From Acidiphilium sp. 37-60-79 (GTDB lineage Bacteria; Pseudomonadota; Alphaproteobacteria; Acetobacterales; Acetobacteraceae): 64,000 bases of DNA. Below the pieces are notes generated by a model. The model saw only the letters and a list, made by a program, of their open reading frames with translations, was not told where the DNA came from and ran no database searches. The DNA is taken from positions 1 through 64,000 of the forward strand of contig NCBV01000012.1 in NCBI GenBank assembly GCA_002279355.1. Reading direction: 5' to 3'. Each line of letters begins with the position of its first letter. The stretch's first letter is position 1. Position numbers and translations under genes: made by a program. Below, one piece after another: positions 1 through 64,000 of the stretch.

Positions 1-1
1 G

Positions 2-604
2 CCGGAGGGGATCAATACCGCGTCGCCGGATGGGATTACGGCGTTATTGATTGCGGTGGCGCGGCTGCGGCCTGACGAGGTTGAGGCTTTGTTGCGGGCG
101 GGCGCGAATCCGAATGGGGCGGCGGATAATGCGCCGCTTTACACGGCGGTGATGGCGGATGATTTGACCATTGCGCGAATGTTGTTGCAGGCGGGAGCCA
201 ACCCGAATGGCCGTGCTGGAGGAGAGACGGCATTATATAATGCGGCTCTGCTCAATCGACGTGATGCTGTGGATTTATTGCTTGACCATAAGGCGGATAT
301 CAACGCGCGCAATAGTCTCGGCGAGCCGATAACGGAAGCGGCGGCTGATACGGGTGATTGGATAATGGTGCTGCATTTGCTGGACCGAGGTGCGTCGTTA
401 TGGGCGACGGATGATGTTGGCGGGACGCTTGGTTTGTCGGCGAAATTTAGCCATGTGTCGCCAGACAGTGCGCAGGGACGCGCGTTGGCTCAGGTTATTG
501 CGCGGTTGAAAGACGCCGGATTTCCTTGGCCGCCACCGCCACCGAAGGAGGTCGTTATGCTCCGGGCTGCGGGGAAATGGCCGCCACCCGATGTTAGGAA
601 ATGA
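2..604 (+). CDS. Ankyrin-repeat protein (5' end cut by window edge)
   Basis: The frame is open to the first base of the window, so the gene starts upstream and only its last 200 residues are seen. Four ankyrin-type units of about 31-33 residues follow one another, each with the helix-turn-helix pattern and a loop such as LLRAGANPNG, LLQAGANPNG, LLDHKADINA or LLDRGASLWA. A proline-rich stretch (WPPPPPKE) comes near the C-terminus. Ankyrin proteins are protein-binding scaffolds; the partner cannot be told from sequence. An internal TTG at 47 could act as a start but would cut the first repeat, so I do not use it. Confidence 0.85.
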   Translation, partial: PEGINTASPDGITALLIAVARLRPDEVEALLRAGANPNGAADNAPLYTAVMADDLTIARMLLQAGANPNGRAGGETALYNAALLNRRDAVDLLLDHKADINARNSLGEPITEAAADTGDWIMVLHLLDRGASLWATDDVGGTLGLSAKFSHVSPDSAQGRALAQVIARLKDAGFPWPPPPPKEVVMLRAAGKWPPPDVRK

Positions 605-735
605 CACGCGAGCGCTGGATGGGTGGTGATTGAGCGGCGGATTGCGGATGAATTTCGATAGGGCGTGCCCGCGACGGGTGTGCGTTATTCGTTATGATAT
701 CGTAACGAATTGGGTGTGTTCATGGGTTTTATGTT

Positions 736-1392
736 TTAGGTATTGTTAAAACGAGAATGGGCTGTGTAGCGGTGGCCGGGGAGCATCGGGCGGGGCGGAG
801 CGGGAGGGTATTTTTCGAGGAAATAATCGTAGAGCGATTGGGTTGGTTTGGGTTTGCGCGCCTGCTTTGTGCGGGGCGCGCGCGGTTTGCGGGGCTTTTG
901 CGGTTTTCGCTCCAATTTTAGGTGGGCGGGGAGCGGAATTCGCAGCATATGGCACATCGGGCGCAGGACGCGGCCGAGGCTGGGATTTTCACTCAGGAGC
1001 GAGACGAGGTCGGGGTCGTCGAGGAGGTGCATCAGTTGGGAGCGCGCGCCGGCGACTTGGTAGCCGGGGAGGAGGAGAAAAAGCCAGCCTTTGCGCTCGC
1101 GGATTATGCGCCTTGGTGCTGCCGCTTCGGCATTTTGCGATGCCCGTGCTGTGGATTGTTTTGCACCGCCCGCAATGACGGTTGGGGGTTTGGGGCGGGG
1201 TTTGGGGGGATTGGCGGCGAGGGCGGAGAAGCGGCGGGCGAAATAGATTAGCCGGTGCCAGATGGCCCATTTCAGGTTTTGCTCAAGGGAGCGAGACTGT
1301 TCGTGGGTGCCGAGGATTTGGCGGAGGAGCGAAAGAATGGCCGAGAGACGGTCGGCGAGGGATGGTGCGTGGGTGTTAATATCGCTCGCCAT
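736..1392 (-). CDS. Hypothetical basic protein with an in-frame repeat-derived segment
   Basis: A 218-residue protein I cannot assign to a family. The N-terminal third (about 1-65) is helical, with the motif LKWAIWHRLIYFARRF. The C-terminal third (about 155-200) is a Lys/Arg/Pro-rich tract that suggests nucleic-acid or envelope binding, though this is only a composition argument. Residues about 69-90 contain TVIAGGAKQSTARAS, which resembles the VIASEAKQS peptide encoded by a widespread intergenic palindromic repeat; the repeat seems to have entered the gene in frame. No signal peptide or membrane segment is evident. ATG start, with no close neighbour on the same strand. Confidence 0.6.
   Translation of the reverse strand: MASDINTHAPSLADRLSAILSLLRQILGTHEQSRSLEQNLKWAIWHRLIYFARRFSALAANPPKPRPKPPTVIAGGAKQSTARASQNAEAAAPRRIIRERKGWLFLLLPGYQVAGARSQLMHLLDDPDLVSLLSENPSLGRVLRPMCHMLRIPLPAHLKLERKPQKPRKPRAPRTKQARKPKPTQSLYDYFLEKYPPAPPRPMLPGHRYTAHSRFNNT
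1130..1181 (-). repeat. VIAxxAKQS-type palindromic repeat fragment inside a CDS
   Basis: Read on the minus strand the segment begins CCGTCATTGCGGGCGGTGCA and continues into AACAATCCA, close to one arm of the dispersed proteobacterial palindromic repeat (GTCATTGCGAGC...AAGCAATCCA) whose usual translation is VIASEAKQS. It is in frame in the hypothetical protein around it. Only one arm is convincing. Confidence 0.45.
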
Positions 1393-1514
1393 GCGTTAAT
1401 ATTGCATAGGAGCGAGAGGGTGCGCAAGGCGAAAAATTTGTTTGACTGTTGGGGTGGTTTATTTAAGCATGCTGTCGGATTTGGCGGCATGGATTTAACA
1501 TCAGGGAGCGAAAA

Positions 1515-2636
1515 ATGGCGAATGTAACGGGGCTTTCGGGCAATGAGATTTATTGCATGGCGCTGAAGAATTATCGGCCTGGTGCGTTGGTGGTGGGTAA
1601 TAGTGTGAATTCGCTGGGGTTTTTGCGGGACATGTCGGCGGGGTTTCGTGGGATGGTGGGGGGCGAGATTTCGGAGGTGACGCAGGCGATTGAGGATGGG
1701 CGGCTGAAGGCGTTTGAGCGGATGACGGCGGAGGCGCAGGGTGCGGGGGCGGCGGGGGTTGCGGGGGTGACTGGGGATTTGCGGGATTTTGCCGGCAACA
1801 CGGAGTTTTTATTTGTGGGTTCGGCGTTGCATCATTTGCAGATGGGGGCGGGGCTGGGGTTTTTCAGCAGTGCGGGGAGTGCGCAGGAGCTTTATTGTCA
1901 TATGGATGCGGGGTATCAGCCGCTGAGCCATGTGTTTGGCAATATTGCTTATCAGGTGGGGTTTGGTGGCGGGCTGACGGGGGCGTTGAAGACGTTGGTG
2001 CGTGGCGAGATTGCTGAATATAGCAATATATTCAATCAGACGCGCCATGCGGCGTTGGACCGGATCGTGGCGCAGGCGCGGGCGGTGCGGGCGAATGCGG
2101 TGTTAGGGATCAGGACGCGGATTATGTTTTGGCATAACACGCATGAGATGTTGATGACGGGCACGGCTTGTTTGCATCCGGCGTTGCCCGCGGATTATTT
2201 GCAGGCGCCGGTGACGAGCGACATGACGGGTGAAGAATTATGGGCGATGACGAAATTGGGGTATGCGCCGCTGAAATTATTGATTTCGGCATCGATTTAT
2301 TCGCTGGGCACGGTGGGCGGGATTAAGGCGGCGTTCAAGGCGTTCACGCGCGGCGAGATTAGTGATTTGACCTCGCTTATTCATGATGCGCGGGAGGTGG
2401 CGATTGGCCGGCTGAAGAGCGAGGCGGAGGCGATGGGGGCTGACGATGTGGTTGGGGTCAAAGTTTATATTTCTGAGATGAATGGTTTGGTGGAGTTTCT
2501 GGCGGTGGGGACGGCGGTGAAGCGGATGCCGGGGATGACGATGGACAGTCAGGCGCTGCCGGTGCAGGCGATTGTGCCGGATAAGGATACGTGGATTGAC
2601 GGGACGCTGGGGGTGGTGATGGAGCAGCCATCGTAG
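1515..2636 (+). CDS. Triple YbjQ/UPF0145-domain protein
   Basis: The 373 residues hold three tandem copies of the YbjQ (DUF74, heavy-metal-binding-like) fold, roughly 1-108, 112-222 and 230-352. Each has the same order: a SLG or ANI segment, a GE(I)xxxxxxIxxAR/GR helix, an AxxxGAxxVxGV strand, and a closing FxxVGTA-like strand. YbjQ proteins normally have one domain of about 100-110 residues and form ring-shaped oligomers; here three are fused. The third copy (VGGIKAAFKAF, GEISDLTSLIHDAREVAIGR) is closest to the canonical family and the first two have diverged. There is no signal peptide. ATG preceded by GGGAGCG. Function is unknown; metal binding is a family hypothesis. Confidence 0.8.
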   Translation: MANVTGLSGNEIYCMALKNYRPGALVVGNSVNSLGFLRDMSAGFRGMVGGEISEVTQAIEDGRLKAFERMTAEAQGAGAAGVAGVTGDLRDFAGNTEFLFVGSALHHLQMGAGLGFFSSAGSAQELYCHMDAGYQPLSHVFGNIAYQVGFGGGLTGALKTLVRGEIAEYSNIFNQTRHAALDRIVAQARAVRANAVLGIRTRIMFWHNTHEMLMTGTACLHPALPADYLQAPVTSDMTGEELWAMTKLGYAPLKLLISASIYSLGTVGGIKAAFKAFTRGEISDLTSLIHDAREVAIGRLKSEAEAMGADDVVGVKVYISEMNGLVEFLAVGTAVKRMPGMTMDSQALPVQAIVPDKDTWIDGTLGVVMEQPS

Positions 2637-2683
2637 GGGCCGGGGGGGTGCGAATTTTTGATAGGCTTTGGGGCTGAGGGACA

Positions 2684-3793
2684 ATGAAACGGCGAAACAT
2701 GGCTTACGGTCTTGGAGTCATTATGCTGTGCAGCCTCGCCTGGGTTTGGGGGTCTGGCCGCCCCAGGGCCCAATTCACTGTCGCGCAGGGCACGATTGTC
2801 AATCTTGCTTGGAGTCCGGACGGCAAATATCTGGCGTATTGCGGTTTTGGTGACGAATTTGGCGATCATGCGGGTTGCGCGATCATTAACGCGGCCACTG
2901 GCAAGCCAAAGACAAGGTTTCCGAACACCGACGATGCGATTGCCGGAAATGGCGATGGTGTTTTGGCTTTTGCCAGCCCTGATCGCCTGCTTTTACCTGC
3001 CCTCTGGCACAGCCCGACCGGGTTCATGACGCTCTGGGATGTTCGCACCGGCAAGCTGGACCGTGGCATTAATTTTCCGCCTGACCCCAATGCCGGCGGC
3101 CAGACCGCCAATCAGCTTTCGATCGCCGCTAACCGGGCCAGCTTTGCCGCCACCGAGGGCGGCCCCTATCCGGTCCGCCTTTATACCCTGCCCGGCCTCA
3201 AGCTCGTTCGAACGATCGCTCCCCGCCGGGGTCAGGGTGTTATGAATATTGCACTGGCTGCCGATGGCAGCTTTCTGGCCCTCCGCCTGGATGCCACCCA
3301 TGTTACCATCGTCAACACGGCCTCGGGCGCGACGCTTGGGACCATAAGCGACGATTTCGATCGCGACACCGCCCCGGTCAGCGCGTTGGCCATTAGCCCG
3401 GATGATCGTTTCCTTGCGGTTGGATTTGAAAATGGCGGTATCGTGCAAGTGCCTGGTCCTGGCGGCACGCTGGAGACCGTCCCAAACCCCTGGCCGATGG
3501 CGCCGATCTTGATTTGGCCGCTGGTGAATGGCGCCCAAGCCGGGCCGCCCCAGGCGCTCTGCGGCCCGCAAGTCCAAGGTGTGCTCAATATGGTGTGGAC
3601 GCCCGACAGCCGCAGCGTCATTTTTAGCGATAATCGCGGCAATGTGGTTTCATGCCCTGTCAGGGGTCATACCGGTAGAATTCTGTTGCATCGCGCGCTC
3701 GACGCTGTTCAAGTTCCTGCGATCTCACCCGACGGCCGCCGGCTCGCCCTTGGCGCCGATGATAAAATCACGATCGTGCCGCTCAAAAACTGA
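2684..3793 (+). CDS. Exported WD40/YncE-like beta-propeller protein
   Basis: The 369-residue protein starts with a basic n-region (MKRRNM) and a hydrophobic stretch ending near residue 30, a likely Sec signal or N-terminal anchor, so it should act in the periplasm. The rest is made of propeller blades, seen from the repeated NLAWSPDGKYLAY, ALAISPDDRFLAVG, NMVWTPDSRSVIFS and AISPDGRRLALG strands. Such propellers bind proteins or ligands and no catalytic residues can be picked out. A lipase gene begins 20 bp downstream in the same direction, so the two are probably cotranscribed. ATG with GAGGGA just upstream. Confidence 0.75.
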   Translation: MKRRNMAYGLGVIMLCSLAWVWGSGRPRAQFTVAQGTIVNLAWSPDGKYLAYCGFGDEFGDHAGCAIINAATGKPKTRFPNTDDAIAGNGDGVLAFASPDRLLLPALWHSPTGFMTLWDVRTGKLDRGINFPPDPNAGGQTANQLSIAANRASFAATEGGPYPVRLYTLPGLKLVRTIAPRRGQGVMNIALAADGSFLALRLDATHVTIVNTASGATLGTISDDFDRDTAPVSALAISPDDRFLAVGFENGGIVQVPGPGGTLETVPNPWPMAPILIWPLVNGAQAGPPQALCGPQVQGVLNMVWTPDSRSVIFSDNRGNVVSCPVRGHTGRILLHRALDAVQVPAISPDGRRLALGADDKITIVPLKN

Positions 3794-3813
3794 ATTTCGC
3801 AGGAGTACCCTGG

Positions 3814-4881
3814 ATGGCCGCGCAACTTGACCCACAAATCTACCTGGATGCTTCCTACATCGCTTATGAAAGCGATCCCGTACCCGACCTTGCGCGATTC
3901 CTGCCGCAGTACAAACTTGTAAAGCGCGCGATTTTAAAGGACGGCCTCCAAGCCCATATTTTGCAGTCTCACGGTGCTGACGCGCATTATCTGATCGCCT
4001 TTAGAGGCACGGATCCGGCTTTTGGCGTCATTATTGACGAAGCTAAAGCAGTTGCGGCGGATGAGGCCATCACGGTGGGCAGCCCGGTGTCGGGATTACT
4101 CAGAGCTAGGCGATATGAGCGCGACCTGAATAATTTGTTTTATAACCCCTCGGTTCAAGATCTGTTGACCGATCTGCAGATATTTGAAGATAAATCGGTT
4201 AACCAATACAATGATGCCCTCGCTATTGTGAGGAATTACGCGTTGTCCGGTGGACCTCCCATTTATGTGACTGGCCATTCGTTGGGCGGTGGCATCGCTG
4301 ATTTTGTGGCGGGGGCATTAAGCAACATCACCGGCATGACTTTTGCTGCGCCGGGCTATAAAAAATACGGCAATGCGAGCGCCGCCAGCATGATCAATTA
4401 CTATAATGTCAATGACACGATCCCTACAGTAAACCTGCAATATCATTGCGGCGCGATTAAGTCGCTCGATTATCTCTACAGCTCCTTCGCGGTTGAGCAC
4501 GAACTCGGTTTCCGCTCATCCATCGTCTACGGCTTTAACGAAACCCCGAATATTACCACCGCCATCACCGCCCATAATAACCGATTGAAATCATTGGTTA
4601 TTGGCAGTCTTGGCTTTCTGGTAGCTCGCCTCATTTTTCATGATCTTGGGAATTACGCGTTGCTCCTCAAGCGTATCGCTCGAAACGGCAAAACCCATGT
4701 CAATACTATTAAGGATTTCGCCCAAGCGGCTCACGACATCATGATCAAAGCCATGTGGATCCAACGCGAACGTCAGTCCCCTTTGCATGGCCTGAACAGC
4801 TTCTTCTGGCGTCTCACGATGGACGCGAACCAAATCGAATCCGACAATATCAACATTGGATGGTTCATGATGCCCGACTGA
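3814..4881 (+). CDS. Lipase class 3-like alpha/beta hydrolase
   Basis: The 355-residue protein contains the nucleophile elbow VTGHSLGGGIADF, with Ser156 as the expected catalytic serine. An oxyanion-type FRGTDP motif lies around residue 70, the normal arrangement of fungal lipase-like (Lipase_3) enzymes. Asp201 in NVNDTIPTV and a later His (about 229, in VEHELGF) are candidate triad partners. No signal peptide is seen, so it may be cytosolic or secreted by a non-Sec route. The strong AGGAG 10 bp before the ATG fixes the start. Codon use is less GC-biased than in the genes to its right. The substrate is unknown. Confidence 0.75.
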   Translation: MAAQLDPQIYLDASYIAYESDPVPDLARFLPQYKLVKRAILKDGLQAHILQSHGADAHYLIAFRGTDPAFGVIIDEAKAVAADEAITVGSPVSGLLRARRYERDLNNLFYNPSVQDLLTDLQIFEDKSVNQYNDALAIVRNYALSGGPPIYVTGHSLGGGIADFVAGALSNITGMTFAAPGYKKYGNASAASMINYYNVNDTIPTVNLQYHCGAIKSLDYLYSSFAVEHELGFRSSIVYGFNETPNITTAITAHNNRLKSLVIGSLGFLVARLIFHDLGNYALLLKRIARNGKTHVNTIKDFAQAAHDIMIKAMWIQRERQSPLHGLNSFFWRLTMDANQIESDNINIGWFMMPD

Positions 4882-4906
4882 TCAGGATGGTATCTCAGTG
4901 CGCCCG

Positions 4907-5031
4907 AGTGGCCTGCTTATCCCTGAAATTCATTTCATGAATTTCAGCGGCAGGACACTAGAAAATTCAATAATTTAGTGGCCTGCTTATCCCTGAAATT
5001 CATTTCATGAATTTCAGCGGCAGGCCACTAG
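4907..5031. repeat. Composite hairpin repeat, family A copy 1
   Basis: Two nearly identical 55-bp hairpins are joined by AAAATTCAATAATTT. Each hairpin runs from AGTGGCCTGC through TGAAATTCATTTCATGAATTTCA to a terminal (G)GCAGG(A/C)CACTAG. The same module order (hairpin, AAAATTCAAT(G/A)ATTT linker, hairpin, CTAG end) recurs at 28431-28553 and 50998-51108. It begins 25 bp after the lipase stop codon and could also act as a terminator. Confidence 0.85.
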
Positions 5032-5134
5032 ATCAATATTGGTTTAGGTCGAATCGAAAGATTCAACCTAAACCAATGAAATTGATGGGCAAACAAAGTC
5101 TAGAGCGTGATTGATGATAAGCAATCACGCTCTA
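5032..5134. repeat. Composite hairpin repeat, family B copy 1
   Basis: The element starts at ATCAATATTGGTTTAGGT, folds around GAATCGAAAGATTC, continues through a conserved spacer (GGCAAACAAAG) and ends in a perfect 12-bp stem AGAGCGTGATTG / CAATCACGCTCT around ATGATAAG. The copy at 8156-8261 has the same modules in the same order. It abuts family A copy 1 with no spacer, and its last three bases are the stop codon of truA. Confidence 0.85.
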
Positions 5135-5911
5135 GGGCGGAGCGAAAGGGTCGGCGCCAAAATCGACGGCGGCGAGGAGAAGGCCCGCCGCAGGGGCGGT
5201 GGGTCCGGCGGCGGCGCGGGATTTTTGGGCGAGGATTTTGGGGAGGCTGTCGGGGGGGATCGAAAAATCGCCGATGAGTTTGAGGGTGCCGATCATGTTG
5301 CGGACTTGGTGGTGGAGGAAGCTGCGGGCGGCGATGGTGGCGATGATGTGATCGCCGTGGCGGGTGATGGTGAAGCGATCGAGGGTGCGGAGCGGGGAAT
5401 TGGCTTGGCAGGCGGTGGCGCGGAAGCTGGTGAAATCATGTTTGCCGAGGAGCGATTGGGCGGCTTGGTGCATCAGGGTGGCATCGAGCGGGGGTTTGAC
5501 GTGCCAGACGCGGGTGGCTTCGAGGGCGGGGCGGGCGGGGCGGTTGAGGATGATGTAGCGGTAGTGGCGGGCGATGGCGGAGAAGCGGGGGTGCCAATCG
5601 GGGTCGGTGATTGCGGCAGCCTCGAGCACGGCGATGGGGTGGGGGTGCAAATGATAGTTGAGGGCGTCGCGGATCGTGCGGGAGGTAAAACGGTCGGGCG
5701 GGGCGTGGGGCAGGGTGAGCAGGGCGACTTGGCCGGTGGCGTGGACGCCGGCATCGGTGCGGCCGGCGGCGGCGATGGTGGGTTCGATGTTGTTGTTTAG
5801 CGGGGTGGCGGCCTGTTCGAGGCATTGTTGGATGGAGGGGCCGTTGGTTTGGCGTTGCCAGCCGACGAAGGGGGTGCCGTCATATTCGAGTTTGAGGGCG
5901 AAGCGGTTCAC
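5132..5911 (-). CDS. truA: tRNA pseudouridine(38-40) synthase TruA
   Basis: TruA makes pseudouridine at positions 38-40 of the tRNA anticodon stem. The 259 residues match the usual size. Catalytic Asp53 lies in AAGRTDAGVHATGQ, and the N-terminal LEYDGTPFVGWQRQ and C-terminal FLHHQVRNMIGTL motifs are intact. Start is GTG, overlapping the stop of fmt as GTGA, so the gene is the last of a def-fmt-truA operon (translation chain). The TAG stop codon is supplied by the end of the adjoining repeat, so the original C-terminus may have been slightly different. Confidence 0.95.
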   Translation of the reverse strand: MNRFALKLEYDGTPFVGWQRQTNGPSIQQCLEQAATPLNNNIEPTIAAAGRTDAGVHATGQVALLTLPHAPPDRFTSRTIRDALNYHLHPHPIAVLEAAAITDPDWHPRFSAIARHYRYIILNRPARPALEATRVWHVKPPLDATLMHQAAQSLLGKHDFTSFRATACQANSPLRTLDRFTITRHGDHIIATIAARSFLHHQVRNMIGTLKLIGDFSIPPDSLPKILAQKSRAAAGPTAPAAGLLLAAVDFGADPFAPP

Positions 5912-6728
5912 GCGAGGATGGTGCCGACGGGGATGGGGTAGCCACGGAGAAAATCGGCGGCTTCGAGGGGCGTGCGGCCGGGGCGCTGGAGGAGGGTGGG
6001 GCGGATGGCATCGGTGCCGCAGGCGATGGTGAGACGGTCATCGAGCACGGTGCCAGGGGGAGATTGGGTGGGGTGGTGGATGAGGTGGGCGGCGTGGATT
6101 TTGATGATCTCGGTTTTGCCGGTGGCGGTGTGGAGCGCAAATTCGGTGCCGGGCCAGGGCGCGAAGGCGCGGATGCGGCGTTCGATGGTGGCGGCGGGGG
6201 CGGACCAATCGATGGCGGCGTCGGCGCGGGTGAGTTTGGGGGCGTAGGTGGAGGGGCCGGTTTGGGGTTGGGGGGTGGGATTTTCGGTGAGGGCGCGGAG
6301 CAGAAGGCCAGCGCCGAGCGGGGCAAGGCGGTCATGCAGGGTGGCGGCGGTGTCGGCTTCGGTGATTGGGATTGCGGCGTCGAGCAGCATCGGGCCGGTA
6401 TCTAGCCCTGCATCCATTTGCATGATGGTGATGCCGGTTTGGGCATCGCCGGCGAGGAGGGCGGCGTGGATCGGGGCGGCGCCGCGCCAGCGCGGGAGCA
6501 GGCTGGCATGGATATTGAGGCAGCCGCGTCGTGGGATGGCGAGAAAATCGGCGGGGAGGATCAGGCCGTAGGCGACGATGATCGCGGCGTCGAGATCGAG
6601 GCTGGCGAGGGTTTGGGGGGCTGGCAATAGACGGCTTTGATGTGGTGGCCGGCCTGGTGGAGGGCTTCGAGGGCGGGGACGGCGAAGTCGGGCGTGCCCA
6701 TGAAGGCGAGGTTGAGGGGGGTGCTCAT
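5908..6728 (-). pseudogene. fmt: Methionyl-tRNA formyltransferase, broken by internal deletion/frameshift
   Basis: The start (ATG overlapping the def stop as ATGA) opens a proper Fmt N-terminus, [20 protein letters not shown], up to YCQPPKP. After that this frame stops within about 15 codons. Another frame, from about 6620 to 5908, carries the rest: [39 protein letters not shown] and the C-terminal domain. Against E. coli Fmt about 33-34 residues are missing, those of the tRNA acceptor-binding loop (AGRG...) and the strand after it, and the frame shifts. The bases CAAACCC at the junction can be read as PKP in the first frame or QTL in the second, as if two direct repeats had collapsed. It may be a true null allele or a sequence error. 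Confidence 0.85.
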
Positions 6729-7291
6729 CGGTGGGTGCGGGCGGTTGATTTCTCGTCGGCCTTTTCGCGTTGTTCTTTGGCGAGTTTGCGGAGCAAAATA
6801 TTGCGTTTGAGGGGGGTGAGGTGATCGACGAAGAGGATGCCGTCGAGATGGTCGATTTCGTGTTGGATGCAGGCGGCGAGGAGGTCTTCGCCGTCGATGC
6901 GGTGTTTGGTGCCGGCGAAGTCTTCGTAGGTGGCGGTGATGCGGGCGGGGCGGGTGATTTCGGCGTATTGGTTGGGCAGCGACAGGCAGCCTTCTTCGCG
7001 GGTGGCGAGGGTTTCGCTGGCGGCGGTGATGGTGGGGTTGATGAGGATGAGGGGCGTGCGGGCGTGATCGGGGCCGAGATCCATGATGAAGAAGCGGAGC
7101 GAGAGGCCGATTTGCGGGGCGGCGAGGCCGATGCCGGGGGCGCGATACATGGCCTCGAACATGGTGGGCATCAGGTTTTCGAGCGCGGGGCGGTCGGCAT
7201 CGGTGACCGGGCGGGCGCGGGTGCGCAGGCGCTTATCGGGCACGATCAGGATATCGGGGATGGTGCTCAGGCGATGTGGGGCGGCGCTCAT
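6725..7291 (-). CDS. def: Peptide deformylase
   Basis: Removes the N-formyl group from nascent proteins with a bound metal ion. All three family motifs are present in 188 residues: [17 protein letters not shown] (metal-ligand Cys) and QHEIDHLDG (metal-ligand His residues and catalytic Glu). It is first in def-fmt-truA and overlaps fmt by ATGA. ATG start. An intact deformylase beside a broken formyltransferase is notable, because its substrate depends on Fmt. Confidence 0.95.
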
Positions 7292-7344
7292 TGCGGGGAT
7301 TTAGCCGGGCTGGGGGTTTGATTCAATCGGGCGGCTTGGTGTGG

Positions 7345-7373
7345 CTTGCTTTGTGGCGCGGAACACCCCATGT
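7345..7373 (+). promoter_or_regulatory. Putative sigma32 (RpoH) promoter of hsp20
   Basis: CTTGCTT at 7345-7351 and CCCCATGT at 7366-7373 are 14 bp apart. The downstream box is a full match to the heat-shock -10 consensus CCCCATNT and the upstream box keeps the CTTG core. The position suits a start near 7380, giving a leader of about 50 nt. Confidence 0.65.
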
Positions 7374-7379
7374 TTGGGA

Positions 7380-7433
7380 GCGGACTGCCATTGTGGGGTC
7401 CACTTGTCTCGCTCGCACGGAGGAGGCTCGATG
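7380..7433 (+). promoter_or_regulatory. ROSE-like RNA thermometer covering the hsp20 ribosome binding site
   Basis: The leader ends in a hairpin in which GTCTCGCTC (7406-7414) faces GGAGGAGGC (7419-7427) across a GCAC loop. The TCGCT core fits the UYGCU signature of ROSE elements, including the expected G opposite G inside an otherwise paired Shine-Dalgarno stem. ROSE elements in front of hsp20 genes are known in alphaproteobacteria. Only the final hairpin is clearly conserved; the upstream stem GGAC/GTCC (7382-7400) is weak. Confidence 0.55.
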
Positions 7434-7895
7434 AGCACCAGGGTTTTTACATCGCCGTTATTTCTTGGCTTTGATCATTTGGAACAGATGATCGAGCGGG
7501 CGGCAAAGACATCGTCGGAAGGATATCCGCCGTATAATATCGAACAGATCAGCGCCACGTGCCTGCGGATTACCGTGGCGGTTGCTGGGTTTACCATGGA
7601 TGATTTGCAGATTACCCAAGAGGATAATCAGCTGGTGATCCGGGGCCGGCAGGTTGAGGATCAGCAGGGGCGGATATTTTTGCATCGGGGGATTGCCGCG
7701 CGGCAATTTCAGCGCGCGTTTGTGATTGCCGAGGGTATCGAGGTGCGCGGCGCGTGGCTGGATAATGGGTTGCTGCATGTGGATTTGGTGCGGCCGCTGC
7801 CGGAGGCGAAGATCAAGACGATTGCAATTCGCAAGGGGACGGGCGCCGGTGCGGCGCTGGACCCGCATCGCACGCTGAATGGCGAGCAGGAGTGA
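7431..7895 (+). CDS. Small heat-shock protein, Hsp20/IbpA family
   Basis: An ATP-independent holdase of 154 residues with an alpha-crystallin domain (about 37-130). It opens with YPPYNIEQISATCLRITVAV, contains the hinge QLVIRGRQ, and has the IbpA-like segment FLHRGIAARQFQRAFVIA and LLHVDLVRPLPE. The GAGG-rich Shine-Dalgarno site ends 5 bp before the ATG and is held in a predicted thermometer hairpin. The stop is 2 bp before the next ATG, so it is cotranscribed with the DUF1150 gene, as in many alphaproteobacteria. Confidence 0.92.
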   Translation: MSTRVFTSPLFLGFDHLEQMIERAAKTSSEGYPPYNIEQISATCLRITVAVAGFTMDDLQITQEDNQLVIRGRQVEDQQGRIFLHRGIAARQFQRAFVIAEGIEVRGAWLDNGLLHVDLVRPLPEAKIKTIAIRKGTGAGAALDPHRTLNGEQE

Positions 7896-7897
7896 AA

Positions 7898-8158
7898 ATG
7901 ATGAATATCGAAAAGTTTGACGAGACGATTGAGGATGGTGTGGTGGGTGCGATGATTGATTTGCATCATCTGAGTGTGGAGCAGTTGGCTGAGTTGGGCG
8001 TTGCGCAGATTGCATATGTGCGCAAGGTGATTACCAATCAGGGGCCGGCGGTGGGGGTATTTGCCGCGAATGGCGCGCCGTTGGCGGTGGCATCGAGCGA
8101 TGATTTGGCGCGCGCGGCGATTGTGCAGAATGATATGGCGCCGGTTTCGGTGCATTAG
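7898..8158 (+). CDS. DUF1150 family protein
   Basis: An 86-residue protein with the DUF1150 pattern (LAELGVAQIAYVRKV followed by VGVFAANGAPLAVA and a DDLARAA helix). The family regularly follows hsp20 in alphaproteobacteria and its biochemical role is not known. AGGAG lies 5 bp before the ATG at 7898; the ATG at 7901 is equally possible. The TAG stop codon is also the first three bases of a family B repeat, so the present C-terminus was set by that element. Confidence 0.85.
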   Translation: MMNIEKFDETIEDGVVGAMIDLHHLSVEQLAELGVAQIAYVRKVITNQGPAVGVFAANGAPLAVASSDDLARAAIVQNDMAPVSVH

Positions 8159-8261
8159 AGCAATATTGGTTTGGGTTGAATCGAAAGATTCGACCTAAAT
8201 CAATGAAATTGATCGGCAAACAAAGGCCAGAGCGAGATTGATGATAAGCAATCACGCTCTA
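8156..8261. repeat. Composite hairpin repeat, family B copy 2
   Basis: Starts TAGAGCAATATTGG and ends ACGCTCTA, so TAGAGC/GCTCTA form inverted ends. The internal GAATCGAAAGATTC hairpin, the GGCAAACAAAG spacer and the terminal GCGAGATTG...CAATCACGC stem (one mismatch) match copy 1 at 5032-5134. It starts exactly at the stop codon of the DUF1150 gene. Confidence 0.85.
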
Positions 8262-8286
8262 ACCTGCTGAATATGGATCGGGCGCG

Positions 8287-8548
8287 TTACCGGGATGGGT
8301 TGGTGACGCGCCCGATGAACAGGATAATGGGGCCGGAGCGGATTACGTCGAGGAATGGGTGATTGGCGTCGAACCGGATGGAAGGCAGCGGGGACGGTGC
8401 CACCGGTGCGGGTGATGGCGCGGGCGAAGGCGGGGTTTGGCGTGCTGCGCCGATTGACCCAGATTGCGTTGGCGCTGACCAGACCCAGATCGGCTTGGTG
8501 GGGGATATTGTTGAGTTTTTGCACGGCGGCGAGGCGGGTGGCGTGCAT
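8287..8548 (-). pseudogene. Serpin remnant (internal deletion and frameshift)
   Basis: One minus-strand frame encodes KLNNIPHQADLGLVSANAIW and NPAFARAI, matching the region about 100 residues into a serpin. A second frame then encodes FDANHPFLDVIR and PIILFIGRVTNPSR followed by TAA, matching the serpin C-terminal signature (normally F-x-A-D/N-H-P-F-L-F-x-I-R ... I-L-F-x-G-R-V). More than 200 residues between them, including most of the reactive-centre region, are missing and the frame changes near 8390. No start codon or signal peptide survives. This is a fossil of a protease inhibitor gene. Confidence 0.75.
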
Positions 8549-8623
8549 AAGACCCTGCTAATTTTGAACACTAAAAGGTTAGCGGACAGAGGTGACGTAA
8601 TCAAGGACGAATACGCGGCACTT

Positions 8624-8689
8624 GGACGTCACTGGGACGTCACTGGGACGTCACTGGGACGTCACTGGGACGTCACTGGGACGTGAGTG
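8624..8689. repeat. 11-bp tandem repeat, five perfect units plus one diverged
   Basis: Unit GGACGTCACTG repeats five times without error (8624-8678); the sixth unit is GGACGTGAGTG. Each unit is centred on the palindrome GACGTC, so palindromes recur every 11 bp, about one helical turn. It lies between the serpin remnant and the 3' end of msrA, in no convincing reading frame. Confidence 0.95.
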
Positions 8690-8713
8690 CTGAGCGGTGC
8701 CCTGCGGGGTGCG

Positions 8714-9364
8714 TTAGGCGGTGGTGAGGCCGATGGGGCAGGTGATGCCGGTGCCGCCGATGCCGCAATAGCCGTTGGGGTTTTTGGCCAGATATTGTTG
8801 GTGGTAGGCTTCGGCGTAGTAAAATGTGGGGGCTGGGGCGATTTCGGTGGTGATGGTGCCGTAGCCGGCACGGGTCAGTTCGTGCTGGTAGGCGGATTTT
8901 GACGCTTGGGCGGCTGCATGCTGGGCGGGGTTGGTGGTGTAGAGCGCTGAGCGATATTGGGTGCCGATATCGCCGCCTTGGCGCATGCCTTGGGTGGGGT
9001 CGTGATTTTCCCAGAATAATTTTAGAATGGCATCCAGGCTGATGAGGGTGGGGTCGAAAATCACCCGCACGACCTCCGTATGGCCGGTGCGCCCGGAGCA
9101 GACTTCCTCATAGGTGGGGTTGGGCGTGCTGCCGCCGGCATAGCCGACGGCGGTGACATAGACGCCCGGCGCTTGCCAGAATTTACGCTCAGCACCCCAG
9201 AAGCAGCCGAGGCCGAGGATGATTTCCTCCATGCCGTCCGGGTAGGGCGGGGCGAGGGGTTTGCCGTTGACGAAATGGGTCGCTTGGATGGGCATGGGTG
9301 TGCTGCGACCGGGGAGAATTTGGGCTTGGGAGGGCATGCTGGTCATACGAGCGGCCATGATCAT
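8714..9364 (-). CDS. msrA: Peptide-methionine (S)-S-oxide reductase
   Basis: Repairs methionine-S-sulfoxide in proteins. The active-site motif GLGCFWGAE with the catalytic Cys is present, as are [44 protein letters not shown] and the C-terminal [20 protein letters not shown]. The 216-residue form starts at ATG 9364; a TTG five codons upstream is less likely. The N-terminal 45 residues before the MsrA core are not export-like. Monocistronic, 51 bp after the 3' end of xth on the same strand. Confidence 0.95.
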
Positions 9365-9415
9365 CTCACTTTCGGTCAAACGGGATGATAGGAATATAGG
9401 GGTTTGGCGCGAAAA

Positions 9416-10219
9416 TTAAAGCGCGAGGGTGAGGGCGACGGGGACATGGTCAGACGCGCTGGTCCAATCGCGCGCATCGGTGAGGATGCGGGTTTCGCGC
9501 AAGGCCGGGCGAAGATCGTTCGAGACCCAGATATGATCAAGGCGGCGGCCCCGATTGGAGGCGCGCCAGTCGCGATTGCGGTAGCTCCACCACGTATAGA
9601 GTTTGGCCGGTTCGGGGGTAAAATGGCGCAGCGCGTCGGTAAAGCCTTGGGCCTGCCAATCGAGCAGGCCGGTGGTCTCATTAGGGGTGTGGCTAACGAC
9701 ATCGAGCAATTGTTTGTGGCTCCAGACGTCATGCTCGAGCGGGGCGATGTTGAGATCACCGACCAGAATGCGGTGCTGGGGCGGGTGGGCGCGAAAATGA
9801 TCGCGGGTGGCGGCGATGAAATCGAGCTTATGGGCGAATTTTTCGTTTTTGCTCCGATCCGGAATGTCGCCGCCGGCGGGGACGTAGAAATTATCGATGG
9901 TGATGGTTTTGCCGCCGAGGGTGACGCTGGCACCGAGATGGCGGCAATCGTTTTTGCCGCACCATTGGCCGCCTTGGTCGGCCAAAATGAGTGGATAGCG
10001 CGAGAAAATGGCGACACCGTTATAGCTTTTCATGCCGCGCATCAGCACATGGGGCAGGCCGATGCGCTCGGCGATGGCGTGGGGGAATTGATCGTCCGGG
10101 ACTTTGGTTTCTTGCAGGCAGAGAATATCCGGGGCGAGGGTTTCGGTGAGGGTGAGCAAATGCTCCTGGCGCAGGCGGAGCGAATTGATGTTCCAGGTGG
10201 CGATGGTGAGGCGGGTCAT
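9416..10219 (-). CDS. xth: Exodeoxyribonuclease III (AP endonuclease)
   Basis: Base-excision-repair nuclease of the ExoIII/Xth family, 267 residues. Visible motifs are ATWNINSLRLR (metal site Asn), CLQETKVPD (metal-binding Glu), NFYVPAGGD, VGDLNIAPLEHD (catalytic Asp/Asn) and ASDHVPVALTL (final Asp-His pair). Its ATG overlaps the stop of the FAH-family gene by one base (TGATG). In alphaproteobacteria xth often lies close to lolA, as here. Confidence 0.95.
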   Translation of the reverse strand: MTRLTIATWNINSLRLRQEHLLTLTETLAPDILCLQETKVPDDQFPHAIAERIGLPHVLMRGMKSYNGVAIFSRYPLILADQGGQWCGKNDCRHLGASVTLGGKTITIDNFYVPAGGDIPDRSKNEKFAHKLDFIAATRDHFRAHPPQHRILVGDLNIAPLEHDVWSHKQLLDVVSHTPNETTGLLDWQAQGFTDALRHFTPEPAKLYTWWSYRNRDWRASNRGRRLDHIWVSNDLRPALRETRILTDARDWTSASDHVPVALTLAL

Positions 10220-10905
10220 CAGGCAGTTGGGGTGATGGTGAAGGCGAGCGGCGGGATGCCATCGATATGGCAGGTGACATGGTCGCCGACAACGAGGGGC
10301 CCGACGCCATCGGGCGTGCCGGTATAGATCAGATCGCCGGGCGCGAGGGTGACCAAGCGTGACAGGGCGGCGATGATATCGGGCACCGGCCAGATCAGGT
10401 CAGCGAGGTCGCCGGATTGTTTGACCTGGTTGTTGATGGCGAGGGTGATGGCGCCTTTGGTTGGGTGGCCGATTTGGGTGGCTTGGATGATGGGGCCGAT
10501 CGGAGCGGAATGATCGAAGCCTTTGGCCATGTCCCAGGGGCGGCGCATGGATTTTGCTTCATCTTGCAGATCGCGGCGGGTGAGATCGACGCCGACGGCG
10601 TAGCCATAGATCAGGGCGTTGGCGGCGTCCGGGTTGATCGCGCTAGCAGCTTTATCAAGGGCGATGACCAATTCGACTTCGTGATGCAGGCTGGCGGTGG
10701 CGACCGGATAGGGGATTTTCGCGCCGAGGGCGATCGCGTCATTGGGTTTGGTGAAGAAAAATGGCGGTTCGCTTTCGCGGGTATGGGCCGCGTAATTGCG
10801 ACCGACACAGAAAATGCGGCGCACCGGGAAATGGCCGCCACCGGTGATGGGTACGCTGACGGGCGCGGGCGGCGCGAACACAAAATTGTCGCTCATATCG
10901 GCCAT
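10219..10905 (-). CDS. Fumarylacetoacetate hydrolase family protein
   Basis: A 228-residue single-domain FAH-fold enzyme, the size of fumarylpyruvate or acylpyruvate hydrolases. Family motifs are VGRNYAAHTRE, the metal-binding ElxxE-type HHEVELVIAL, YAVGVDLTRRDLQ, KGFDHSAPIGP and IYTGTPDGVGPL. It likely cleaves a C-C bond in an acylpyruvate or decarboxylates oxaloacetate; which one cannot be told. I start it at ATG 10905 (MADMSDNF), which has GGAAAG upstream and sits 10 bp after the stop of the peptidase C26 gene; a longer frame reading into that gene has no family similarity. Confidence 0.85.
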   Translation of the reverse strand: MADMSDNFVFAPPAPVSVPITGGGHFPVRRIFCVGRNYAAHTRESEPPFFFTKPNDAIALGAKIPYPVATASLHHEVELVIALDKAASAINPDAANALIYGYAVGVDLTRRDLQDEAKSMRRPWDMAKGFDHSAPIGPIIQATQIGHPTKGAITLAINNQVKQSGDLADLIWPVPDIIAALSRLVTLAPGDLIYTGTPDGVGPLVVGDHVTCHIDGIPPLAFTITPTA

Positions 10906-10915
10906 GGCTGCTTTC

Positions 10916-11689
10916 CTACCTTGGGCTTTGTGTTGCTGAATAATGGCGCACGGCCTCGCCAAAGCTCGCGAAAATCGCGTGCGAGGCGGGGTCATGCTCG
11001 AAATCATATTCGGGGTGCCATTGCACGCCCAGCGCATATTGCGGGCCGAGCACGCGGATGGCTTCGATGGTGCCATCGACGGCGCGGGCTTCGACCGCGA
11101 GGCCGGGGGCGAGGCGGTCGATCCCTTGATTATGGAGCGAATTCACCGAGAGATGATCGCGCCCCAGCCGGTGCGCGAGGGTGCCGCCGGGGGTGAGCGT
11201 GACATGATGGGCTTTGCCGATGCGCACGGCGGGGTTTTCTTGCATCGGCGTGGAATGATCGAGCCGGTGGGGTAGGTCTTGCAGGCGCTGATGCAGGCTG
11301 CCGCCGAGGGCGACGTTGAGCTCTTGCAGACCACGGCAAATCGCGAGGAGCGGGATATTGCGCGCGACGGCGCGGCGGCTGAGTTGCAGGGTGACTTTGT
11401 CGCGGTCAGGGTCTTCGGGGTGGATATCGGGCGGTTGGGGCGGGCCGCCATAAAATTCGGCGGCGACGTTGCTGCGGCTGCCGGTGAGAATGATGCCGGC
11501 GCAATGATCGAGCAGGGTTTCAATATCGGCGGAATCGCCATTGGCGGGGATCAGGATGGGCACGCCGCCGACCACCTGATCGACGGCGCGAACATAGGTG
11601 CCGGAGGCGGCATGATTGAGCATGCCAAAGACGCCGAACTGTTTGGTGCAGCAGGAGATACCGATGAGGGCGCCGAATCGGTTTATCAT
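10916..11689 (-). CDS. Glutamine amidotransferase-like peptidase C26 (PuuD-like)
   Basis: Class I glutamine-amidotransferase fold of the gamma-glutamyl-GABA hydrolase type, 257 residues. The nucleophile Cys is in LAICRGLQELNVALGG and the catalytic His-Glu pair in GVQWHPEYDFEHD; the SLHNQGIDRLAPGL segment is also typical. PuuD hydrolyses gamma-glutamyl-GABA in putrescine breakdown, but none of the other puu genes is near, so the substrate is left open. It is first of a leftward run with the FAH-family gene and xth. Confidence 0.85.
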   Translation of the reverse strand: MINRFGALIGISCCTKQFGVFGMLNHAASGTYVRAVDQVVGGVPILIPANGDSADIETLLDHCAGIILTGSRSNVAAEFYGGPPQPPDIHPEDPDRDKVTLQLSRRAVARNIPLLAICRGLQELNVALGGSLHQRLQDLPHRLDHSTPMQENPAVRIGKAHHVTLTPGGTLAHRLGRDHLSVNSLHNQGIDRLAPGLAVEARAVDGTIEAIRVLGPQYALGVQWHPEYDFEHDPASHAIFASFGEAVRHYSATQSPR

Positions 11690-11780
11690 GCGGGCAATTT
11701 GGCATGATGCGATGGGGTTGTCGCCTCGCCTGCGGGGGCAGCAGGTTTGTTTTTTGGTAAGGGATGGGCGGGGTGTGGGG

Positions 11781-12450
11781 TCAGCCGCCGCCGCCGTTGG
11801 GGTTGGGGCTGTTATTGGCGATGTAGCGAAAATCTTTGTCGGGGAAGGGTGGGGCGGCGTGCAGATTATAGAGGCTGACTTGGGTGGTGGCGGCTTGCGC
11901 GTCGGTGACCCGCCATTGGCGTAATTCCAGCGGATCGGTTGAGAAAATCAGGGTGAGATGGCCTTGGGCGGCCTTGCCAGTGCGGATCAGCGAAATTTGG
12001 ACCTCGCCGGGGGGCTGGCTGATTTTGGTGACGGTGACTTTGCCGGAGAAATGGACTTTCGGAGAGCGGCAAATTGGTGGTCTGGTTGAGTTGCGGGTCG
12101 TGATAGACCAGCAGGCCAAAGCCTGCGACCAGCAATTGCGGGTCGGGTTTGTCATATTGGAACCGCATTTTGCCGGGGCGCTGCAAAATGGCGTTGCCGG
12201 ATCGCACCGAGCCGTCCGGGGCGACTTGCAGGAATTTTGCGGTGACGGTTTTGAGCCCGTCAAGGTAGGTTGAGATTTTGGCCAGGATGGGCGCATTCTG
12301 GGTGGTGACGGCGGGCGCTGCGACCGGGGCGACGGCTGCCTTGGCGCTGACCGCGAGGATCGGCGCCAAGGCGCTTAGGAATCCGGTGGAGAGAACCGAC
12401 AGGATGAGAGCACCGATACGAACTCGGCTGAAGGCGCTGGGCATGGGCAT
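11781..12450 (-). pseudogene. lolA: Outer-membrane lipoprotein carrier LolA, frameshifted
   Basis: LolA carries lipoproteins across the periplasm from LolCDE to the outer membrane. One frame gives the signal peptide (hydrophobic stretch from IGALILSVLSTGFLSALA) and the N-terminal half through LKTVTAKFLQVAPDGSVRSG, GKMRFQYDKP and YHDPQLNQTTNLPLSE. A different frame gives the second half, KVHFSGKVTVTK, ISLIRTGKAAQGHLTLIF and LELRQWRVTDAQ. About 8-10 residues of the family are missing at the junction near 12060-12068. The bases CTCTCCGAAAGTCC can be read both as LSES and as SPKV, suggesting collapsed direct repeats. An ancestral copy of an essential gene, a real null allele with a second copy elsewhere, or a sequence error are all possible. 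Confidence 0.8.
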
Positions 12451-12475
12451 CGGGGCGGAGTTGAACCTCAAAAGA

Positions 12476-12868
12476 TTACGCGGCTGACCGGCGGCGGGTG
12501 GTGGTGCGTTCGGCGGCGGGCGCGGGGGCGGGTTTGGACACCTCGTTCATCACTGTTTTGATGTCGCGCAGGAATGTGTTGCCCTTGGAGGTGCGTTGTA
12601 CCAGCACGCTGCGCCGATCGGCAGGATCGACCTTGCGGCGGGCGAGATCGAGATCGGCCAAGCGGTCCAGAGCACGGGTGATGGCGGGCTTGGAGACGTT
12701 GAGCTGGTTGGCGAGGCCGCGCACGGTATGGGCACCATCATCGAGATAGCAGGTGAGGAAGACGGCGAGCTGGCGGGCCGAAAGATCGACCCCGTCGCGG
12801 CGAACCAGGGAAACCACGGTGTCGCGTAGGATGGTGATGAGATTATCGGTTGAGATTTCTGAAGTCAT
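12476..12868 (-). CDS. MarR-type winged-helix regulator
   Basis: A 130-residue winged-helix DNA-binding protein. LSARQLAVFLTCYLDD leads into the recognition region VRGLANQLNVSKPAITRALDRL and the wing ARRKVDPADRRSVLVQRT, the MarR-family layout. The C-terminal tail is basic and low in complexity (PAPAPAAERTTTRRRSAA). It starts at ATG 12868 and lies 25 bp upstream of the lolA remnant, so the two may share a transcript. The ligand and targets are not visible. Confidence 0.85.
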   Translation of the reverse strand: MTSEISTDNLITILRDTVVSLVRRDGVDLSARQLAVFLTCYLDDGAHTVRGLANQLNVSKPAITRALDRLADLDLARRKVDPADRRSVLVQRTSKGNTFLRDIKTVMNEVSKPAPAPAAERTTTRRRSAA

Positions 12869-13163
12869 TATTTTGCCCTTTCGTCGATCATTCGATCAGA
12901 GGCGGGATTCGACCGGGTTGGCACCGGTGCAGGCCCTTGGTTGAAACAAAGACGGTGACCGCAAGACACAAGAAGGTCTTATGCGGCACCGAACGGCGGC
13001 GTCGGCGGCAAAGCCATACGGTGGCGGTGCCTGACGACAAGTCGTTTCAAACGCCTCACGACTTCTGTTACGGAACTAAGAATGAATTGGATGCCGTGCA
13101 AGAGTAAAAAAATCTAAAATCGTTGCAACACTGTTGGGCAGACTGTTGCGGTATAAAAAACTA

Positions 13164-14513
13164 TCAATGAGTTACAGAAATAAGATTTTCGATAGCGGCA
13201 AGGGCAGCGCGCAAGCCGATGGCTTCGCCGCCTTCGGGGCGACCGGGGCGGTTGGATTCGTTCCAAGCGTAGGTGTCGATATGGGCCCAGCGTGTGGATG
13301 CCGGGACAAACCGGTTGAGGAATAATGCTGCAATGATGGCGCCAGCATGGGGCTTTCCTGACACGCTGTTGAGGTCGGCGATCGGGCTATCGAGCCAGGG
13401 CGCATAATCCTGCCAGAGCGGTAGCCGCCAGAGCGGGTCTGAAACCTGGTGACTGGCGGTGAGCAATTGGGTTGCTAATACGTCATCATTACAGAACAAG
13501 GCGGGTAGGTCCGGGCCGAGTGCGGTGCGGGCTGCGCCGGTCAGGGTTGCGAAATCGATGAGCCAATCCGGTTGGGCAGCGACGGCATCGCTCAGCAGGT
13601 CGGCGAGCACCAGCCTGCCTTCGGCATCGGTATTGCCGACCTCGACGGTGAGGCCGGCGCGGGTGTTGAGCACATCGAGCGGGCGCATGGCGTGGCCGGA
13701 CACGCTGTTTTCCACGCAGCCGATGCGCAGTTCGAGTCGGACCGCGAGATTGAGCTCCATGATCGCTTGGGCGAGGCCGAGCATTGTGGCGGCACCGCCC
13801 ATGTCCTTTTTCATGCGCAGCATCGCTGAGCTGGGCTTGAGATCATAGCCGCCCGTATCGAAAACCACGCCTTTGCCGACCAGGGAGATCAGCGGGGCGT
13901 GGGGGTTCTGGCCCCAGCTCAGCTTGACCATGTGGGGCGGGCGGTCGGAGCCGGCGCCGACGGCGGCGAGGGCGGGGTAGCCTGCAATGAGGGCCGGGCC
14001 GGTGATTTGTTCGGCTTTGGCGCCGCAGCGTTTGGCGAGGGCGAGGGCGGCATCGGCCAGTTCGGCGGGGCCGAGTAGGTTGGCAGGGGTGTTGATCAGG
14101 TCGCGGGCGTGATTGATGGCGCGGGCGATGATCGCGGCGCGATCAGGGATCGGGGCGCTGAGTTCGGCTGGTTTGTGGGTTTGCGGCTTGAACCGGTCAT
14201 AGCGATAGGCGCCGAGCAGGGCGCCGAGATGGGCGGCTTCGGCGTCGTAATCGCCTGGCATCAGGTGCCAGAGTGTCTCGGGTGGTAAAGCGGTGGCGAT
14301 GGCGCCGAACGGGTAGGGTGAGCGGTCATGGCCGAGGCCGAGCAGGGCGCCGCCGAGCGGGCCGGTGGCGGTTGGCGGGAGCAGAATGATTTTGCCCATT
14401 TTGGCGTCGAACCCGGCGGCGCGGACAAAGGCGGCCGCGGGGAGCTGGGCGAGCAGGGCGTCGAGCCCGTCCGGGCGGACCGGGTGGAGCGGCAGCGTGG
14501 TTGATTGGGTCAT
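13164..14513 (-). CDS. Leucyl aminopeptidase family M17 peptidase
   Basis: A cytosolic metallo-aminopeptidase of 449 residues. The C-terminal catalytic domain (from about residue 165) shows LVGKGVVFDTGGYDLKP (metal and catalytic Lys region), MKKDMGGAATMLGLA and the signature NTDAEGRLVLADLL with its metal ligands; the bicarbonate-site Arg lies in that signature. The N-terminal domain is shorter than in E. coli PepA, as usual for this alphaproteobacterial group. The nearest upstream gene, tetR, ends 54 bp before its ATG on the same strand. Confidence 0.92.
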   Translation of the reverse strand: MTQSTTLPLHPVRPDGLDALLAQLPAAAFVRAAGFDAKMGKIILLPPTATGPLGGALLGLGHDRSPYPFGAIATALPPETLWHLMPGDYDAEAAHLGALLGAYRYDRFKPQTHKPAELSAPIPDRAAIIARAINHARDLINTPANLLGPAELADAALALAKRCGAKAEQITGPALIAGYPALAAVGAGSDRPPHMVKLSWGQNPHAPLISLVGKGVVFDTGGYDLKPSSAMLRMKKDMGGAATMLGLAQAIMELNLAVRLELRIGCVENSVSGHAMRPLDVLNTRAGLTVEVGNTDAEGRLVLADLLSDAVAAQPDWLIDFATLTGAARTALGPDLPALFCNDDVLATQLLTASHQVSDPLWRLPLWQDYAPWLDSPIADLNSVSGKPHAGAIIAALFLNRFVPASTRWAHIDTYAWNESNRPGRPEGGEAIGLRAALAAIENLISVTH

Positions 14514-14567
14514 TCAGTGTCTGCTTTGGTTGTGTTTGACGATTATGGGGTGTGTCGGATGGCGCTG

Positions 14568-15254
14568 TCAGGCCGGTCGAGCGGAGACGGCTGTGCTGGA
14601 TAAGCCGTTGGGGGATTGGCTGAGATAAAGCAAGATCAGGTCGCTGAGCCAGGCGCGGAAGGGTGCCTGCTGCTCGGTGACGCCGATATTTTTGGAACCG
14701 GCGCTCATCGCGGAGCCGAAAATGGCGGCGCCCAGGGCCGAGCTGGCGACCAAGAGGGCGATCCGATAGGATTCCGCAGGGGGTGGCGGTGTGGTGCCGC
14801 TGGCTTGGATCAGCCGGGCGATGTGGCTGATCGCGTCATGGATGGAGGCTTCACCGGCCGCCCCTGAGCTGGCGAGCCAAGCGAGGCGCTGAGCCAAGCC
14901 GTTGCCGACCGCGTTGAACACCTGTTCGACGAGGCTTTCGATGATGGTATGGGTTGGCGTGACGGCGTCGGCCACCAGATTCGACGTCGCTGATTTGAGT
15001 TGTTCGATGGTGCGGGCGTTGAGCGCGTCGATCAGTCGTTCGCGCGAGCCGAAATGATGCAGAATGACCGGATGCGACAGGCCGATCTCGGCGGCGATGG
15101 ATTGCAGGCGCAGGCCGCCAGGGCCAACATGGGCCAGTTGGGCTTCCGCGGCGTCGAGAATCTGGCGCCTGGCTTCGGGGGCTGAGCGGCGGGTGCGGCG
15201 CGCACGGTTGGCGGATGATTTTTCGGCGCGCCCCGAATCGACCTTTTTGACCAT
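14568..15254 (-). CDS. TetR family regulator
   Basis: A 228-residue protein with a basic N-terminal arm (VKKVDSGRAEKSSANRARRTRR) and a TetR helix-turn-helix at about 27-75: ILDAAEAQLAHVGPGGLRLQ, IAAEIGLSHPVILHHFGSRE. The ligand-binding half is alanine-rich and unrelated to any family I can name. It is divergent from uvrC across 304 bp and may control itself; no operator could be assigned. Confidence 0.9.
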   Translation of the reverse strand: MVKKVDSGRAEKSSANRARRTRRSAPEARRQILDAAEAQLAHVGPGGLRLQSIAAEIGLSHPVILHHFGSRERLIDALNARTIEQLKSATSNLVADAVTPTHTIIESLVEQVFNAVGNGLAQRLAWLASSGAAGEASIHDAISHIARLIQASGTTPPPPAESYRIALLVASSALGAAIFGSAMSAGSKNIGVTEQQAPFRAWLSDLILLYLSQSPNGLSSTAVSARPA

Positions 15255-15558
15255 GGGTTGAACAGAATGGTTCCGGTGGTCTTGTCAAGTCGTAATGCGT
15301 TGGAAATACAGTGATCGCGAAAGTTTTCCCCGGCAGGTGCGGCGGTGGGACGCTGTCATGATCATGTCATTGTTGGCCAGCCTGCGAGAAAGGTGATAGT
15401 AATGATTTCAATGGGTTAATAAAATTACGTCAGAATGGTTGGATTTGCGACAATGGTTGATGCAGGGACATTATTTGCGATTACGGCGATATTGCGCACA
15501 GGGTTTTCCACAGGCGCGGTGGGTTGGGTGCTATACAACTTAAGAGGGATTTGCGTTG
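15255..15558. other. Divergent tetR-uvrC intergenic region
   Basis: No gene seen. It must hold both promoters. AGAGGGA at 15543-15549 is the uvrC ribosome binding site. A single TTTTCCACA (15504-15512) resembles a relaxed DnaA box, too little to call an origin. Confidence 0.5.
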
Positions 15559-17439
15559 ATGGGTGAGGGGCCGATTGATGCGGCGTTGGCCACGATGTCG
15601 CAGGCGCCGGGCGTGTACCGGATGCTCGATGCGGCGGGTGCTGCGCTTTATGTGGGCAAAGCGCGGAATTTGAAGCGGCGTTTGGCCGCCTATACCCAGC
15701 CGGGGCGGTTGCCCGAGCGGTTGCGGCGGATGGTGGCCGATACGGTGAGTTTGGAGGTGATTACCACCCATACCGAGGCTGAGGCGTTGCTGCTCGAAGC
15801 CAATCTGATCAAAAAATTGAAGCCGCGGTTCAATATTTTGCTGCGTGACGATAAATCCTATCCGTGGCTGATGCTGACCGAGGATCATGCTTTTCCGCAA
15901 TTGGGCAAGCATCGCGGGGCGCAGACGCGGCAGGCTTCGTATTGGGGGCCGTTTGCCTCGTCCTGGTCGGTCAATCAGACGGTGCAGGGGTTGCAGCGGG
16001 TGTTTTTGCTGCGGACCTGCACCGATGCGGTGTTCGCCAGCCGCAGCCGCCCTTGTTTGCTGTATCAGATCAAGCGTTGTGCGGCGCCGTGTGTTGGGCG
16101 GATTAGCGAGGCGGATTACGCGGAACTGGTGGCTGAGGCGCGGCGGTTTCTCTCCGGGCGAGGCGGGCATGTACAGCGGGAGTTGGCGCTGCAAATGGAG
16201 GCGGCGGCGGCGGCGCTCGCGTTTGAGCGGGCGGCGGCGCTGCGCGATCGGATCCGGGGGCTGACGCAGATCCAGGGTAGTGATTTGATCAATCCGGCCA
16301 GTATCGAGGATGCTGATGTGATCGCGATCCATCAGGCGGCGGGGCAGTTTTCGGTGCAGGTGTTTTTTATTCGCAGCGGCCGCAATAATGGCAATCGCAG
16401 CTTTTTCCCGGCGCAGAGCAAGGGGGCGACGGTGCCGGCGGTGCTGAGCGCGTTCATCGGGCAGTTTTATGATGATAAGGAGCCGCCGCCCTTATTGTTG
16501 TTGAGTGAGAAGGTGGCCGAGCAGGATTTGCTGGCGGAGGCGTTGAGCCTGAAGGCGGGGCGGCGGGTGGAGTTGGCGGTGCCTCAGCGCGGCGAGAAGC
16601 ATGATGTGGTTTTGCATGCGCTGACCAATGCGCGCGAGGCGCTGGAGCGGAAATTGGCGGAATCGGCGGGGCAGGAGACGCTGCTGGCGGCGACGGCTGC
16701 GTTGTTTGGCTTGAGCGAGCCGCCGCAACGGATTGAGATTTATGATAATTCGCATCTGATGGGCAGTGCGGCCTATGGCGTGATGGTGGTGGCGGGGCCG
16801 GAGGGGTTTCACCGCGCCGCTTATCGGAAATTTGCGATACGGTCCGCGCTGACGCCGGGGGATGATTTTGCGATGATGCGCGAGGTGTTGACCAGGCGAT
16901 TTTCCCGCGGGCTGACCGAGGCGGCGGCGAAGGAGCCGGGTGAGCGAGAGCGTTGGCCGGATTTGGTATTGATCGATGGTGGGGCGGGTCAGCTTTCGGC
17001 GGCGCAGGCGGTGCTGGATGAATTGGGGGTGGGCGATGTCGCGCTGGTGGCGATTGCCAAGGGGCGCGATCGCAATGCCGGGCGCGAATGGTTTCACCGG
17101 ACCGGGCAGGCACCGTTTCAATTGCCTGAGCGCGATCCGGTGCTGTATTTTTTGCAGCGTTTGCGCGACGAGGCGCATCGTTTCGCGATTGCGACGCACC
17201 GGGCCGGGCGGAGCCGAAAAATTACCGAGAGCGAGTTGGATTTGATTGCGGGGATTGGGGCGGCGCGCAAACGGGCATTGCTGCATCATTTTGGCTCGGT
17301 GCGCGGGGTGAAAGGGGCGGGGTTGCGCGATTTGGAGGCGGTGGATGGGGTGAGTTCGGCGATGGCACGGGCGATTTATGCGCATTTTCACCCGGGCGTG
17401 AGCGTGGCGTTGGAGGAGCGCGCGAATTCTGACGGATAA
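15559..17439 (+). CDS. uvrC: Excinuclease ABC subunit C
   Basis: Makes both incisions in nucleotide excision repair after UvrAB loading. The 626 residues contain the whole layout: GIY-YIG nuclease ([20 protein letters not shown], about 15-95), the conserved Cys cluster around [15 protein letters not shown], a UVR domain binding UvrB (about 200-235), the RNase H-like second nuclease ([45 protein letters not shown]) and a helix-hairpin-helix tail ([20 protein letters not shown]). I start at ATG 15559, one codon after a TTG, because of the AGAGGGA site 9 bp upstream. Confidence 0.97.
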
Positions 17440-17541
17440 TTCTCGTTAAAGTTGTTATTTAACATGACATAGCTTAAATTTTATGCATTGATACACCCAG
17501 AGATTGTATTTGGCGCATGATTTGCGCCCTCGGGGGATTTA

Positions 17542-19776
17542 ATGTCAGGGACCATTACTGGATTATATAATGGCGGCGTGACTTTGGTCAGCGGGGGTGC
17601 TTTTGGCGATCCGCTGACGATTGCAGGGACGATCGAGGCGGCGGCGGGCAATGGTGTGTTGGCGAACCAGCCTTGGTCGCTGGATAATCAGGGATTGATC
17701 GCGGCGAGCGTCGGCGATGGGATTTTGTTGAATGGCGGTTTGATCGGCACTGATAGCGTGCTGAATGTGGGTGTGGTGACCGGCGGCAGTTATGGGGTGC
17801 GGTTGGCGAGCGTGGGTGGGGTGTTCACCAATGCGACGCTGGCCACGGTGTCGGGGACATTGGGTGGTGTGTATTTCTCCGGGCAGGCACCCAATTACAG
17901 CAGTTTTATCAATGCGGGCTTGGTCTCCGGCGGGTCGGGGGCGGGGCTGCGCGGCAGCGAGCTGATGGTCAGTAACGGGTCGTCCGGGGTGATCGATGGC
18001 GGCGCATTCGGGGTGGCGCTGGGTATTGGAGCGAGTTTGGTTAATGAGGGGTTGATCAGCGGGGCGGTGGGGGTTGCAACCTCGTTCAATGCCGCGGGCG
18101 CGGTTTCGCTGCTGGATGCGGGGACGATTATTGGCACTGGCGGGATCGCGGTGTCGTTTAGTGCGGGTGATGGCGGCACGCTTGGCCTGTTGCCGGGGGC
18201 GAGTTTCAGCGGGGCGTTGGAGGGCGCGAATGCGACTTTGGCGTTTGAGGGCACCAGCCTGGGCAGTTTTGGGCAGTTCGCGGCGGTGAATGGCTTTGCC
18301 GAGGTGGCGGTGGCTGCCGGGGCGATGTGGGATTTTGGCGGTAATGTCACGCTGAATACGAGTTTAGGACTGGATAATGCTGGGATACTTGCCGAGACGC
18401 AGGGGCAGCAATTGCTGATCGAGCATGGGCTGAGCGGGGCGGGCACGCTGATGATTGGTGGGGGTGCGCTGACCTTGATCCGCGGGGCGGCGGCGGCGGC
18501 GCAGACGATCGCGTTTGCTGCGGGGGGCGGGACTTTGGCATTAGCCGAGCCGCAATCCTTTTCCGCTACGATTGCCGACTTTGCCTATGGCGATACGATC
18601 GAGCTGATTGGTTTGGCGCAGGATGCGACGGTGACCGGCTCGATGGTGGGTTCGGTGTTGGAGCTTGCGGGGTCGGTGCCGAACGGCACCACCATTGCCT
18701 TTAATAATCCGCCGCCGGGGATTGAGTTGCAGCCGGTGGCGGGGCCGACCAAAATCTATGATATTGTTGCGCCGCCGTGTTTTGCCCAGGGCACCCGGCT
18801 GTTGACGCCAAATGGGATGCGCCCAGTGGAGAGCCTGCGGAAGGGCGATTTGGTGATTACCCGCTCTGGCGCGATGCCGATTATTTGGCACGGGCGGCGG
18901 CGAGTGGATTGTGCGCGCCATCCGATGCCGACGAAGGTGTGGCCGGTCTGTGTTGAGCGCGATGCGTTCGGGCCGGGCTTGCCGATGCAGGCCGTGTGGC
19001 TATCGCCCGACCATGCGCTGTTCGCGGAGGGCGCGCTGATCCCGGTGCAGTTTTTGCTCAATGGCGTGTCGATCCGCCAGGAGCCGGTGGCGACGGTGAT
19101 TTATCATCACATCGAGCTGGAGCGGCATGAAATTGTCTGGGCGGAAAATTTGCCGGCGGAGACCTATTTGGATTGTGGCAACCGGCATCAATTTGGCGGG
19201 CGTGCGGCGGCGCAGCCGTTGCACGCGGATTTTGCACCGCCGACTTGGGCGGCAGCGCGGGCTTGCGCGCCGCTGGTGACGCACGGACCGGCTGTGGCGG
19301 CGGCGCGTAAGCGAGCGAACGCGATGTTGGTGGCACGCGGCTATCGGGCGGAGCCGGTGCGTTTGATGATGTTTGCCGGGGGTGAGGTGGTGCCCGTCGC
19401 GGCGTTGCCGGGGCGGTGGTATCGAGCGGCCATTCCACGTGGCGCCGATGCGCTTACTCTCCGCTCGGTGGCGGCGCCGCCAGCCGCTGCTGATCCGTGG
19501 TCGGCGGATCGGCGGCATTTGGGCTTGGCGATTGAGGCAGTGACGCTGGATGGACGGCGGGTTGAGCCGGAGGATCGGTGTTTTGGCGAAGGGTTTTATC
19601 CGCCCGAACAGGGAGCGCGCGATTGGTTTCGCTGGACCAATGGCGCGGGAACGATAATGACCGGCGGCGCCAGTGCGCTCGGTTTTCGCTTGCGCGGCGC
19701 AGCGCTTAGCTGGCGGGGGCCTGCCCCGCTTTCGTCGGCGGACTCGCAGCCGCAGCGGCGGGCGATGCTGGTTTGA
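17542..19776 (+). CDS. Beta-helix adhesin-like protein with C-terminal Hint domain
   Basis: A 744-residue protein in three parts. Residues 1-412 are Gly/Ala/Ser/Asn-rich imperfect repeats typical of autotransporter-like beta-helices. Residues about 413-555 form a Hint (hedgehog/intein) domain that starts at the expected Cys in PPCFAQGTRLLTPNGMRPVE and contains GDLVITRSG, WLSPDHALF and the block-H-like VYHHIELERHEIVWAENLPAETYLD. The last 190 residues are a domain common to this group. There is no Sec signal, so a type I or other signal-less route is possible. Its last 71 bp overlap the convergent lipoprotein gene. ATG with GGGG eight bases upstream is only a weak site. Confidence 0.85.
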   Translation: MSGTITGLYNGGVTLVSGGAFGDPLTIAGTIEAAAGNGVLANQPWSLDNQGLIAASVGDGILLNGGLIGTDSVLNVGVVTGGSYGVRLASVGGVFTNATLATVSGTLGGVYFSGQAPNYSSFINAGLVSGGSGAGLRGSELMVSNGSSGVIDGGAFGVALGIGASLVNEGLISGAVGVATSFNAAGAVSLLDAGTIIGTGGIAVSFSAGDGGTLGLLPGASFSGALEGANATLAFEGTSLGSFGQFAAVNGFAEVAVAAGAMWDFGGNVTLNTSLGLDNAGILAETQGQQLLIEHGLSGAGTLMIGGGALTLIRGAAAAAQTIAFAAGGGTLALAEPQSFSATIADFAYGDTIELIGLAQDATVTGSMVGSVLELAGSVPNGTTIAFNNPPPGIELQPVAGPTKIYDIVAPPCFAQGTRLLTPNGMRPVESLRKGDLVITRSGAMPIIWHGRRRVDCARHPMPTKVWPVCVERDAFGPGLPMQAVWLSPDHALFAEGALIPVQFLLNGVSIRQEPVATVIYHHIELERHEIVWAENLPAETYLDCGNRHQFGGRAAAQPLHADFAPPTWAAARACAPLVTHGPAVAAARKRANAMLVARGYRAEPVRLMMFAGGEVVPVAALPGRWYRAAIPRGADALTLRSVAAPPAAADPWSADRRHLGLAIEAVTLDGRRVEPEDRCFGEGFYPPEQGARDWFRWTNGAGTIMTGGASALGFRLRGAALSWRGPAPLSSADSQPQRRAMLV

Positions 19777-20671
19777 GTTTGGCGTTCAGAATCACTTGCT
19801 GCACGCCAAGGGCGGCTTGTTGGGCGGCGGCGGCGGCGACATCGCCCCAATAGGGCGACATGTCGCTGGGTTTCAGGGCGTGCAACTGGCTGACTTTACC
19901 AATGAAGTGATGATTACGGTCGCGCACCACCCAGTCGAGTTCGACCAGATCGCTGCCATTGGCTTGCGGGGTGACGCGGATATGGCCGGTCACCAAGAAG
20001 TCGGCGCGGTCAGTATGATGTGCCACAACGATATTTAGTTTGGGCAGTGCGCGGCGGAAATCGAGGGCGAGGGCATGGTCGCCATCGCCGGGGGCGCCGG
20101 TCACTGCGCCGAGCTTGACCCGTGCGGGACGGTTTTCCAGCGAGGCCGGGTTGGAGTGCTGCACTTGCGCGTTGATATGCGCGAGGCGTTGGGCGAGTGG
20201 GGCGGCGGCGGCTTTGGCGCTGGCGTCGAGGTTGGCGGGTGTGCCGGCTTCCCAATCGGCCGCGGCAAGCGGGGTCGCGTTGTAGCCGCCATAGATTTTG
20301 CCGTTCGGGCCGATCAGGGCGAAATGCGGGATCACGGTTTGGCCGGCGAGGCTTGCGGTGATGCTCAGGCGCCAATCGTTTTTACGGGCCGGGCGGGCGA
20401 CGCAGGGCACGTTTTGATCGACCAAAGCGGTGGCCAGATCAGCGGCGTAGAGATGGGCCGCGTGATCGCCAAGCATCGCGGTGCGCGGGGGTGGCACGAT
20501 CAGGATGGGCGGCGGCGGGATGGAGAGCATGGCGCCTTCGCGGCCCGGCTTGCCGAGAAAGGGTTGTGGCAAGGTGCCGCAGCTTGCCAGCAGCAGGCTG
20601 AGGGCGAAGGCGGCGCTGCGGGTGAGGTGGCGGCGTCCGCCCGTCATCAGGCCCGTCATCATGCCCGTCAT
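19706..20671 (-). CDS. Lipoprotein of unknown function
   Basis: A 321-residue protein with a signal peptide and lipobox (SLLLASC), so it is expected to be lipidated and held in the envelope. Start: the first ATG overlaps the pgeF stop as ATGA; the N-terminus MTGMMTGLMTGG offers two more ATGs within nine codons. No catalytic motif was recognised. The mature part has mixed alpha/beta character and a low-complexity Ala/Pro C-terminus. It is the last gene of the hldD-lgt-methyltransferase-pgeF operon and overlaps the end of the Hint protein gene on the other strand. Confidence 0.75.
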   Translation of the reverse strand: MTGMMTGLMTGGRRHLTRSAAFALSLLLASCGTLPQPFLGKPGREGAMLSIPPPPILIVPPPRTAMLGDHAAHLYAADLATALVDQNVPCVARPARKNDWRLSITASLAGQTVIPHFALIGPNGKIYGGYNATPLAAADWEAGTPANLDASAKAAAAPLAQRLAHINAQVQHSNPASLENRPARVKLGAVTGAPGDGDHALALDFRRALPKLNIVVAHHTDRADFLVTGHIRVTPQANGSDLVELDWVVRDRNHHFIGKVSQLHALKPSDMSPYWGDVAAAAAQQAALGVQQVILNAKLKPASPAAAAASPPTKAGQAPAS

Positions 20672-21426
20672 GCGGCCGTCCGGATGATCGAGATTTGATG
20701 GCCGCCGGGGCCGCTCGCCTCATGGGTGCGGCGGCGATGGGAGAAAAACTGGGCCGGGTCGGCATAGGTGTCGGCCGGGAGGATGGTTGCGGCCACGGCC
20801 GCGCGGGCGAGGCGCGCGGCGCAATAGCCAGGCAGGTCGAACTGCCAGTGATCGGGCGGTTTCGCCGGGGTGAAGAATTGGCGGTCCTGCGCGTGATGGG
20901 CGCAGATTGCCTCATGCAAATCCACGCCGACCTCGTAGCTGGACTGGTGGATGCAGGGACCGATCACGGCCTGGATTTCGCCCGCGCCCAACGCGCGCAT
21001 GGCGCTGATGGTGGCTTCGAGCACGCCGAGCACAGCGCCGCGCCAGCCTGCATGGGCGGCGCCGACGATGCGCCCATCATTGCTGCTGAACAGCACAGGG
21101 GCGCAATCGGCGGTGATGATGCCCAGGGCGAGGCCGGGTGTCGCGGTGACCAGCGCATCGGCGCTGGGGCGGTGTGAGGGGTCGATTGGGTGGGTGATGG
21201 TGATGGCGCGGTTGCCATGCACTTGCACGAGGCCGCTGAGATGCGTGGCATCGGCACCGATGGCGCGGGCGGCGCGGGCGCGATTGGTGGCGACATGATC
21301 TGGGTGATCCGCGCCGTTCAGGCCGCAATTCAGGCTGGCATAGGGGCCGGTGGATACGCCGCCAAGGCGGGTGAAAAACCCGTGCGGGGGAACAAAATGA
21401 TCGGCGGTGAGCGGGGTGAGGGTCAT
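20668..21426 (-). CDS. pgeF: Peptidoglycan editing factor PgeF (DUF152, laccase-like)
   Basis: The YfiH/PgeF family removes wrongly incorporated residues from peptidoglycan precursors; related proteins were called polyphenol oxidases. The 252 residues show the metal/active-site set: QVHGNRAI (His), ITADCAPVLF (Cys) and GAAHAGWRGAVLG (His), plus GPCIHQSSYEVG. The true start is ATG 21426, which overlaps the stop of the methyltransferase gene (ATGA); a longer open frame reading 186 codons into that gene is spurious. Confidence 0.92.
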   Translation of the reverse strand: MTLTPLTADHFVPPHGFFTRLGGVSTGPYASLNCGLNGADHPDHVATNRARAARAIGADATHLSGLVQVHGNRAITITHPIDPSHRPSADALVTATPGLALGIITADCAPVLFSSNDGRIVGAAHAGWRGAVLGVLEATISAMRALGAGEIQAVIGPCIHQSSYEVGVDLHEAICAHHAQDRQFFTPAKPPDHWQFDLPGYCAARLARAAVAATILPADTYADPAQFFSHRRRTHEASGPGGHQISIIRTAA

Positions 21427-22523
21427 GCGGGGAATCCGGGCAAGGGCAGCAAATCGGCAGGGGCGAGGGCAAAGGCTTTGAACAGCCCGCCCATGGCTTC
21501 GGCGGCGGTGAGACGGCGGGTGGCGGCGAGCAGGTCGGCCGCTTGTTGCGGTGTGGCGTTGCGGCCCAAAGCGGCGGTGCGTTCGTGTATCCCCAAAGCG
21601 GCGAGGAATTTGCCTTGCGCGATGGGCCCGGCGGTGGCGCAGCCTTGGGCGGTGGCGCAGGCGCGCAGGGCGGCGAAATCGACATGGGCGGTGAGATCGG
21701 CCTGTCCGGGATCGGCCAGCGGGTTGGCCGACGCACCGGCGCGAATGGCTTGCAGCGTATCGCCGGGGCCGCTCTCGAGCGGGCCGTAATCGATCAGCAG
21801 GGCGGCGCCGCCGCGCCGGGTGATGCGCTGGGCGAGGGCGGCGGTGAACGCGCGCGCGGCATGATTGATTTCGCGTATCGCACCAGGGCTGGTTTGCGCG
21901 GCGAGCGGGGCGAGTTGGATTTGATCGGCAGGGGTGATTGGCCGGGTGCGGGGCGTGCCTGCTTGCACATAGCGCTCCTGCCAAGCGTCCGGCGTGGCGG
22001 TGCGGATAAATTGGCGGATTGGCAGCGCGTCCAGAAACTCATTGGCCAGCAGCAGGATCGGGCGATCGGGCAGGCTGTCGAGTGTTGCGTGAAGCTGGGC
22101 TTGGGGAAAGCGGGCGCGCAATTGGGCGCTGAAGCGGGGTGAGGTTTCGATGAAATGCATATCGAGGGCCGGGAGCATGGCGGGGAGCATGGCGCGAATG
22201 GCGCGCAGCGCATCGGCCATCAGCGCGCCACCGCCGGGTCCGGCCTCGACGAGGCAGATTGGGGCGGGTTCGCCCATGGCGCGCCATACCACGCCGCACC
22301 AGAGGCCGAGAATTTCACCGAAAATTTGCGAGATTTGCGGCGCGGTGGTGAAATCGGTGAACGGGTTATGCGCCGCGTAATAGAGCGCATTGGCACGCGC
22401 CATGAAATGATCAAGCCGTTCGATGGGGGGCATACCGAGTAAGCCAATGTCAGATAAGCCCCGGTCGGGCGCGGGATGGTTGGTTGGCGTGGCGGTCACG
22501 CGCGGATCAGGTGGCGGGCGCAT
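21423..22523 (-). CDS. MidA/NDUFAF7-type SAM-dependent methyltransferase
   Basis: About 366 residues of the class I SAM-dependent methyltransferase group related to mitochondrial NDUFAF7/MidA (DUF185). Motifs are YYAAHNPFTDFTTAPQISQIFGE, SAM-binding VEAGPGGGALMADALR, LLANEFLDALPIRQF and LIDYGP. The mitochondrial relative methylates a complex I subunit; the substrate here is an inference only. Start at ATG 22523 lies inside the end of lgt (17-bp overlap); the TTG one codon upstream is not needed. It ends in an ATGA overlap with pgeF. Confidence 0.9.
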   Translation of the reverse strand: MRPPPDPRVTATPTNHPAPDRGLSDIGLLGMPPIERLDHFMARANALYYAAHNPFTDFTTAPQISQIFGEILGLWCGVVWRAMGEPAPICLVEAGPGGGALMADALRAIRAMLPAMLPALDMHFIETSPRFSAQLRARFPQAQLHATLDSLPDRPILLLANEFLDALPIRQFIRTATPDAWQERYVQAGTPRTRPITPADQIQLAPLAAQTSPGAIREINHAARAFTAALAQRITRRGGAALLIDYGPLESGPGDTLQAIRAGASANPLADPGQADLTAHVDFAALRACATAQGCATAGPIAQGKFLAALGIHERTAALGRNATPQQAADLLAATRRLTAAEAMGGLFKAFALAPADLLPLPGFPA

Positions 22524-23349
22524 CAACGGGTGGGGGGAGCGAAATCGGGCCTTGGCGTTTCGCGTAGTACATCAGGCCAGCGCCGATGAAAATCATCGGG
22601 ATCGACAGGATTTGGCCCATGGTCAGGCCGAAAATCAGGTAGCCGAGGAACCAGTCGGGCTGGCGGAAACATTCGGCGGTGGTGCGCGCAATGCCATAGC
22701 CGAGGATGAACACGCCGGCGATGAAGCCGGAATGGCGGCGCAAATTTTCGCTTCGTGAGACGGTGATCATCACGATGAACAGAATGACCCCTTCGAGCGT
22801 GGCTTCGATCAATTCGGAGGGATAACGGGGCACGTCGGAGCCGGACTGCGGATAGATCATGCGAATGGGAAACCAGGCCGGGGCGGGACGGCCCCAAAGC
22901 TCGCCATTGATGAAATTGGCGAGGCGGCCGAGGAACAGGCCGATCGGCACCGGCACGGCAACGCGATCCGCGAAGCTAAGCATGTTGATGCCGTTGCGCC
23001 GGGCAAAGATCGCGATGGCGACCGCGACGCCGAGGAGCCCGCCATGAAAGCTCATGCCGCCATCCCAGACGGCGTAGGTGCGATCCAGATGATGCAGGAA
23101 ATAAACCGGTTGATAAAAAATGATGTAGCCGATGCGCCCGCCGAGCACGACGCCGAGCGTGGCCCAGGCGAGGAAATCATCGACTTGGGTCGCGGTGGCG
23201 ATGGCGGGGGTTTCGCGCGCGACAAAGCGCATCAGCCGCCAGCCGATCAGCAGAGCGGTGATGTAAGCGAGGGCGTAATAATGGATGGCGAAGGGGCCGA
23301 TTTTTACCAAGATCGCATCGAAATGCGGCCAGACATAGACATGGTTCAT
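22507..23349 (-). CDS. lgt: Phosphatidylglycerol-prolipoprotein diacylglyceryl transferase
   Basis: Inner-membrane enzyme that attaches diacylglycerol to the lipobox Cys of prolipoproteins. The 280 residues form about seven membrane segments; the Lgt signature is GRLANFINGELWGRP, with the preceding HGGLLG and the catalytic-region segments YYALAYI and YPSELIEA. Its ATG overlaps the stop of hldD (ATGA), and it is followed with overlap by the methyltransferase gene, so the operon is translationally chained. The same window encodes several predicted lipoproteins that would be its substrates. Confidence 0.97.
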   Translation of the reverse strand: MNHVYVWPHFDAILVKIGPFAIHYYALAYITALLIGWRLMRFVARETPAIATATQVDDFLAWATLGVVLGGRIGYIIFYQPVYFLHHLDRTYAVWDGGMSFHGGLLGVAVAIAIFARRNGINMLSFADRVAVPVPIGLFLGRLANFINGELWGRPAPAWFPIRMIYPQSGSDVPRYPSELIEATLEGVILFIVMITVSRSENLRRHSGFIAGVFILGYGIARTTAECFRQPDWFLGYLIFGLTMGQILSIPMIFIGAGLMYYAKRQGPISLPPPVDAPAT

Positions 23350-24286
23350 CGGTACGGGTCCGTTTGGTTCAGGAAATCATGGATATAGCGGGCGATGCCC
23401 GCTTCGAGCGTGGTGAAGGGTTTGGTGTAGCCGGTGGCGCACAGGCGCCCGATATTGGCTTCGGTGAAGGATTGATATTGGCCGATCAGGCGGGGTGGCA
23501 TGGGCACGAACTCGATATGCTCGGGGCGATCATGGGCGGCGCAGACGGCGCGAGCGAGATCGTGATAGCTGCTTTGGGGGCATCGAGCAGATGCAGCATG
23601 ATGTCGATCACATCATCGATCCAGATGAAATCGCGCTGTTGGGCGCCATCGGGGATGTGGGGCTGGTCCGAGCGAAACAGGGTGATTGGCTTGCCGGAGC
23701 GCAACTCGTCATGTTTGACTTTGATCACCGAAACCATCGGCCCTTTGTGATATTCATTGGGGCCGAACACGTTGAAAAACTTTAATCCGGCCCAGTGCGG
23801 GGGGGCTTTGCCGGCGGCGGCTTGGGCGAGCGCCCAGAGGTCGAACGCGTGTTTGGACCAGCCATAGAGGTTCAGCGGCGCGAATTTGCGCAGGGTGGCG
23901 AGCGGGGCGGCGTCATCAAAGCCGTTGCTGCCATCGCCATAGGTGGCGGCGGAGGAGGCGTAGATGAATGGAACACTGTGATCGGCGCACCAATTCCAAA
24001 GGATCTGGCTGAGGGCGACATTGGTGCGCCAGACTAAATCGCCATCGCGCGCCGTGGTTTCGCTGATGGCGCCGAGATGGATAATGGCCTCAAGGGGCGG
24101 ATAGGTATCGAGAAAATCGACCAGATCATCGGGGTCGATCAGGCGGGTTGGCGGGTGGCGGCGCAGGTTGCGCCATTTATCGCCCTCGCGCAGCCGATCG
24201 GCGAGCACGGTCTCGGTATCGCGCGCCCAGAGGGCTGCGTGCAGATTCGAACCAATAAAGCCAGCGCCGCCGGTGACCAGGATCAT
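23346..24286 (-). pseudogene. hldD: ADP-heptose epimerase-like protein (HldD/RfaD), frameshifted
   Basis: An NAD(P)-binding SDR epimerase of ADP-L-glycero-D-manno-heptose synthesis. The first frame gives MILVTGGAGFIGSNL, HLGAISETTARD, the catalytic NLYGWSKHAFD and FFNVFGPNEYHKGPMVSV, up to LLDAPKA. A second frame then gives YHDLARAV, EFVPMPPRLIGQYQSFTEAN and YTKPF through to a TGA that overlaps the lgt ATG. The family segment SGIFNLGTGxAxS (about 13 residues, helping to form the sugar site) is missing near 23565-23577 and the frame shifts. Bases CAAAGCAG at the joint read as PKA in one frame and QSS in the other. The intact overlap with lgt shows the reading frame was lost recently or is a sequence error. 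Confidence 0.85.
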
Positions 24287-24366
24287 CGGCGCGCTTATAG
24301 TGAGATGGATCCGATCCGTCATCAGGGCGCGGTCGGTTGCTGCGTTTATTGCCAAGGAAGTGATCC

Positions 24367-24660
24367 ATGACCGAGAGACCGAAGTTTTTTGACGATTTGG
24401 CGGGTGTGGCCGGTGGGGCGCTGTCGGCGCTCAACGGGTTGCGCGATGAATTGACCGCGCTGGCGCGTGCGCGGGTCGATGAGGCGATTGGCCGCCTTGA
24501 TTTGGTGCGGCGCGAGGAATTCGAGGCGATGGCGGAATTGGCCGGGCGCGCGCGCGCCGAGGCGGAGGCACTCTCGCTCCGGGTTGCCGCGCTGGAACAG
24601 CGATTTGCTGCGGTGCCCGAGGCGACGACCGATCAGGCGGCGCCGCACGACATTGCTTGA
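24367..24660 (+). CDS. ubiK: Ubiquinone biosynthesis accessory factor UbiK (BMFP domain)
   Basis: A 97-residue protein of the YqiC/BMFP family. It begins with FFDDLAGVAGGALSALNGLR, continues with a membrane-fusogenic helix and ends in a coiled coil (REEFEAMAELAGRARAEAEA, LSLRVAALEQR). UbiK helps the ubiquinone complex at the membrane, by binding UbiJ in E. coli. ATG with AGGAAG ten bases upstream. It is divergent from hldD and stands alone. Confidence 0.85.
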   Translation: MTERPKFFDDLAGVAGGALSALNGLRDELTALARARVDEAIGRLDLVRREEFEAMAELAGRARAEAEALSLRVAALEQRFAAVPEATTDQAAPHDIA

Positions 24661-24798
24661 TGGCGATGGGTTTGGTCGCGGCGGGGATAATTTTTCGAGG
24701 GCTGCGCTGCGATTGGTAATCGGGCGTTAAGAATTTCCCGGTCTTATGTCGGTTGAACGCGGCGCCGTGGGCGGCGCGCAACCGGCGAGGGCAGGGCG

Positions 24799-25098
24799 AT
24801 GGCGCAATTCGGAACATCTTTGGGCGCGTTGGGGTTGATTTTAGCGCTGTTGGCGGGGCTGTCGGCGCTTGCCAAGCGGGTTTTGCCGCGCTGGGGGATT
24901 GGGCCGGTCGCGGCGGGCGGGTCGGCCCATCGGGCGGTGTCCGCCGCGCGTGCGCCCTCGGTGCGGCTTGATCCGCGCCGTAAATTGACCTTGGTGGCGC
25001 TGGGCGGGCGGCAGTTTGCGGTGCTGACCGGCGGGGCGAGTGATGTGTTGATCGCGTTACCAGTGCAGCCTGACGATGGCGTGGGAGATGCGTCATGA
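24799..25098 (+). CDS. fliO: Flagellar biosynthetic protein FliO
   Basis: FliO (99 residues) chaperones the FliP pore of the flagellar type III export gate. It has one N-terminal membrane segment (LGALGLILALLAGLSALAKR) followed by a short cytoplasmic domain with DPRRKLTLVALGGRQFAVLTG, the typical FliO core. The stop overlaps the fliP ATG as ATGA, the usual fliO-fliP arrangement. Confidence 0.88.
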   Translation: MAQFGTSLGALGLILALLAGLSALAKRVLPRWGIGPVAAGGSAHRAVSAARAPSVRLDPRRKLTLVALGGRQFAVLTGGASDVLIALPVQPDDGVGDAS

Positions 25099-25868
25099 AG
25101 CGGCGGGGGGCGCGGCTGGCCTTGGTGCTGATGGGGGCGCTGATGGGGGTGCTGGCGCTGCCCGCGATGGCGATGGCAGCGCCCCATACGGGTTTGTTTG
25201 GGATGACGGTGGGCAAGCCTGATGCGCCCGAGACCGCCCGGCTAGTGCAGCTGGTGGTGTTGATCGGGGTGATTGCGCTGGCGCCGAGTTTACTGGTGAT
25301 GTTGACCGCTTTTACCAGGATTGTGATTGTTTTGAGTATCTTGCGCAATGCGATGGGCACCCAGACCACCCCGCCAAATTCGGTCTTGATTGGGCTTGCG
25401 CTGTTTTTGACCTATTTTGTCATGCAGCCGGTGCTGCATCAGGCGTGGCAGACCGGCTTATTGCCGATGAGCCAGGGCACGATGGGCACGATGACTGGAT
25501 TGCAGCATGCCGCTGAGCCGTTTCGGCAGTTTTTGGCGGCGAATGCGCGGCCGAGCGATATTCGACTGTTTTTGGGTTTGGGTCATCTCAAGCCGCCGGC
25601 GCAGGTGATTGATACGCCGTGGCGGGCGCTGATCCCTGGATTCGTCATTGGTGAAATGCGCCGGGGTTTTGAGATGGGGTTTATGATTTATTTGCCGTTT
25701 CTGATCATTGATCTGGTGGTTTCCTCGATCTTGATGAGCCTGGGCATGATGATGCTGCCGCCAACCTCGGTATCGCTGCCGTTTAAGCTGCTGTTTTTTG
25801 TGATGATCGATGGCTGGCATATGATATGCGGCAGTTTGGTGCAGAGTTTCCCCTTGATGCATTTTTAG
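25095..25868 (+). CDS. fliP: Flagellar type III export gate protein FliP
   Basis: FliP forms the pentameric core of the export pore with FliQ and FliR. The 257 residues include a signal peptide (ends near AMAMAA), then LLVMLTAFTRIVIVLSILRNAMG, TPPNSVLIGLALFLTYFVM, and the conserved PWRALIPGFVIGEMRRGFEMGFMIYLPFLIIDLVVSSILMSLGMMMLPP stretch (key residues in 25620-25760). Neither fliQ nor fliR follows; rpsT does, so this operon is split from the rest of the flagellar genes. Confidence 0.96.
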   Translation: MKRRGARLALVLMGALMGVLALPAMAMAAPHTGLFGMTVGKPDAPETARLVQLVVLIGVIALAPSLLVMLTAFTRIVIVLSILRNAMGTQTTPPNSVLIGLALFLTYFVMQPVLHQAWQTGLLPMSQGTMGTMTGLQHAAEPFRQFLAANARPSDIRLFLGLGHLKPPAQVIDTPWRALIPGFVIGEMRRGFEMGFMIYLPFLIIDLVVSSILMSLGMMMLPPTSVSLPFKLLFFVMIDGWHMICGSLVQSFPLMHF

Positions 25869-25972
25869 GGTGCTGCTTGACGGGGTGGGGGCGCGTTGAT
25901 AGGAAAGCGGGATGGAACGCGATCGGCCATCGGGGCTGTGCCGCGCCTTTCACTTTTATGTAGTCGAGACAC

Positions 25973-26239
25973 ATGGCCAATATTGCATCGGCGCAGAAGC
26001 GCATTCGGCAAACCATCGTTCGCACCGCCCGTAACAAAGCGCGGCGCTCCCGTGTGCATACTTTTGTGCGCAAAGTGGAAGAGGCGATCATTGCGGGTAA
26101 CCACGAAGCGGCACGGATCGCGTTGCGTGAGGCGCAGCCGGAAATGCAGCGCGCGGTGACCAAGGGTGTGCTGAAGGCGAACACGATCAGCCGGAAGATT
26201 TCGCGCCTGTCGGCACGGGTGAAGTCACTCGGCGTCTGA
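25973..26239 (+). CDS. rpsT: 30S ribosomal protein S20
   Basis: The 88-residue protein starts [20 protein letters not shown], the usual S20 N-terminus, and is Lys/Arg-rich with three helices packing on 16S rRNA. It has its own promoter region after fliP and is followed 7 bp later by an intrinsic terminator. rpsT next to dnaA is common in Acetobacteraceae and other alphaproteobacteria. Confidence 0.97.
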
Positions 26240-26246
26240 GTTTTGC

Positions 26247-26270
26247 ACCCGGCTGGATCAGCCGGGTTTT
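26247..26270 (+). terminator. Intrinsic terminator of rpsT
   Basis: Stem ACCCGGCT / AGCCGGGT with loop GGATC, followed by TTTT. It starts 7 bp after the rpsT stop. Confidence 0.85.
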
Positions 26271-26874
26271 GGCGCGGCCCTTGCTGATCGAGAAATCTGC
26301 TCTCTGGCGGGGTTGATCGGGCCGCCCGTCAGTCTATTCAGACCATGGTAATGAGCGATTGGGGGCGGGATTTCGCTGCTGGTCGGCTGCGGTATTTTTG
26401 CCGTCAGTGTGGCACCGCAGCATAATTTTGCCGACTAACGGCGTTGAATCACGAGCCTGTTGATATTGCAGTGTGATGACAGTTCAATGTCAGTTGTCAT
26501 AAAAAATTTGCATCTGAGTAAGTCTTGGCAAGTCTCTGGTAGAGCGCCAGTTTTTGCCAAATTTCGTTGCCAACACTTGATTTTTTCCAATGCGGACACG
26601 CTTGCGCAGGCAACTTGTTTCGGCTTAACTTGGGGCTGTGGAGGCGATGAGCCTTTCTGGAGCGCGTTGGTCTTGGACAACAAGGCGCGGTGATGTGGTT
26701 GCTCCTGAGCGTTAACGAAAATCGAGTTGCGGGTGAGATTCTGGGACGTCGGCTCGCGGCGCTGAAATAATTGAGGTTCGGGCGGCACCGATACGGTGGG
26801 CGGTCGGATCTGACAGGACGGGAACGCTGCGCGACATTGTTGCGCGTGGTGCGGCGAGATCTATTGTTTTTGAG
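26271..26874 (+). other. Long dnaA leader/promoter region
   Basis: No gene seen in 604 bp. It is less GC-rich than its flanks. TTGGCAA (26525-26531) and two TTGCCAA copies (26554-26560, 26567-26573) form inverted repeats, and ATGACA...TGTCAT (26475-26499) forms a weak palindrome; these could be regulator sites for dnaA. No canonical TTATCCACA DnaA box is present, so an origin is not supported. Confidence 0.5.
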
Positions 26875-28362
26875 ATGATGGGGCGGGCGATGGGATTGAC
26901 CGAAGCGCAGGCGCAAGAACGAGACATTGAACGATTTGCGGCGCCTCAGGGTCAGGATGAGGCGGTGTTGGCGCGGCAATGGGCACAGGTGCGTGCGCGC
27001 TTGCAAGAGGAGATTGGTGAGGTCGAGTATCGCACATGGCTGCGCCAGGCGGTGCTGCATGGGTTGGATGGTGATGAGATCACCGTGATGTTGCCGACGC
27101 GGTTTTTGCGCGATTTCGTCAATAAGGAATATGGCGCCCTTCTCACGGCCTTGTGGCAGGCGACCAATCCGGTAGTGCGGCGGGTGGATATCCGCACCCG
27201 GGCGGTGCAGCGGGCGCCAGAGGCCGGAGTTGTGGATGCCGCCGGAGGTGCGGATAATGCGGGGGCGCTCGAAGCAGCTTTGGGTGAGCCGCGGCCACGC
27301 GCCACGTTGGCCAAGGCCGAGGATCGCGGGGTGGTGCTGGCGGCGTTGGATCCGCGCTTTACCTTCGAGACATTTGTGGTGGGCAAGCCCAATGAATTTG
27401 CCTATGCCTGTGCGCGGCGGGTGGCGGATGGGCAGGCGCCGGCCGGGTTCAATCCGTTGTTTTTGTATGGCGGGGTCGGGCTAGGCAAGACCCATTTGAT
27501 GCATGCGATTGCCTGGGAATTATCGCACCGTGCCGAGCGCGATGTGACGGTCGCTTATATGTCAGCCGAGAAATTCATGCATCGCTTCATCAGCGCGCTG
27601 CGCAAGCAATCGACGCTGGAATTCAAGAATGAGCTGCGCAGCGTCGATGTGTTGATGATCGATGATTTGCAGTTTTTGATTGGCAAGGACGGCACGCAGG
27701 AAGAGTTTTTCCATACATTCAATGCACTGGTCGATGCGGGTAAGCAGATTGTGGTGTCGGCGGATAAATCGCCGTCGGATTTATCGGGCATCGAGGATCG
27801 GCTGCGCACACGGCTGGGCTGCGGCATGGTCGCGGATGTGCATGCCACCACCTATGAATTGCGCATGGCAATTCTCGAGGCCAAGGCGGCGCGGGCCGGG
27901 GCGGATGTGCCGGTGAAGGTGCAGGAATTTTTGGCGCAAAAAATCACCTCCAATGTGCGCGAATTGGAGGGGGCGTTGAACCGGCTGGTGGCGCACGCGC
28001 ATTTATTCAATCGGCCGGTGACCATCGAGACGGCGCACGAGGTGCTGCATGACGTGCTGCGCGCCTATGATCGCAAGGTGACGATTGAGGAAATCCAGAA
28101 GCAGGTTGCTGATCATTTCAATATTCGGGTCGCGGAAATGGCCTCCGCGCGGCGGGCGCGCAATATTGTGCGGCCGCGCCAAATTGCGATGTTCCTGGCC
28201 AAGCAACTCACCACCCGCTCGTTGCCGGAAATTGGCCGGAAATTCGGCAATCGCGATCACACGACGGTGATGCATGCGGTCAAGCAGGTGACCGCCTTGT
28301 GCGAGAAAGATGCCGGTGTCGCCGAGGATGTGGAGTTGCTGCGCCGCAGCTTAAGTGTTTGA
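26875..28362 (+). CDS. dnaA: Chromosomal replication initiator DnaA
   Basis: AAA+ initiator that binds DnaA boxes and melts oriC. The 495 residues contain domain I (LQEEIGEVEYRTWLRQAVLH), a short linker, Walker A GGVGLGKTHLM (about 199-206), Walker B VLMIDDLQFL (about 258-266), the arginine finger region RTRLGCGMVADV, and the domain IV helix-turn-helix with the signature GRKFGNRDHTTVMHAV (about 455-468). ATG codons at 26875, 26878 and 26890 compete; none has a strong Shine-Dalgarno site. It is divergent from no gene; the next gene (thiG) is on the other strand. Confidence 0.98.
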   Translation: MMGRAMGLTEAQAQERDIERFAAPQGQDEAVLARQWAQVRARLQEEIGEVEYRTWLRQAVLHGLDGDEITVMLPTRFLRDFVNKEYGALLTALWQATNPVVRRVDIRTRAVQRAPEAGVVDAAGGADNAGALEAALGEPRPRATLAKAEDRGVVLAALDPRFTFETFVVGKPNEFAYACARRVADGQAPAGFNPLFLYGGVGLGKTHLMHAIAWELSHRAERDVTVAYMSAEKFMHRFISALRKQSTLEFKNELRSVDVLMIDDLQFLIGKDGTQEEFFHTFNALVDAGKQIVVSADKSPSDLSGIEDRLRTRLGCGMVADVHATTYELRMAILEAKAARAGADVPVKVQEFLAQKITSNVRELEGALNRLVAHAHLFNRPVTIETAHEVLHDVLRAYDRKVTIEEIQKQVADHFNIRVAEMASARRARNIVRPRQIAMFLAKQLTTRSLPEIGRKFGNRDHTTVMHAVKQVTALCEKDAGVAEDVELLRRSLSV

Positions 28363-28430
28363 CCGGCGCTGAGGGGTCCAGCGTCATCCGGGCGGCGCAA
28401 ACCGCGTGGGGCCGCCGCTTCGCCGATCGG

Positions 28431-29524
<1,094 letters not shown>

Positions 29525-29528
<4 letters not shown>

Positions 29529-30667
29529 GCGATTTTACGCTCCAAATGGGGATGTGGCTGTGCTTGGGTAAAGCGCGCCGGGTGAAACGGCGCGATGCGC
29601 GGGTCGGGCGTGTCGGTGAGGATGCTGGTGGCCATGGCCTCGGCGGTGATTGGCGTGAGCAGAATACCGTTGCGGTGATGGCCAGTGGCGAGGCTGAGAC
29701 CGGGCAGCTCGCTCGGGCCGAGCAAAGGGGCGTCATCGCGCGAGCCGGGGCGAAACCCGACCCAGCTTTCGAGGATTGGCAGATCTTCGATGCCGGGTAG
29801 GGCGCGCCAGGCGCCATCGAGCAGGGAAAACAGGCCGCCTGCGGTGATGCGATCATCAAAGCCGCGCTCTTCGACGGTGGCGCCGATGATCAACCGGCCA
29901 TCGGCGCGCGGCACCAGATAGGCGCGCGGCGCCCACACCACGTGGCGCAGCAGCGGATCCGCCGGGTCCATTTGCACGGCGAGCATCTGGCCTTTGACCG
30001 GGCGGATGGGCGGGCGGGGAATTGGCAAATCGAGCAGGGCGGACCATGCGCCTGCCGCCAGCACCACCAGATCCGCCGGATGGGTATTTCCCGCACTGAT
30101 CACGCCGGTGGCGCGGCCATGGGCGGTGGCGATGCCGGTGATCGGTGTTTGGCTATGCAGCACACCGCCGGCGCGGGTGAAGGCGGTGACCAGGGCTTGG
30201 GTGAGGCGGCGATTATCGACCTGGATATCCTGTGGCGAGGAGATCGCCCCGGCCAGATTAGGGCCGAGGCGCGGCTCGCGCAGGCGGGTTTCCGCCGGGG
30301 TGAGCCATTCGAGCGTGATGCCTTGGCTTTGTTGGAACGCCATATCATGGCGTAATTTCTCCGCGTCATCGCGGTTGAGCGCCACTAACAGCGTGCCCTC
30401 GCGCCGCAGCCCGACCGATTGGCCGGAGGCGGCTTCGAGTTCGGCGGCGAAATCGGGCCAGAGCGCGAGCGAAGCGCGGCTCAGGGTGCCCAAGGCCGCC
30501 TCGCCCGGTTCGGCTTCGCAGGCGGCGGCGAGCATACCGGCGGCGGCGAAGCTGGCTCCTTGGCCCGGTTGATCGCGCTCGAAAATCGTCACCGCCGCGC
30601 CGCCTTGCGCAAGACGCCAGCCGAGAGCGAGGCCGATGACACCGGCGCCGATGATCGCGATTTGCAT
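29525..30667 (-). CDS. thiO: Glycine oxidase ThiO
   Basis: FAD enzyme that oxidises glycine to dehydroglycine for ThiG. The N-terminal dinucleotide site is IAIIGAGVIGLALGWRLA, followed by GASFAAAGMLAAACEAEPGE and late FAD motifs AAGAWSALLDLP and ATGHHRNGILLTP. 380 residues. Start ATG 30667, 4 bp after the thiC stop; a longer frame overlapping thiC is spurious. Second gene of the thiCOSG operon. Confidence 0.93.
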
Positions 30668-30671
30668 CGGG

Positions 30672-32513
<1,842 letters not shown>

Positions 32514-32557
32514 TCAGCGATAATTTCGGGCGAGAGGCAGGGGATGCGGTGCATGAT

Positions 32558-32650
32558 GTCCGTCCCTCCGCCGGTGCGACCCGGATCAGGTTCAAAGGGT
32601 TGTCGCCTTTGCGACTCTCAGCGGACACGCACTCCGCACCCCTCGGATGG
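32558..32650 (-). promoter_or_regulatory. TPP riboswitch (THI element)
   Basis: Read leftward it has GAGGGGTGC, then GCTGAGAGTCGCAAAGGCGAC, then CCCTTTGAACCTGATCCGG and a closing GGAGGGA. These are the conserved P1-P5 core pieces of the thiamine pyrophosphate aptamer. It lies 65 bp before thiC and should turn thiCOSG down when TPP is abundant, probably by hiding the ribosome binding site, as no strong terminator follows. Confidence 0.96.
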
Positions 32651-32831
32651 AGCGGAAGGTGATCGCCTCGTCCGGTTCTGTCAAGCGCGGGGGCAAAATT
32701 ATTCGATGCGCGTTCACCAATGATTCACTTTTATCGGTCATCAAAGGAGGGCGAATTGGCAAAATGGTGATCGGGATGACAAGCGTGACGCGTGTGCATG
32801 GCGGGCGGTCGGCGCGACGGTGGAGGCGAGA

Positions 32832-34625
32832 ATGTCTGATGCAACCGCGCGGGTAGGTCGCGAGGCGCCGGGCGGGCGGGAAGATTGCGCAATGTCGTTG
32901 CGGGTGTTGCAGCGCCGGGTGCGTGTTGGCGAGTGGCGTGCTCGGTGTGATGCGGCGGCGCCCGAGGCGCTCGCGGTGCAGTGGTCCGCAGACCTCAAGA
33001 GGCTGGTTGGTGGCAATGTGGCTGCGTTCAGCCCGACGATTGAGCGGGTCGTGGCGCTTTTGGCGTCGGAGGCGCCGGAGCGATTATTGGACGCGATACG
33101 GCAGGTGCTGACCACCGGCGCGGACGCGCAGCTGGAGACTATGGCGGTTGCGCATGATGGAACGCGGCGTTGGTGGTGGCATGATGTATCGGCGTTACGC
33201 GGTCGCGATGGCAAAATTATGGGCATCAGCGCGCTGTGCCAGGACGTGACGGCGCGGAAAATTGATGATGAGCAGCTGCGATTTTTAGCGCGGCATGATC
33301 CGCTGACCGGGCTTGCCAATCGGGCACAATTGGCTGAGCGGCTGGAGGCGCTCGTGCGTGAGGTGGCGCCGACTGGCGGTTCGGTTGCTGCGCTGCGGAT
33401 TGATCTTGATAATTTCAAAATGGTTAATGATCTTTATGGTCACGCGGCGGGGGATGCGGTGCTGCGCGCGGTGGCCGGGCGATTGCAGCGCTATGCCCGC
33501 AGCACGGATATTTTGGCGCGTGTGGGCGGTGATGAATTTGTGGTGATTATGCCAGGGGCGTCGGCGGCGCAGGCCACCAAGCTGGCGACGCGCTTGCTGG
33601 AGGCGGTGATGGAGCCTCTGGTGCCGCCGGGTTTGCATGAAATTGCGCTGTCCGCCTCGATCGGGATTGGGCTGTATCCGCGCGATGCGGCGGATGCGGC
33701 GGGGTTATTGGCGCGGGCGGATCGGGCGTTGAATTGGGTCAAGCGGGAGGGGCGCAATAATTTTGCGGTCTATGCGACGACCATGGAGCGTGACGACCAG
33801 CGGCGCCAGCGCCTGGAGCATGATCTGCGGCTCGCGTTGCACCGGGGCGAATTATCGCTGGTCTATCAGCCGGTTGTTTGCGCGCATCGTCATGTCGTGA
33901 ATGGTTTTGAGGCATTATTGCGGTGGAATAGCGCCGAGCATGGCGCGGTGCCGCCGGCGCATTTTATCCCGATTGCCGAGTCGGTGGGGCTGATGGGGCA
34001 GATTGGCACTTGGGTGTTGCGCACGGCGTGCCGCGAGGCGGCTGGTTGGCAGAATAAGTTGAAAATTGCGGTCAATGTGTCGGTGGTGCAATTTCAACAG
34101 GGGCGGCTGCCGGATGTGATTGAGCAGGTTTTGCTGGAAACCGGGCTGGAGCCGGAGCGATTGGAGATTGAAATCACCGAATCATTATTGATTCGGGAAA
34201 CCGACCGGACGTTGGAGGCGTTGCGACGGATCAAGGCGCTTGGGGTGCGGATCGCGATGGATGATTTCGGCACGGGCTATTCCTCGCTGGCGACGTTACG
34301 GACTTTTCCGTTCGATAAACTCAAGGTAGACCGAAGTTTCGTGCAGGATTTAGCTGAGCCGCCGAATGGTGAGCCGGCGGGGCCGCTCGCGATTATCAAT
34401 GCGATTTTGGGCCTGGGCCGTGGGTTGCGCCTGCCGGTTGTGGTCGAAGGGGTAGAAACCGAGGCGCAGGCTGAGATTTTGCGCCGCTGCGGGTGCGATC
34501 AGATGCAGGGTTATTTGCTTAGCCGACCTTTGCCAATTGAAAATTTCGCAGCGACGGTTGCTGGAACCGATGATCAGGCCATGCTCGGTGATATTGGCGC
34601 ACGGCTGGGTGTTGCGGGGCGGTAA
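32832..34625 (+). CDS. PAS-GGDEF-EAL cyclic-di-GMP protein
   Basis: A 597-residue soluble protein with a PAS-like sensor (about 25-130; ends ALCQDVTARKIDDEQLRF), a GGDEF domain and an EAL domain. The diguanylate-cyclase motif RVGGDEF (232-236) is intact and preceded at the right distance by an inhibitory-site motif RSTD. The phosphodiesterase signature FEALLRW (Glu360), EITESL, DDFGTGYSS and VVEGVETE are intact too, so both activities are possible. ATG 32832 has GGAGGCGAG upstream; the GTG four codons earlier is the Shine-Dalgarno site itself. Monocistronic. Confidence 0.93.
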   Translation: MSDATARVGREAPGGREDCAMSLRVLQRRVRVGEWRARCDAAAPEALAVQWSADLKRLVGGNVAAFSPTIERVVALLASEAPERLLDAIRQVLTTGADAQLETMAVAHDGTRRWWWHDVSALRGRDGKIMGISALCQDVTARKIDDEQLRFLARHDPLTGLANRAQLAERLEALVREVAPTGGSVAALRIDLDNFKMVNDLYGHAAGDAVLRAVAGRLQRYARSTDILARVGGDEFVVIMPGASAAQATKLATRLLEAVMEPLVPPGLHEIALSASIGIGLYPRDAADAAGLLARADRALNWVKREGRNNFAVYATTMERDDQRRQRLEHDLRLALHRGELSLVYQPVVCAHRHVVNGFEALLRWNSAEHGAVPPAHFIPIAESVGLMGQIGTWVLRTACREAAGWQNKLKIAVNVSVVQFQQGRLPDVIEQVLLETGLEPERLEIEITESLLIRETDRTLEALRRIKALGVRIAMDDFGTGYSSLATLRTFPFDKLKVDRSFVQDLAEPPNGEPAGPLAIINAILGLGRGLRLPVVVEGVETEAQAEILRRCGCDQMQGYLLSRPLPIENFAATVAGTDDQAMLGDIGARLGVAGR

Positions 34626-34681
34626 AAATCGCTTCAATTGAGTAGTTTCGCGCTGGCGCATTTCGCGGTAGAGTGCATGCG

Positions 34682-35371
34682 ATGAATATGGTGGCGCCGC
34701 GTCAGACGAAGCTGGTGATCGAAGTCATTTTCGATTTCGTCTGCCCTTGGTGCTATTTGGGCGTGCATCGATTGAGCCAGTTGCGCGCACGGCGACCGGA
34801 TCTGGCGATCCAGCCGGTATGGCGGCCATTTTTGTTGAATCCGGATATGCCGCGCATTGGCATGAGTCGCGTTGATTATGCGTTGCGGAAATTTGGGGGT
34901 GAGGAGCGCGCGCGGCGGCTTTATGCGGCGATTAGCGAAATTGGCGCGGCTGATGGGTTGGTGTTTGATTTTGCCCAGATCACCCGCACGCCGAGTAGCG
35001 TCGATGCGCATCGGTTGCTGCGTTTTGCGATGTCGGTTGCGGGTGGTGTGACGACGGAACGGCTGGTTTTGGCTATTTTTCGGGGTTATTTCCGCGAAGG
35101 GCTGGATATTGGCCGGCGCGATATGTTGACCCACCTGGCCGCAGGCGTGGGGCTGGATGTCGAATTGACCCGTAATTTTCTCGCGCATGATGCGGTGACG
35201 GAGGATGTGCATGCGGATAATTTGCAGGCCCATCGGCTGGGTATTAATGGTGTGCCGTTTTTTGTGATCGAACAAAACAACGCCATCGCGGGCGCACAGG
35301 AACCTGAAGTGCTGGAACGGCTCTGCGATCTGGCGGCGTCGGGGTTAATGGTCGATCATTGGGCGTCGTGA
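34682..35371 (+). CDS. DsbA family oxidoreductase (FrnE/HCCA isomerase type)
   Basis: A 229-residue thioredoxin-fold protein with the active site DFVCPWCYLG close to the N-terminus and the cis-Pro loop GINGVPFFVIEQNNAIAGAQ near the C-terminus, the FrnE-like DsbA arrangement. There is no signal peptide, so it is cytosolic, unlike periplasmic DsbA. The helical insert between (about 60-170) resembles 2-hydroxychromene-2-carboxylate isomerases. Three ATG/GTG codons compete at the start; ATG 34682 is the most plausible. The substrate is unknown. Confidence 0.85.
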   Translation: MNMVAPRQTKLVIEVIFDFVCPWCYLGVHRLSQLRARRPDLAIQPVWRPFLLNPDMPRIGMSRVDYALRKFGGEERARRLYAAISEIGAADGLVFDFAQITRTPSSVDAHRLLRFAMSVAGGVTTERLVLAIFRGYFREGLDIGRRDMLTHLAAGVGLDVELTRNFLAHDAVTEDVHADNLQAHRLGINGVPFFVIEQNNAIAGAQEPEVLERLCDLAASGLMVDHWAS

Positions 35372-35433
35372 TCGGGCGCTCGATGCGACCATCGTTCATT
35401 TCCCATAATTATTTCACTTGACAGGAATATCTG

Positions 35434-36417
35434 ATGAATCGTCGTTCTGTGCTTGCTGCTGTTCCGCTCACTGTCGCCGCTGGTGCGGTGGCGCGATTTG
35501 GCTTGGGTGAGGCGCAGGCGGCGGAGAGTTTCGCCGCTTATGTAGCCGGGTTGGGGGCGCAGGCCCGCGCGCAAGGAATTCCGGCGGGGATTACGGCGGC
35601 GGCGCTGGGCGGTTTGTCGCCTGATCCGAAAGTGATTCATTTCGATCAGCACCAGCCCGAATTTACCCTAACCTGGGCGCAATACCGGGCTCGCACCGTG
35701 ACCGCGACGCGGATTGCCACCGGTCGGGCGAAGGCGGCGGCGCAGCGCTCCGTGCTGGCGGCGGTGCGGGCGCGGTTTGGCGTCTCAGCGGTGCCGATCA
35801 TGGGGATTTGGGGCGGCGAGACCGATTTTGGCGCGGTGCAGGGCGATTTCCAGGTGATTAATTCGCTGGTGACTTTGGCTTGGTATCGCAATAGCGCCTA
35901 TTTCGCGCACGAGGCGATTGCAGCGATGCGGATCGCGGCTCGTGGTCAGCGCCCATTGAGCGGTTTGCTGGGCTCATGGGCCGGGGCAATGGGGCAGCCG
36001 CAATTCATGCCGAGCGTTTATTTGACCACGGCGGTGGATTATGCTGGCACTGGGCGGCCGAATATCTGGACCGATGTGCCCGACACGCTCGCATCGATTG
36101 GGAATTATTTACATAAAGCCGGATGGATTCCGGGTCTACCGTCGAGCGAGCCGGTGTTGATCCCGCCGGGATTTGATGTTGCTCTCGCGGGAAGGGCACA
36201 TCATTTGCCGGTCTCGCGTTGGATGGCGATGGGGGTGCGGCGGTTTCCGGGTGCGCCACGTGTGGCAATGGCGACCGAGGCTTCGGTGCTGTTGCCCGAT
36301 GGGAAGCAGGGCGAGGCGTTTTTGGTTTATGCGAATTTCGAGGCGATCCGCCGCTATAACCCGTCTGATTTGTACGCGCTGGCGATTGGCACGCTCGGCC
36401 ACGCGATTATTGCGTGA
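35434..36417 (+). CDS. Lytic murein transglycosylase, MltB/SltB type
   Basis: Cuts peptidoglycan with 1,6-anhydro product formation. The 327 residues start with a twin-arginine-like signal (NRRSVLAAV followed by a hydrophobic stretch) and cleavage near AQA. The catalytic Glu lies in MGIWGGETDFG, and AWYRNSAYFAHEAIAAM and SWAGAMGQPQFMPS (substrate groove) are the family landmarks. No lipobox is present, so it is a soluble periplasmic enzyme. Its stop overlaps the start of the next gene, an RlpA-type enzyme, so the two act together at the wall. Confidence 0.93.
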   Translation: MNRRSVLAAVPLTVAAGAVARFGLGEAQAAESFAAYVAGLGAQARAQGIPAGITAAALGGLSPDPKVIHFDQHQPEFTLTWAQYRARTVTATRIATGRAKAAAQRSVLAAVRARFGVSAVPIMGIWGGETDFGAVQGDFQVINSLVTLAWYRNSAYFAHEAIAAMRIAARGQRPLSGLLGSWAGAMGQPQFMPSVYLTTAVDYAGTGRPNIWTDVPDTLASIGNYLHKAGWIPGLPSSEPVLIPPGFDVALAGRAHHLPVSRWMAMGVRRFPGAPRVAMATEASVLLPDGKQGEAFLVYANFEAIRRYNPSDLYALAIGTLGHAIIA

Positions 36418-37313
36418 GCGTGATGCGCCGCTTGATTATTCTGCTGCTGCCGCTGGCTTTGGCGGGTTGTGGTTTATTCGCCCATCAGCGCGGCGGGCCG
36501 CCGCCCGGTGCGGTGCACGCGGTGCTGGGCGCGCCGTATCAAGCGGATGGTCTTTGGCATTATCCGCGCGATTTTAGCCATTATCGGCGCACCGGGCTCG
36601 CAGTGGTCATTCCGCCCGGCCACGGGGCGGCGACGCTGGATGGTGAGGCGTTTCATCAGGACGGGTTGAGCGCGCAAAGCCAAGTGTTGAAATTACCGTC
36701 CCTGGTTCGGGTGACCAATCTGGCTAATGGGCGCAGCCTGACGGTGCGGGTGAATGATCGTGGTCCCGCCCAGCCGGGCCGGGTGCTGGCGGTGACGCGC
36801 AAAGTGGCGGCGTTGCTCGGCATCCACGCTAACGGTGTAGCCGAAGTGCGGGTGCGGCTATTGGCGGTGCGTTCAGCGGCGCTGCGGGCCAGTTTGGCGC
36901 AGGGGCACGGTGCGCCAGCCCATGCAGTACCGGTTGGAGACGTGCAGGCGAGCAGCCTCGCGCCGCCGCCAGGGGCCGCGGGTCAGGCCGGGCCGGTGCA
37001 AGGTGCTGTGACGGCGACGAATGCGGGTCATTTGCCGAATGTAGCGACGGGCTTGTCGGGGATTGTGCGGCAGGGGCAACCGGATCCGGGTCCGCTTTAT
37101 GTTGAAATTCCGGGCTTTGGCAGCGTTGATGGGGCGGCGGGCATTCGCGCACGGCTCGGCGCGATGGCCGGTGCGATCGTGCCGCAAACAAAGGGAGGGC
37201 AGACCTTGTTTGCGATCATGCTGGGTCCGTACGGGTCGGTGGCGGCGGCGGATGCGGCGTTGCAGGCGACCTTGGCGCAGGGCGTGGCCGATCCTGAAAT
37301 CACCGTGCGTTAG
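36414..37313 (+). CDS. rlpA: RlpA-like septal ring lytic transglycosylase lipoprotein
   Basis: A lipoprotein (LLLPLALAGC) with a double-psi beta-barrel RlpA domain (about 60-145) whose active-site strand reads LTVRVNDRGP; the family Glu is not obvious, though the Asp of NDRGP is intact. A C-terminal SPOR-type fold (LFAIMLGPYGSVAAADAALQ) would bind denuded glycan at the division septum. The GTG at 36414 overlaps the previous stop (GTGA); ATG 36423 is the alternative. Followed 13 bp later by tmk. Confidence 0.88.
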   Translation: MSVMRRLIILLLPLALAGCGLFAHQRGGPPPGAVHAVLGAPYQADGLWHYPRDFSHYRRTGLAVVIPPGHGAATLDGEAFHQDGLSAQSQVLKLPSLVRVTNLANGRSLTVRVNDRGPAQPGRVLAVTRKVAALLGIHANGVAEVRVRLLAVRSAALRASLAQGHGAPAHAVPVGDVQASSLAPPPGAAGQAGPVQGAVTATNAGHLPNVATGLSGIVRQGQPDPGPLYVEIPGFGSVDGAAGIRARLGAMAGAIVPQTKGGQTLFAIMLGPYGSVAAADAALQATLAQGVADPEITVR

Positions 37314-37326
37314 GCGTGAGGCCAGC

Positions 37327-37959
37327 ATGGCAGGGCTGTTCATCACCATGGAAGGCGGCGAAGGGGTTGGCAAATCAACCCAGATTGTCCGCCTCGCGGT
37401 AAAGCTGCGCGCGGTGCGGGGGGATCAGGTGCTGGTGACCCGTGAGCCGGGTGGCACACCAGGGGCGGAGGCGATCAGGGGGTTGATGTTGCAAGCGGGG
37501 CATGATTTTGCGCCGCTGACCGATACGCTTTTGGTTTATGCAGCACGGGCGGAGCATGCGCGGATGTTGCGGGCGGCGTTGCAGGCGGGACGGACGGTGC
37601 TGTGCGATCGGTTTTTCGACAGCACGCTTGCGTATCAGGGTTATGGGTTGGGGGTTGATCGGGGCCTGATTGCGTCGTTGCGTGATCAAATTGGGTTGGA
37701 GCCGGATTTGACCCTGATCTTGGACGCGCCGCCCGCGATCACGGAGGCACGGCGGGCGGCAAGGTTGGCGGCCCGCCCGATGGATGATCGGTATGAGCGG
37801 TTCGATGCGGAGTTTGCTGCCCGTGTGGCGGCGGGATTTCGCGCCATTGCGGCGGCTGAGCCCGGACGATGTGCGCTGATTGATGCGCGTGGCGCGACCG
37901 AGCAGGTGGCGGGTCTGATTGAGCGGGTGTTGGCCGAGCGGCTTAGTTTGTCATGCTAA
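37327..37959 (+). CDS. tmk: Thymidylate kinase
   Basis: Phosphorylates dTMP to dTDP. In 210 residues, P-loop EGGEGVGKSTQ, the DR(x) nucleotide motif LCDRFFDSTLAYQG, the substrate motif TREPGGTPGAE and a LID-like RAARLAARPMDDRYERF are all present. ATG 37327 (MAGLFI) is the start; an open frame upstream runs through rlpA and is spurious. It overlaps holB by 7 bp. Confidence 0.96.
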   Translation: MAGLFITMEGGEGVGKSTQIVRLAVKLRAVRGDQVLVTREPGGTPGAEAIRGLMLQAGHDFAPLTDTLLVYAARAEHARMLRAALQAGRTVLCDRFFDSTLAYQGYGLGVDRGLIASLRDQIGLEPDLTLILDAPPAITEARRAARLAARPMDDRYERFDAEFAARVAAGFRAIAAAEPGRCALIDARGATEQVAGLIERVLAERLSLSC

Positions 37960-38927
37960 CGCCTGCGCAAAATCCTGAGCTGCGCGGGCAGGACCCGGCG
38001 GTGGCGACGCTGGTGGCGGCGGCGCGCAGTGGGCGGTTGCATCATGGCTGGCTGCTTTGCGGCAAGCCGGGGATTGGCAAAGCGACCTTGGCTTACCGAT
38101 TTGCCCGTTGGCTGTTAGCGGGCGGGCAGAGCGATGATTTGCGTTTGGAGCCGAGTAACCCGATTTTTCGCCGGGTGGCGGCGGGTGCGCATGCCGATTT
38201 AAAGGTGCTGGAGCGCCGGGTCAATGAAAAGACCAAGCGGCTGCAAGGCGAAATCGTGATCGATACGATCCGCGAGGTGGGTGATTTTCTTCATTTGACG
38301 GCTGGAGAGGGTGGTTGGCGGGTGGTGCTGGTGGATGAGGCGGAAACGCTCAATCGCAATGCCGCCAATGCGATGCTAAAGCTGCTGGAAGATCCACCAC
38401 CGCGCTCGATCTGGTTACTGGTGTGCAATGCGCCGGGGCGGCTGCCGATTACCGTGCGCAGCCGGTGTCGACGGTTGGATTTATCGCTGCTGCCGGATGC
38501 GGTTGTCGATGATTTGGTCGCGCAAAATTTGCCGACGCTGACGCCCGCTGATCGCACGCGGTTGGTGGCGATTGCGGAGGGATCGATTGGGCGGGCGTTG
38601 ATGTTGGCGGGGGCGAATGGTGGTGCGTTGGCCGATCATGTAGTCGAGGCGTTGGCCGCGCCGGTGCCGCCGTTCCGTGCGGCCGCGATTGCGGATGCGG
38701 TGGCTAAGGCCGAGGATGGCTTTGGGATTTTCATGGATTTGCTGCGCAGCGCGCTGGCGGCAGAGCTACGCCTGCGTGCGCGTGATGCGGCGCCGATGCC
38801 GCCCTCGCTTGCCGGGCGTGCGGCTCTCTGGCAGGAACTAGCGCGCACGGAGGCGATGGTCGATGGGCTGACGCTTGATCCGCGTGCTGCGATTTTAACG
38901 GTTTTGCACCAGCTCCAGGCACCATGA
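37953..38927 (+). CDS. holB: DNA polymerase III subunit delta'
   Basis: Clamp-loader subunit of the AAA+ family, 324 residues. The P-loop-like LLCGKPGIGKATLAYRFARW and LLEDPPPRSIWLLVCNAPGRLPITVRSRC (SRC motif) are conserved. The zinc-binding Cys cluster found in E. coli HolB is absent, as in many alphaproteobacterial proteins. It is between tmk and metG, a common order, and overlaps the metG ATG as ATGA. Confidence 0.93.
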   Translation: MLTPAQNPELRGQDPAVATLVAAARSGRLHHGWLLCGKPGIGKATLAYRFARWLLAGGQSDDLRLEPSNPIFRRVAAGAHADLKVLERRVNEKTKRLQGEIVIDTIREVGDFLHLTAGEGGWRVVLVDEAETLNRNAANAMLKLLEDPPPRSIWLLVCNAPGRLPITVRSRCRRLDLSLLPDAVVDDLVAQNLPTLTPADRTRLVAIAEGSIGRALMLAGANGGALADHVVEALAAPVPPFRAAAIADAVAKAEDGFGIFMDLLRSALAAELRLRARDAAPMPPSLAGRAALWQELARTEAMVDGLTLDPRAAILTVLHQLQAP

Positions 38928-40456
38928 CACAACGTTATTATATCACGACGCCGATTTTCTATGTCAATGGCGATCCACATATCGGTCACGCTTATACGGC
39001 GGTGGCGGCTGATGTGATGGCGCGGTTTCGTCGCTTGCAGGGCCGAGATGTTTGGTTTCTGACCGGCACCGATGAGCATGGCCAGAAGGTCGAGGCGGCG
39101 GCGCGGCTCGCGGGGCTCGATCCGCAGGCGTTTTCCGATGATATTTCGGCCCGGTTTCGCGCCATGGTGCGTTCGATGAATATTTCGCATGATGATTTCA
39201 TTCGCACCACCGAGCCGCGTCATAAGGCGGCATGCGCGGCGCTGTGGCAAAGGCTGGAGGCGGCCGGGATGATTTATCTTGGTCATTATGAAGGCTGGTA
39301 TGCGACACGCGATGAAGCATTTTATGGCGAGGATGAGCTGAGCATTGGTGCTGATGGCATCAAGCGTGCGCCCACCGGTGCGCCGGTGGAATGGATGCGT
39401 GAGCCGTCGTATTTTTTTCGTCTGAGCGCGTTCGCTGAGCGGCTTTTGGCGTTGTATGAGGAAAATCAGAGCTTTATTCAGCCGGCCTCCAGCCGCAATG
39501 AGGTTATGAGCTTTGTTCGGGGTGGTTTGCGCGATTTATCGGTGAGTCGCACCAGCTTCACCTGGGGGGTGAAGGTGCCGGGCGATCCCGCGCATGTGAT
39601 GTATGTTTGGATCGATGCTTTAACGAACTATTTGACCGCGCTGGGCTATCCGGATGAGCAGGCGGAGCGGATGGCGTTTTGGCCTGCAGATGTGCATTTG
39701 GTTGGCAAGGAAATCACCCGGTTTCATGCGATTTATTGGCCGGCGATGCTGATGGCGGCGGGCTTGCCCTTACCGCGCCACGTATTCGGTCATGGCTGGT
39801 GGACGGTTGAGGGTGAGAAAATGAGCAAATCGCTCGGCAATGCGCTGGCGGTGCAGCCTTTGATCGATGAATTTGGCCTTGATCCGTTGCGGTTTTTTCT
39901 GCTGCGCGAGATGCCGTTTGGCAATGACGGTGATTTTTCGCGCCGGGCGCTGATCAACCGGCTGAATGTTGAATTGGCCAATGATCTGGGCAATCTCGCC
40001 CAACGCACCTTGTCGTTCATCGCTAAGAATGCGGGCGCCATCGTGCCGGTGCGCGGGGAGCCGCAGCCTGCGGATTGGGCGCTGCGCGATTTGGCGGCGG
40101 GCTTGCCCGAGCGGGTGGCGGCGGCGATGGACCGGATGGCGCTACAGGAGGCGCTGGAAGAAATTTGGAAATTGGTACGCGCTTGCAACGCCTATATTGA
40201 TCATCAAGCGCCCTGGACATTACGCAAAACCGATCCGGTGCGGATGGCGAGCGTGTTGCGTGACTTGATCGAGTGTTTGCGGGTGATTGGGATTTTGCTG
40301 CAACCTTTCATGCCTGATACGATGGCGAAACTGCTTGATCAGCTTGGTGTGGCCGCAACGGCGCGTGACTTTAGTGCGTTAACCGAAGGGTTGGTTGATA
40401 ACGCGCCGTTACCACAGCCATCGGGCTTGTTTCCGCGCTTCGTTGAGCCGGTGTGA
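38924..40456 (+). CDS. metG: Methionyl-tRNA synthetase
   Basis: Class I aminoacyl-tRNA synthetase, 510 residues. The HIGH motif is PHIGHAYTAV, KMSKS is present as EKMSKSLGNA, and WFLTGTDEHGQKV marks the catalytic core. The C-terminal dimerisation domain of larger MetGs is absent, normal for this lineage. Its stop overlaps the next ATG (TGATG). Since fmt is broken in this window, the Met-tRNA made here would stay unformylated unless another Fmt exists. Confidence 0.97.
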   Translation: MTQRYYITTPIFYVNGDPHIGHAYTAVAADVMARFRRLQGRDVWFLTGTDEHGQKVEAAARLAGLDPQAFSDDISARFRAMVRSMNISHDDFIRTTEPRHKAACAALWQRLEAAGMIYLGHYEGWYATRDEAFYGEDELSIGADGIKRAPTGAPVEWMREPSYFFRLSAFAERLLALYEENQSFIQPASSRNEVMSFVRGGLRDLSVSRTSFTWGVKVPGDPAHVMYVWIDALTNYLTALGYPDEQAERMAFWPADVHLVGKEITRFHAIYWPAMLMAAGLPLPRHVFGHGWWTVEGEKMSKSLGNALAVQPLIDEFGLDPLRFFLLREMPFGNDGDFSRRALINRLNVELANDLGNLAQRTLSFIAKNAGAIVPVRGEPQPADWALRDLAAGLPERVAAAMDRMALQEALEEIWKLVRACNAYIDHQAPWTLRKTDPVRMASVLRDLIECLRVIGILLQPFMPDTMAKLLDQLGVAATARDFSALTEGLVDNAPLPQPSGLFPRFVEPV

Positions 40457-41100
40457 TGGGCGTTACCACAGCACTTGCGGCGTTTAGCGTCGCGGCGCTG
40501 ATCCTGACCATTACGCCGGGTTTGGATACGACCTTGGTGCTGCGCGCGGCACTCACCGGCCATCGGCGCGCCGCGATGCAGGCGGGGCTTGGCATTATCG
40601 CGGGGATGTCGGTTTGGGGTGTTGCGGCGGCGTTTGGGATTGGGTTGTTGCTGTCGCTATCGCTGGTGGCGGGGGCCATCATTAGGCTGGTGGGGGCGGC
40701 CTATTTATTCGCGCTGGGTGTGCAGTTTATTCGCCGCCCGCGTGAGCGGATCGACATTGCCGATCAAAACGGGCCGGGTGGCGCCTGGTTACGGCGTGGG
40801 TTTTTGAGCAATTTGCTCAACCCGAAAATCGGCGTGTTTTACGCGACGTTGCTGCCGCAATTTCTGCCGGTCGGCGTGGCACCAACGCCGTTTTTGCTTT
40901 TGCTGACCTTGATCCATATCATCGAGACGATTGGCTGGTTTGTGCTGCTCGGCTTGGCGGCGGACCGATTTGCCGCAGCACTGCGCCGCCCGGCGATGAT
41001 CCGCGCGATGGACCGGGTGACGGGTATTGTGCTGTTCGGCTTTGGTGCGAAGCTGCTCTATGATTTTGCCTCTTCGCTGCGCGCGGCGCGCGCGGTATGA
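40456..41100 (+). CDS. LysE/RhtB family amino-acid exporter
   Basis: A 214-residue membrane protein with six predicted hydrophobic segments. The family signature near the N-terminus is ITPGLDTTLVLRAALTGHRRAAMQAGLGI; GLDT/GPD-type loops are typical of LysE/RhtB exporters. Later, FLSNLLNPKIGVFYATLLPQF is diagnostic. ATG 40456 overlaps the metG stop; the gene ends in an ATGA overlap with the ASCH gene. The exported substrate is unknown. Confidence 0.92.
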   Translation: MGVTTALAAFSVAALILTITPGLDTTLVLRAALTGHRRAAMQAGLGIIAGMSVWGVAAAFGIGLLLSLSLVAGAIIRLVGAAYLFALGVQFIRRPRERIDIADQNGPGGAWLRRGFLSNLLNPKIGVFYATLLPQFLPVGVAPTPFLLLLTLIHIIETIGWFVLLGLAADRFAAALRRPAMIRAMDRVTGIVLFGFGAKLLYDFASSLRAARAV

Positions 41101-41543
41101 GTATGATTGAGCCGTTCTGGTCAGGGTTTTGCGCGCGCACCGGCATCACCGGACCGGTGCCGCCGGTAACAGCTTTTGGTGACCCGGGAGCGCAGCAGGA
41201 CGCTTTGGCGGCGCTGGTATTGGCTGGGCGCAAGCGGGCGACGGCGGGGCTATTGGCCGAGTATGAGGCTGAGCAGTTGCCATTGCCGCAGAAGGGCGAT
41301 TTGGAGATTTTTACCGACGGGTCGGCCACACCGTTGGGTGTCATTCGCACCACCGAGATGCGGGTGGGGCCGTTCATATCGGTGGATGCAGCGTTCGCGG
41401 CGGATGAGGGTGAGGGGGATGGTTCACTGGATTATTGGCGGGACGAACATCGGCGATTTTTTCAGGCGGTAGCTGATGCGCAAGGGTATGCGTTTTCCGA
41501 GCAGAGTTTGGTGGTGTTTGTGCGATTTGAGTTGATTGGTTGA
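41097..41543 (+). CDS. ASCH domain protein
   Basis: A 148-residue protein with the ASCH fold, related to RNA-binding PUA domains. The conserved pattern is GRKRATAGLLAEYEAEQLPLPQKGD (start of the beta-barrel) and the acidic DYWRDEHRRFF. Some members act as N4-acetylcytidine amidohydrolases (YqfB); the rest are uncharacterised, and I cannot place this one. It is the last gene of the tmk-holB-metG-LysE run and overlaps LysE by 4 bp. Confidence 0.8.
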   Translation: MSMIEPFWSGFCARTGITGPVPPVTAFGDPGAQQDALAALVLAGRKRATAGLLAEYEAEQLPLPQKGDLEIFTDGSATPLGVIRTTEMRVGPFISVDAAFAADEGEGDGSLDYWRDEHRRFFQAVADAQGYAFSEQSLVVFVRFELIG

Positions 41544-41546
41544 TTT

Positions 41547-42461
41547 TTAAGGGTGGATGTAGAGTGTATTGGTTTGGTGATCGATGAAGAGCTCGTGGCG
41601 GCGGATGAAATTTTCGCCGAGGATAACGAGGCCGAACGGCAGAACGGCATGGTTAAGCACGGTCACCACCGGATGTTTCAGCCGCACGCCACCGATGCTG
41701 AGGCGCTGCAATCGATATGCGGTGACTTTCGCGTGATGAGCGCCGATCCCGGTGGTGAAATGGGTGCCAAGGCGGTGCGGACGCGGACCATGGCGGCTTA
41801 TCCTTGCGAAGGTGCCCGGCGACAGCACGGTATTGGTTGCGCCGGTATCGAGCAGGGCGGTGACCGGGTGACCATTGATCTGCATGGCAAACTCGATGGC
41901 ACTATTGCCTCGGGCAAGTTCGAAATGCACGGTGGCTGCCGGCCCAGACCATGGTTTCAGGGTGCTGCAATAGCCGGTTTTGAGCAAAAAAACCTGATCG
42001 GCGGGAAAATCGATATCCTCATCGTAATGAGCGAGAATATCATTGCCAATGGCGCCACTAACGGCGCTTTGGTCCGGATCGCTATTGACCGGCGCACGCA
42101 CGATCGGCATCCGCAAGCCGCCTGCTATAGCGCCGCCGAAAGCCAGCGTTTTCACTTGCGCCGTGGCGTTGTGCGCGGAACCACCGACGCCATTCAGGGT
42201 CAAGCGGCGGTCAAACACCACGGGCAGGTGGAATTGTTTCACGCCCGCGGGCGAGACGGAGGAGATAATCGCGCCGGTGTCAAACAGCATCGTGGCGGGT
42301 TGGCCGTTGATGCGGGCGGGGAATACCGGCTCGCCATGCCGGAACGATATTGTCAGGAGTGCGACTGGCTTCGGCGGGCACGTGGATTGGGCGGCGCAAC
42401 CGGCCAGCGCCAAACCTAGGCTAACACCGAACAGGCAACGAAGAGCGTGCATAGCTGACAT
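41547..42461 (-). CDS. Double retropepsin-like aspartic protease lipoprotein
   Basis: A 304-residue predicted lipoprotein (SLGLALAGC) with two retropepsin-type halves. The first active-site motif is MLFDTGAIISSVS (Asp61) and the second ALLDTGATNTVLS (Asp205); each is followed by the hydrophobic flap/hairpin and a later GxxxL(G)-type strand (SGAIGNDILAHYD, LVILGENFIRRHELFID). Viral retropepsins are homodimers of a single copy; here both copies are on one chain, like a pepsin or Ddi1-type protein. The TAATAG-rich downstream end abuts the ASCH gene. Start ATG 42461 or 42452; the first is used. Confidence 0.8.
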   Translation of the reverse strand: MSAMHALRCLFGVSLGLALAGCAAQSTCPPKPVALLTISFRHGEPVFPARINGQPATMLFDTGAIISSVSPAGVKQFHLPVVFDRRLTLNGVGGSAHNATAQVKTLAFGGAIAGGLRMPIVRAPVNSDPDQSAVSGAIGNDILAHYDEDIDFPADQVFLLKTGYCSTLKPWSGPAATVHFELARGNSAIEFAMQINGHPVTALLDTGATNTVLSPGTFARISRHGPRPHRLGTHFTTGIGAHHAKVTAYRLQRLSIGGVRLKHPVVTVLNHAVLPFGLVILGENFIRRHELFIDHQTNTLYIHP

Positions 42462-42495
42462 AACGCGGTGAAAGTAACGATCTTCGATGCGCCTG

Positions 42496-44544
42496 TCAAC
42501 GCCCGGCGATCGTGGCTTTGACCAGGGCGGGGGTCAGGATTTGTGGGAGAATCTGGCCGGGGCTGTGCGGCGGATAATAGACGTAAAGTGGCACGCCATC
42601 GCGGTGATGGGCGGCAAGATAGCGGGTGATTGCCGGGTTCCGGTTGGTCCAATCGCCTTGCATCAATATAATGTGATGACGGGCGAAATCGGCGCGCACG
42701 GCGGCGGGTTCGAGGGCGACGCGCTCATTCACCTGACAGGTGATGCACCAAGCCGCACTCATATCAACGAAAACCGGGGTGCCTGCCGCGCGCAGAGTGG
42801 CGAGTCGGGTGGTCGAGAAGGCGGTGGCGCCAGCGATTCCGATGCCGGTTTTCGTATGCGCAGCTTGGGTGAGCCGTGGCAGCAAAGCGATGGCGGCGAT
42901 GACGGCAAGGAGCGAAAGGCCGCGCGGGAAAGCGCCGGTGAAGCGCAGCAGCCACAGCGCAAACGCAATCAGCACAGCGCCGCCGGTGACGATCAGCACG
43001 CCGGTTGAGCCGGCCTCGGCGGTGAGCACCCAGAGCAACCAGGCAGCGGTGGCAAACATCGGGAAGGCGAGGATTTGCTTGAGCACAAGCATCCAGGCGC
43101 CGGGGCGCGGCAAGAGTTTGGCAAAGCCGGGAATGAGGCCCAAGGCGAGGAACGGCAAGGCGATGCCAAGGCCGAGAGCCGCGAATATCGCGAGCCCAGC
43201 CAGGATCGGTGCGGCCAGGGCGGCGGCAATCGCTCCGCCCATAAACGGCGCGGTGCAGGGGGTCGCGACCACCACGGCGAGCAGGCCGGTGGCGAAACTG
43301 CCGAGCATGCCGCCGCGCGCGGCCAAGCCCGAGCCGATTTGTTCGATGCCGGTGATTTCAAACATGCCAGCGAAGTTCAGCCCGATCACGAACACCAGCC
43401 AGATCATCGCGCCGATGAAAATGGGCGATTGGAACTGAAACCCCCAGCCGAGCGCGGCACCCCCAGCGCGCAGCGCGATCAGCGTGGTGCCGAGCGCCAT
43501 CATCGCGAACACCGCTCCGGCGCTATAGGCGAGCGCATCGCGGCGCGCTTGCGGGCGGTTATTGTCGCCGAGGCGGGCGATGGCGAGCGCTTTGATGGCC
43601 AGCACGGGAAACACGCAGGGCATCAGGTTGAGGATCAACCCGCCGAGCAAGGCGCCAGCAATCCAGATCACCAGCGGCACATTGTTTTGTGTCGGCAGCT
43701 TGGCGGCGGCGACCCGGCGGGCACGGATGCTCAGCGCCTGGGTTTGGCCGCTGGGATCGGTGATTTCGACCACACCGGTCAGCGAGCCGCTGGGGGCGTG
43801 GGCTGCGAGGTGGAGCGTCAGGCTGAATTGGTTGATGCCGACATGCAGTTTTTGGGGCAAGGCGTTGGCAATGGCGGCGGCGTGGTCCGGGTAAAAATGG
43901 GCGTGGGCCACGGCTTGGCGGGTGAGACCGGGGCCGGTGAGGGTGAGCAGCCCGTTCGCGGCGATGGTGGCGTGATACGGGGATGGTCGCGGTGTTTTGG
44001 CAGCTTCTTGGGCGAATAACGCGGCTTCGCTTGAGGGTGTTGCGGAGCCAGTGCTGACGGGCAGGTTCAGGGTAAATTTGCCCTGTTCGGGGACGCAGAT
44101 TTTCGGATTGCAGACCAGCCAATTGACTTGAGCGGTGATCGGCAGGCTCGGCTGGCTCGCGGCGGCGGGTAGCGTCAGGGTGAAGGGCAGCAGCACCGTG
44201 CCGGTTTCCACGTAATCACCGACGCCGCTGGCGACCAGCCAGGCGGGGGCGGGAAAGGTAAATGGGCTGGCGGTGGCGCCGCTGGGGGTTTTGATCGTGA
44301 GGCTCGGCGCCTCGCCGGCATCGCCCGGATCGGACCAGTAAATATGCCAGTCAGGGGCAAGGCGGAACAGCAGGCCAAGCTCGATTTTGCGCCCTGATGC
44401 GGCCTTGGTGGCCGAGACGATCGAGACCTGATCGCGGGCGGTGGCGACGATATTGCTCTGTGCGGCCCACGCGCCGGGGGCGAGCAGGGTCACGAGCAGC
44501 AGGGTGGTGATGCTGCGGCGCAGCCAGGCGGAGCAGGAAAACAT
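42496..44544 (-). CDS. DsbD/ScsB-like thiol-disulfide transporter
   Basis: A 682-residue protein in three parts. A signal peptide and periplasmic N-terminal domain (about 1-300) include WLVCNPKICVPEQGKFTL. Eight hydrophobic segments (about 300-560) contain the DsbD-type Cys pairs LNLMPCVFPVLAIKAL and VVATPCTAPFMGGA. A thioredoxin-like C-terminal domain carries AAWCITCQVNE. The set moves electrons from cytoplasmic thioredoxin to periplasmic thiols. Start ATG 44544; an open frame further upstream overlaps hrpB and is spurious. Divergent from hrpB with 46 bp between them. Confidence 0.9.
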   Translation of the reverse strand: MFSCSAWLRRSITTLLLVTLLAPGAWAAQSNIVATARDQVSIVSATKAASGRKIELGLLFRLAPDWHIYWSDPGDAGEAPSLTIKTPSGATASPFTFPAPAWLVASGVGDYVETGTVLLPFTLTLPAAASQPSLPITAQVNWLVCNPKICVPEQGKFTLNLPVSTGSATPSSEAALFAQEAAKTPRPSPYHATIAANGLLTLTGPGLTRQAVAHAHFYPDHAAAIANALPQKLHVGINQFSLTLHLAAHAPSGSLTGVVEITDPSGQTQALSIRARRVAAAKLPTQNNVPLVIWIAGALLGGLILNLMPCVFPVLAIKALAIARLGDNNRPQARRDALAYSAGAVFAMMALGTTLIALRAGGAALGWGFQFQSPIFIGAMIWLVFVIGLNFAGMFEITGIEQIGSGLAARGGMLGSFATGLLAVVVATPCTAPFMGGAIAAALAAPILAGLAIFAALGLGIALPFLALGLIPGFAKLLPRPGAWMLVLKQILAFPMFATAAWLLWVLTAEAGSTGVLIVTGGAVLIAFALWLLRFTGAFPRGLSLLAVIAAIALLPRLTQAAHTKTGIGIAGATAFSTTRLATLRAAGTPVFVDMSAAWCITCQVNERVALEPAAVRADFARHHIILMQGDWTNRNPAITRYLAAHHRDGVPLYVYYPPHSPGQILPQILTPALVKATIAGR

Positions 44545-44590
44545 GCTATGATTATCGCATAAAGCCGGGATCGATGCTAACCGCCCGGCG

Positions 44591-47035
44591 ATGGATGTTT
44601 TTTCGAGCCTTGATCCGCGCATTATTGCGCTGCCGGTGCGCGCGGTGCTCGTTGATCTCTGCGCGGCGCTGCGCGAGCGGCCCAATGCGGTGCTGGTCGC
44701 GCCGCCCGGCGCGGGGAAAACCACTCTTGCGCCATTGGTGCTGCATCGCGAGCCGTGGGTGGGGGATCAACGTATTGTGATGCTAGAGCCACGGCGCTTG
44801 GCGGCCCGAGCTGCGGCGCACCGCATGGCGGCGTTGTGCGGCGAGGCGCCGGGCGGGCTGATCGGTTATTCGACGCGGCTGGAACGGGTGGTATCGGCGC
44901 GCACGCGCATCGAGATCATCACCGAGGGGTTGCTGACGGCGCGCTTGCTCGATGATCCGGGGTTGGAAGGCGTTGCGTGCGTGATTTTTGATGAAATTCA
45001 CGAGCGCAGCCTGGAGGCCGATTTGGCGCTGGCGTTGGTGCTGGATTTGCAGCGGCAATTGCGTCCGCAATTGCGGATTTTGGCGATGTCGGCCACCGCC
45101 GATACGCCCCGGCTTGCCGCCTTGCTGGAGGCGGCGGTGATTGTGAGTGATGGGTTTTCCCACCCGGTTGAGCTGATCCATGAGCCGCGTGATTTGGCGG
45201 TGCTGCGTGATTTGCCGACGGCGATGGCGCGGGCGGTGCGCGGGGCGGTGAGTGGCTATCAGGGGGATATTTTGGCGTTTTTGCCCGGCATTGGGGAAAT
45301 TCGCCGCACCCAGGAGCAATTGGCCGGGATTTCGGCGGAGATTGTGCCGCTCTATGGCGATTTGCCCGCTGAACAGCAGGTGCGCGTGCTCACCCCAGGG
45401 GTTGGGCGGCGGGTGATTTTGGCGACCAGCATTGCTGAGACATCACTGACGCTGCCGGGCGTGCGGGTGGTGATCGATGGGGGATTTCGCCGTGCCCCGG
45501 AATTCGATCCGGGATCGGCCTTGACGCGATTGGTCACGCGCAGGATCAGCCGGGCTGCGGCGCAGCAACGGGCTGGGCGGGCAGGGCGCGAGGCGCCGGG
45601 TGTGGCGATCCGGCTTTGGACGGCTTCGTTGCAGCGCGGTCTGGCCGAATTTGATCGGCCGGAAATTCTCGATGCCGAATTATCGCGCCTGGTTTTGGCC
45701 TGTGCCGCGTGGGGCACGCAGCCCGATGCGCTTGCTTTTATCGATGCACCGCCGTCGGGCGCGCTCACGGCGGCGCGCACCCTGCTGACCGAGCTTGGTG
45801 CGTTGCAGGCGGCGACCATCACATCGCTGGGACGGCGGATGGCCGCCTTGGGCGCGGCACCCCGGCTGGCCGCCATGATGCTGGCGGCGGCGGGAGAGGA
45901 ACAGGCTTTGGCGGCGGATATTGCCGCATTGTTAGAGGAGCGCGATCCGCTGCGGCATCAAAATTCGGCCGATATTGCGCTGAGATTGGAGGCGTTGCGC
46001 GATCGGCGTGCGGGCGATGACGCTGTGATCGGGCGGATCCGGCAGGCGGCGGCGCAATATCGGGCGCGATTGGGGCTGCGCCGGGATTCACCCGCCGCGG
46101 GCGATCCGGCGGGGTTGATCGCGGTGGCGTTTCCTGATCGGGTGGCGGCGCGGCGTGGCGAGCCGGGGCGGTTTCGTTTAGCCGGGGGTGGCGGGGCCGT
46201 GTTAGAGCCGGATGATCGGTTGGCGCGTGCGCCGTTACTCGCGATTGCCGCGATGGGCGGGCGCGGGGCTGCGAAAATCAGCATGGCAGCACCGATTGAT
46301 CCCGAGAATTTGCCGGATATTTTGCAAGATCGACTGGTGCGCACGCGCGAAACCGCGCTTGATCCGGTGGCGGGCACCGTGCTGACGCGTGAGCGGGTGC
46401 GGCTCGGCGCGTTAGTTCTGGCGGATCGTGCGGAGCGGGCGAGCGCGGCGGAGACCGAGGCGGCGCTGCGCGCGGCGGTTTTGGCCAAGCCGGAGCGATT
46501 AGATTGGTCGGCGGCGCTCGCGCAATTACAGGCGCGGCTGGCCTTGCTGCGCGTCATCGAGCCCGAGCGCTGGCCTGATTATTCAACCGAGGCGCTGCAC
46601 GCGACGCTGGCGGAGTGGCTGTTTCCGCATCTTGCCGGACTGCGCAGCCTGCGCGAGGTGGCGGCGCTCGATTTGGCGATGATTTTGCGCGATCGTTTGG
46701 CCTATCAGGATGCGCGCGATCTGGCCGCGTTGGTGCCCGAGCGGATGGTTTTGCCGGGCGGCGAGGTGATGATTGATTATACCGCACCGGTGCCGCTGTT
46801 AGCGGCGCGGGCGCATTTTTTTTACGGTCTGGACGCAACGCCTTCCTTGGCGGGCGGAAAAATTCCCCTCCAATGCGCGCTGCTCTCGCCTGCAGGGCGG
46901 CCGATTGCGGTGACCGGTGATTTATCGGCCTTTTGGCGGGGCGGATGGTTAGAGGCGCGCAAGGATATGCGCGGGCGTTATCCGAAGCATGTTTGGCCCG
47001 AGCAACCTTGGCTGGCGGCACCGCGGCCCCGATAA
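44591..47035 (+). CDS. hrpB: ATP-dependent helicase HrpB
   Basis: DEAH-box helicase of 814 residues. Motif I APPGAGKTTLAP, II (DEIH) FDEIHERSLEADLAL, III AMSATADTP, IV-V ATSIAETSLTLPGVRVVIDGGFRR and VI QQRAGRAGREAPG are present. The HrpB C-terminal region ends with an OB-like segment (FFYGLDATPSLAGGKIPLQ). The cellular role of HrpB is not settled. It starts 46 bp from the divergent DsbD-like gene and its stop is directly beside that of the methyltransferase on the other strand. Confidence 0.95.
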   Translation: MDVFSSLDPRIIALPVRAVLVDLCAALRERPNAVLVAPPGAGKTTLAPLVLHREPWVGDQRIVMLEPRRLAARAAAHRMAALCGEAPGGLIGYSTRLERVVSARTRIEIITEGLLTARLLDDPGLEGVACVIFDEIHERSLEADLALALVLDLQRQLRPQLRILAMSATADTPRLAALLEAAVIVSDGFSHPVELIHEPRDLAVLRDLPTAMARAVRGAVSGYQGDILAFLPGIGEIRRTQEQLAGISAEIVPLYGDLPAEQQVRVLTPGVGRRVILATSIAETSLTLPGVRVVIDGGFRRAPEFDPGSALTRLVTRRISRAAAQQRAGRAGREAPGVAIRLWTASLQRGLAEFDRPEILDAELSRLVLACAAWGTQPDALAFIDAPPSGALTAARTLLTELGALQAATITSLGRRMAALGAAPRLAAMMLAAAGEEQALAADIAALLEERDPLRHQNSADIALRLEALRDRRAGDDAVIGRIRQAAAQYRARLGLRRDSPAAGDPAGLIAVAFPDRVAARRGEPGRFRLAGGGGAVLEPDDRLARAPLLAIAAMGGRGAAKISMAAPIDPENLPDILQDRLVRTRETALDPVAGTVLTRERVRLGALVLADRAERASAAETEAALRAAVLAKPERLDWSAALAQLQARLALLRVIEPERWPDYSTEALHATLAEWLFPHLAGLRSLREVAALDLAMILRDRLAYQDARDLAALVPERMVLPGGEVMIDYTAPVPLLAARAHFFYGLDATPSLAGGKIPLQCALLSPAGRPIAVTGDLSAFWRGGWLEARKDMRGRYPKHVWPEQPWLAAPRPR

Positions 47036-47749
47036 TCACGTCATGATGACCGCGACATGGCCTTTTTCGCCCGCATAGCCGAGATAGGCATAGTGCCGGT
47101 TATGGGCGGCACAAAATTCTTGGAATGCTTTATATTCATGCTGACGCCAGCCGGGATAATTGAAATATTCATCAAACACGATCACCGTGCCGGGCTCAAT
47201 CCGGTCCGCCAAGAGATCAAAAATTGTTTTTGTAGAGGAGTAGATATCGCAATCGACATGCAACAGCGCAACCTTCTCTGAGGTGCTGCTCAGAAAAATG
47301 GGCAGTGTTGCATCGAACCAGCCGACATGGAGTTTGACATTGGCGGGGGTTTTCGGCAGTTGCCCGCGCCGGTCGAACGCGCCACGGGCTTCGGCGGTGC
47401 CCGCCCAATCTTCAGGCAGACCCTCGAACGAGTCAAAACCATGCACCGTGCGGGGTGTTGGTTGGTGCTGCAGGGCTTGAGCGAGGCAGGTGATCGAGAG
47501 GCCTTTTTCCACGCCAAATTCGAGCACCAGCCCTTGGGCAGGGGCGCGGCTGAGCGCGAAGCGGAGCAGATCAAACCGGTCGCGGCGCATCATCGCTGAT
47601 TGCATATGCTCAACGATATAGGCCACCGCTTCACGTTTGGCATGCAGGCGCACATCGAACGCGATATCGTTCAAATACCATGAATGCAGGATTTTCCGAT
47701 ATGCTCGGCCCAACAATCCGGCGCGCCAGCCGCGCGATAAAATAGCCAT
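47036..47749 (-). CDS. TylF/MycF-type SAM-dependent methyltransferase
   Basis: A 237-residue class I methyltransferase with LVLEFGVEKGLSITCLA, HGFDSFEGLPEDW, the metal-site LLHVDCDIYSSTKTIFDLLADRI and VIVFDEYFNYPGWRQHEYKAFQEF. TylF-type enzymes put methyl groups on sugar hydroxyls of macrolides; relatives act on surface polysaccharides, an inference here. It lies 13 bp downstream of the ABC1 kinase gene on the same strand. No signal peptide. Confidence 0.8.
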   Translation of the reverse strand: MAILSRGWRAGLLGRAYRKILHSWYLNDIAFDVRLHAKREAVAYIVEHMQSAMMRRDRFDLLRFALSRAPAQGLVLEFGVEKGLSITCLAQALQHQPTPRTVHGFDSFEGLPEDWAGTAEARGAFDRRGQLPKTPANVKLHVGWFDATLPIFLSSTSEKVALLHVDCDIYSSTKTIFDLLADRIEPGTVIVFDEYFNYPGWRQHEYKAFQEFCAAHNRHYAYLGYAGEKGHVAVIMT

Positions 47750-47762
47750 TAATAACGCCTCG

Positions 47763-49121
47763 TTATAACGGTTTGGGCACGCCGGTAGTGGCGAGCGCTT
47801 CGGCTTGTTGGCGTTCCAGCAAGGCTGGATCGAAATGACCGATGGTTTCGTGGAAAAGCTGATGCCAGTTCAATTCAGCGCGCAGACGCAAAAACACGCT
47901 GCCCAAGCCGATGGCTGAGCGATCCATCAACACAAATTCACGCGGCGGCTTCACGCCACCGGTGCGCTTCAAGCCGGCATGGACTTGCTCGGCCACGCTG
48001 CGGCCATAGGTGACATCGTTGGTTTCTTGGATCGAGCGAACCCGATCTTGCATCAGCGGTTCGTAGAGAAACCGGGCCCATTGGTTGAGCACGTCGAGTT
48101 TTTCCTTGGTAATGTCGGAGAAACCCCAAATCGTGTAGGCGTGGTGGGCGCGCGCATCATCCTGGGTGCGGATCGCCTCGAAGAGTTCGATCACGCCTGC
48201 CACGAATTGGGCGCCGAACACCCGGATCGAGCCGAAATCGAGCAGGTTGAGCCCGCCATCCGGATTGACCTGATAATTGCCCAAATGCGGATCGCCATGG
48301 ATCACGCCATAACGGTAAAATGGCACATACCAAGCGCGGAAGAGTGCGCGCGCGACGCGATTGCGCGCTTCTTGATCGGGGTTGGAATCGAGGAATTTCT
48401 GCATCCCGATGCCTTCAAGCCAGGTCATGGTGAGCAGGCGCTTGGTGGAAAACGCCTCGACCGGGCGCGGCACGACAATATCGGGCTGGCCGGTGAGCAT
48501 CAGCGTATAGAGCCGTGCTTGCGCCGCCTCGCGCTGATAATCGAGCTCTTCGCGCAGGCGCGAGACCAGTTCGAGGTAGATATCATCCTGGTGGATCGCG
48601 TTATCCATGCGCGCATAAACCGCCATCGCCAGCTTGAGTTGGCGTAGATCGGCCTCGACGGTGCTGGTCATGTCTGGATATTGCAGTTTGCAAGCCACAT
48701 CGGTGCCATCGGGCAGGCGGGCGCGATGGACCTGACCGAGGCTCGCGGCGGCGGCGGCGTCGTGGCTGAAACTGGCGAATTTGGCTTCCCAGCCGCTGCC
48801 AAGCTCGGCGGTCATGCGGCGGCGCACGAAGGCCCAGCCCATGGCCGGGGCGTTGGCCTGGAGCTGGGCGAGTTCGCTCGCATATTCCTCAGGCAAGGCA
48901 TCGGGAATGGTGCTGAGAATTTGGGCGACTTTCATCATCGGGCCTTTCAGCCCACCCAATATGGCTTTCAAATCCTCGGCATGGCGCGCACGATCACCGC
49001 GAATGCCGAACATCCGCTCGCCGGCCATGCGTGCCGCGATGCCCGAGACCGCGCCAGAGGTGCGGGCAAACCGCTTGATTTCGCCAAAAATCGTGCCGCC
49101 TTCGTCCTGTCCATCGGTCAT
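47763..49121 (-). CDS. ABC1/UbiB-family atypical kinase
   Basis: A 452-residue protein of the ADCK/UbiB family (ATP-binding, implicated in quinone lipid homeostasis). Conserved elements are the KxGQ-type GLKGPMMKVAQILSTIPDALP, the Ala-rich loop AAAASLGQVHRARLPDGTDVACKLQYP, the HGDPHLGNY catalytic loop and LLDFGSIRVFG. The C-terminal transmembrane pair of E. coli UbiB is absent. 2 bp before it lies the pepF-like gene on the same strand, which ends 3 bp upstream of the kinase start, so the two are linked. Confidence 0.88.
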   Translation of the reverse strand: MTDGQDEGGTIFGEIKRFARTSGAVSGIAARMAGERMFGIRGDRARHAEDLKAILGGLKGPMMKVAQILSTIPDALPEEYASELAQLQANAPAMGWAFVRRRMTAELGSGWEAKFASFSHDAAAAASLGQVHRARLPDGTDVACKLQYPDMTSTVEADLRQLKLAMAVYARMDNAIHQDDIYLELVSRLREELDYQREAAQARLYTLMLTGQPDIVVPRPVEAFSTKRLLTMTWLEGIGMQKFLDSNPDQEARNRVARALFRAWYVPFYRYGVIHGDPHLGNYQVNPDGGLNLLDFGSIRVFGAQFVAGVIELFEAIRTQDDARAHHAYTIWGFSDITKEKLDVLNQWARFLYEPLMQDRVRSIQETNDVTYGRSVAEQVHAGLKRTGGVKPPREFVLMDRSAIGLGSVFLRLRAELNWHQLFHETIGHFDPALLERQQAEALATTGVPKPL

Positions 49122-49123
49122 GG

Positions 49124-50965
49124 TTAACCTTCCAACTCATCGATCATCGCTGCGATTAGCCCAAGTCCGCGCTGCCAGAAGGCCGGGTCCGCCGGATCGA
49201 CCCCGAACGGTTTGAGCAATTGCCGATAGGGGCTTGTGCCACCCGCGCGCAGCAGGCTGAGATACGCTTCTCTGAAATGATCCGTGCGCCCGCAAGTGCA
49301 AGCCTCGCGATAGAGCTCGATCAATGTATTGACCAGACAATCGCCGAACGCATAGGCGTAAACATAGAACGGCGTGTGCACCATATGGGGCACATAAGCC
49401 CAAAATAGCCGGAAATCCTCTGAAAATTCAAAGGCTGGACCTAAGCTCGCGCGTTGCACGTCGAGCCAGATGGTGTTGATGCGCGCAATCGATAATTCGC
49501 CAGCCGCCCGTTCCGCATGCACGCGCTGCTCGAACTGCAAAAACGCGATCTGGCGCACCACGGTGTTGAGCATGTCCTCGACCTTGCGGGCGCGCAGCAA
49601 GAAGCGTCGGCGCGGGTCGGTTTCGGCGGCGAGGAGCGCATCGAACACTAATTTTTCGCCGAACATGCTGGCGGTTTCGGCGAGGGTGAGCGGTGTTGCG
49701 GCCATCAAATGCCCGTGCGGGGCGGCGAGCACTTGATGGATCCCATGGCCAAGCTCATGCGCCAAGGTCATCACGTCGCGGGGGCGGCCTTGGTAATTCA
49801 GCGCGATATAAGGATGTGCATCTGGCACGGTGGGGTGGGCGAAGGCGCCGGCGGATTTGCCGGCACGCGGCGCGGCATCGATCCAGGGCTGGGTGAAAAA
49901 TTGTTCGGCAATCGCGCCCATCTCGGGGCTGAATTGGTGATAGGCGCGCTGCACCAAAGCGGTCGCTTCCGCCCAGGGGATTGGCTTTGCGTGATCGCCG
50001 GGGAGCGGGGCGTTGCGGTCCCAATGCGCTAAGGTGGGATAGCCGAGCCAGCGCGCTTTCAGCCGGTAATAGCGGTGGGATAAGGTTGGATAGGCGCTCT
50101 GCACGGCCTCGGTTAGGGCGGTAATGACGCTGTCTTCGACCCGGTTGGCGCGGTTGCGGGCGGCGATTGGGCTAGGGTAGCGCCGCCAGCGATCGTTGGT
50201 TTCCTTATCCTTGGCGATGGTGTTGAGGATGAGGGCGAGCAACGGCGCTTCGCGCTCTAAGGCGGCCCCAATCGCACGGGCGGCGATGCCGCGCATCGCC
50301 CGGTCGGGATCAGAAAGCCGGTCTAGGGCGGCGGTGAGGGTGAGGTCACTGCCGCCGATCGGGATTCGCAGCCGCGCCATCACCTCATCGAACAGCCGTG
50401 CCCAGGCGGCGTGGCCGGTGACCTCCTTGTCATGCAGGAGTTTTTCCAAATCATCGTCGAGCAAATGCGGCCGAAAGCTGCGCAAATCGGTCAGAAACGG
50501 CGCCCACCGGGCCAAAGCCGGATCGGTCAGGCTTGCATTGAGTGCGGCGTCGTCGAGTCGGGTCAATTCGGGGGCGAAGAACACCAAATCGCGGCCAATC
50601 GCGGTGACGCGCTCGGCGATGGTTTGCATGAAACTGCCGACGCCGGGGGCGGTTTGATCGGCGCTGAAGCGGAGTTGGGCGTAGGCGTGCAGGCGGGCGA
50701 GGCCGGTTTCGATGGTTTGATAGCGATCGATCGCCTGGGCCAAGGCGGCGGCGCTCAATGCGGCGAGCTGGCCTTGCAGATCGGCGCGGAACATGCGGGC
50801 GGCGGCGGCGAGGTGCGAAAAATCGTGATTAATCGCTGGATCATCCGGCCCAACGTAGAGATCGCTTAAATCCCACATCGGCAGCGTTGGATCGGCATGC
50901 TCGCCCCGCGCCCAATCGGGCGGGCGGGTTGTGGTATCGGGCGCGCGAGGGGGAGCGAAACGCAT
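49124..50965 (-). CDS. pepF: M3 family oligoendopeptidase (PepF-like)
   Basis: Zinc oligopeptidase of 613 residues. The M3 motif is MTLAHELGHGIHQVL (HELGH at 403-407), with the third ligand in TLAETASMFGEKLVFD. N-terminal WDLSDLYVGPDDPAI and the late HTPFYVYAYAFGDCLVNTLIELY are typical of PepF. It acts in the cytosol on short peptides. Start ATG 50965 lies 33 bp from a family A hairpin repeat. It leads a short operon with the ABC1 kinase and the methyltransferase. Confidence 0.93.
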   Translation of the reverse strand: MRFAPPRAPDTTTRPPDWARGEHADPTLPMWDLSDLYVGPDDPAINHDFSHLAAAARMFRADLQGQLAALSAAALAQAIDRYQTIETGLARLHAYAQLRFSADQTAPGVGSFMQTIAERVTAIGRDLVFFAPELTRLDDAALNASLTDPALARWAPFLTDLRSFRPHLLDDDLEKLLHDKEVTGHAAWARLFDEVMARLRIPIGGSDLTLTAALDRLSDPDRAMRGIAARAIGAALEREAPLLALILNTIAKDKETNDRWRRYPSPIAARNRANRVEDSVITALTEAVQSAYPTLSHRYYRLKARWLGYPTLAHWDRNAPLPGDHAKPIPWAEATALVQRAYHQFSPEMGAIAEQFFTQPWIDAAPRAGKSAGAFAHPTVPDAHPYIALNYQGRPRDVMTLAHELGHGIHQVLAAPHGHLMAATPLTLAETASMFGEKLVFDALLAAETDPRRRFLLRARKVEDMLNTVVRQIAFLQFEQRVHAERAAGELSIARINTIWLDVQRASLGPAFEFSEDFRLFWAYVPHMVHTPFYVYAYAFGDCLVNTLIELYREACTCGRTDHFREAYLSLLRAGGTSPYRQLLKPFGVDPADPAFWQRGLGLIAAMIDELEG

Positions 50966-50997
50966 TGTTGCTCCATGCCTGATCCTGCCGCACCACG

Positions 50998-51108
50998 CTA
51001 GTGTCCCGATTCTGAAATCCGTTGGATTTCGGAATCAGAGTGGACACTAGAAAATTCGCCTGCTTATCTCTGAAATTGATCTCATGACTTTCAGGGGCAG
51101 GACATGAG
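50998..51108. repeat. Composite hairpin repeat, family A copy 3
   Basis: First hairpin CTAGTGTCCCGATTCTGAAA ... GGACACTAG (50998-51050) is the same type as the first hairpin of copy 2. The linker is shortened to AAAATTCG, and the second hairpin (51059-51108) has decayed, ending GGACATGAG instead of GGACACTAG. It sits between the divergent pepF and rlmJ. Confidence 0.85.
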
Positions 51109-51148
51109 AGTCTGGCGGAAACGGCGGGTTCGCCGTATGGGCGGGGCG

Positions 51149-51961
51149 ATGAATTACCGTCACCAATTCCATGCGGGCAATCAGGCGGATTGCGTCAAGC
51201 ACGCTTTGTTCGTCGCCTTGCTGCGGGGGATGCAGCGCAAGCCCAAGCCGTTGATGGTGCTCGATACCCATGCCGGTTTGGGCGCGTATGATTTGCAATC
51301 GCCAGCGTCGCAGCGCACGCTTGAGGCGCAGAGCGGGATTGTCCGGCTGCGCGCAGCCGCGCCTCCCGCGCTCGCTGATTATTTGGGCTTGGCCGGGGCT
51401 GCCGATGCCTATCCCGGTTCGCCTGCATTGGCGCGCGCGCTGCTGCGGGCGGAGGATCGCCTGGTTTTATGCGAATTGCATACCGAGGATGGGGCAGCGC
51501 TGCGGCGGCGCTATCGTGATGACCCGAGCGTGCATGTGCATATCCGCGATGGCTATGCGGCGCTAAAGGCGCTGTTGCCGCCGCCCGAGCGCCGGGCTTT
51601 GGTGCTGATTGACCCGCCATTTGAGCAGCAAGATGAGTTTTCCACCCTCGCAACCGGCCTCGCGCTGGCGCAGGCGCGGTTTCGCGCTGGCGTGTATACG
51701 GCGTGGTATCCGCTGAAATCGCGTGCGCCGGTGCGCGATTTTCACGCCGCGTTGCAAGTGTTGGGGGTGCTTGACGTGATTGATTGCACATTTGCTTGGC
51801 GCGCCCCGCTCGATGCGATGCGGCTGAATGGCTGCGGGTTGGTGGTGGTCAACCCGCCTTATCAATTCGCCGCTGAGGCGGAGACAATCTTGGCGGCGTT
51901 GGCAAGCGTGTTTGCCGAGGAGGGCGCATTTTGGTCGGTAACGCGGGTGACCGATGAGTGA
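51149..51961 (+). CDS. rlmJ: 23S rRNA (adenine(2030)-N6)-methyltransferase RlmJ
   Basis: Methylates A2030 of 23S rRNA. The 270-residue form starts YRHQFHAGNQADCVKHALF, which lines up with the E. coli protein. The catalytic DPPF motif is LVLIDPPFEQQDEF (Asp155). The open frame continues 15 codons upstream into the decayed family A repeat; ATG 51149 is preferred by homology. The stop overlaps the gpsA start by 8 bp. Confidence 0.93.
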   Translation: MNYRHQFHAGNQADCVKHALFVALLRGMQRKPKPLMVLDTHAGLGAYDLQSPASQRTLEAQSGIVRLRAAAPPALADYLGLAGAADAYPGSPALARALLRAEDRLVLCELHTEDGAALRRRYRDDPSVHVHIRDGYAALKALLPPPERRALVLIDPPFEQQDEFSTLATGLALAQARFRAGVYTAWYPLKSRAPVRDFHAALQVLGVLDVIDCTFAWRAPLDAMRLNGCGLVVVNPPYQFAAEAETILAALASVFAEEGAFWSVTRVTDE

Positions 51962-52931
51962 CCGATCGATCGCCGTGGTTGGCACCGGCGCTTGGGGCAC
52001 CGCGCTCGCGATTGTGATCGGGCAGGCGGCGCAGGGGCGTGGCGAGGCGGTGGCGCTGGTCGCGCGCGATGCTGAACGCGCGGCGGCGCTGGCGGCAAGC
52101 CGGGTTAATCCGCGACTGCCGGGGGTGGCCATTCCATCCTTCGTGCAAATTTTGGATCATGTTCCGGCCACGGCGCAGATTGTGCTGTTGGCGTGCCCGT
52201 TGCAGCATTTGCGGGCGGTTTTGACCCGGCTTCCGCCGAGTGATGCGGCGCTGGTGCTGTGCTGCAAAGGGGTGGAAACCGGCACGCATCGATTGGGACC
52301 GGAAATTGTCGCTTCGGTGGCGCCGAGGCACCCGGTCGCGGTGCTGACCGGGCCGAATTTCGCCCATGAAATTGCGGCCAATCTGCCTGCGGCGGCGGTG
52401 TTGGCCACGCGCGATGACCATTGGCGGGCGGCGCTGCTGGCGCGGCTCGGCACGGCGCGGCTGCGGCTTTATGGCAGTGCCGATCCCATTGGCTGTGCGT
52501 TGGGCGGGGCTGCGAAAAACGTGATTGCGATTGCCGCCGGCGCGGTGATCGGCGCGGGGCTGGGCGAAAATGCCCGTGCGGCGTTGATTACGCGGGGTCT
52601 CGCGGAAATCAGCCGTTTGGCGCCAGCCTTGGGCGGCAGTGCCGAGACGATTGCCGGTTTGGCCGGGTTGGGGGATTTGATCCTGACGGCAACGGGCGGC
52701 TCCAGCCGCAATTATCGCGCCGGGCTGGCGCTCGGCCAAGCTAACGCCCCGCAATCGGGGGCGGCGGTGGTGGAAGGGATTGCCACCGCACCTTCGCTGC
52801 TGGCGCGAGCGCGGTCATGCCATATCGAGATGCCGATTACCGAAGCGGTCAGTGATTTGCTGGCCGGGGTGATCGATGTGCCTGCCGCCATGACGCGCTT
52901 GCTCAGCCGCAGCCTGCGCGATGAAATCTGA
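51954..52931 (+). CDS. gpsA: Glycerol-3-phosphate dehydrogenase [NAD(P)+]
   Basis: Supplies glycerol-3-phosphate for phospholipids. The 325 residues have the Rossmann loop VVGTGAWGTALAIV, LVLCCKGVE, the catalytic-Lys segment GGAAKNVIAIAAG, GLGENARAALITRGLAE and LAGLGDLILTATGGSSRNY. ATG lies inside the end of rlmJ (8-bp overlap), so they are one operon. Confidence 0.96.
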   Translation: MSDRSIAVVGTGAWGTALAIVIGQAAQGRGEAVALVARDAERAAALAASRVNPRLPGVAIPSFVQILDHVPATAQIVLLACPLQHLRAVLTRLPPSDAALVLCCKGVETGTHRLGPEIVASVAPRHPVAVLTGPNFAHEIAANLPAAAVLATRDDHWRAALLARLGTARLRLYGSADPIGCALGGAAKNVIAIAAGAVIGAGLGENARAALITRGLAEISRLAPALGGSAETIAGLAGLGDLILTATGGSSRNYRAGLALGQANAPQSGAAVVEGIATAPSLLARARSCHIEMPITEAVSDLLAGVIDVPAAMTRLLSRSLRDEI

Positions 52932-53004
52932 CGGGATATCTGCGCGGGATATTGCATTATTGCGCGCTGCATGATCCAAAAACCGCGAATAGAGGAGCGA
53001 AAAC

Positions 53005-54114
53005 ATGAAAACACGTGCAGCCATTGCGTGGAAAGCCGGAGAAAAGCTGGAATTGGGTACCGTCACGCTGGATGGCCCAAAGGCGGGCGAGGTGTTGGTG
53101 GAAATCAAGGCTACCGGCATTTGCCATACGGATGCGTACACCTTGTCCGGCGCGGACCCGGAGGGGCTGTTCCCAGCGATTTTGGGGCATGAAGGGGCGG
53201 GCGTCGTGGTCGAAATCGGCCCTGGCGTGACCAGCTTGCGGCCCGGCGATCATGTGATACCGCTCTACACGCCGGAATGTCGGCAGTGCAAATCCTGCTT
53301 GTCGCGCAAGACCAATCTCTGCACCGCGATCCGCAGCACCCAAGGCAAGGGCGTGATGCCCGATGGCACCAGCCGGTTTTCCTGCGATGGCGAGCCGGTG
53401 ATGCATTATATGGGCTGCTCGACCTTCGCCAATCATACCGTGCTGCCCGAGATTGCCTTGGCGAAGGTGCGCAAGGACGCACCGTTCGACAAGATTTGTT
53501 ATATTGGCTGCGGTGTCACCACCGGCATCGGTGCTGTGATCAACACCGCCAATGTGCGGCCCGGCGATAATGTGGTGGTGTTTGGCCTTGGTGGTATTGG
53601 GTTGAATGTGGTGCAAGGGGCGCGGATGTCCGGCGCCAATATGATTATCGGGGTTGATTTGAATGAGGGCCGCAAGGCCATGGCGGAAAAATTCGGCATG
53701 ACCCATTTCGTCAATCCGGCGGAACTTGGCGATGATTTGGTGCCGTATTTGGTGAATTTGACCGATGGTGGCGCGGATTTCAGCTTCGAGTGTATCGGCA
53801 ATGTCAAGGTGATGCGCCAAGCGCTGGAATGCTGCCATCGTGGTTGGGGCACGTCGATCATCGTGGGGGTCGCCGGGGCAGGCCAGGAGATTTCCACCCG
53901 GCCGTTTCAATTGGTGACTGGGCGAAACTGGCGCGGCACCGCGTTTGGGGGCGCGCGCGGGCGCACGGATGTGCCGAAAATTGTCGATTGGTACATGGAG
54001 GGCAAGATCAATATCGATGATCTGATCACCCATGTTTTGCCGTTCGAGCAGATTAATGAAGGGTTCGAACTGATGAAGCGCGGCGAGAGTATTCGCAGCG
54101 TGGTGGTGTATTAA
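53005..54114 (+). CDS. frmA: S-(hydroxymethyl)glutathione dehydrogenase (class III ADH)
   Basis: Oxidises the glutathione adduct of formaldehyde; it can also reduce S-nitrosoglutathione. The 369 residues have the catalytic-zinc Cys/His set ATGICHTDAYTLSGADPEG and GHEGAGVV, the structural-zinc cluster ECRQCKSCLSRKTNLC, the NAD loop VFGLGGIGLNVVQGA and a third zinc Cys in YIGCGVTTGIGAV. RBS GAGGAG lies 7 bp before the ATG. No transcriptional regulator or formylglutathione hydrolase is next to it. Confidence 0.96.
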   Translation: MKTRAAIAWKAGEKLELGTVTLDGPKAGEVLVEIKATGICHTDAYTLSGADPEGLFPAILGHEGAGVVVEIGPGVTSLRPGDHVIPLYTPECRQCKSCLSRKTNLCTAIRSTQGKGVMPDGTSRFSCDGEPVMHYMGCSTFANHTVLPEIALAKVRKDAPFDKICYIGCGVTTGIGAVINTANVRPGDNVVVFGLGGIGLNVVQGARMSGANMIIGVDLNEGRKAMAEKFGMTHFVNPAELGDDLVPYLVNLTDGGADFSFECIGNVKVMRQALECCHRGWGTSIIVGVAGAGQEISTRPFQLVTGRNWRGTAFGGARGRTDVPKIVDWYMEGKINIDDLITHVLPFEQINEGFELMKRGESIRSVVVY

Positions 54115-55299
54115 TCAGCGCAATGGCGAGAACCCGGCCCGCGCCATCGCCGCCCAGGCCGTGGGGGCGAGGGCGGGCACGCGGTAATAGTCGAATTGTT
54201 CGGCGTGGCGATCCGGCCCGATGGTGAGGCCGGTCGCCAGCCGCGCGGTGCTGGTGGCAACCACGTAGGAACCACCGGTCTGATGGGCAGCAAGGGTGGC
54301 GCTGAACCGTGCGGCGAGGGCGTGCGCGCCAACGCGCTCCAGGGCGAGGGCGGCAAAACCGGTGCCTTCGAGCCAGATGCCCTGGCTCGCTTCAGAAAAG
54401 CCGATACCCACCGGGTTGGTGCGCGGCCAGCCGAGGCGGTCAATCGCGGCCTTGGCGGTCGCCGCACCGGCCAGCCCCGCCAGCACGGGCCATAAATTGG
54501 CATCGGCAGCGATCATCGGATTGATCGCACCGGCTTGTGTCAGGCCCGCAGCGAACAGATGGGTTTTGGCATTACGCATCCGGGCCACGAAATGACGCGC
54601 ATGAGCGGCCTCGCGGGTCAGTCCCAGGGCCGCGAAACTCACCGCAAGATCCAGATTTTGCTCGGTGCTGACCCAGCCCAGCTTTTGCGGGTGTGGCGCG
54701 AAACCAAATACCCCGCCACGAAAGCCAGAGGGTGCCTGCAGCGTGCTGGTGATCCAGTCTGCGGCACGGTTGGCGGCGCGCTGATAGCGGGCCGCGTTGA
54801 ACCCGGCCTTGATCAATTGCGTCCAGAGTAAAATCGCCCATGCGATAGGGCCGGCTTCGGAACCCACTTGATATGGGTCTTCAACCCATTGGTTGAGGCG
54901 CGCATCCCACCAGCCGGGCAGGGCTACCGGCGTGGTGATCGCCCCGGCGCGATAGGCGTTGCGCAATCGCCCATCATGATAGTCCGGGTCATGGCCCTGG
55001 GCGCGCACCAGCGCATCCGCGAGGCGCACGGCGTGATTGGGATGGCCGGCGGCGATCAGCGCCAGACCCGCTAGAGCATTGTCATAAACATAGGCGGCGT
55101 GCCGATTGGCGGTGGCAAAGCGAGCGGGGGCGCCGCCAAGGTCAGGATAGCTCGCGAGCAGCGCCGGGCCGGGGGGAATGGCGTCCAGCCGGGTCAGGAT
55201 CGGCGCGATAAACCGATCAGCCGCTTGGGGGCGCGAAGCGCCGCGCGCGATGACCGGCAGGAGCAAAAGCCCGGTCGTCAGCGCGCGGCGGCGGATCAT
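54115..55299 (-). CDS. Exported six-hairpin glycosidase-like protein
   Basis: A 394-residue protein with a signal peptide (RRRALTTGLLLLPVIARG, twin-arginine-like). Regular alpha-helical hairpins such as YVYDNALAGLALIAAG, VGSEAGPIAWAILLWTQL, LDLAVSFAALGLTREAAHA and SEASQGIWLEGTGFAALALE suggest an (alpha/alpha)6 barrel, as in families acting on polysaccharides, but I recognise no catalytic pair. Its stop codon touches that of frmA (convergent, no gap). The substrate is unknown; an envelope or exopolysaccharide role is a guess. Confidence 0.6.
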   Translation of the reverse strand: MIRRRALTTGLLLLPVIARGASRPQAADRFIAPILTRLDAIPPGPALLASYPDLGGAPARFATANRHAAYVYDNALAGLALIAAGHPNHAVRLADALVRAQGHDPDYHDGRLRNAYRAGAITTPVALPGWWDARLNQWVEDPYQVGSEAGPIAWAILLWTQLIKAGFNAARYQRAANRAADWITSTLQAPSGFRGGVFGFAPHPQKLGWVSTEQNLDLAVSFAALGLTREAAHARHFVARMRNAKTHLFAAGLTQAGAINPMIAADANLWPVLAGLAGAATAKAAIDRLGWPRTNPVGIGFSEASQGIWLEGTGFAALALERVGAHALAARFSATLAAHQTGGSYVVATSTARLATGLTIGPDRHAEQFDYYRVPALAPTAWAAMARAGFSPLR

Positions 55300-55314
55300 T
55301 TCAACCGCGTCGCA

Positions 55315-56037
55315 TCAGCCCAATATGTCCGCCAGGGCCTCGGCGGTGCGGCCATTGGCAATGGTCGCGGCGCGACGGTCATAATGCACGCCATTCACCC
55401 GGGCGAAGGCATGCTGCACCGCCGGATAGACATAGCACTCGATCAACTCGTTATCCTCGGCGCCATCGAGCACAGCTTCGCGCACCTCTTCATTCGCGAA
55501 CTCGTCCTCTTCGGCCATGTGCATCAGCAGCGGCGCTTGGATCGCGCCGAATTCGGGCACTAATTTATCGAGCATCACGCCATAATAAGAGATATTCAAA
55601 TCAGCATCCGAGCGGGTGGCCATCATGACGGCAAGGCGACCGCCGAGGCAGAAGCCGACAGTGGCGACGCGGCCATTGCAGCCGGGCAGGGCGCGGGCGA
55701 TGGTGAGGGTGGTTTTCAGATCCTCAACGCCTTTATCCTGATCAAAGCCGTTCATGAGGGCGAACGCCTTGGTCCATTCGGCTTCGCTTTTATCGGTCAA
55801 ATCAACACCGGGCTCTTGGCGCCAGAACAGATCGGGTGCCACCGCGATATAGCCCATTTCGGCAATTTCCTGGCAGGTGGCGCGCAACGCGTCATTCACC
55901 CCGAAAATTTCCTGGATCACCACAACAGCGCCGGTCGGCTTGGTCGACGGGGTGACGGTGTAGGCTTTGAACATGCCGCTGCCATCGGCGGCCTTGATTT
56001 CGATGCTGCCGGTTATGGTGGTTATCGGGTCTGCCAT
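55315..56037 (-). CDS. Dienelactone hydrolase family protein
   Basis: Alpha/beta hydrolase of 240 residues. Family landmarks are VVIQEIFGVNDALR (Glu-containing oxyanion loop), the Cys nucleophile in GFCLGGRLA and the final His in AVQHAFARV. Similar proteins open dienelactones in the chlorocatechol pathway, but no aromatic genes are nearby, so the substrate is open. It lies 54 bp after the ornithine decarboxylase gene on the same strand. Confidence 0.88.
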   Translation of the reverse strand: MADPITTITGSIEIKAADGSGMFKAYTVTPSTKPTGAVVVIQEIFGVNDALRATCQEIAEMGYIAVAPDLFWRQEPGVDLTDKSEAEWTKAFALMNGFDQDKGVEDLKTTLTIARALPGCNGRVATVGFCLGGRLAVMMATRSDADLNISYYGVMLDKLVPEFGAIQAPLLMHMAEEDEFANEEVREAVLDGAEDNELIECYVYPAVQHAFARVNGVHYDRRAATIANGRTAEALADILG

Positions 56038-56091
56038 GGGAAAATCCTTGTTGAACGGGTTGTTGCGCCGCCGGGAGCGACGGCCGCTCGC

Positions 56092-57237
56092 TTACAGATA
56101 GTGTTCTTCCGGCGGAGCAAAACCGTTGAATCCCTGACTTGCGTAACTTGTCACATAAGCGCCGGTATCGTGGATCAATACATAGTCACCCGCGGTCAAA
56201 TTGGCAGGGAGCGGACAGTCCGTGTCGCGATAGAGCACATCCACCCCATCGCACGAGGGCCCGGCCAGCACGGCGGGTTGCGGCGCGCCGGTCACGCCTG
56301 GGGCGGTGATGCGGTAGCGGATCGCCTCGGCCTCGGTTTCGGCGAGGCCGCCGAATCGGCCGATATCCAAATAGACCCAGCGGCGATTTTGATCGGTCGG
56401 GCGCGGGCAGGCGAGCACCACTTCGGAAACCACCACCCCAGCATCCGCGACCAAAGCGCGGCCGGGCTCAATGATCAGTTCGGGCCAATGATTACCAAAA
56501 TTGGCGCGCAACGCTTCGGTAATCGCCATACCAAAATCGCCCATGGTGGGGATGTCCTCGCGATAGCGCACCGGAAAGCCGCCACCGATATTGAGCATCG
56601 ACAAATCAATACCCCGGCTGCGCAAATCGGTGAACACCAACGAAGCCGCGCCAATGGCATTACAATAGGCGCCGACGCCGGTTTGTTGGCTGCCGACATG
56701 GAACGATAGGCCATAAGGCACCAGCCCGCGCTGCGCTGCTTGCGTGAGCAGGGCCACCGCAGTTGGCGCATCCGTGCCGAATTTATGCGACAGTGGCCAA
56801 TCCGCGCCCTCTTGGCTGACCGCGAGGCGGCAAAACACCCGCGCGCCTGGGGCGGCAGCGGCGATTTTTTCCAACTCAGCGCGGGAATCGAAAGCGAACA
56901 GATCAACGCCTGCGCGATGCGCCTCGGCGATTGCCGAGGCTTTTTTCACCGTGTTGCCAAAGCTGATCGCGCTTGGCGGCGCACCGGCGGCGAGGCATTG
57001 GCGCACTTCCGCGATGCTCGCGGCATCAAAGCGCGAGCCAAGCGTGGTCAATAAATCGAGCACCGGGGCGGCCGGGTTCGCCTTCACTGCATAATAAATA
57101 TGGGCCGAGGGCAGGGCCGCGCGCAACGACGCGAAATTATCGCGCATGCGGTCCAGATCGAACACCAAAGCCGGGGTCGCGCAAGCGTGCGCGCCGGAAA
57201 ACTGAGCGTCGACAAAACGGGCGAGTTTGGGGGTCAT
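56092..57237 (-). CDS. Ornithine decarboxylase, alanine-racemase-fold PLP type
   Basis: Makes putrescine from ornithine; some relatives also use lysine. The 381-residue protein has the PLP-Lys in YYAVKANP (Lys52), the barrel motifs SFHVGSQQTGVGAY, LNIGGGFPVRY and EPGRALVADAGV, and the catalytic Cys of the partner subunit in GPSCDGVDVLY. ATG 57237 has GGGAGTGGGTT upstream; an open frame continuing 31 codons further has no similarity. A long leader with its own promoter precedes it. Confidence 0.9.
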   Translation of the reverse strand: MTPKLARFVDAQFSGAHACATPALVFDLDRMRDNFASLRAALPSAHIYYAVKANPAAPVLDLLTTLGSRFDAASIAEVRQCLAAGAPPSAISFGNTVKKASAIAEAHRAGVDLFAFDSRAELEKIAAAAPGARVFCRLAVSQEGADWPLSHKFGTDAPTAVALLTQAAQRGLVPYGLSFHVGSQQTGVGAYCNAIGAASLVFTDLRSRGIDLSMLNIGGGFPVRYREDIPTMGDFGMAITEALRANFGNHWPELIIEPGRALVADAGVVVSEVVLACPRPTDQNRRWVYLDIGRFGGLAETEAEAIRYRITAPGVTGAPQPAVLAGPSCDGVDVLYRDTDCPLPANLTAGDYVLIHDTGAYVTSYASQGFNGFAPPEEHYL

Positions 57238-57409
57238 AACCCACTCCCTTCCAAAATCAGGGTCCAGCGCGTGAGGCGCGGGACGGTTGCGAAACGGTCG
57301 AACGAACCAGCGACCAACTTGAGCCGACACGATGCCGGGAGTTGCCAGAACGCTTGACGTCGTTGCGTAACCACCCTGTCGGGAGGCAGAGGCACGTGCG
57401 TTGCTGCGT
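57238..57409 (-). promoter_or_regulatory. Long leader of ornithine decarboxylase (speF-like candidate)
   Basis: About 170 nt of untranslated leader, with hairpins such as CCTCCCGACAGGGTGG and an Ala-rich open frame that I do not trust. A structured speF leader RNA is known upstream of alphaproteobacterial ornithine decarboxylase genes; position and length fit, but the consensus was not checked. The remaining part up to 57541 holds the divergent response-regulator promoter. Confidence 0.4.
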
Positions 57410-57415
57410 GAGGGT

Positions 57416-57444
57416 CACATAATCAAATCGCACCCCCCATGCAA
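57416..57444 (-). promoter_or_regulatory. Putative sigma70 promoter of ornithine decarboxylase
   Basis: TTGCAT (57444-57439) and TATGTG (57421-57416) are 17 bp apart on the minus strand. It would place transcription start near 57409, giving the long leader. Confidence 0.45.
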
Positions 57445-57541
57445 GTGATTGTTTGATGCACCTGATCTGCGTTGCGCTAAAATCGTAAGGAAATGCAACC
57501 CGGACTGCCGCTCGCCCGCAGATCGGGCTATTGTAACAGCC

Positions 57542-58258
57542 ATGGAAACCATGCCGCATCTTTTGATCATCGATGATGATCGCGAAATCCGGGATCTGCT
57601 GGGCCGCTTTTTAGAGCGCGAGCGATTCCGCGTCACGCTGGCGCGCGATGGCCGCGAGGCCCGGCGTGCCTTTATCAACGGCCATTTTCAACTGGTGGTG
57701 CTTGATCTGATGCTGCCCGGCGAATCGGGCCTGGAGCTCGCGCGCTGGCTGCGGGCGGACACTAAAGTGCCGATCATCATGCTGACCGCGATGAGCGAGG
57801 AGCCGGATCGGATTATCGGCCTCGAGCTCGGCGCGGATGATTACGTTACCAAGCCCTTTAACCCGCGCGAGCTAGCAGCGCGCATTCGCGCAGTGCTGCG
57901 TCGGGTGAGTGACCCCGAGCGGGGCCGGGAGCCGCCGGCGATGATTTACCGCTTTGGCGGCTGGGTGCTGGAAACCGCGCGCCGCCGCCTGATCAATCCT
58001 GATAATGTTGATGTGGCATTGACCGGCGGCGAGTATGAATTGCTGCTGGCCATGCTCGAGCGTCCGAACCGGGTGTTGACCCGCGATATGCTGCTCGATT
58101 TGCTGCGCGGGCGGCAGGCGGGCCCGTTTGACCGCGCCATCGATGTCGCGGTGTCGCGGCTCCGGCGCAAATTGGAGGATAATGGCCGCAACGCCCAATT
58201 GATCAAAACCGTGCGTGGCGGGGGCTATGTGCTGTCGGTGCAGGTGGAGCGCGGATGA
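57542..58258 (+). CDS. OmpR/PhoB-type response regulator
   Basis: A 238-residue two-domain regulator. The receiver has acidic pocket LLIIDDDRE, phospho-acceptor Asp55 in VVLDLMLPGESG, LTAMSE and conserved Lys in ADDYVTKPFNPRELAAR. A winged-helix output domain (about 130-235) ends SRLRRKLEDNGRNAQLIKTVRGGGYVL. It resembles OmpR. ATG 57542; the stop overlaps the kinase start as ATGA, so they form a two-component operon. Confidence 0.94.
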   Translation: METMPHLLIIDDDREIRDLLGRFLERERFRVTLARDGREARRAFINGHFQLVVLDLMLPGESGLELARWLRADTKVPIIMLTAMSEEPDRIIGLELGADDYVTKPFNPRELAARIRAVLRRVSDPERGREPPAMIYRFGGWVLETARRRLINPDNVDVALTGGEYELLLAMLERPNRVLTRDMLLDLLRGRQAGPFDRAIDVAVSRLRRKLEDNGRNAQLIKTVRGGGYVLSVQVERG

Positions 58259-59637
58259 ACGCTTTGGCGTCCGCCGGTTCCAAGCGGCGATGGCGATGGC
58301 GGCTTTGGCCGGCTAGCCTGGCCGGGCGCACCGCGCTTAGCCTATTGGTTGGTTTTGCGGCGGTGCAGGCGATTGGCTTGGCGATCCATACGTTCAATCA
58401 GCGGGCTCTCAATAATATCGAGGCGCAACGCGAGATCGCGACGCGGAGCGCGATGATCTACCGGCGCATTGCACGCGCGCCGCCCGGTCGCGAGCGTGCG
58501 GTGATGCGCCAAGAGCAGATATTGGCGGGGCCGCGCCACTTGCGGCTCACCCCGGAGCCACCGGTTCACGGTAGTTTTGCGCTCCCGTTGCCAGCCCGCC
58601 AGTTTTTGCGCGGCAGCATCATCGCCTTTCCAATGGCCAAAGCGATTAGGCCGCACGGCATGACGCTGCGCGGCGCGTTTAACCCGCCGCGCATCATGAT
58701 TAGTTTTCATTTGCCCGTCGGCTTGTGGCTGACCGTCATTTCACCGTTTCGCCCGGCGCCGCCATGGCGCACGCCCGGCTTCGCGACCGCCTTCATCGTT
58801 ATGTTTCTGCTGGGCGCGGTCATGATTATTTGGGCGGTGCTGCGCCTGACCGCGCCGGTGCGCACCCTCGCCGCGGCGGCTGAACAATTGGGCCGCGATA
58901 TTGGCAACGCGCCGGCCTTGCCTGAAGATGGGCCATCGGAAATCGCCACGGCCGCCGTCGCGTTCAACACCATGGCCGCCCGGATTCGGCGATTCGTCGA
59001 GGATCGGACCTTTTTGCTCACCGCCATTGGCCATGATTTGCGCACACCGATCACCCGGCTGAAATTGCGCGCCGAGTTTCTTGAGGATGACGCGGTTCGC
59101 GACAAATTCATGGCGGATCTTGATGAGCTGGAAGCGATGGTGGCCTCCACCCTCGCTTTCGGGCGCGATATTGCTGCGAGCGAGGCGATGGTGCCCGTCG
59201 ATATCGCGACGTTGTTGCGCACCGCCCTTGATGAAGCCGCCGATGTCGCGCCGGACGGGGCTGATAGCGTATCGTTCACCGGGCCCGATCATTTGACGCT
59301 GCGCGTCCGGCCCTTATCGCTCAAACGGGCGGTGGCCAATTTGATCGGCAACGCAATCAATTACGGGGGGGCTGCGCGGGTGAGTTTGCGCCAGCCGGAG
59401 CGCGACATGGTGCGCATTGATATTGAAGATGACGGGCCAGGGATTCCTGCCGCCGAGTTGGACCGGGTGTTCGAGCCGTTCCGCCGGATTGAAACCAGCC
59501 GCAACCGCCGCACCGGCGGCACGGGGCTGGGCCTTGCGATTGCGCGCAACGTCGTGCGGGCGCATGGCGGGGATATTACCCTCGCTAATCGCCCGGGCGG
59601 TGCCGGGCTGATTGCGAGTGTTTTCCTGCCGCTTTGA
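58255..59637 (+). CDS. EnvZ-like sensor histidine kinase
   Basis: A 460-residue membrane kinase. Two hydrophobic segments (about 28-46 and 176-200) flank a short periplasmic sensor; then come a HAMP domain, H-box AIGHDLRTPITRLKLRAEFL (His260), N-box LIGNAINYGG, G1 IEDDGPGIPAAELDRVFEPF and G2 GGTGLGLAIARNVVRAHGG. It would phosphorylate the regulator upstream, in response to an envelope signal that cannot be read from sequence. Confidence 0.94.
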   Translation: MNALASAGSKRRWRWRLWPASLAGRTALSLLVGFAAVQAIGLAIHTFNQRALNNIEAQREIATRSAMIYRRIARAPPGRERAVMRQEQILAGPRHLRLTPEPPVHGSFALPLPARQFLRGSIIAFPMAKAIRPHGMTLRGAFNPPRIMISFHLPVGLWLTVISPFRPAPPWRTPGFATAFIVMFLLGAVMIIWAVLRLTAPVRTLAAAAEQLGRDIGNAPALPEDGPSEIATAAVAFNTMAARIRRFVEDRTFLLTAIGHDLRTPITRLKLRAEFLEDDAVRDKFMADLDELEAMVASTLAFGRDIAASEAMVPVDIATLLRTALDEAADVAPDGADSVSFTGPDHLTLRVRPLSLKRAVANLIGNAINYGGAARVSLRQPERDMVRIDIEDDGPGIPAAELDRVFEPFRRIETSRNRRTGGTGLGLAIARNVVRAHGGDITLANRPGGAGLIASVFLPL

Positions 59638-59657
59638 GGTTTGAGGATAGCGTGGCG

Positions 59658-61316
59658 CTAACCGGCCTTGGTCCCCGATGATTGATCGTCGAAAAACGCC
59701 TTAATCACCTGCGGCTTCGCGGCTTCCTCAGCCACCAGCTCCTTTTTCGATAATTTGCCGACCAGCGTTTTGGGCAGGCTATCGCGAATCTCAATCGCTT
59801 TTGGGATTTCGATTTTGTTCAAGTGCGCTTTCAGAAATTCTAAAATCTCGGCTTCCGTCGCGCTGGCGCCTGGGCGCAGCGTGACGAATAGTTTGGGCGC
59901 TTGGCCGCGATACGAGTCTGGAATTCCGATGGCGATTGCATCCTGCACCGCCGGATGCTGATAGGCCGCCTCCTCAATCACCCGCGGATAGACATTATAG
60001 CCGCTGCACAGGATCAGATCCTTGATCCGATCGACGATGAATAAATAGCCGTCGGCATCGATATAGCCAATATCGCCGGTGCGCAGCGCCCCATCGATCA
60101 TGGCTTTTGCGGTCTCATCGGGCCGATCCAGATAGCCCTTCATCACTTGCGGGCCACGCACGCAAATCTCGCCCTTCTCGCCCTTGCCGGGCAGGGCGAT
60201 CCCAACCGAATTACGCTTGACCTTGTCGGGCGGCGTCGCGGTGACCACGGGCGAGGCTTCCGACAGGCCATAGCCCTCCAGGATCGCGCAGCGCGACAGG
60301 CGCTCGAACCGCTCGGCGGCCTCCGCAGCAATCGCCGCACCGCCGGAGATGCAGAATTTGATAAAGGACAAATCCATGCCGGTGCCTGCGGCATTGCTGA
60401 TGGCGGTGAATAATGTTGGCACGCCGGGTACAATTGTCGGGCGTTTACGCTGGATTGCCGCCATCAGCATTTTAATATCAAGGCGTGGCATTAGCACCAG
60501 CTCGGCGCCGATTGAGACGCCGAGATTCATCACGGCGGTCATCGCAAACACATGGAAAAACGGCAAAACACCGATAATGCGCTCGCCGCCTTCCACGAGT
60601 GGTGGCGAGCCGGCCAGCACTTGCTGCACATTGGCGGTGATATTGCCATGGGTCAGCATCGCGGCTTTCGGCACGCCGGTGGTGCCACCGGTGAATTGCA
60701 GTGCGGCGATATCCTCCAGCGGATCAATGGCGACGGCCGTCGGCTTCGCGGGACCGGCAATCAAAGCGGAGAACCGCACATAGGGTTTTGCGGCTGGAAT
60801 GGCGGCGCGTTCGGCGGATTTGAGCAGCCGAAACGCCCATGATTTCAGTGTAGGCAATGCGGCAGCCATCGAGCAGACGATCACCTGGTCGAGAAGCCCC
60901 TGGGCCACCAGCGCGCTGATTTTATCCTGGATCATCGGCACGTCGAGCGACACCATAATCCGGGTGCCAGCACTTTGCGCCTGGGCCGCCAACTCGCGTT
61001 CGGTGTAGAGCGGGTTGAAATTCACCACCGTGCCGCCAGCCTTCAGAATGGCGTAATACATCACGATGAAATAATGGGTGTTTGGCAAACAGAGCCCGAC
61101 CCGGGTGCCCTTGACCACGCCACGCTGCTGTAACCCGGCGGCAGCCCGATCGGCCAAGGCGGCCATTTCGCTCCAGTTCCAGCCGCGCCCGAGAAAATCC
61201 ACCGCCGGTCGTGCACCAAAGCGCCGAGCCGCCTCATCGAGCATGCTGCCAGCCGCGTGCGGAACCGCCTTGAAATCGGCCTGCGCCATCGGCGTTACGG
61301 TTGTTGTCGAGCCCAT
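59658..61316 (-). CDS. fadD: Long-chain fatty-acyl-CoA ligase
   Basis: ANL superfamily ligase of 552 residues. The P-loop signature LQFTGGTTGVPKAAMLTHGN, A5 EGYGLSEASP, A7 ALRTGDIGYIDADGYLFIVDRIKD and the C-terminal catalytic Lys in PKTLVGKLSKKEL are intact. It activates a carboxylic acid, probably a long-chain fatty acid, with CoA. It lies convergent to the histidine kinase. ATG 61316 with AGGAGG about ten bases upstream. Confidence 0.9.
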   Translation of the reverse strand: MGSTTTVTPMAQADFKAVPHAAGSMLDEAARRFGARPAVDFLGRGWNWSEMAALADRAAAGLQQRGVVKGTRVGLCLPNTHYFIVMYYAILKAGGTVVNFNPLYTERELAAQAQSAGTRIMVSLDVPMIQDKISALVAQGLLDQVIVCSMAAALPTLKSWAFRLLKSAERAAIPAAKPYVRFSALIAGPAKPTAVAIDPLEDIAALQFTGGTTGVPKAAMLTHGNITANVQQVLAGSPPLVEGGERIIGVLPFFHVFAMTAVMNLGVSIGAELVLMPRLDIKMLMAAIQRKRPTIVPGVPTLFTAISNAAGTGMDLSFIKFCISGGAAIAAEAAERFERLSRCAILEGYGLSEASPVVTATPPDKVKRNSVGIALPGKGEKGEICVRGPQVMKGYLDRPDETAKAMIDGALRTGDIGYIDADGYLFIVDRIKDLILCSGYNVYPRVIEEAAYQHPAVQDAIAIGIPDSYRGQAPKLFVTLRPGASATEAEILEFLKAHLNKIEIPKAIEIRDSLPKTLVGKLSKKELVAEEAAKPQVIKAFFDDQSSGTKAG

Positions 61317-61475
61317 TATTTCCTCCTTGAAGCCGAGCGATGGCCCAGCCGCGCGATCATCATTCTTGAGATTAACGCTTCATAGAGAAGCATGACGTAT
61401 TGGTTAGATACCAAATGGATATTCGCCCTGCAAGCGAACGATGTCCAGCGCACTCAGCTTTTCGTTGAGTGCGCA

Positions 61476-61503
61476 CAAAAAACGGAGCCATAAGGCTCCG
61501 TTT
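61476..61503 (-). terminator. Intrinsic terminator of the cold-shock gene
   Basis: On the minus strand AAACGGAGCC, loop TTAT, GGCTCCG run into TTTTTT. A second hairpin, GCGCACTCA / TGAGTGCGC at 61448-61474, follows at once. Confidence 0.85.
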
Positions 61504-61598
61504 AAACCGACCCACCAAACTTTTTCACCGCATGACAGGCGGCATTTGGCCCACAACACAGTGCGATCCCACCACCGCGATGCGTCGGCGGGGCCGTT

Positions 61599-61802
61599 TC
61601 ACATGGGCTTCAGGTTAACAGCGGCGGCTTTGCCACGTTCCATTGCAATTTCGTAAGATAATTTCTGCCCCTCGTTGAGGCTGCGCATCCCGGCGGCCTG
61701 AACCGCAGTAATATGCACAAAGACATCCTTGCCGCCATCTTGCGGGACAATGAAGCCAAATCCTTTGGTGGTGTTAAACCACTTAACCGTTCCAATCGCC
61801 AT
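61599..61802 (-). CDS. CspA family cold-shock protein
   Basis: A 67-residue nucleic-acid-binding OB-fold protein. RNP1 and RNP2 motifs are KGFGFI and DVFVHI, in the usual [20 protein letters not shown] context. It acts as an RNA chaperone and may be constitutive or cold-induced. ATG 61802 is the start; the open frame continues upstream without similarity. It has a private terminator. Confidence 0.95.
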
Positions 61803-62126
61803 GGTCGCGTCGTCGCTCCTTAGACATCCCCGCCGCACGCCCGCCGCGCGGCTTGATGGGGACAACCGGAATTTGGGCATCCTGCCGGGGGACAAAACTC
61901 GCCATGCGCAACAAGGCAAGCCAAAATCGGTTGCTTTATTAATGGCGCAGAAATGTGTTCCGATGTCAACGCGTTTTGAGTGAACCGGCGACCAATCAAC
62001 GAGGGTGGGTCTGAGTGCGTCCCGATCGGTGGGCCCCTTCCGGTCGCGGGCAATTCGCGCCATAACCGCACTGACAGCAGGCGCTGCGCATCAATGACGC
62101 CGACAAAGATCATGGAGGACTATATA
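61803..62126. other. Divergent csp-acs intergenic region
   Basis: No gene seen. It must hold the promoters of both genes and the leader of the cold-shock mRNA. GGAGGAC at 62114-62120 is the acs ribosome binding site. An ATG-led open frame crossing it on the minus strand is only an upstream extension of the cold-shock frame. Confidence 0.5.
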
Positions 62127-64000
62127 ATGACCGACCAATTATTCCCGGTAAAACCCGAAATCGCCGCCCATGCCTTGGTTAATCGGGCACGCTATGATGC
62201 CATGGCGCAACAAGCCGCTACCGATCCGAATGGTTTTTGGGCCGGAGAAAAAGATCGGATCGATTGGATCCGCGCGCCAAAAATCATCAAAAATACCAGC
62301 TTCACCGGCGATGTTTCGATCAAATGGTTCGAGGATGGCGTGTTGAACGCCTCCGCTAACTGCCTTGATCGGCATTTGGCCACGCGCGGCGATCAGGTAG
62401 CGATTATCTGGGAGGGCGATGACCCGAACGACAGCAAGCATGTCACCTACCGGCAACTCCATGCCGAGGTGTGCCGCATGGCCAATGTGCTGAAATCACT
62501 CGGGGCGCAAAATGGTGATCGCATCACCATCTATTTGCCCATGGTGGTCGAAGCCGCCGTCGCGATTTTGGCTTGTGCGCGCATCGGCGCGATCCATTCG
62601 GTGGTGTTTGGCGGATTTTCGCCGGACAGCTTGGCCAATCGCATCCAGGATTGCGACTCCAAATTGCTGATCACCGCCGATGAAGGTCGTCGTGGTGGCC
62701 GCCGCGTGCCGCTCAAAGCCAATGTCGATGCAGCGTTGAAAACCTGCCCGATGCTGAAATCGGTGGTGGTGGTCAAAGTCACCGGCGGCGATGTCGCCAT
62801 GCAGGCCGGGCGCGATCACTGGTATCATGAAGCGAGCGCCGCCGTGTCAGCCGATTGCCCGCCCGAGCCGATGAACGCCGAGGACCCCCTATTTATTCTG
62901 TATACGTCAGGCTCGACCGGCAAACCCAAAGGCGTGCTGCATACGACCGGCGGATATATGGTGTGGGCCAGCTTCACCCATCAATATGTGTTCGATTATC
63001 ATCCGGGTGAGATTTACTGGTGCACTGCCGATGTCGGCTGGGTCACCGGCCATAGCTATATCGTGTACGGCCCGCTCGCCAATGGGGCGACCACGCTGAT
63101 GTTCGAGGGGATCCCCAACTATCCCGATAGCTCGCGTTTTTGGCAGGTGATCGATAAACATCAAGTCAATATTTTCTACACCGCGCCTACCGCGATCCGC
63201 GCGCTGATGCGCGATGGCGAAGCGCCGGTGCGCAAGACCTCGCGCGCCTCATTGCGCATTCTGGGCAGTGTCGGCGAGCCGATCAATCCAGAGGCTTGGC
63301 TGTGGTATTACCGCGTGGTTGGCGATAGCCGCTGCCCGATTGTCGATACGTGGTGGCAAACCGAAACCGGTGGCATTCTGATCAGCCCGCTGCCCGGCGC
63401 GATCGATCAGAAGCCCGGCTCGGCCACCTTGCCTCTGCCCGGCGTCAAACCGGTGCTGGTCGATGCCGAGGGGCATCCGCTCGAGGGCGCGACGGAGGGT
63501 AATTTGTGCATCGCCGATAGCTGGCCTGGGCAAATGCGCACCGTGTTCGGCGACCATGAGCGCTTCATCCAGACCTATTTTTCCACCTTCAAAGGCTATT
63601 ATTTCACCGGCGATGGCGCCCGGCGCGATGAGGATGGGTATTACTGGATCACCGGCCGGGTCGATGACGTGATCAATGTTTCGGGTCACCGGATGGGCAC
63701 TGCTGAGGTGGAGTCGGCCTTGGTCGCTAATTTGCAGGTCGCCGAAGCCGCTGTGGTTGGGTTCCCGCATGATATTAAAGGGCAGGGTATCTACGCCTAT
63801 GTCACGCTCAAAGCCGGCGTGGAGCCAACCGACACGCTGAAAAAAGAGCTGATCGCCTGGGTGCGCAAGGAGATTGGCCCGATTGCGGCGCCGGACGTGA
63901 TTCAGTGGGCGCCGGGCTTGCCGAAAACCCGCTCGGGCAAAATTATGCGCCGGATTTTGCGCAAAATCGCCGCCGATGAAACCGATAGTCTCGGGGATAT
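62127..64000 (+). CDS. acs: Acetyl-CoA synthetase (3' end beyond window)
   Basis: AMP-forming acetate activator. 624 residues fit in the window; the family has about 645, so about 20 are lost at the right edge. P-loop [19 protein letters not shown], the [10 protein letters not shown] motif, [28 protein letters not shown] and the Pat-acetylation/catalytic Lys in [11 protein letters not shown] are seen. ATG 62127 follows GGAGGAC by 6 bp. Confidence 0.97.

Follow-up and report, generated by a model that had tools for sequence, protein, structure and literature searches.

Has a bacterium of the Acetobacteraceae lost fmt, the gene of the formyltransferase Fmt, or is part of the gene absent only from its draft genome? 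According to one survey, fmt is nearly universal, with one copy in 98.6% of 5,042 genomes (PMC12690207). In the window, the 64,000-nucleotide stretch of Acidiphilium sp. 37-60-79 DNA analyzed here (contig C59), family matches (TIGR00460) agree with the original prediction that the gene is fmt, and the predicted break in its reading frame is present in the sequence where it had been placed. The gene covers 821 nt of the minus strand (821 mod 3 = 2), following def and preceding truA, with ATGA (6728-6725) and GTGA as the respective overlaps (Table 1). Its first frame holds 40 Fmt-like codons ending ...AVYCQPPKP and reaches a stop after codon 55, while the remainder is open in a different frame to ...TILA and encodes the remaining portion of the formyltransferase domain together with the entire C-terminal domain; no further frame break or stop was seen within this 3' part. 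This reading of the two frames, as well as the overlap with def and the intactness of def, had all been predicted correctly. The 3' piece alone (237 residues) scored 205.4 bits against the TIGR00460 cut-off of 201.5 (NCBIfam; model positions 75-305 of 315) and is hence a member of the Fmt equivalog model. A single open frame spanning both Fmt domains and the insertion loop was not found, the coding sequence being divided between two frames and the loop segment missing.

Table 1. Features of the fmt locus and of the other broken genes. Coordinates are those of the window unless a contig is given.
Feature	Coordinates	Strand	Evidence
fmt, both parts	5908..6728	-	TIGR00460
fmt 5' part, first frame, 40 codons to QPPKP	6609..6728	-	tblastn vs G007, 94.6%
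fmt joint, without 115 bp that G007 has	6608..6609	-	alignments with G007
fmt 3' part, other frame; rest of Formyl_trans_N and all of Formyl_trans_C	5908..6608	-	family matches
def, intact peptide deformylase	6725..7291	-	Pfam PF01327 positions 3-155/156; TIGR00079 above cut-off
truA, intact	5132..5911	-	TIGR00071 above cut-off
lolA 5' part, lacking 29 bp at 12062/12063	12063..12471	-	Pfam LolA positions 2-80/165
lolA 3' part, other frame	11781..12062	-	Pfam LolA positions 90-164/165
hldD (ADP-heptose epimerase) 5' part with an approximate upstream end, lacking 37 bp at 23570/23571	23571..24355	-	TIGR02197 positions 1-233/316
hldD 3' part, other frame	23349..23570	-	TIGR02197 positions 248-315/316
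nth, 40 bp missing	C72:103842 (L179 about 3842)		
bchD, 59 bp missing	C8:73820 (L183 about 3820)		

The closest relative compared, G007, is itself a draft (280 contigs, with a coverage of 2.8 stated in the contig title), and its long DNA blocks align with this genome at about 79-88% identity. In G007, fmt is one open frame, from which the window gene differs by a single 115-bp gap, as well as by smaller differences near 6058-6080 that total 33 bp and leave the frame unchanged. The alignment thus bears out the prediction that the tRNA-contacting loop and the reading frame were both lost through one deletion. This single deletion stands as a feature of the assembly, and its estimated size of about 34 residues is corrected to 38 codons plus one base. 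When aligned with 1fmt, the missing segment corresponds to about residues 40-77 of E. coli Fmt and includes the insertion loop with Arg42. The helix and strand that follow the loop presumably fall in the missing segment too. Arg42 of the loop docks on the tRNA acceptor stem (PMC13234167). In family and domain order the gene resembles known Fmt (TIGR00460; PDB 1fmt, 2fmt, and 5uai), and the def-fmt-truA neighborhood is that of the six congeners compared; in contrast to known Fmt, 38 codons and one base are absent from this assembly, and no single frame encodes the enzyme.

Alignment to fmt of close relatives, which had been proposed as a check, was extended to the 13 genomes of the genus, one of which is this genome and another of which (G011, 88% complete) gave no fmt match. 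The other 11, all with a readable fmt, keep the segment within one open frame, so chance is not an issue. This conservation also bears on the idea that the break is bridged by the ribosome, that is, that −1 frameshifting at the C6 run before the joint yields a working, loop-less Fmt. The run CCC CCC does immediately precede the joint, and the frame that follows is indeed the −1 frame; however, the joint has no usual X XXY YYZ heptamer, and the product would go without a segment kept in 11/11 congeners, including, by alignment to 1fmt, presumably the helix and strand after the loop. The insertion loop and its conserved Arg (PMC13234167) would be missing as well, and we regard this explanation as having almost no probability.

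Neither a second fmt nor a comparable loss was found elsewhere. In the whole assembly (3,069,660 bases in 98 contigs, 96.3% complete), PF02911 (Formyl_trans_C) matches the window copy only, which answers the proposed search for another fmt in the negative. PF00551 (Formyl_trans_N) matches two places besides fmt, both rejected as a second copy: the translation of C72:64561-65094 reads as a PurU-type protein, and C72:68205-68747 is a putative PurN by exclusion. Three peptide deformylase genes are present (C59:6803-7255, C8:81520-81990, and C81:12576-13049). The original prediction had added that def would be left without its main substrate, which does not follow, as a real loss of fmt is unlikely. 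The initiator tRNA anticodon arm found no match in this genome, and the same holds for 4/12 other genomes of the genus (5/13 together), while 3/13 of the matches in other genus genomes are no more than 100 bases away from the start of a contig; its absence here looks like that of an unassembled rRNA-operon gene, so the initiator tRNA is uninformative as a clue to adaptation.

Across the family, all 297 genomes of at least 90% completeness (this one included) match the Fmt alignment among the matches listed; 24 of the weaker matches were examined closely, and the others were judged by E value alone. These 24 are not strictly the weakest, since G165, G193, G219, G259, and G274 (E values of 1e-123 to 1e-126) were left out. 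Full-length fmt was found in 11 of them, while four (G029, G085, G137, and G265, drafts of 300-600 contigs) gave paralogue-level matches only, four (G020, G041, G171, and G092) had fmt split between contigs or starting at a contig start, one (G209) had a weak partial match, and four (G210, G248, G249, and G295) had a broken, short, or stop-bearing match. Loss of the loop region as seen here occurred in none of those 24 genomes whose fmt 5' part was seen. As for individual cases, two overlapping pieces make up the fmt match at about 2586371 of G210:C1, in a two-contig assembly, and at about 1362 of G248:C12, and the match at G249:C456:5854-6807 holds two stops.

Comparison with G007 revealed four further breaks of the fmt type in the same assembly, in lolA, hldD, nth, and bchD (29, 37, 40, and 59 bp, respectively). 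The five deletions, fmt included, are single, clean, and within conserved genes; none is a multiple of three, although five of five out of frame would occur by chance with a probability of about 0.13 and is therefore weakly telling. They are spread over all three contigs compared (C59, C72, and C8; 43,446, 64,295, and 19,993 aligned bases, together about 128 kb), that is, approximately one per 25 kb. None of the G007 contigs searched matched C81. In G007, each of the five genes gives a single family match in a single frame (LolA of G007 scores below the cut-off of its NCBIfam model and above that of Pfam); here, each gives two pieces in two frames, and no additional stops were seen in the pieces. 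The same type of break thus recurs at unrelated conserved genes, as expected of an assembly artefact, and these four further clean out-of-frame deletions point to bases being missing from the assembly, which is the case that the original prediction itself had named as speaking against it. We therefore consider it highly probable that the fmt break is an assembly artefact rather than a real feature, and the predicted loss of fmt by the organism is, with four like deletions of 29-59 bp in the same assembly, unlikely.

The comparison was controlled in both directions. Among the G007 genes picked on C59 and C72, 92/106 were matched here without a break; the 14 flagged genes comprised fmt, hldD, and nth, which were the only clean internal breaks, nine with a stop only in the first 35 or last 4 residues, which are antisense ORFs or have starts set too far upstream, and two short ORFs (84 and 116 aa) with breaks of no assigned type. 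The gene picker left lolA unflagged, the lolA break resting on the alignments between the window and G007, and the bchD break came from the separate comparison of C8. In the reverse direction, 93/100 genes were matched in G007 without a break; six of the seven flagged had a stop near an end, and the seventh (10219-11076) was flagged at its 5' end. The reciprocal scan of C8 flagged one short G007 ORF of unassigned type (128 aa, own 19487-19870 of L183). Overall, the reciprocal comparison of C59, C72, and C8, in which the smaller C8 gaps were left unclassified, found no clean break of the fmt type in G007.

Gaps of at least 20 bp in G007 on C59 and C72 included two where no own ORF of at least 150 aa runs, one in a diverged stretch, and one of 21 bp that is in frame. 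Conversely, other gaps of at least 20 bp in this genome (C59 24654, 26670, 26673, and 14806; C72 65462) were not counted, having compensating neighbor gaps or lying in a diverged stretch. Ordinary indels between the two genomes fall within diverged stretches where several small gaps cluster, and in this they differ from the five clean gaps. A 104-bp gap of G007, at 8156, coincides with one copy of a repeat in the window: this 109-nt repeat has two copies (91% alike, at 5026-5134 and 8153-8261), each with two palindromes, which flank the truA-fmt-def-hsp20 block, the second being absent in G007, and it resembles a small mobile or REP-type element. Elsewhere in the window, a 56-nt element with an internal inverted repeat occurs at 4907-5032 in two copies (98% alike) 70 nt apart, a tandem array with the 11-nt unit CGTCACTGGGA lies at 8605-8692 upstream of msrA, and a TPP riboswitch (RF00059, 68 bits) is located at 32546-32653 on the minus strand.

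With G007 as a stand-in for the lost bases, the microhomology at the joints of fmt, lolA, hldD, nth, and bchD is 0, 2, 2, 1, and 0 bp, respectively, which points to neither repeat collapse nor slippage. For fmt, the motif CAAACCC at the joint had been interpreted as two collapsed direct repeats. In G007, AAACCC occurs at just one of the breakpoints, and there are 0 bp in common between the two when judged against G007, which differs in sequence, with no sign of a 7-bp repeat; this interpretation is not supported, while a few shared bases at the joint in the true ancestor are possible. Deletion caused by hairpins was likewise rejected: the fraction of background segments at least as stable as the missing one was 0.02 for fmt, 0.75 for lolA, 0.76 for hldD, 0.96 for nth, and 0.33 for bchD, so that the five are not consistently stabler than the background and fmt alone stands out.

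Such small overlaps would fit end joining, and the five clean deletions in about 128 kb could therefore belong to a wave of small deletions by end joining across the whole genome, of the kind that a young symbiont or a damaged strain might undergo, fmt being among the genes hit. Single-base indels and stops would be expected from such a wave too, and none was clear in the 106 genes, the two short ORFs aside. Moreover, lolA is essential in E. coli, from which its loss would be expected to be lethal. We judge a wave of this kind to be very improbable. Alphaproteobacteria have no LolB, and the suggestion that LolA serves both functions there is, for Brucella, a proposal only (PMC10787603). Five recent out-of-frame deletions without companion stops, that in lolA included, would be strange biology, while a faulty assembly explains all five together.

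Selection on the fmt remnant was considered with respect to a real and very recent loss, in which the 115-bp deletion would have inactivated the only fmt, leaving initiation to unformylated Met-tRNA and three def genes in place. Compatible with such a loss are the single copy of fmt, the clean deletion, the removal of both loop and frame, and the comparison of six genes with G007, in which fmt had the highest dN/dS (0.39, NG86) and the lowest identity (82.4%). In addition, Pseudomonas, S. aureus, Bacillus, and M. smegmatis can all do without fmt, as described in PMC7949028 and PMC5680289. However, changes in the 3' part on this branch and on the G007 branch numbered 8:13, 5:16, 4:9, and 4:15 with four of the five outgroups and 11:7 with G012, so the excess change lies mainly on the G007 side, and the 3' part has not evolved faster here than in G007 with 4/5 outgroups. 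The relaxed selection or later decay expected of a real pseudogene was therefore not seen with these four outgroups, indicating that any release from constraint of the sequence beyond the frame shift is recent. This argues against an old loss; an artefact and a very recent deletion would look alike in the test. We find a recent loss improbable too, given that four similar deletions affect unrelated genes elsewhere in this assembly. Little probability likewise attaches to the broader version, in which a free-living Acetobacteraceae relative with a bacteriochlorophyll-synthesis gene has just lost its only fmt and starts its proteins with plain methionine despite three deformylase genes, the other four deletions representing an end-joining burst.

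Returning to the assembly artefact, the bases are missing relative to G007, and the way in which they were lost is what we infer. The draft would be without short stretches of about 30-115 bp at approximately one place per 25 kb, their flanks joined with little or no shared sequence, for example, if pairing information had spanned low-coverage gaps that were then sealed with the absent bases left out. A large number of the pseudogenes in bacterial assemblies have technical causes, and avoiding them takes high coverage (PMC11017572), whereas the same source assigns only low confidence (37%) to coverage as the cause of frameshifts in RefSeq. Like the spurious pseudogenes of draft genomes described there, the breaks found here affect otherwise well-kept genes, several per assembly; they differ in that the gaps span 29-115 bp, a size not treated in the portion of that study drawn upon here. 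This mechanism is a guess; against it, the joints share too little for overlap-based misassembly, and a graph assembler normally needs reads across them.

These findings serve as a warning, since a claim about translation initiation rested on one joint in a draft genome, which comparison of the neighboring genes exposes as one of a series; gene-loss claims from this assembly need checking against reads. The living organism very probably carries an ordinary fmt within a def-fmt-truA operon. If the loss were real, the organism would resemble in its want of a functional fmt the Mollicutes described in PMC4014445, which are reduced parasites without both fmt and def, in contrast to the intact def and two further copies seen here. 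Such a loss of fmt with retention of def, in a bacterium whose genome is of ordinary size, would seldom be met in nature, and would be of moderate interest because fmt is dispensable in several bacteria.
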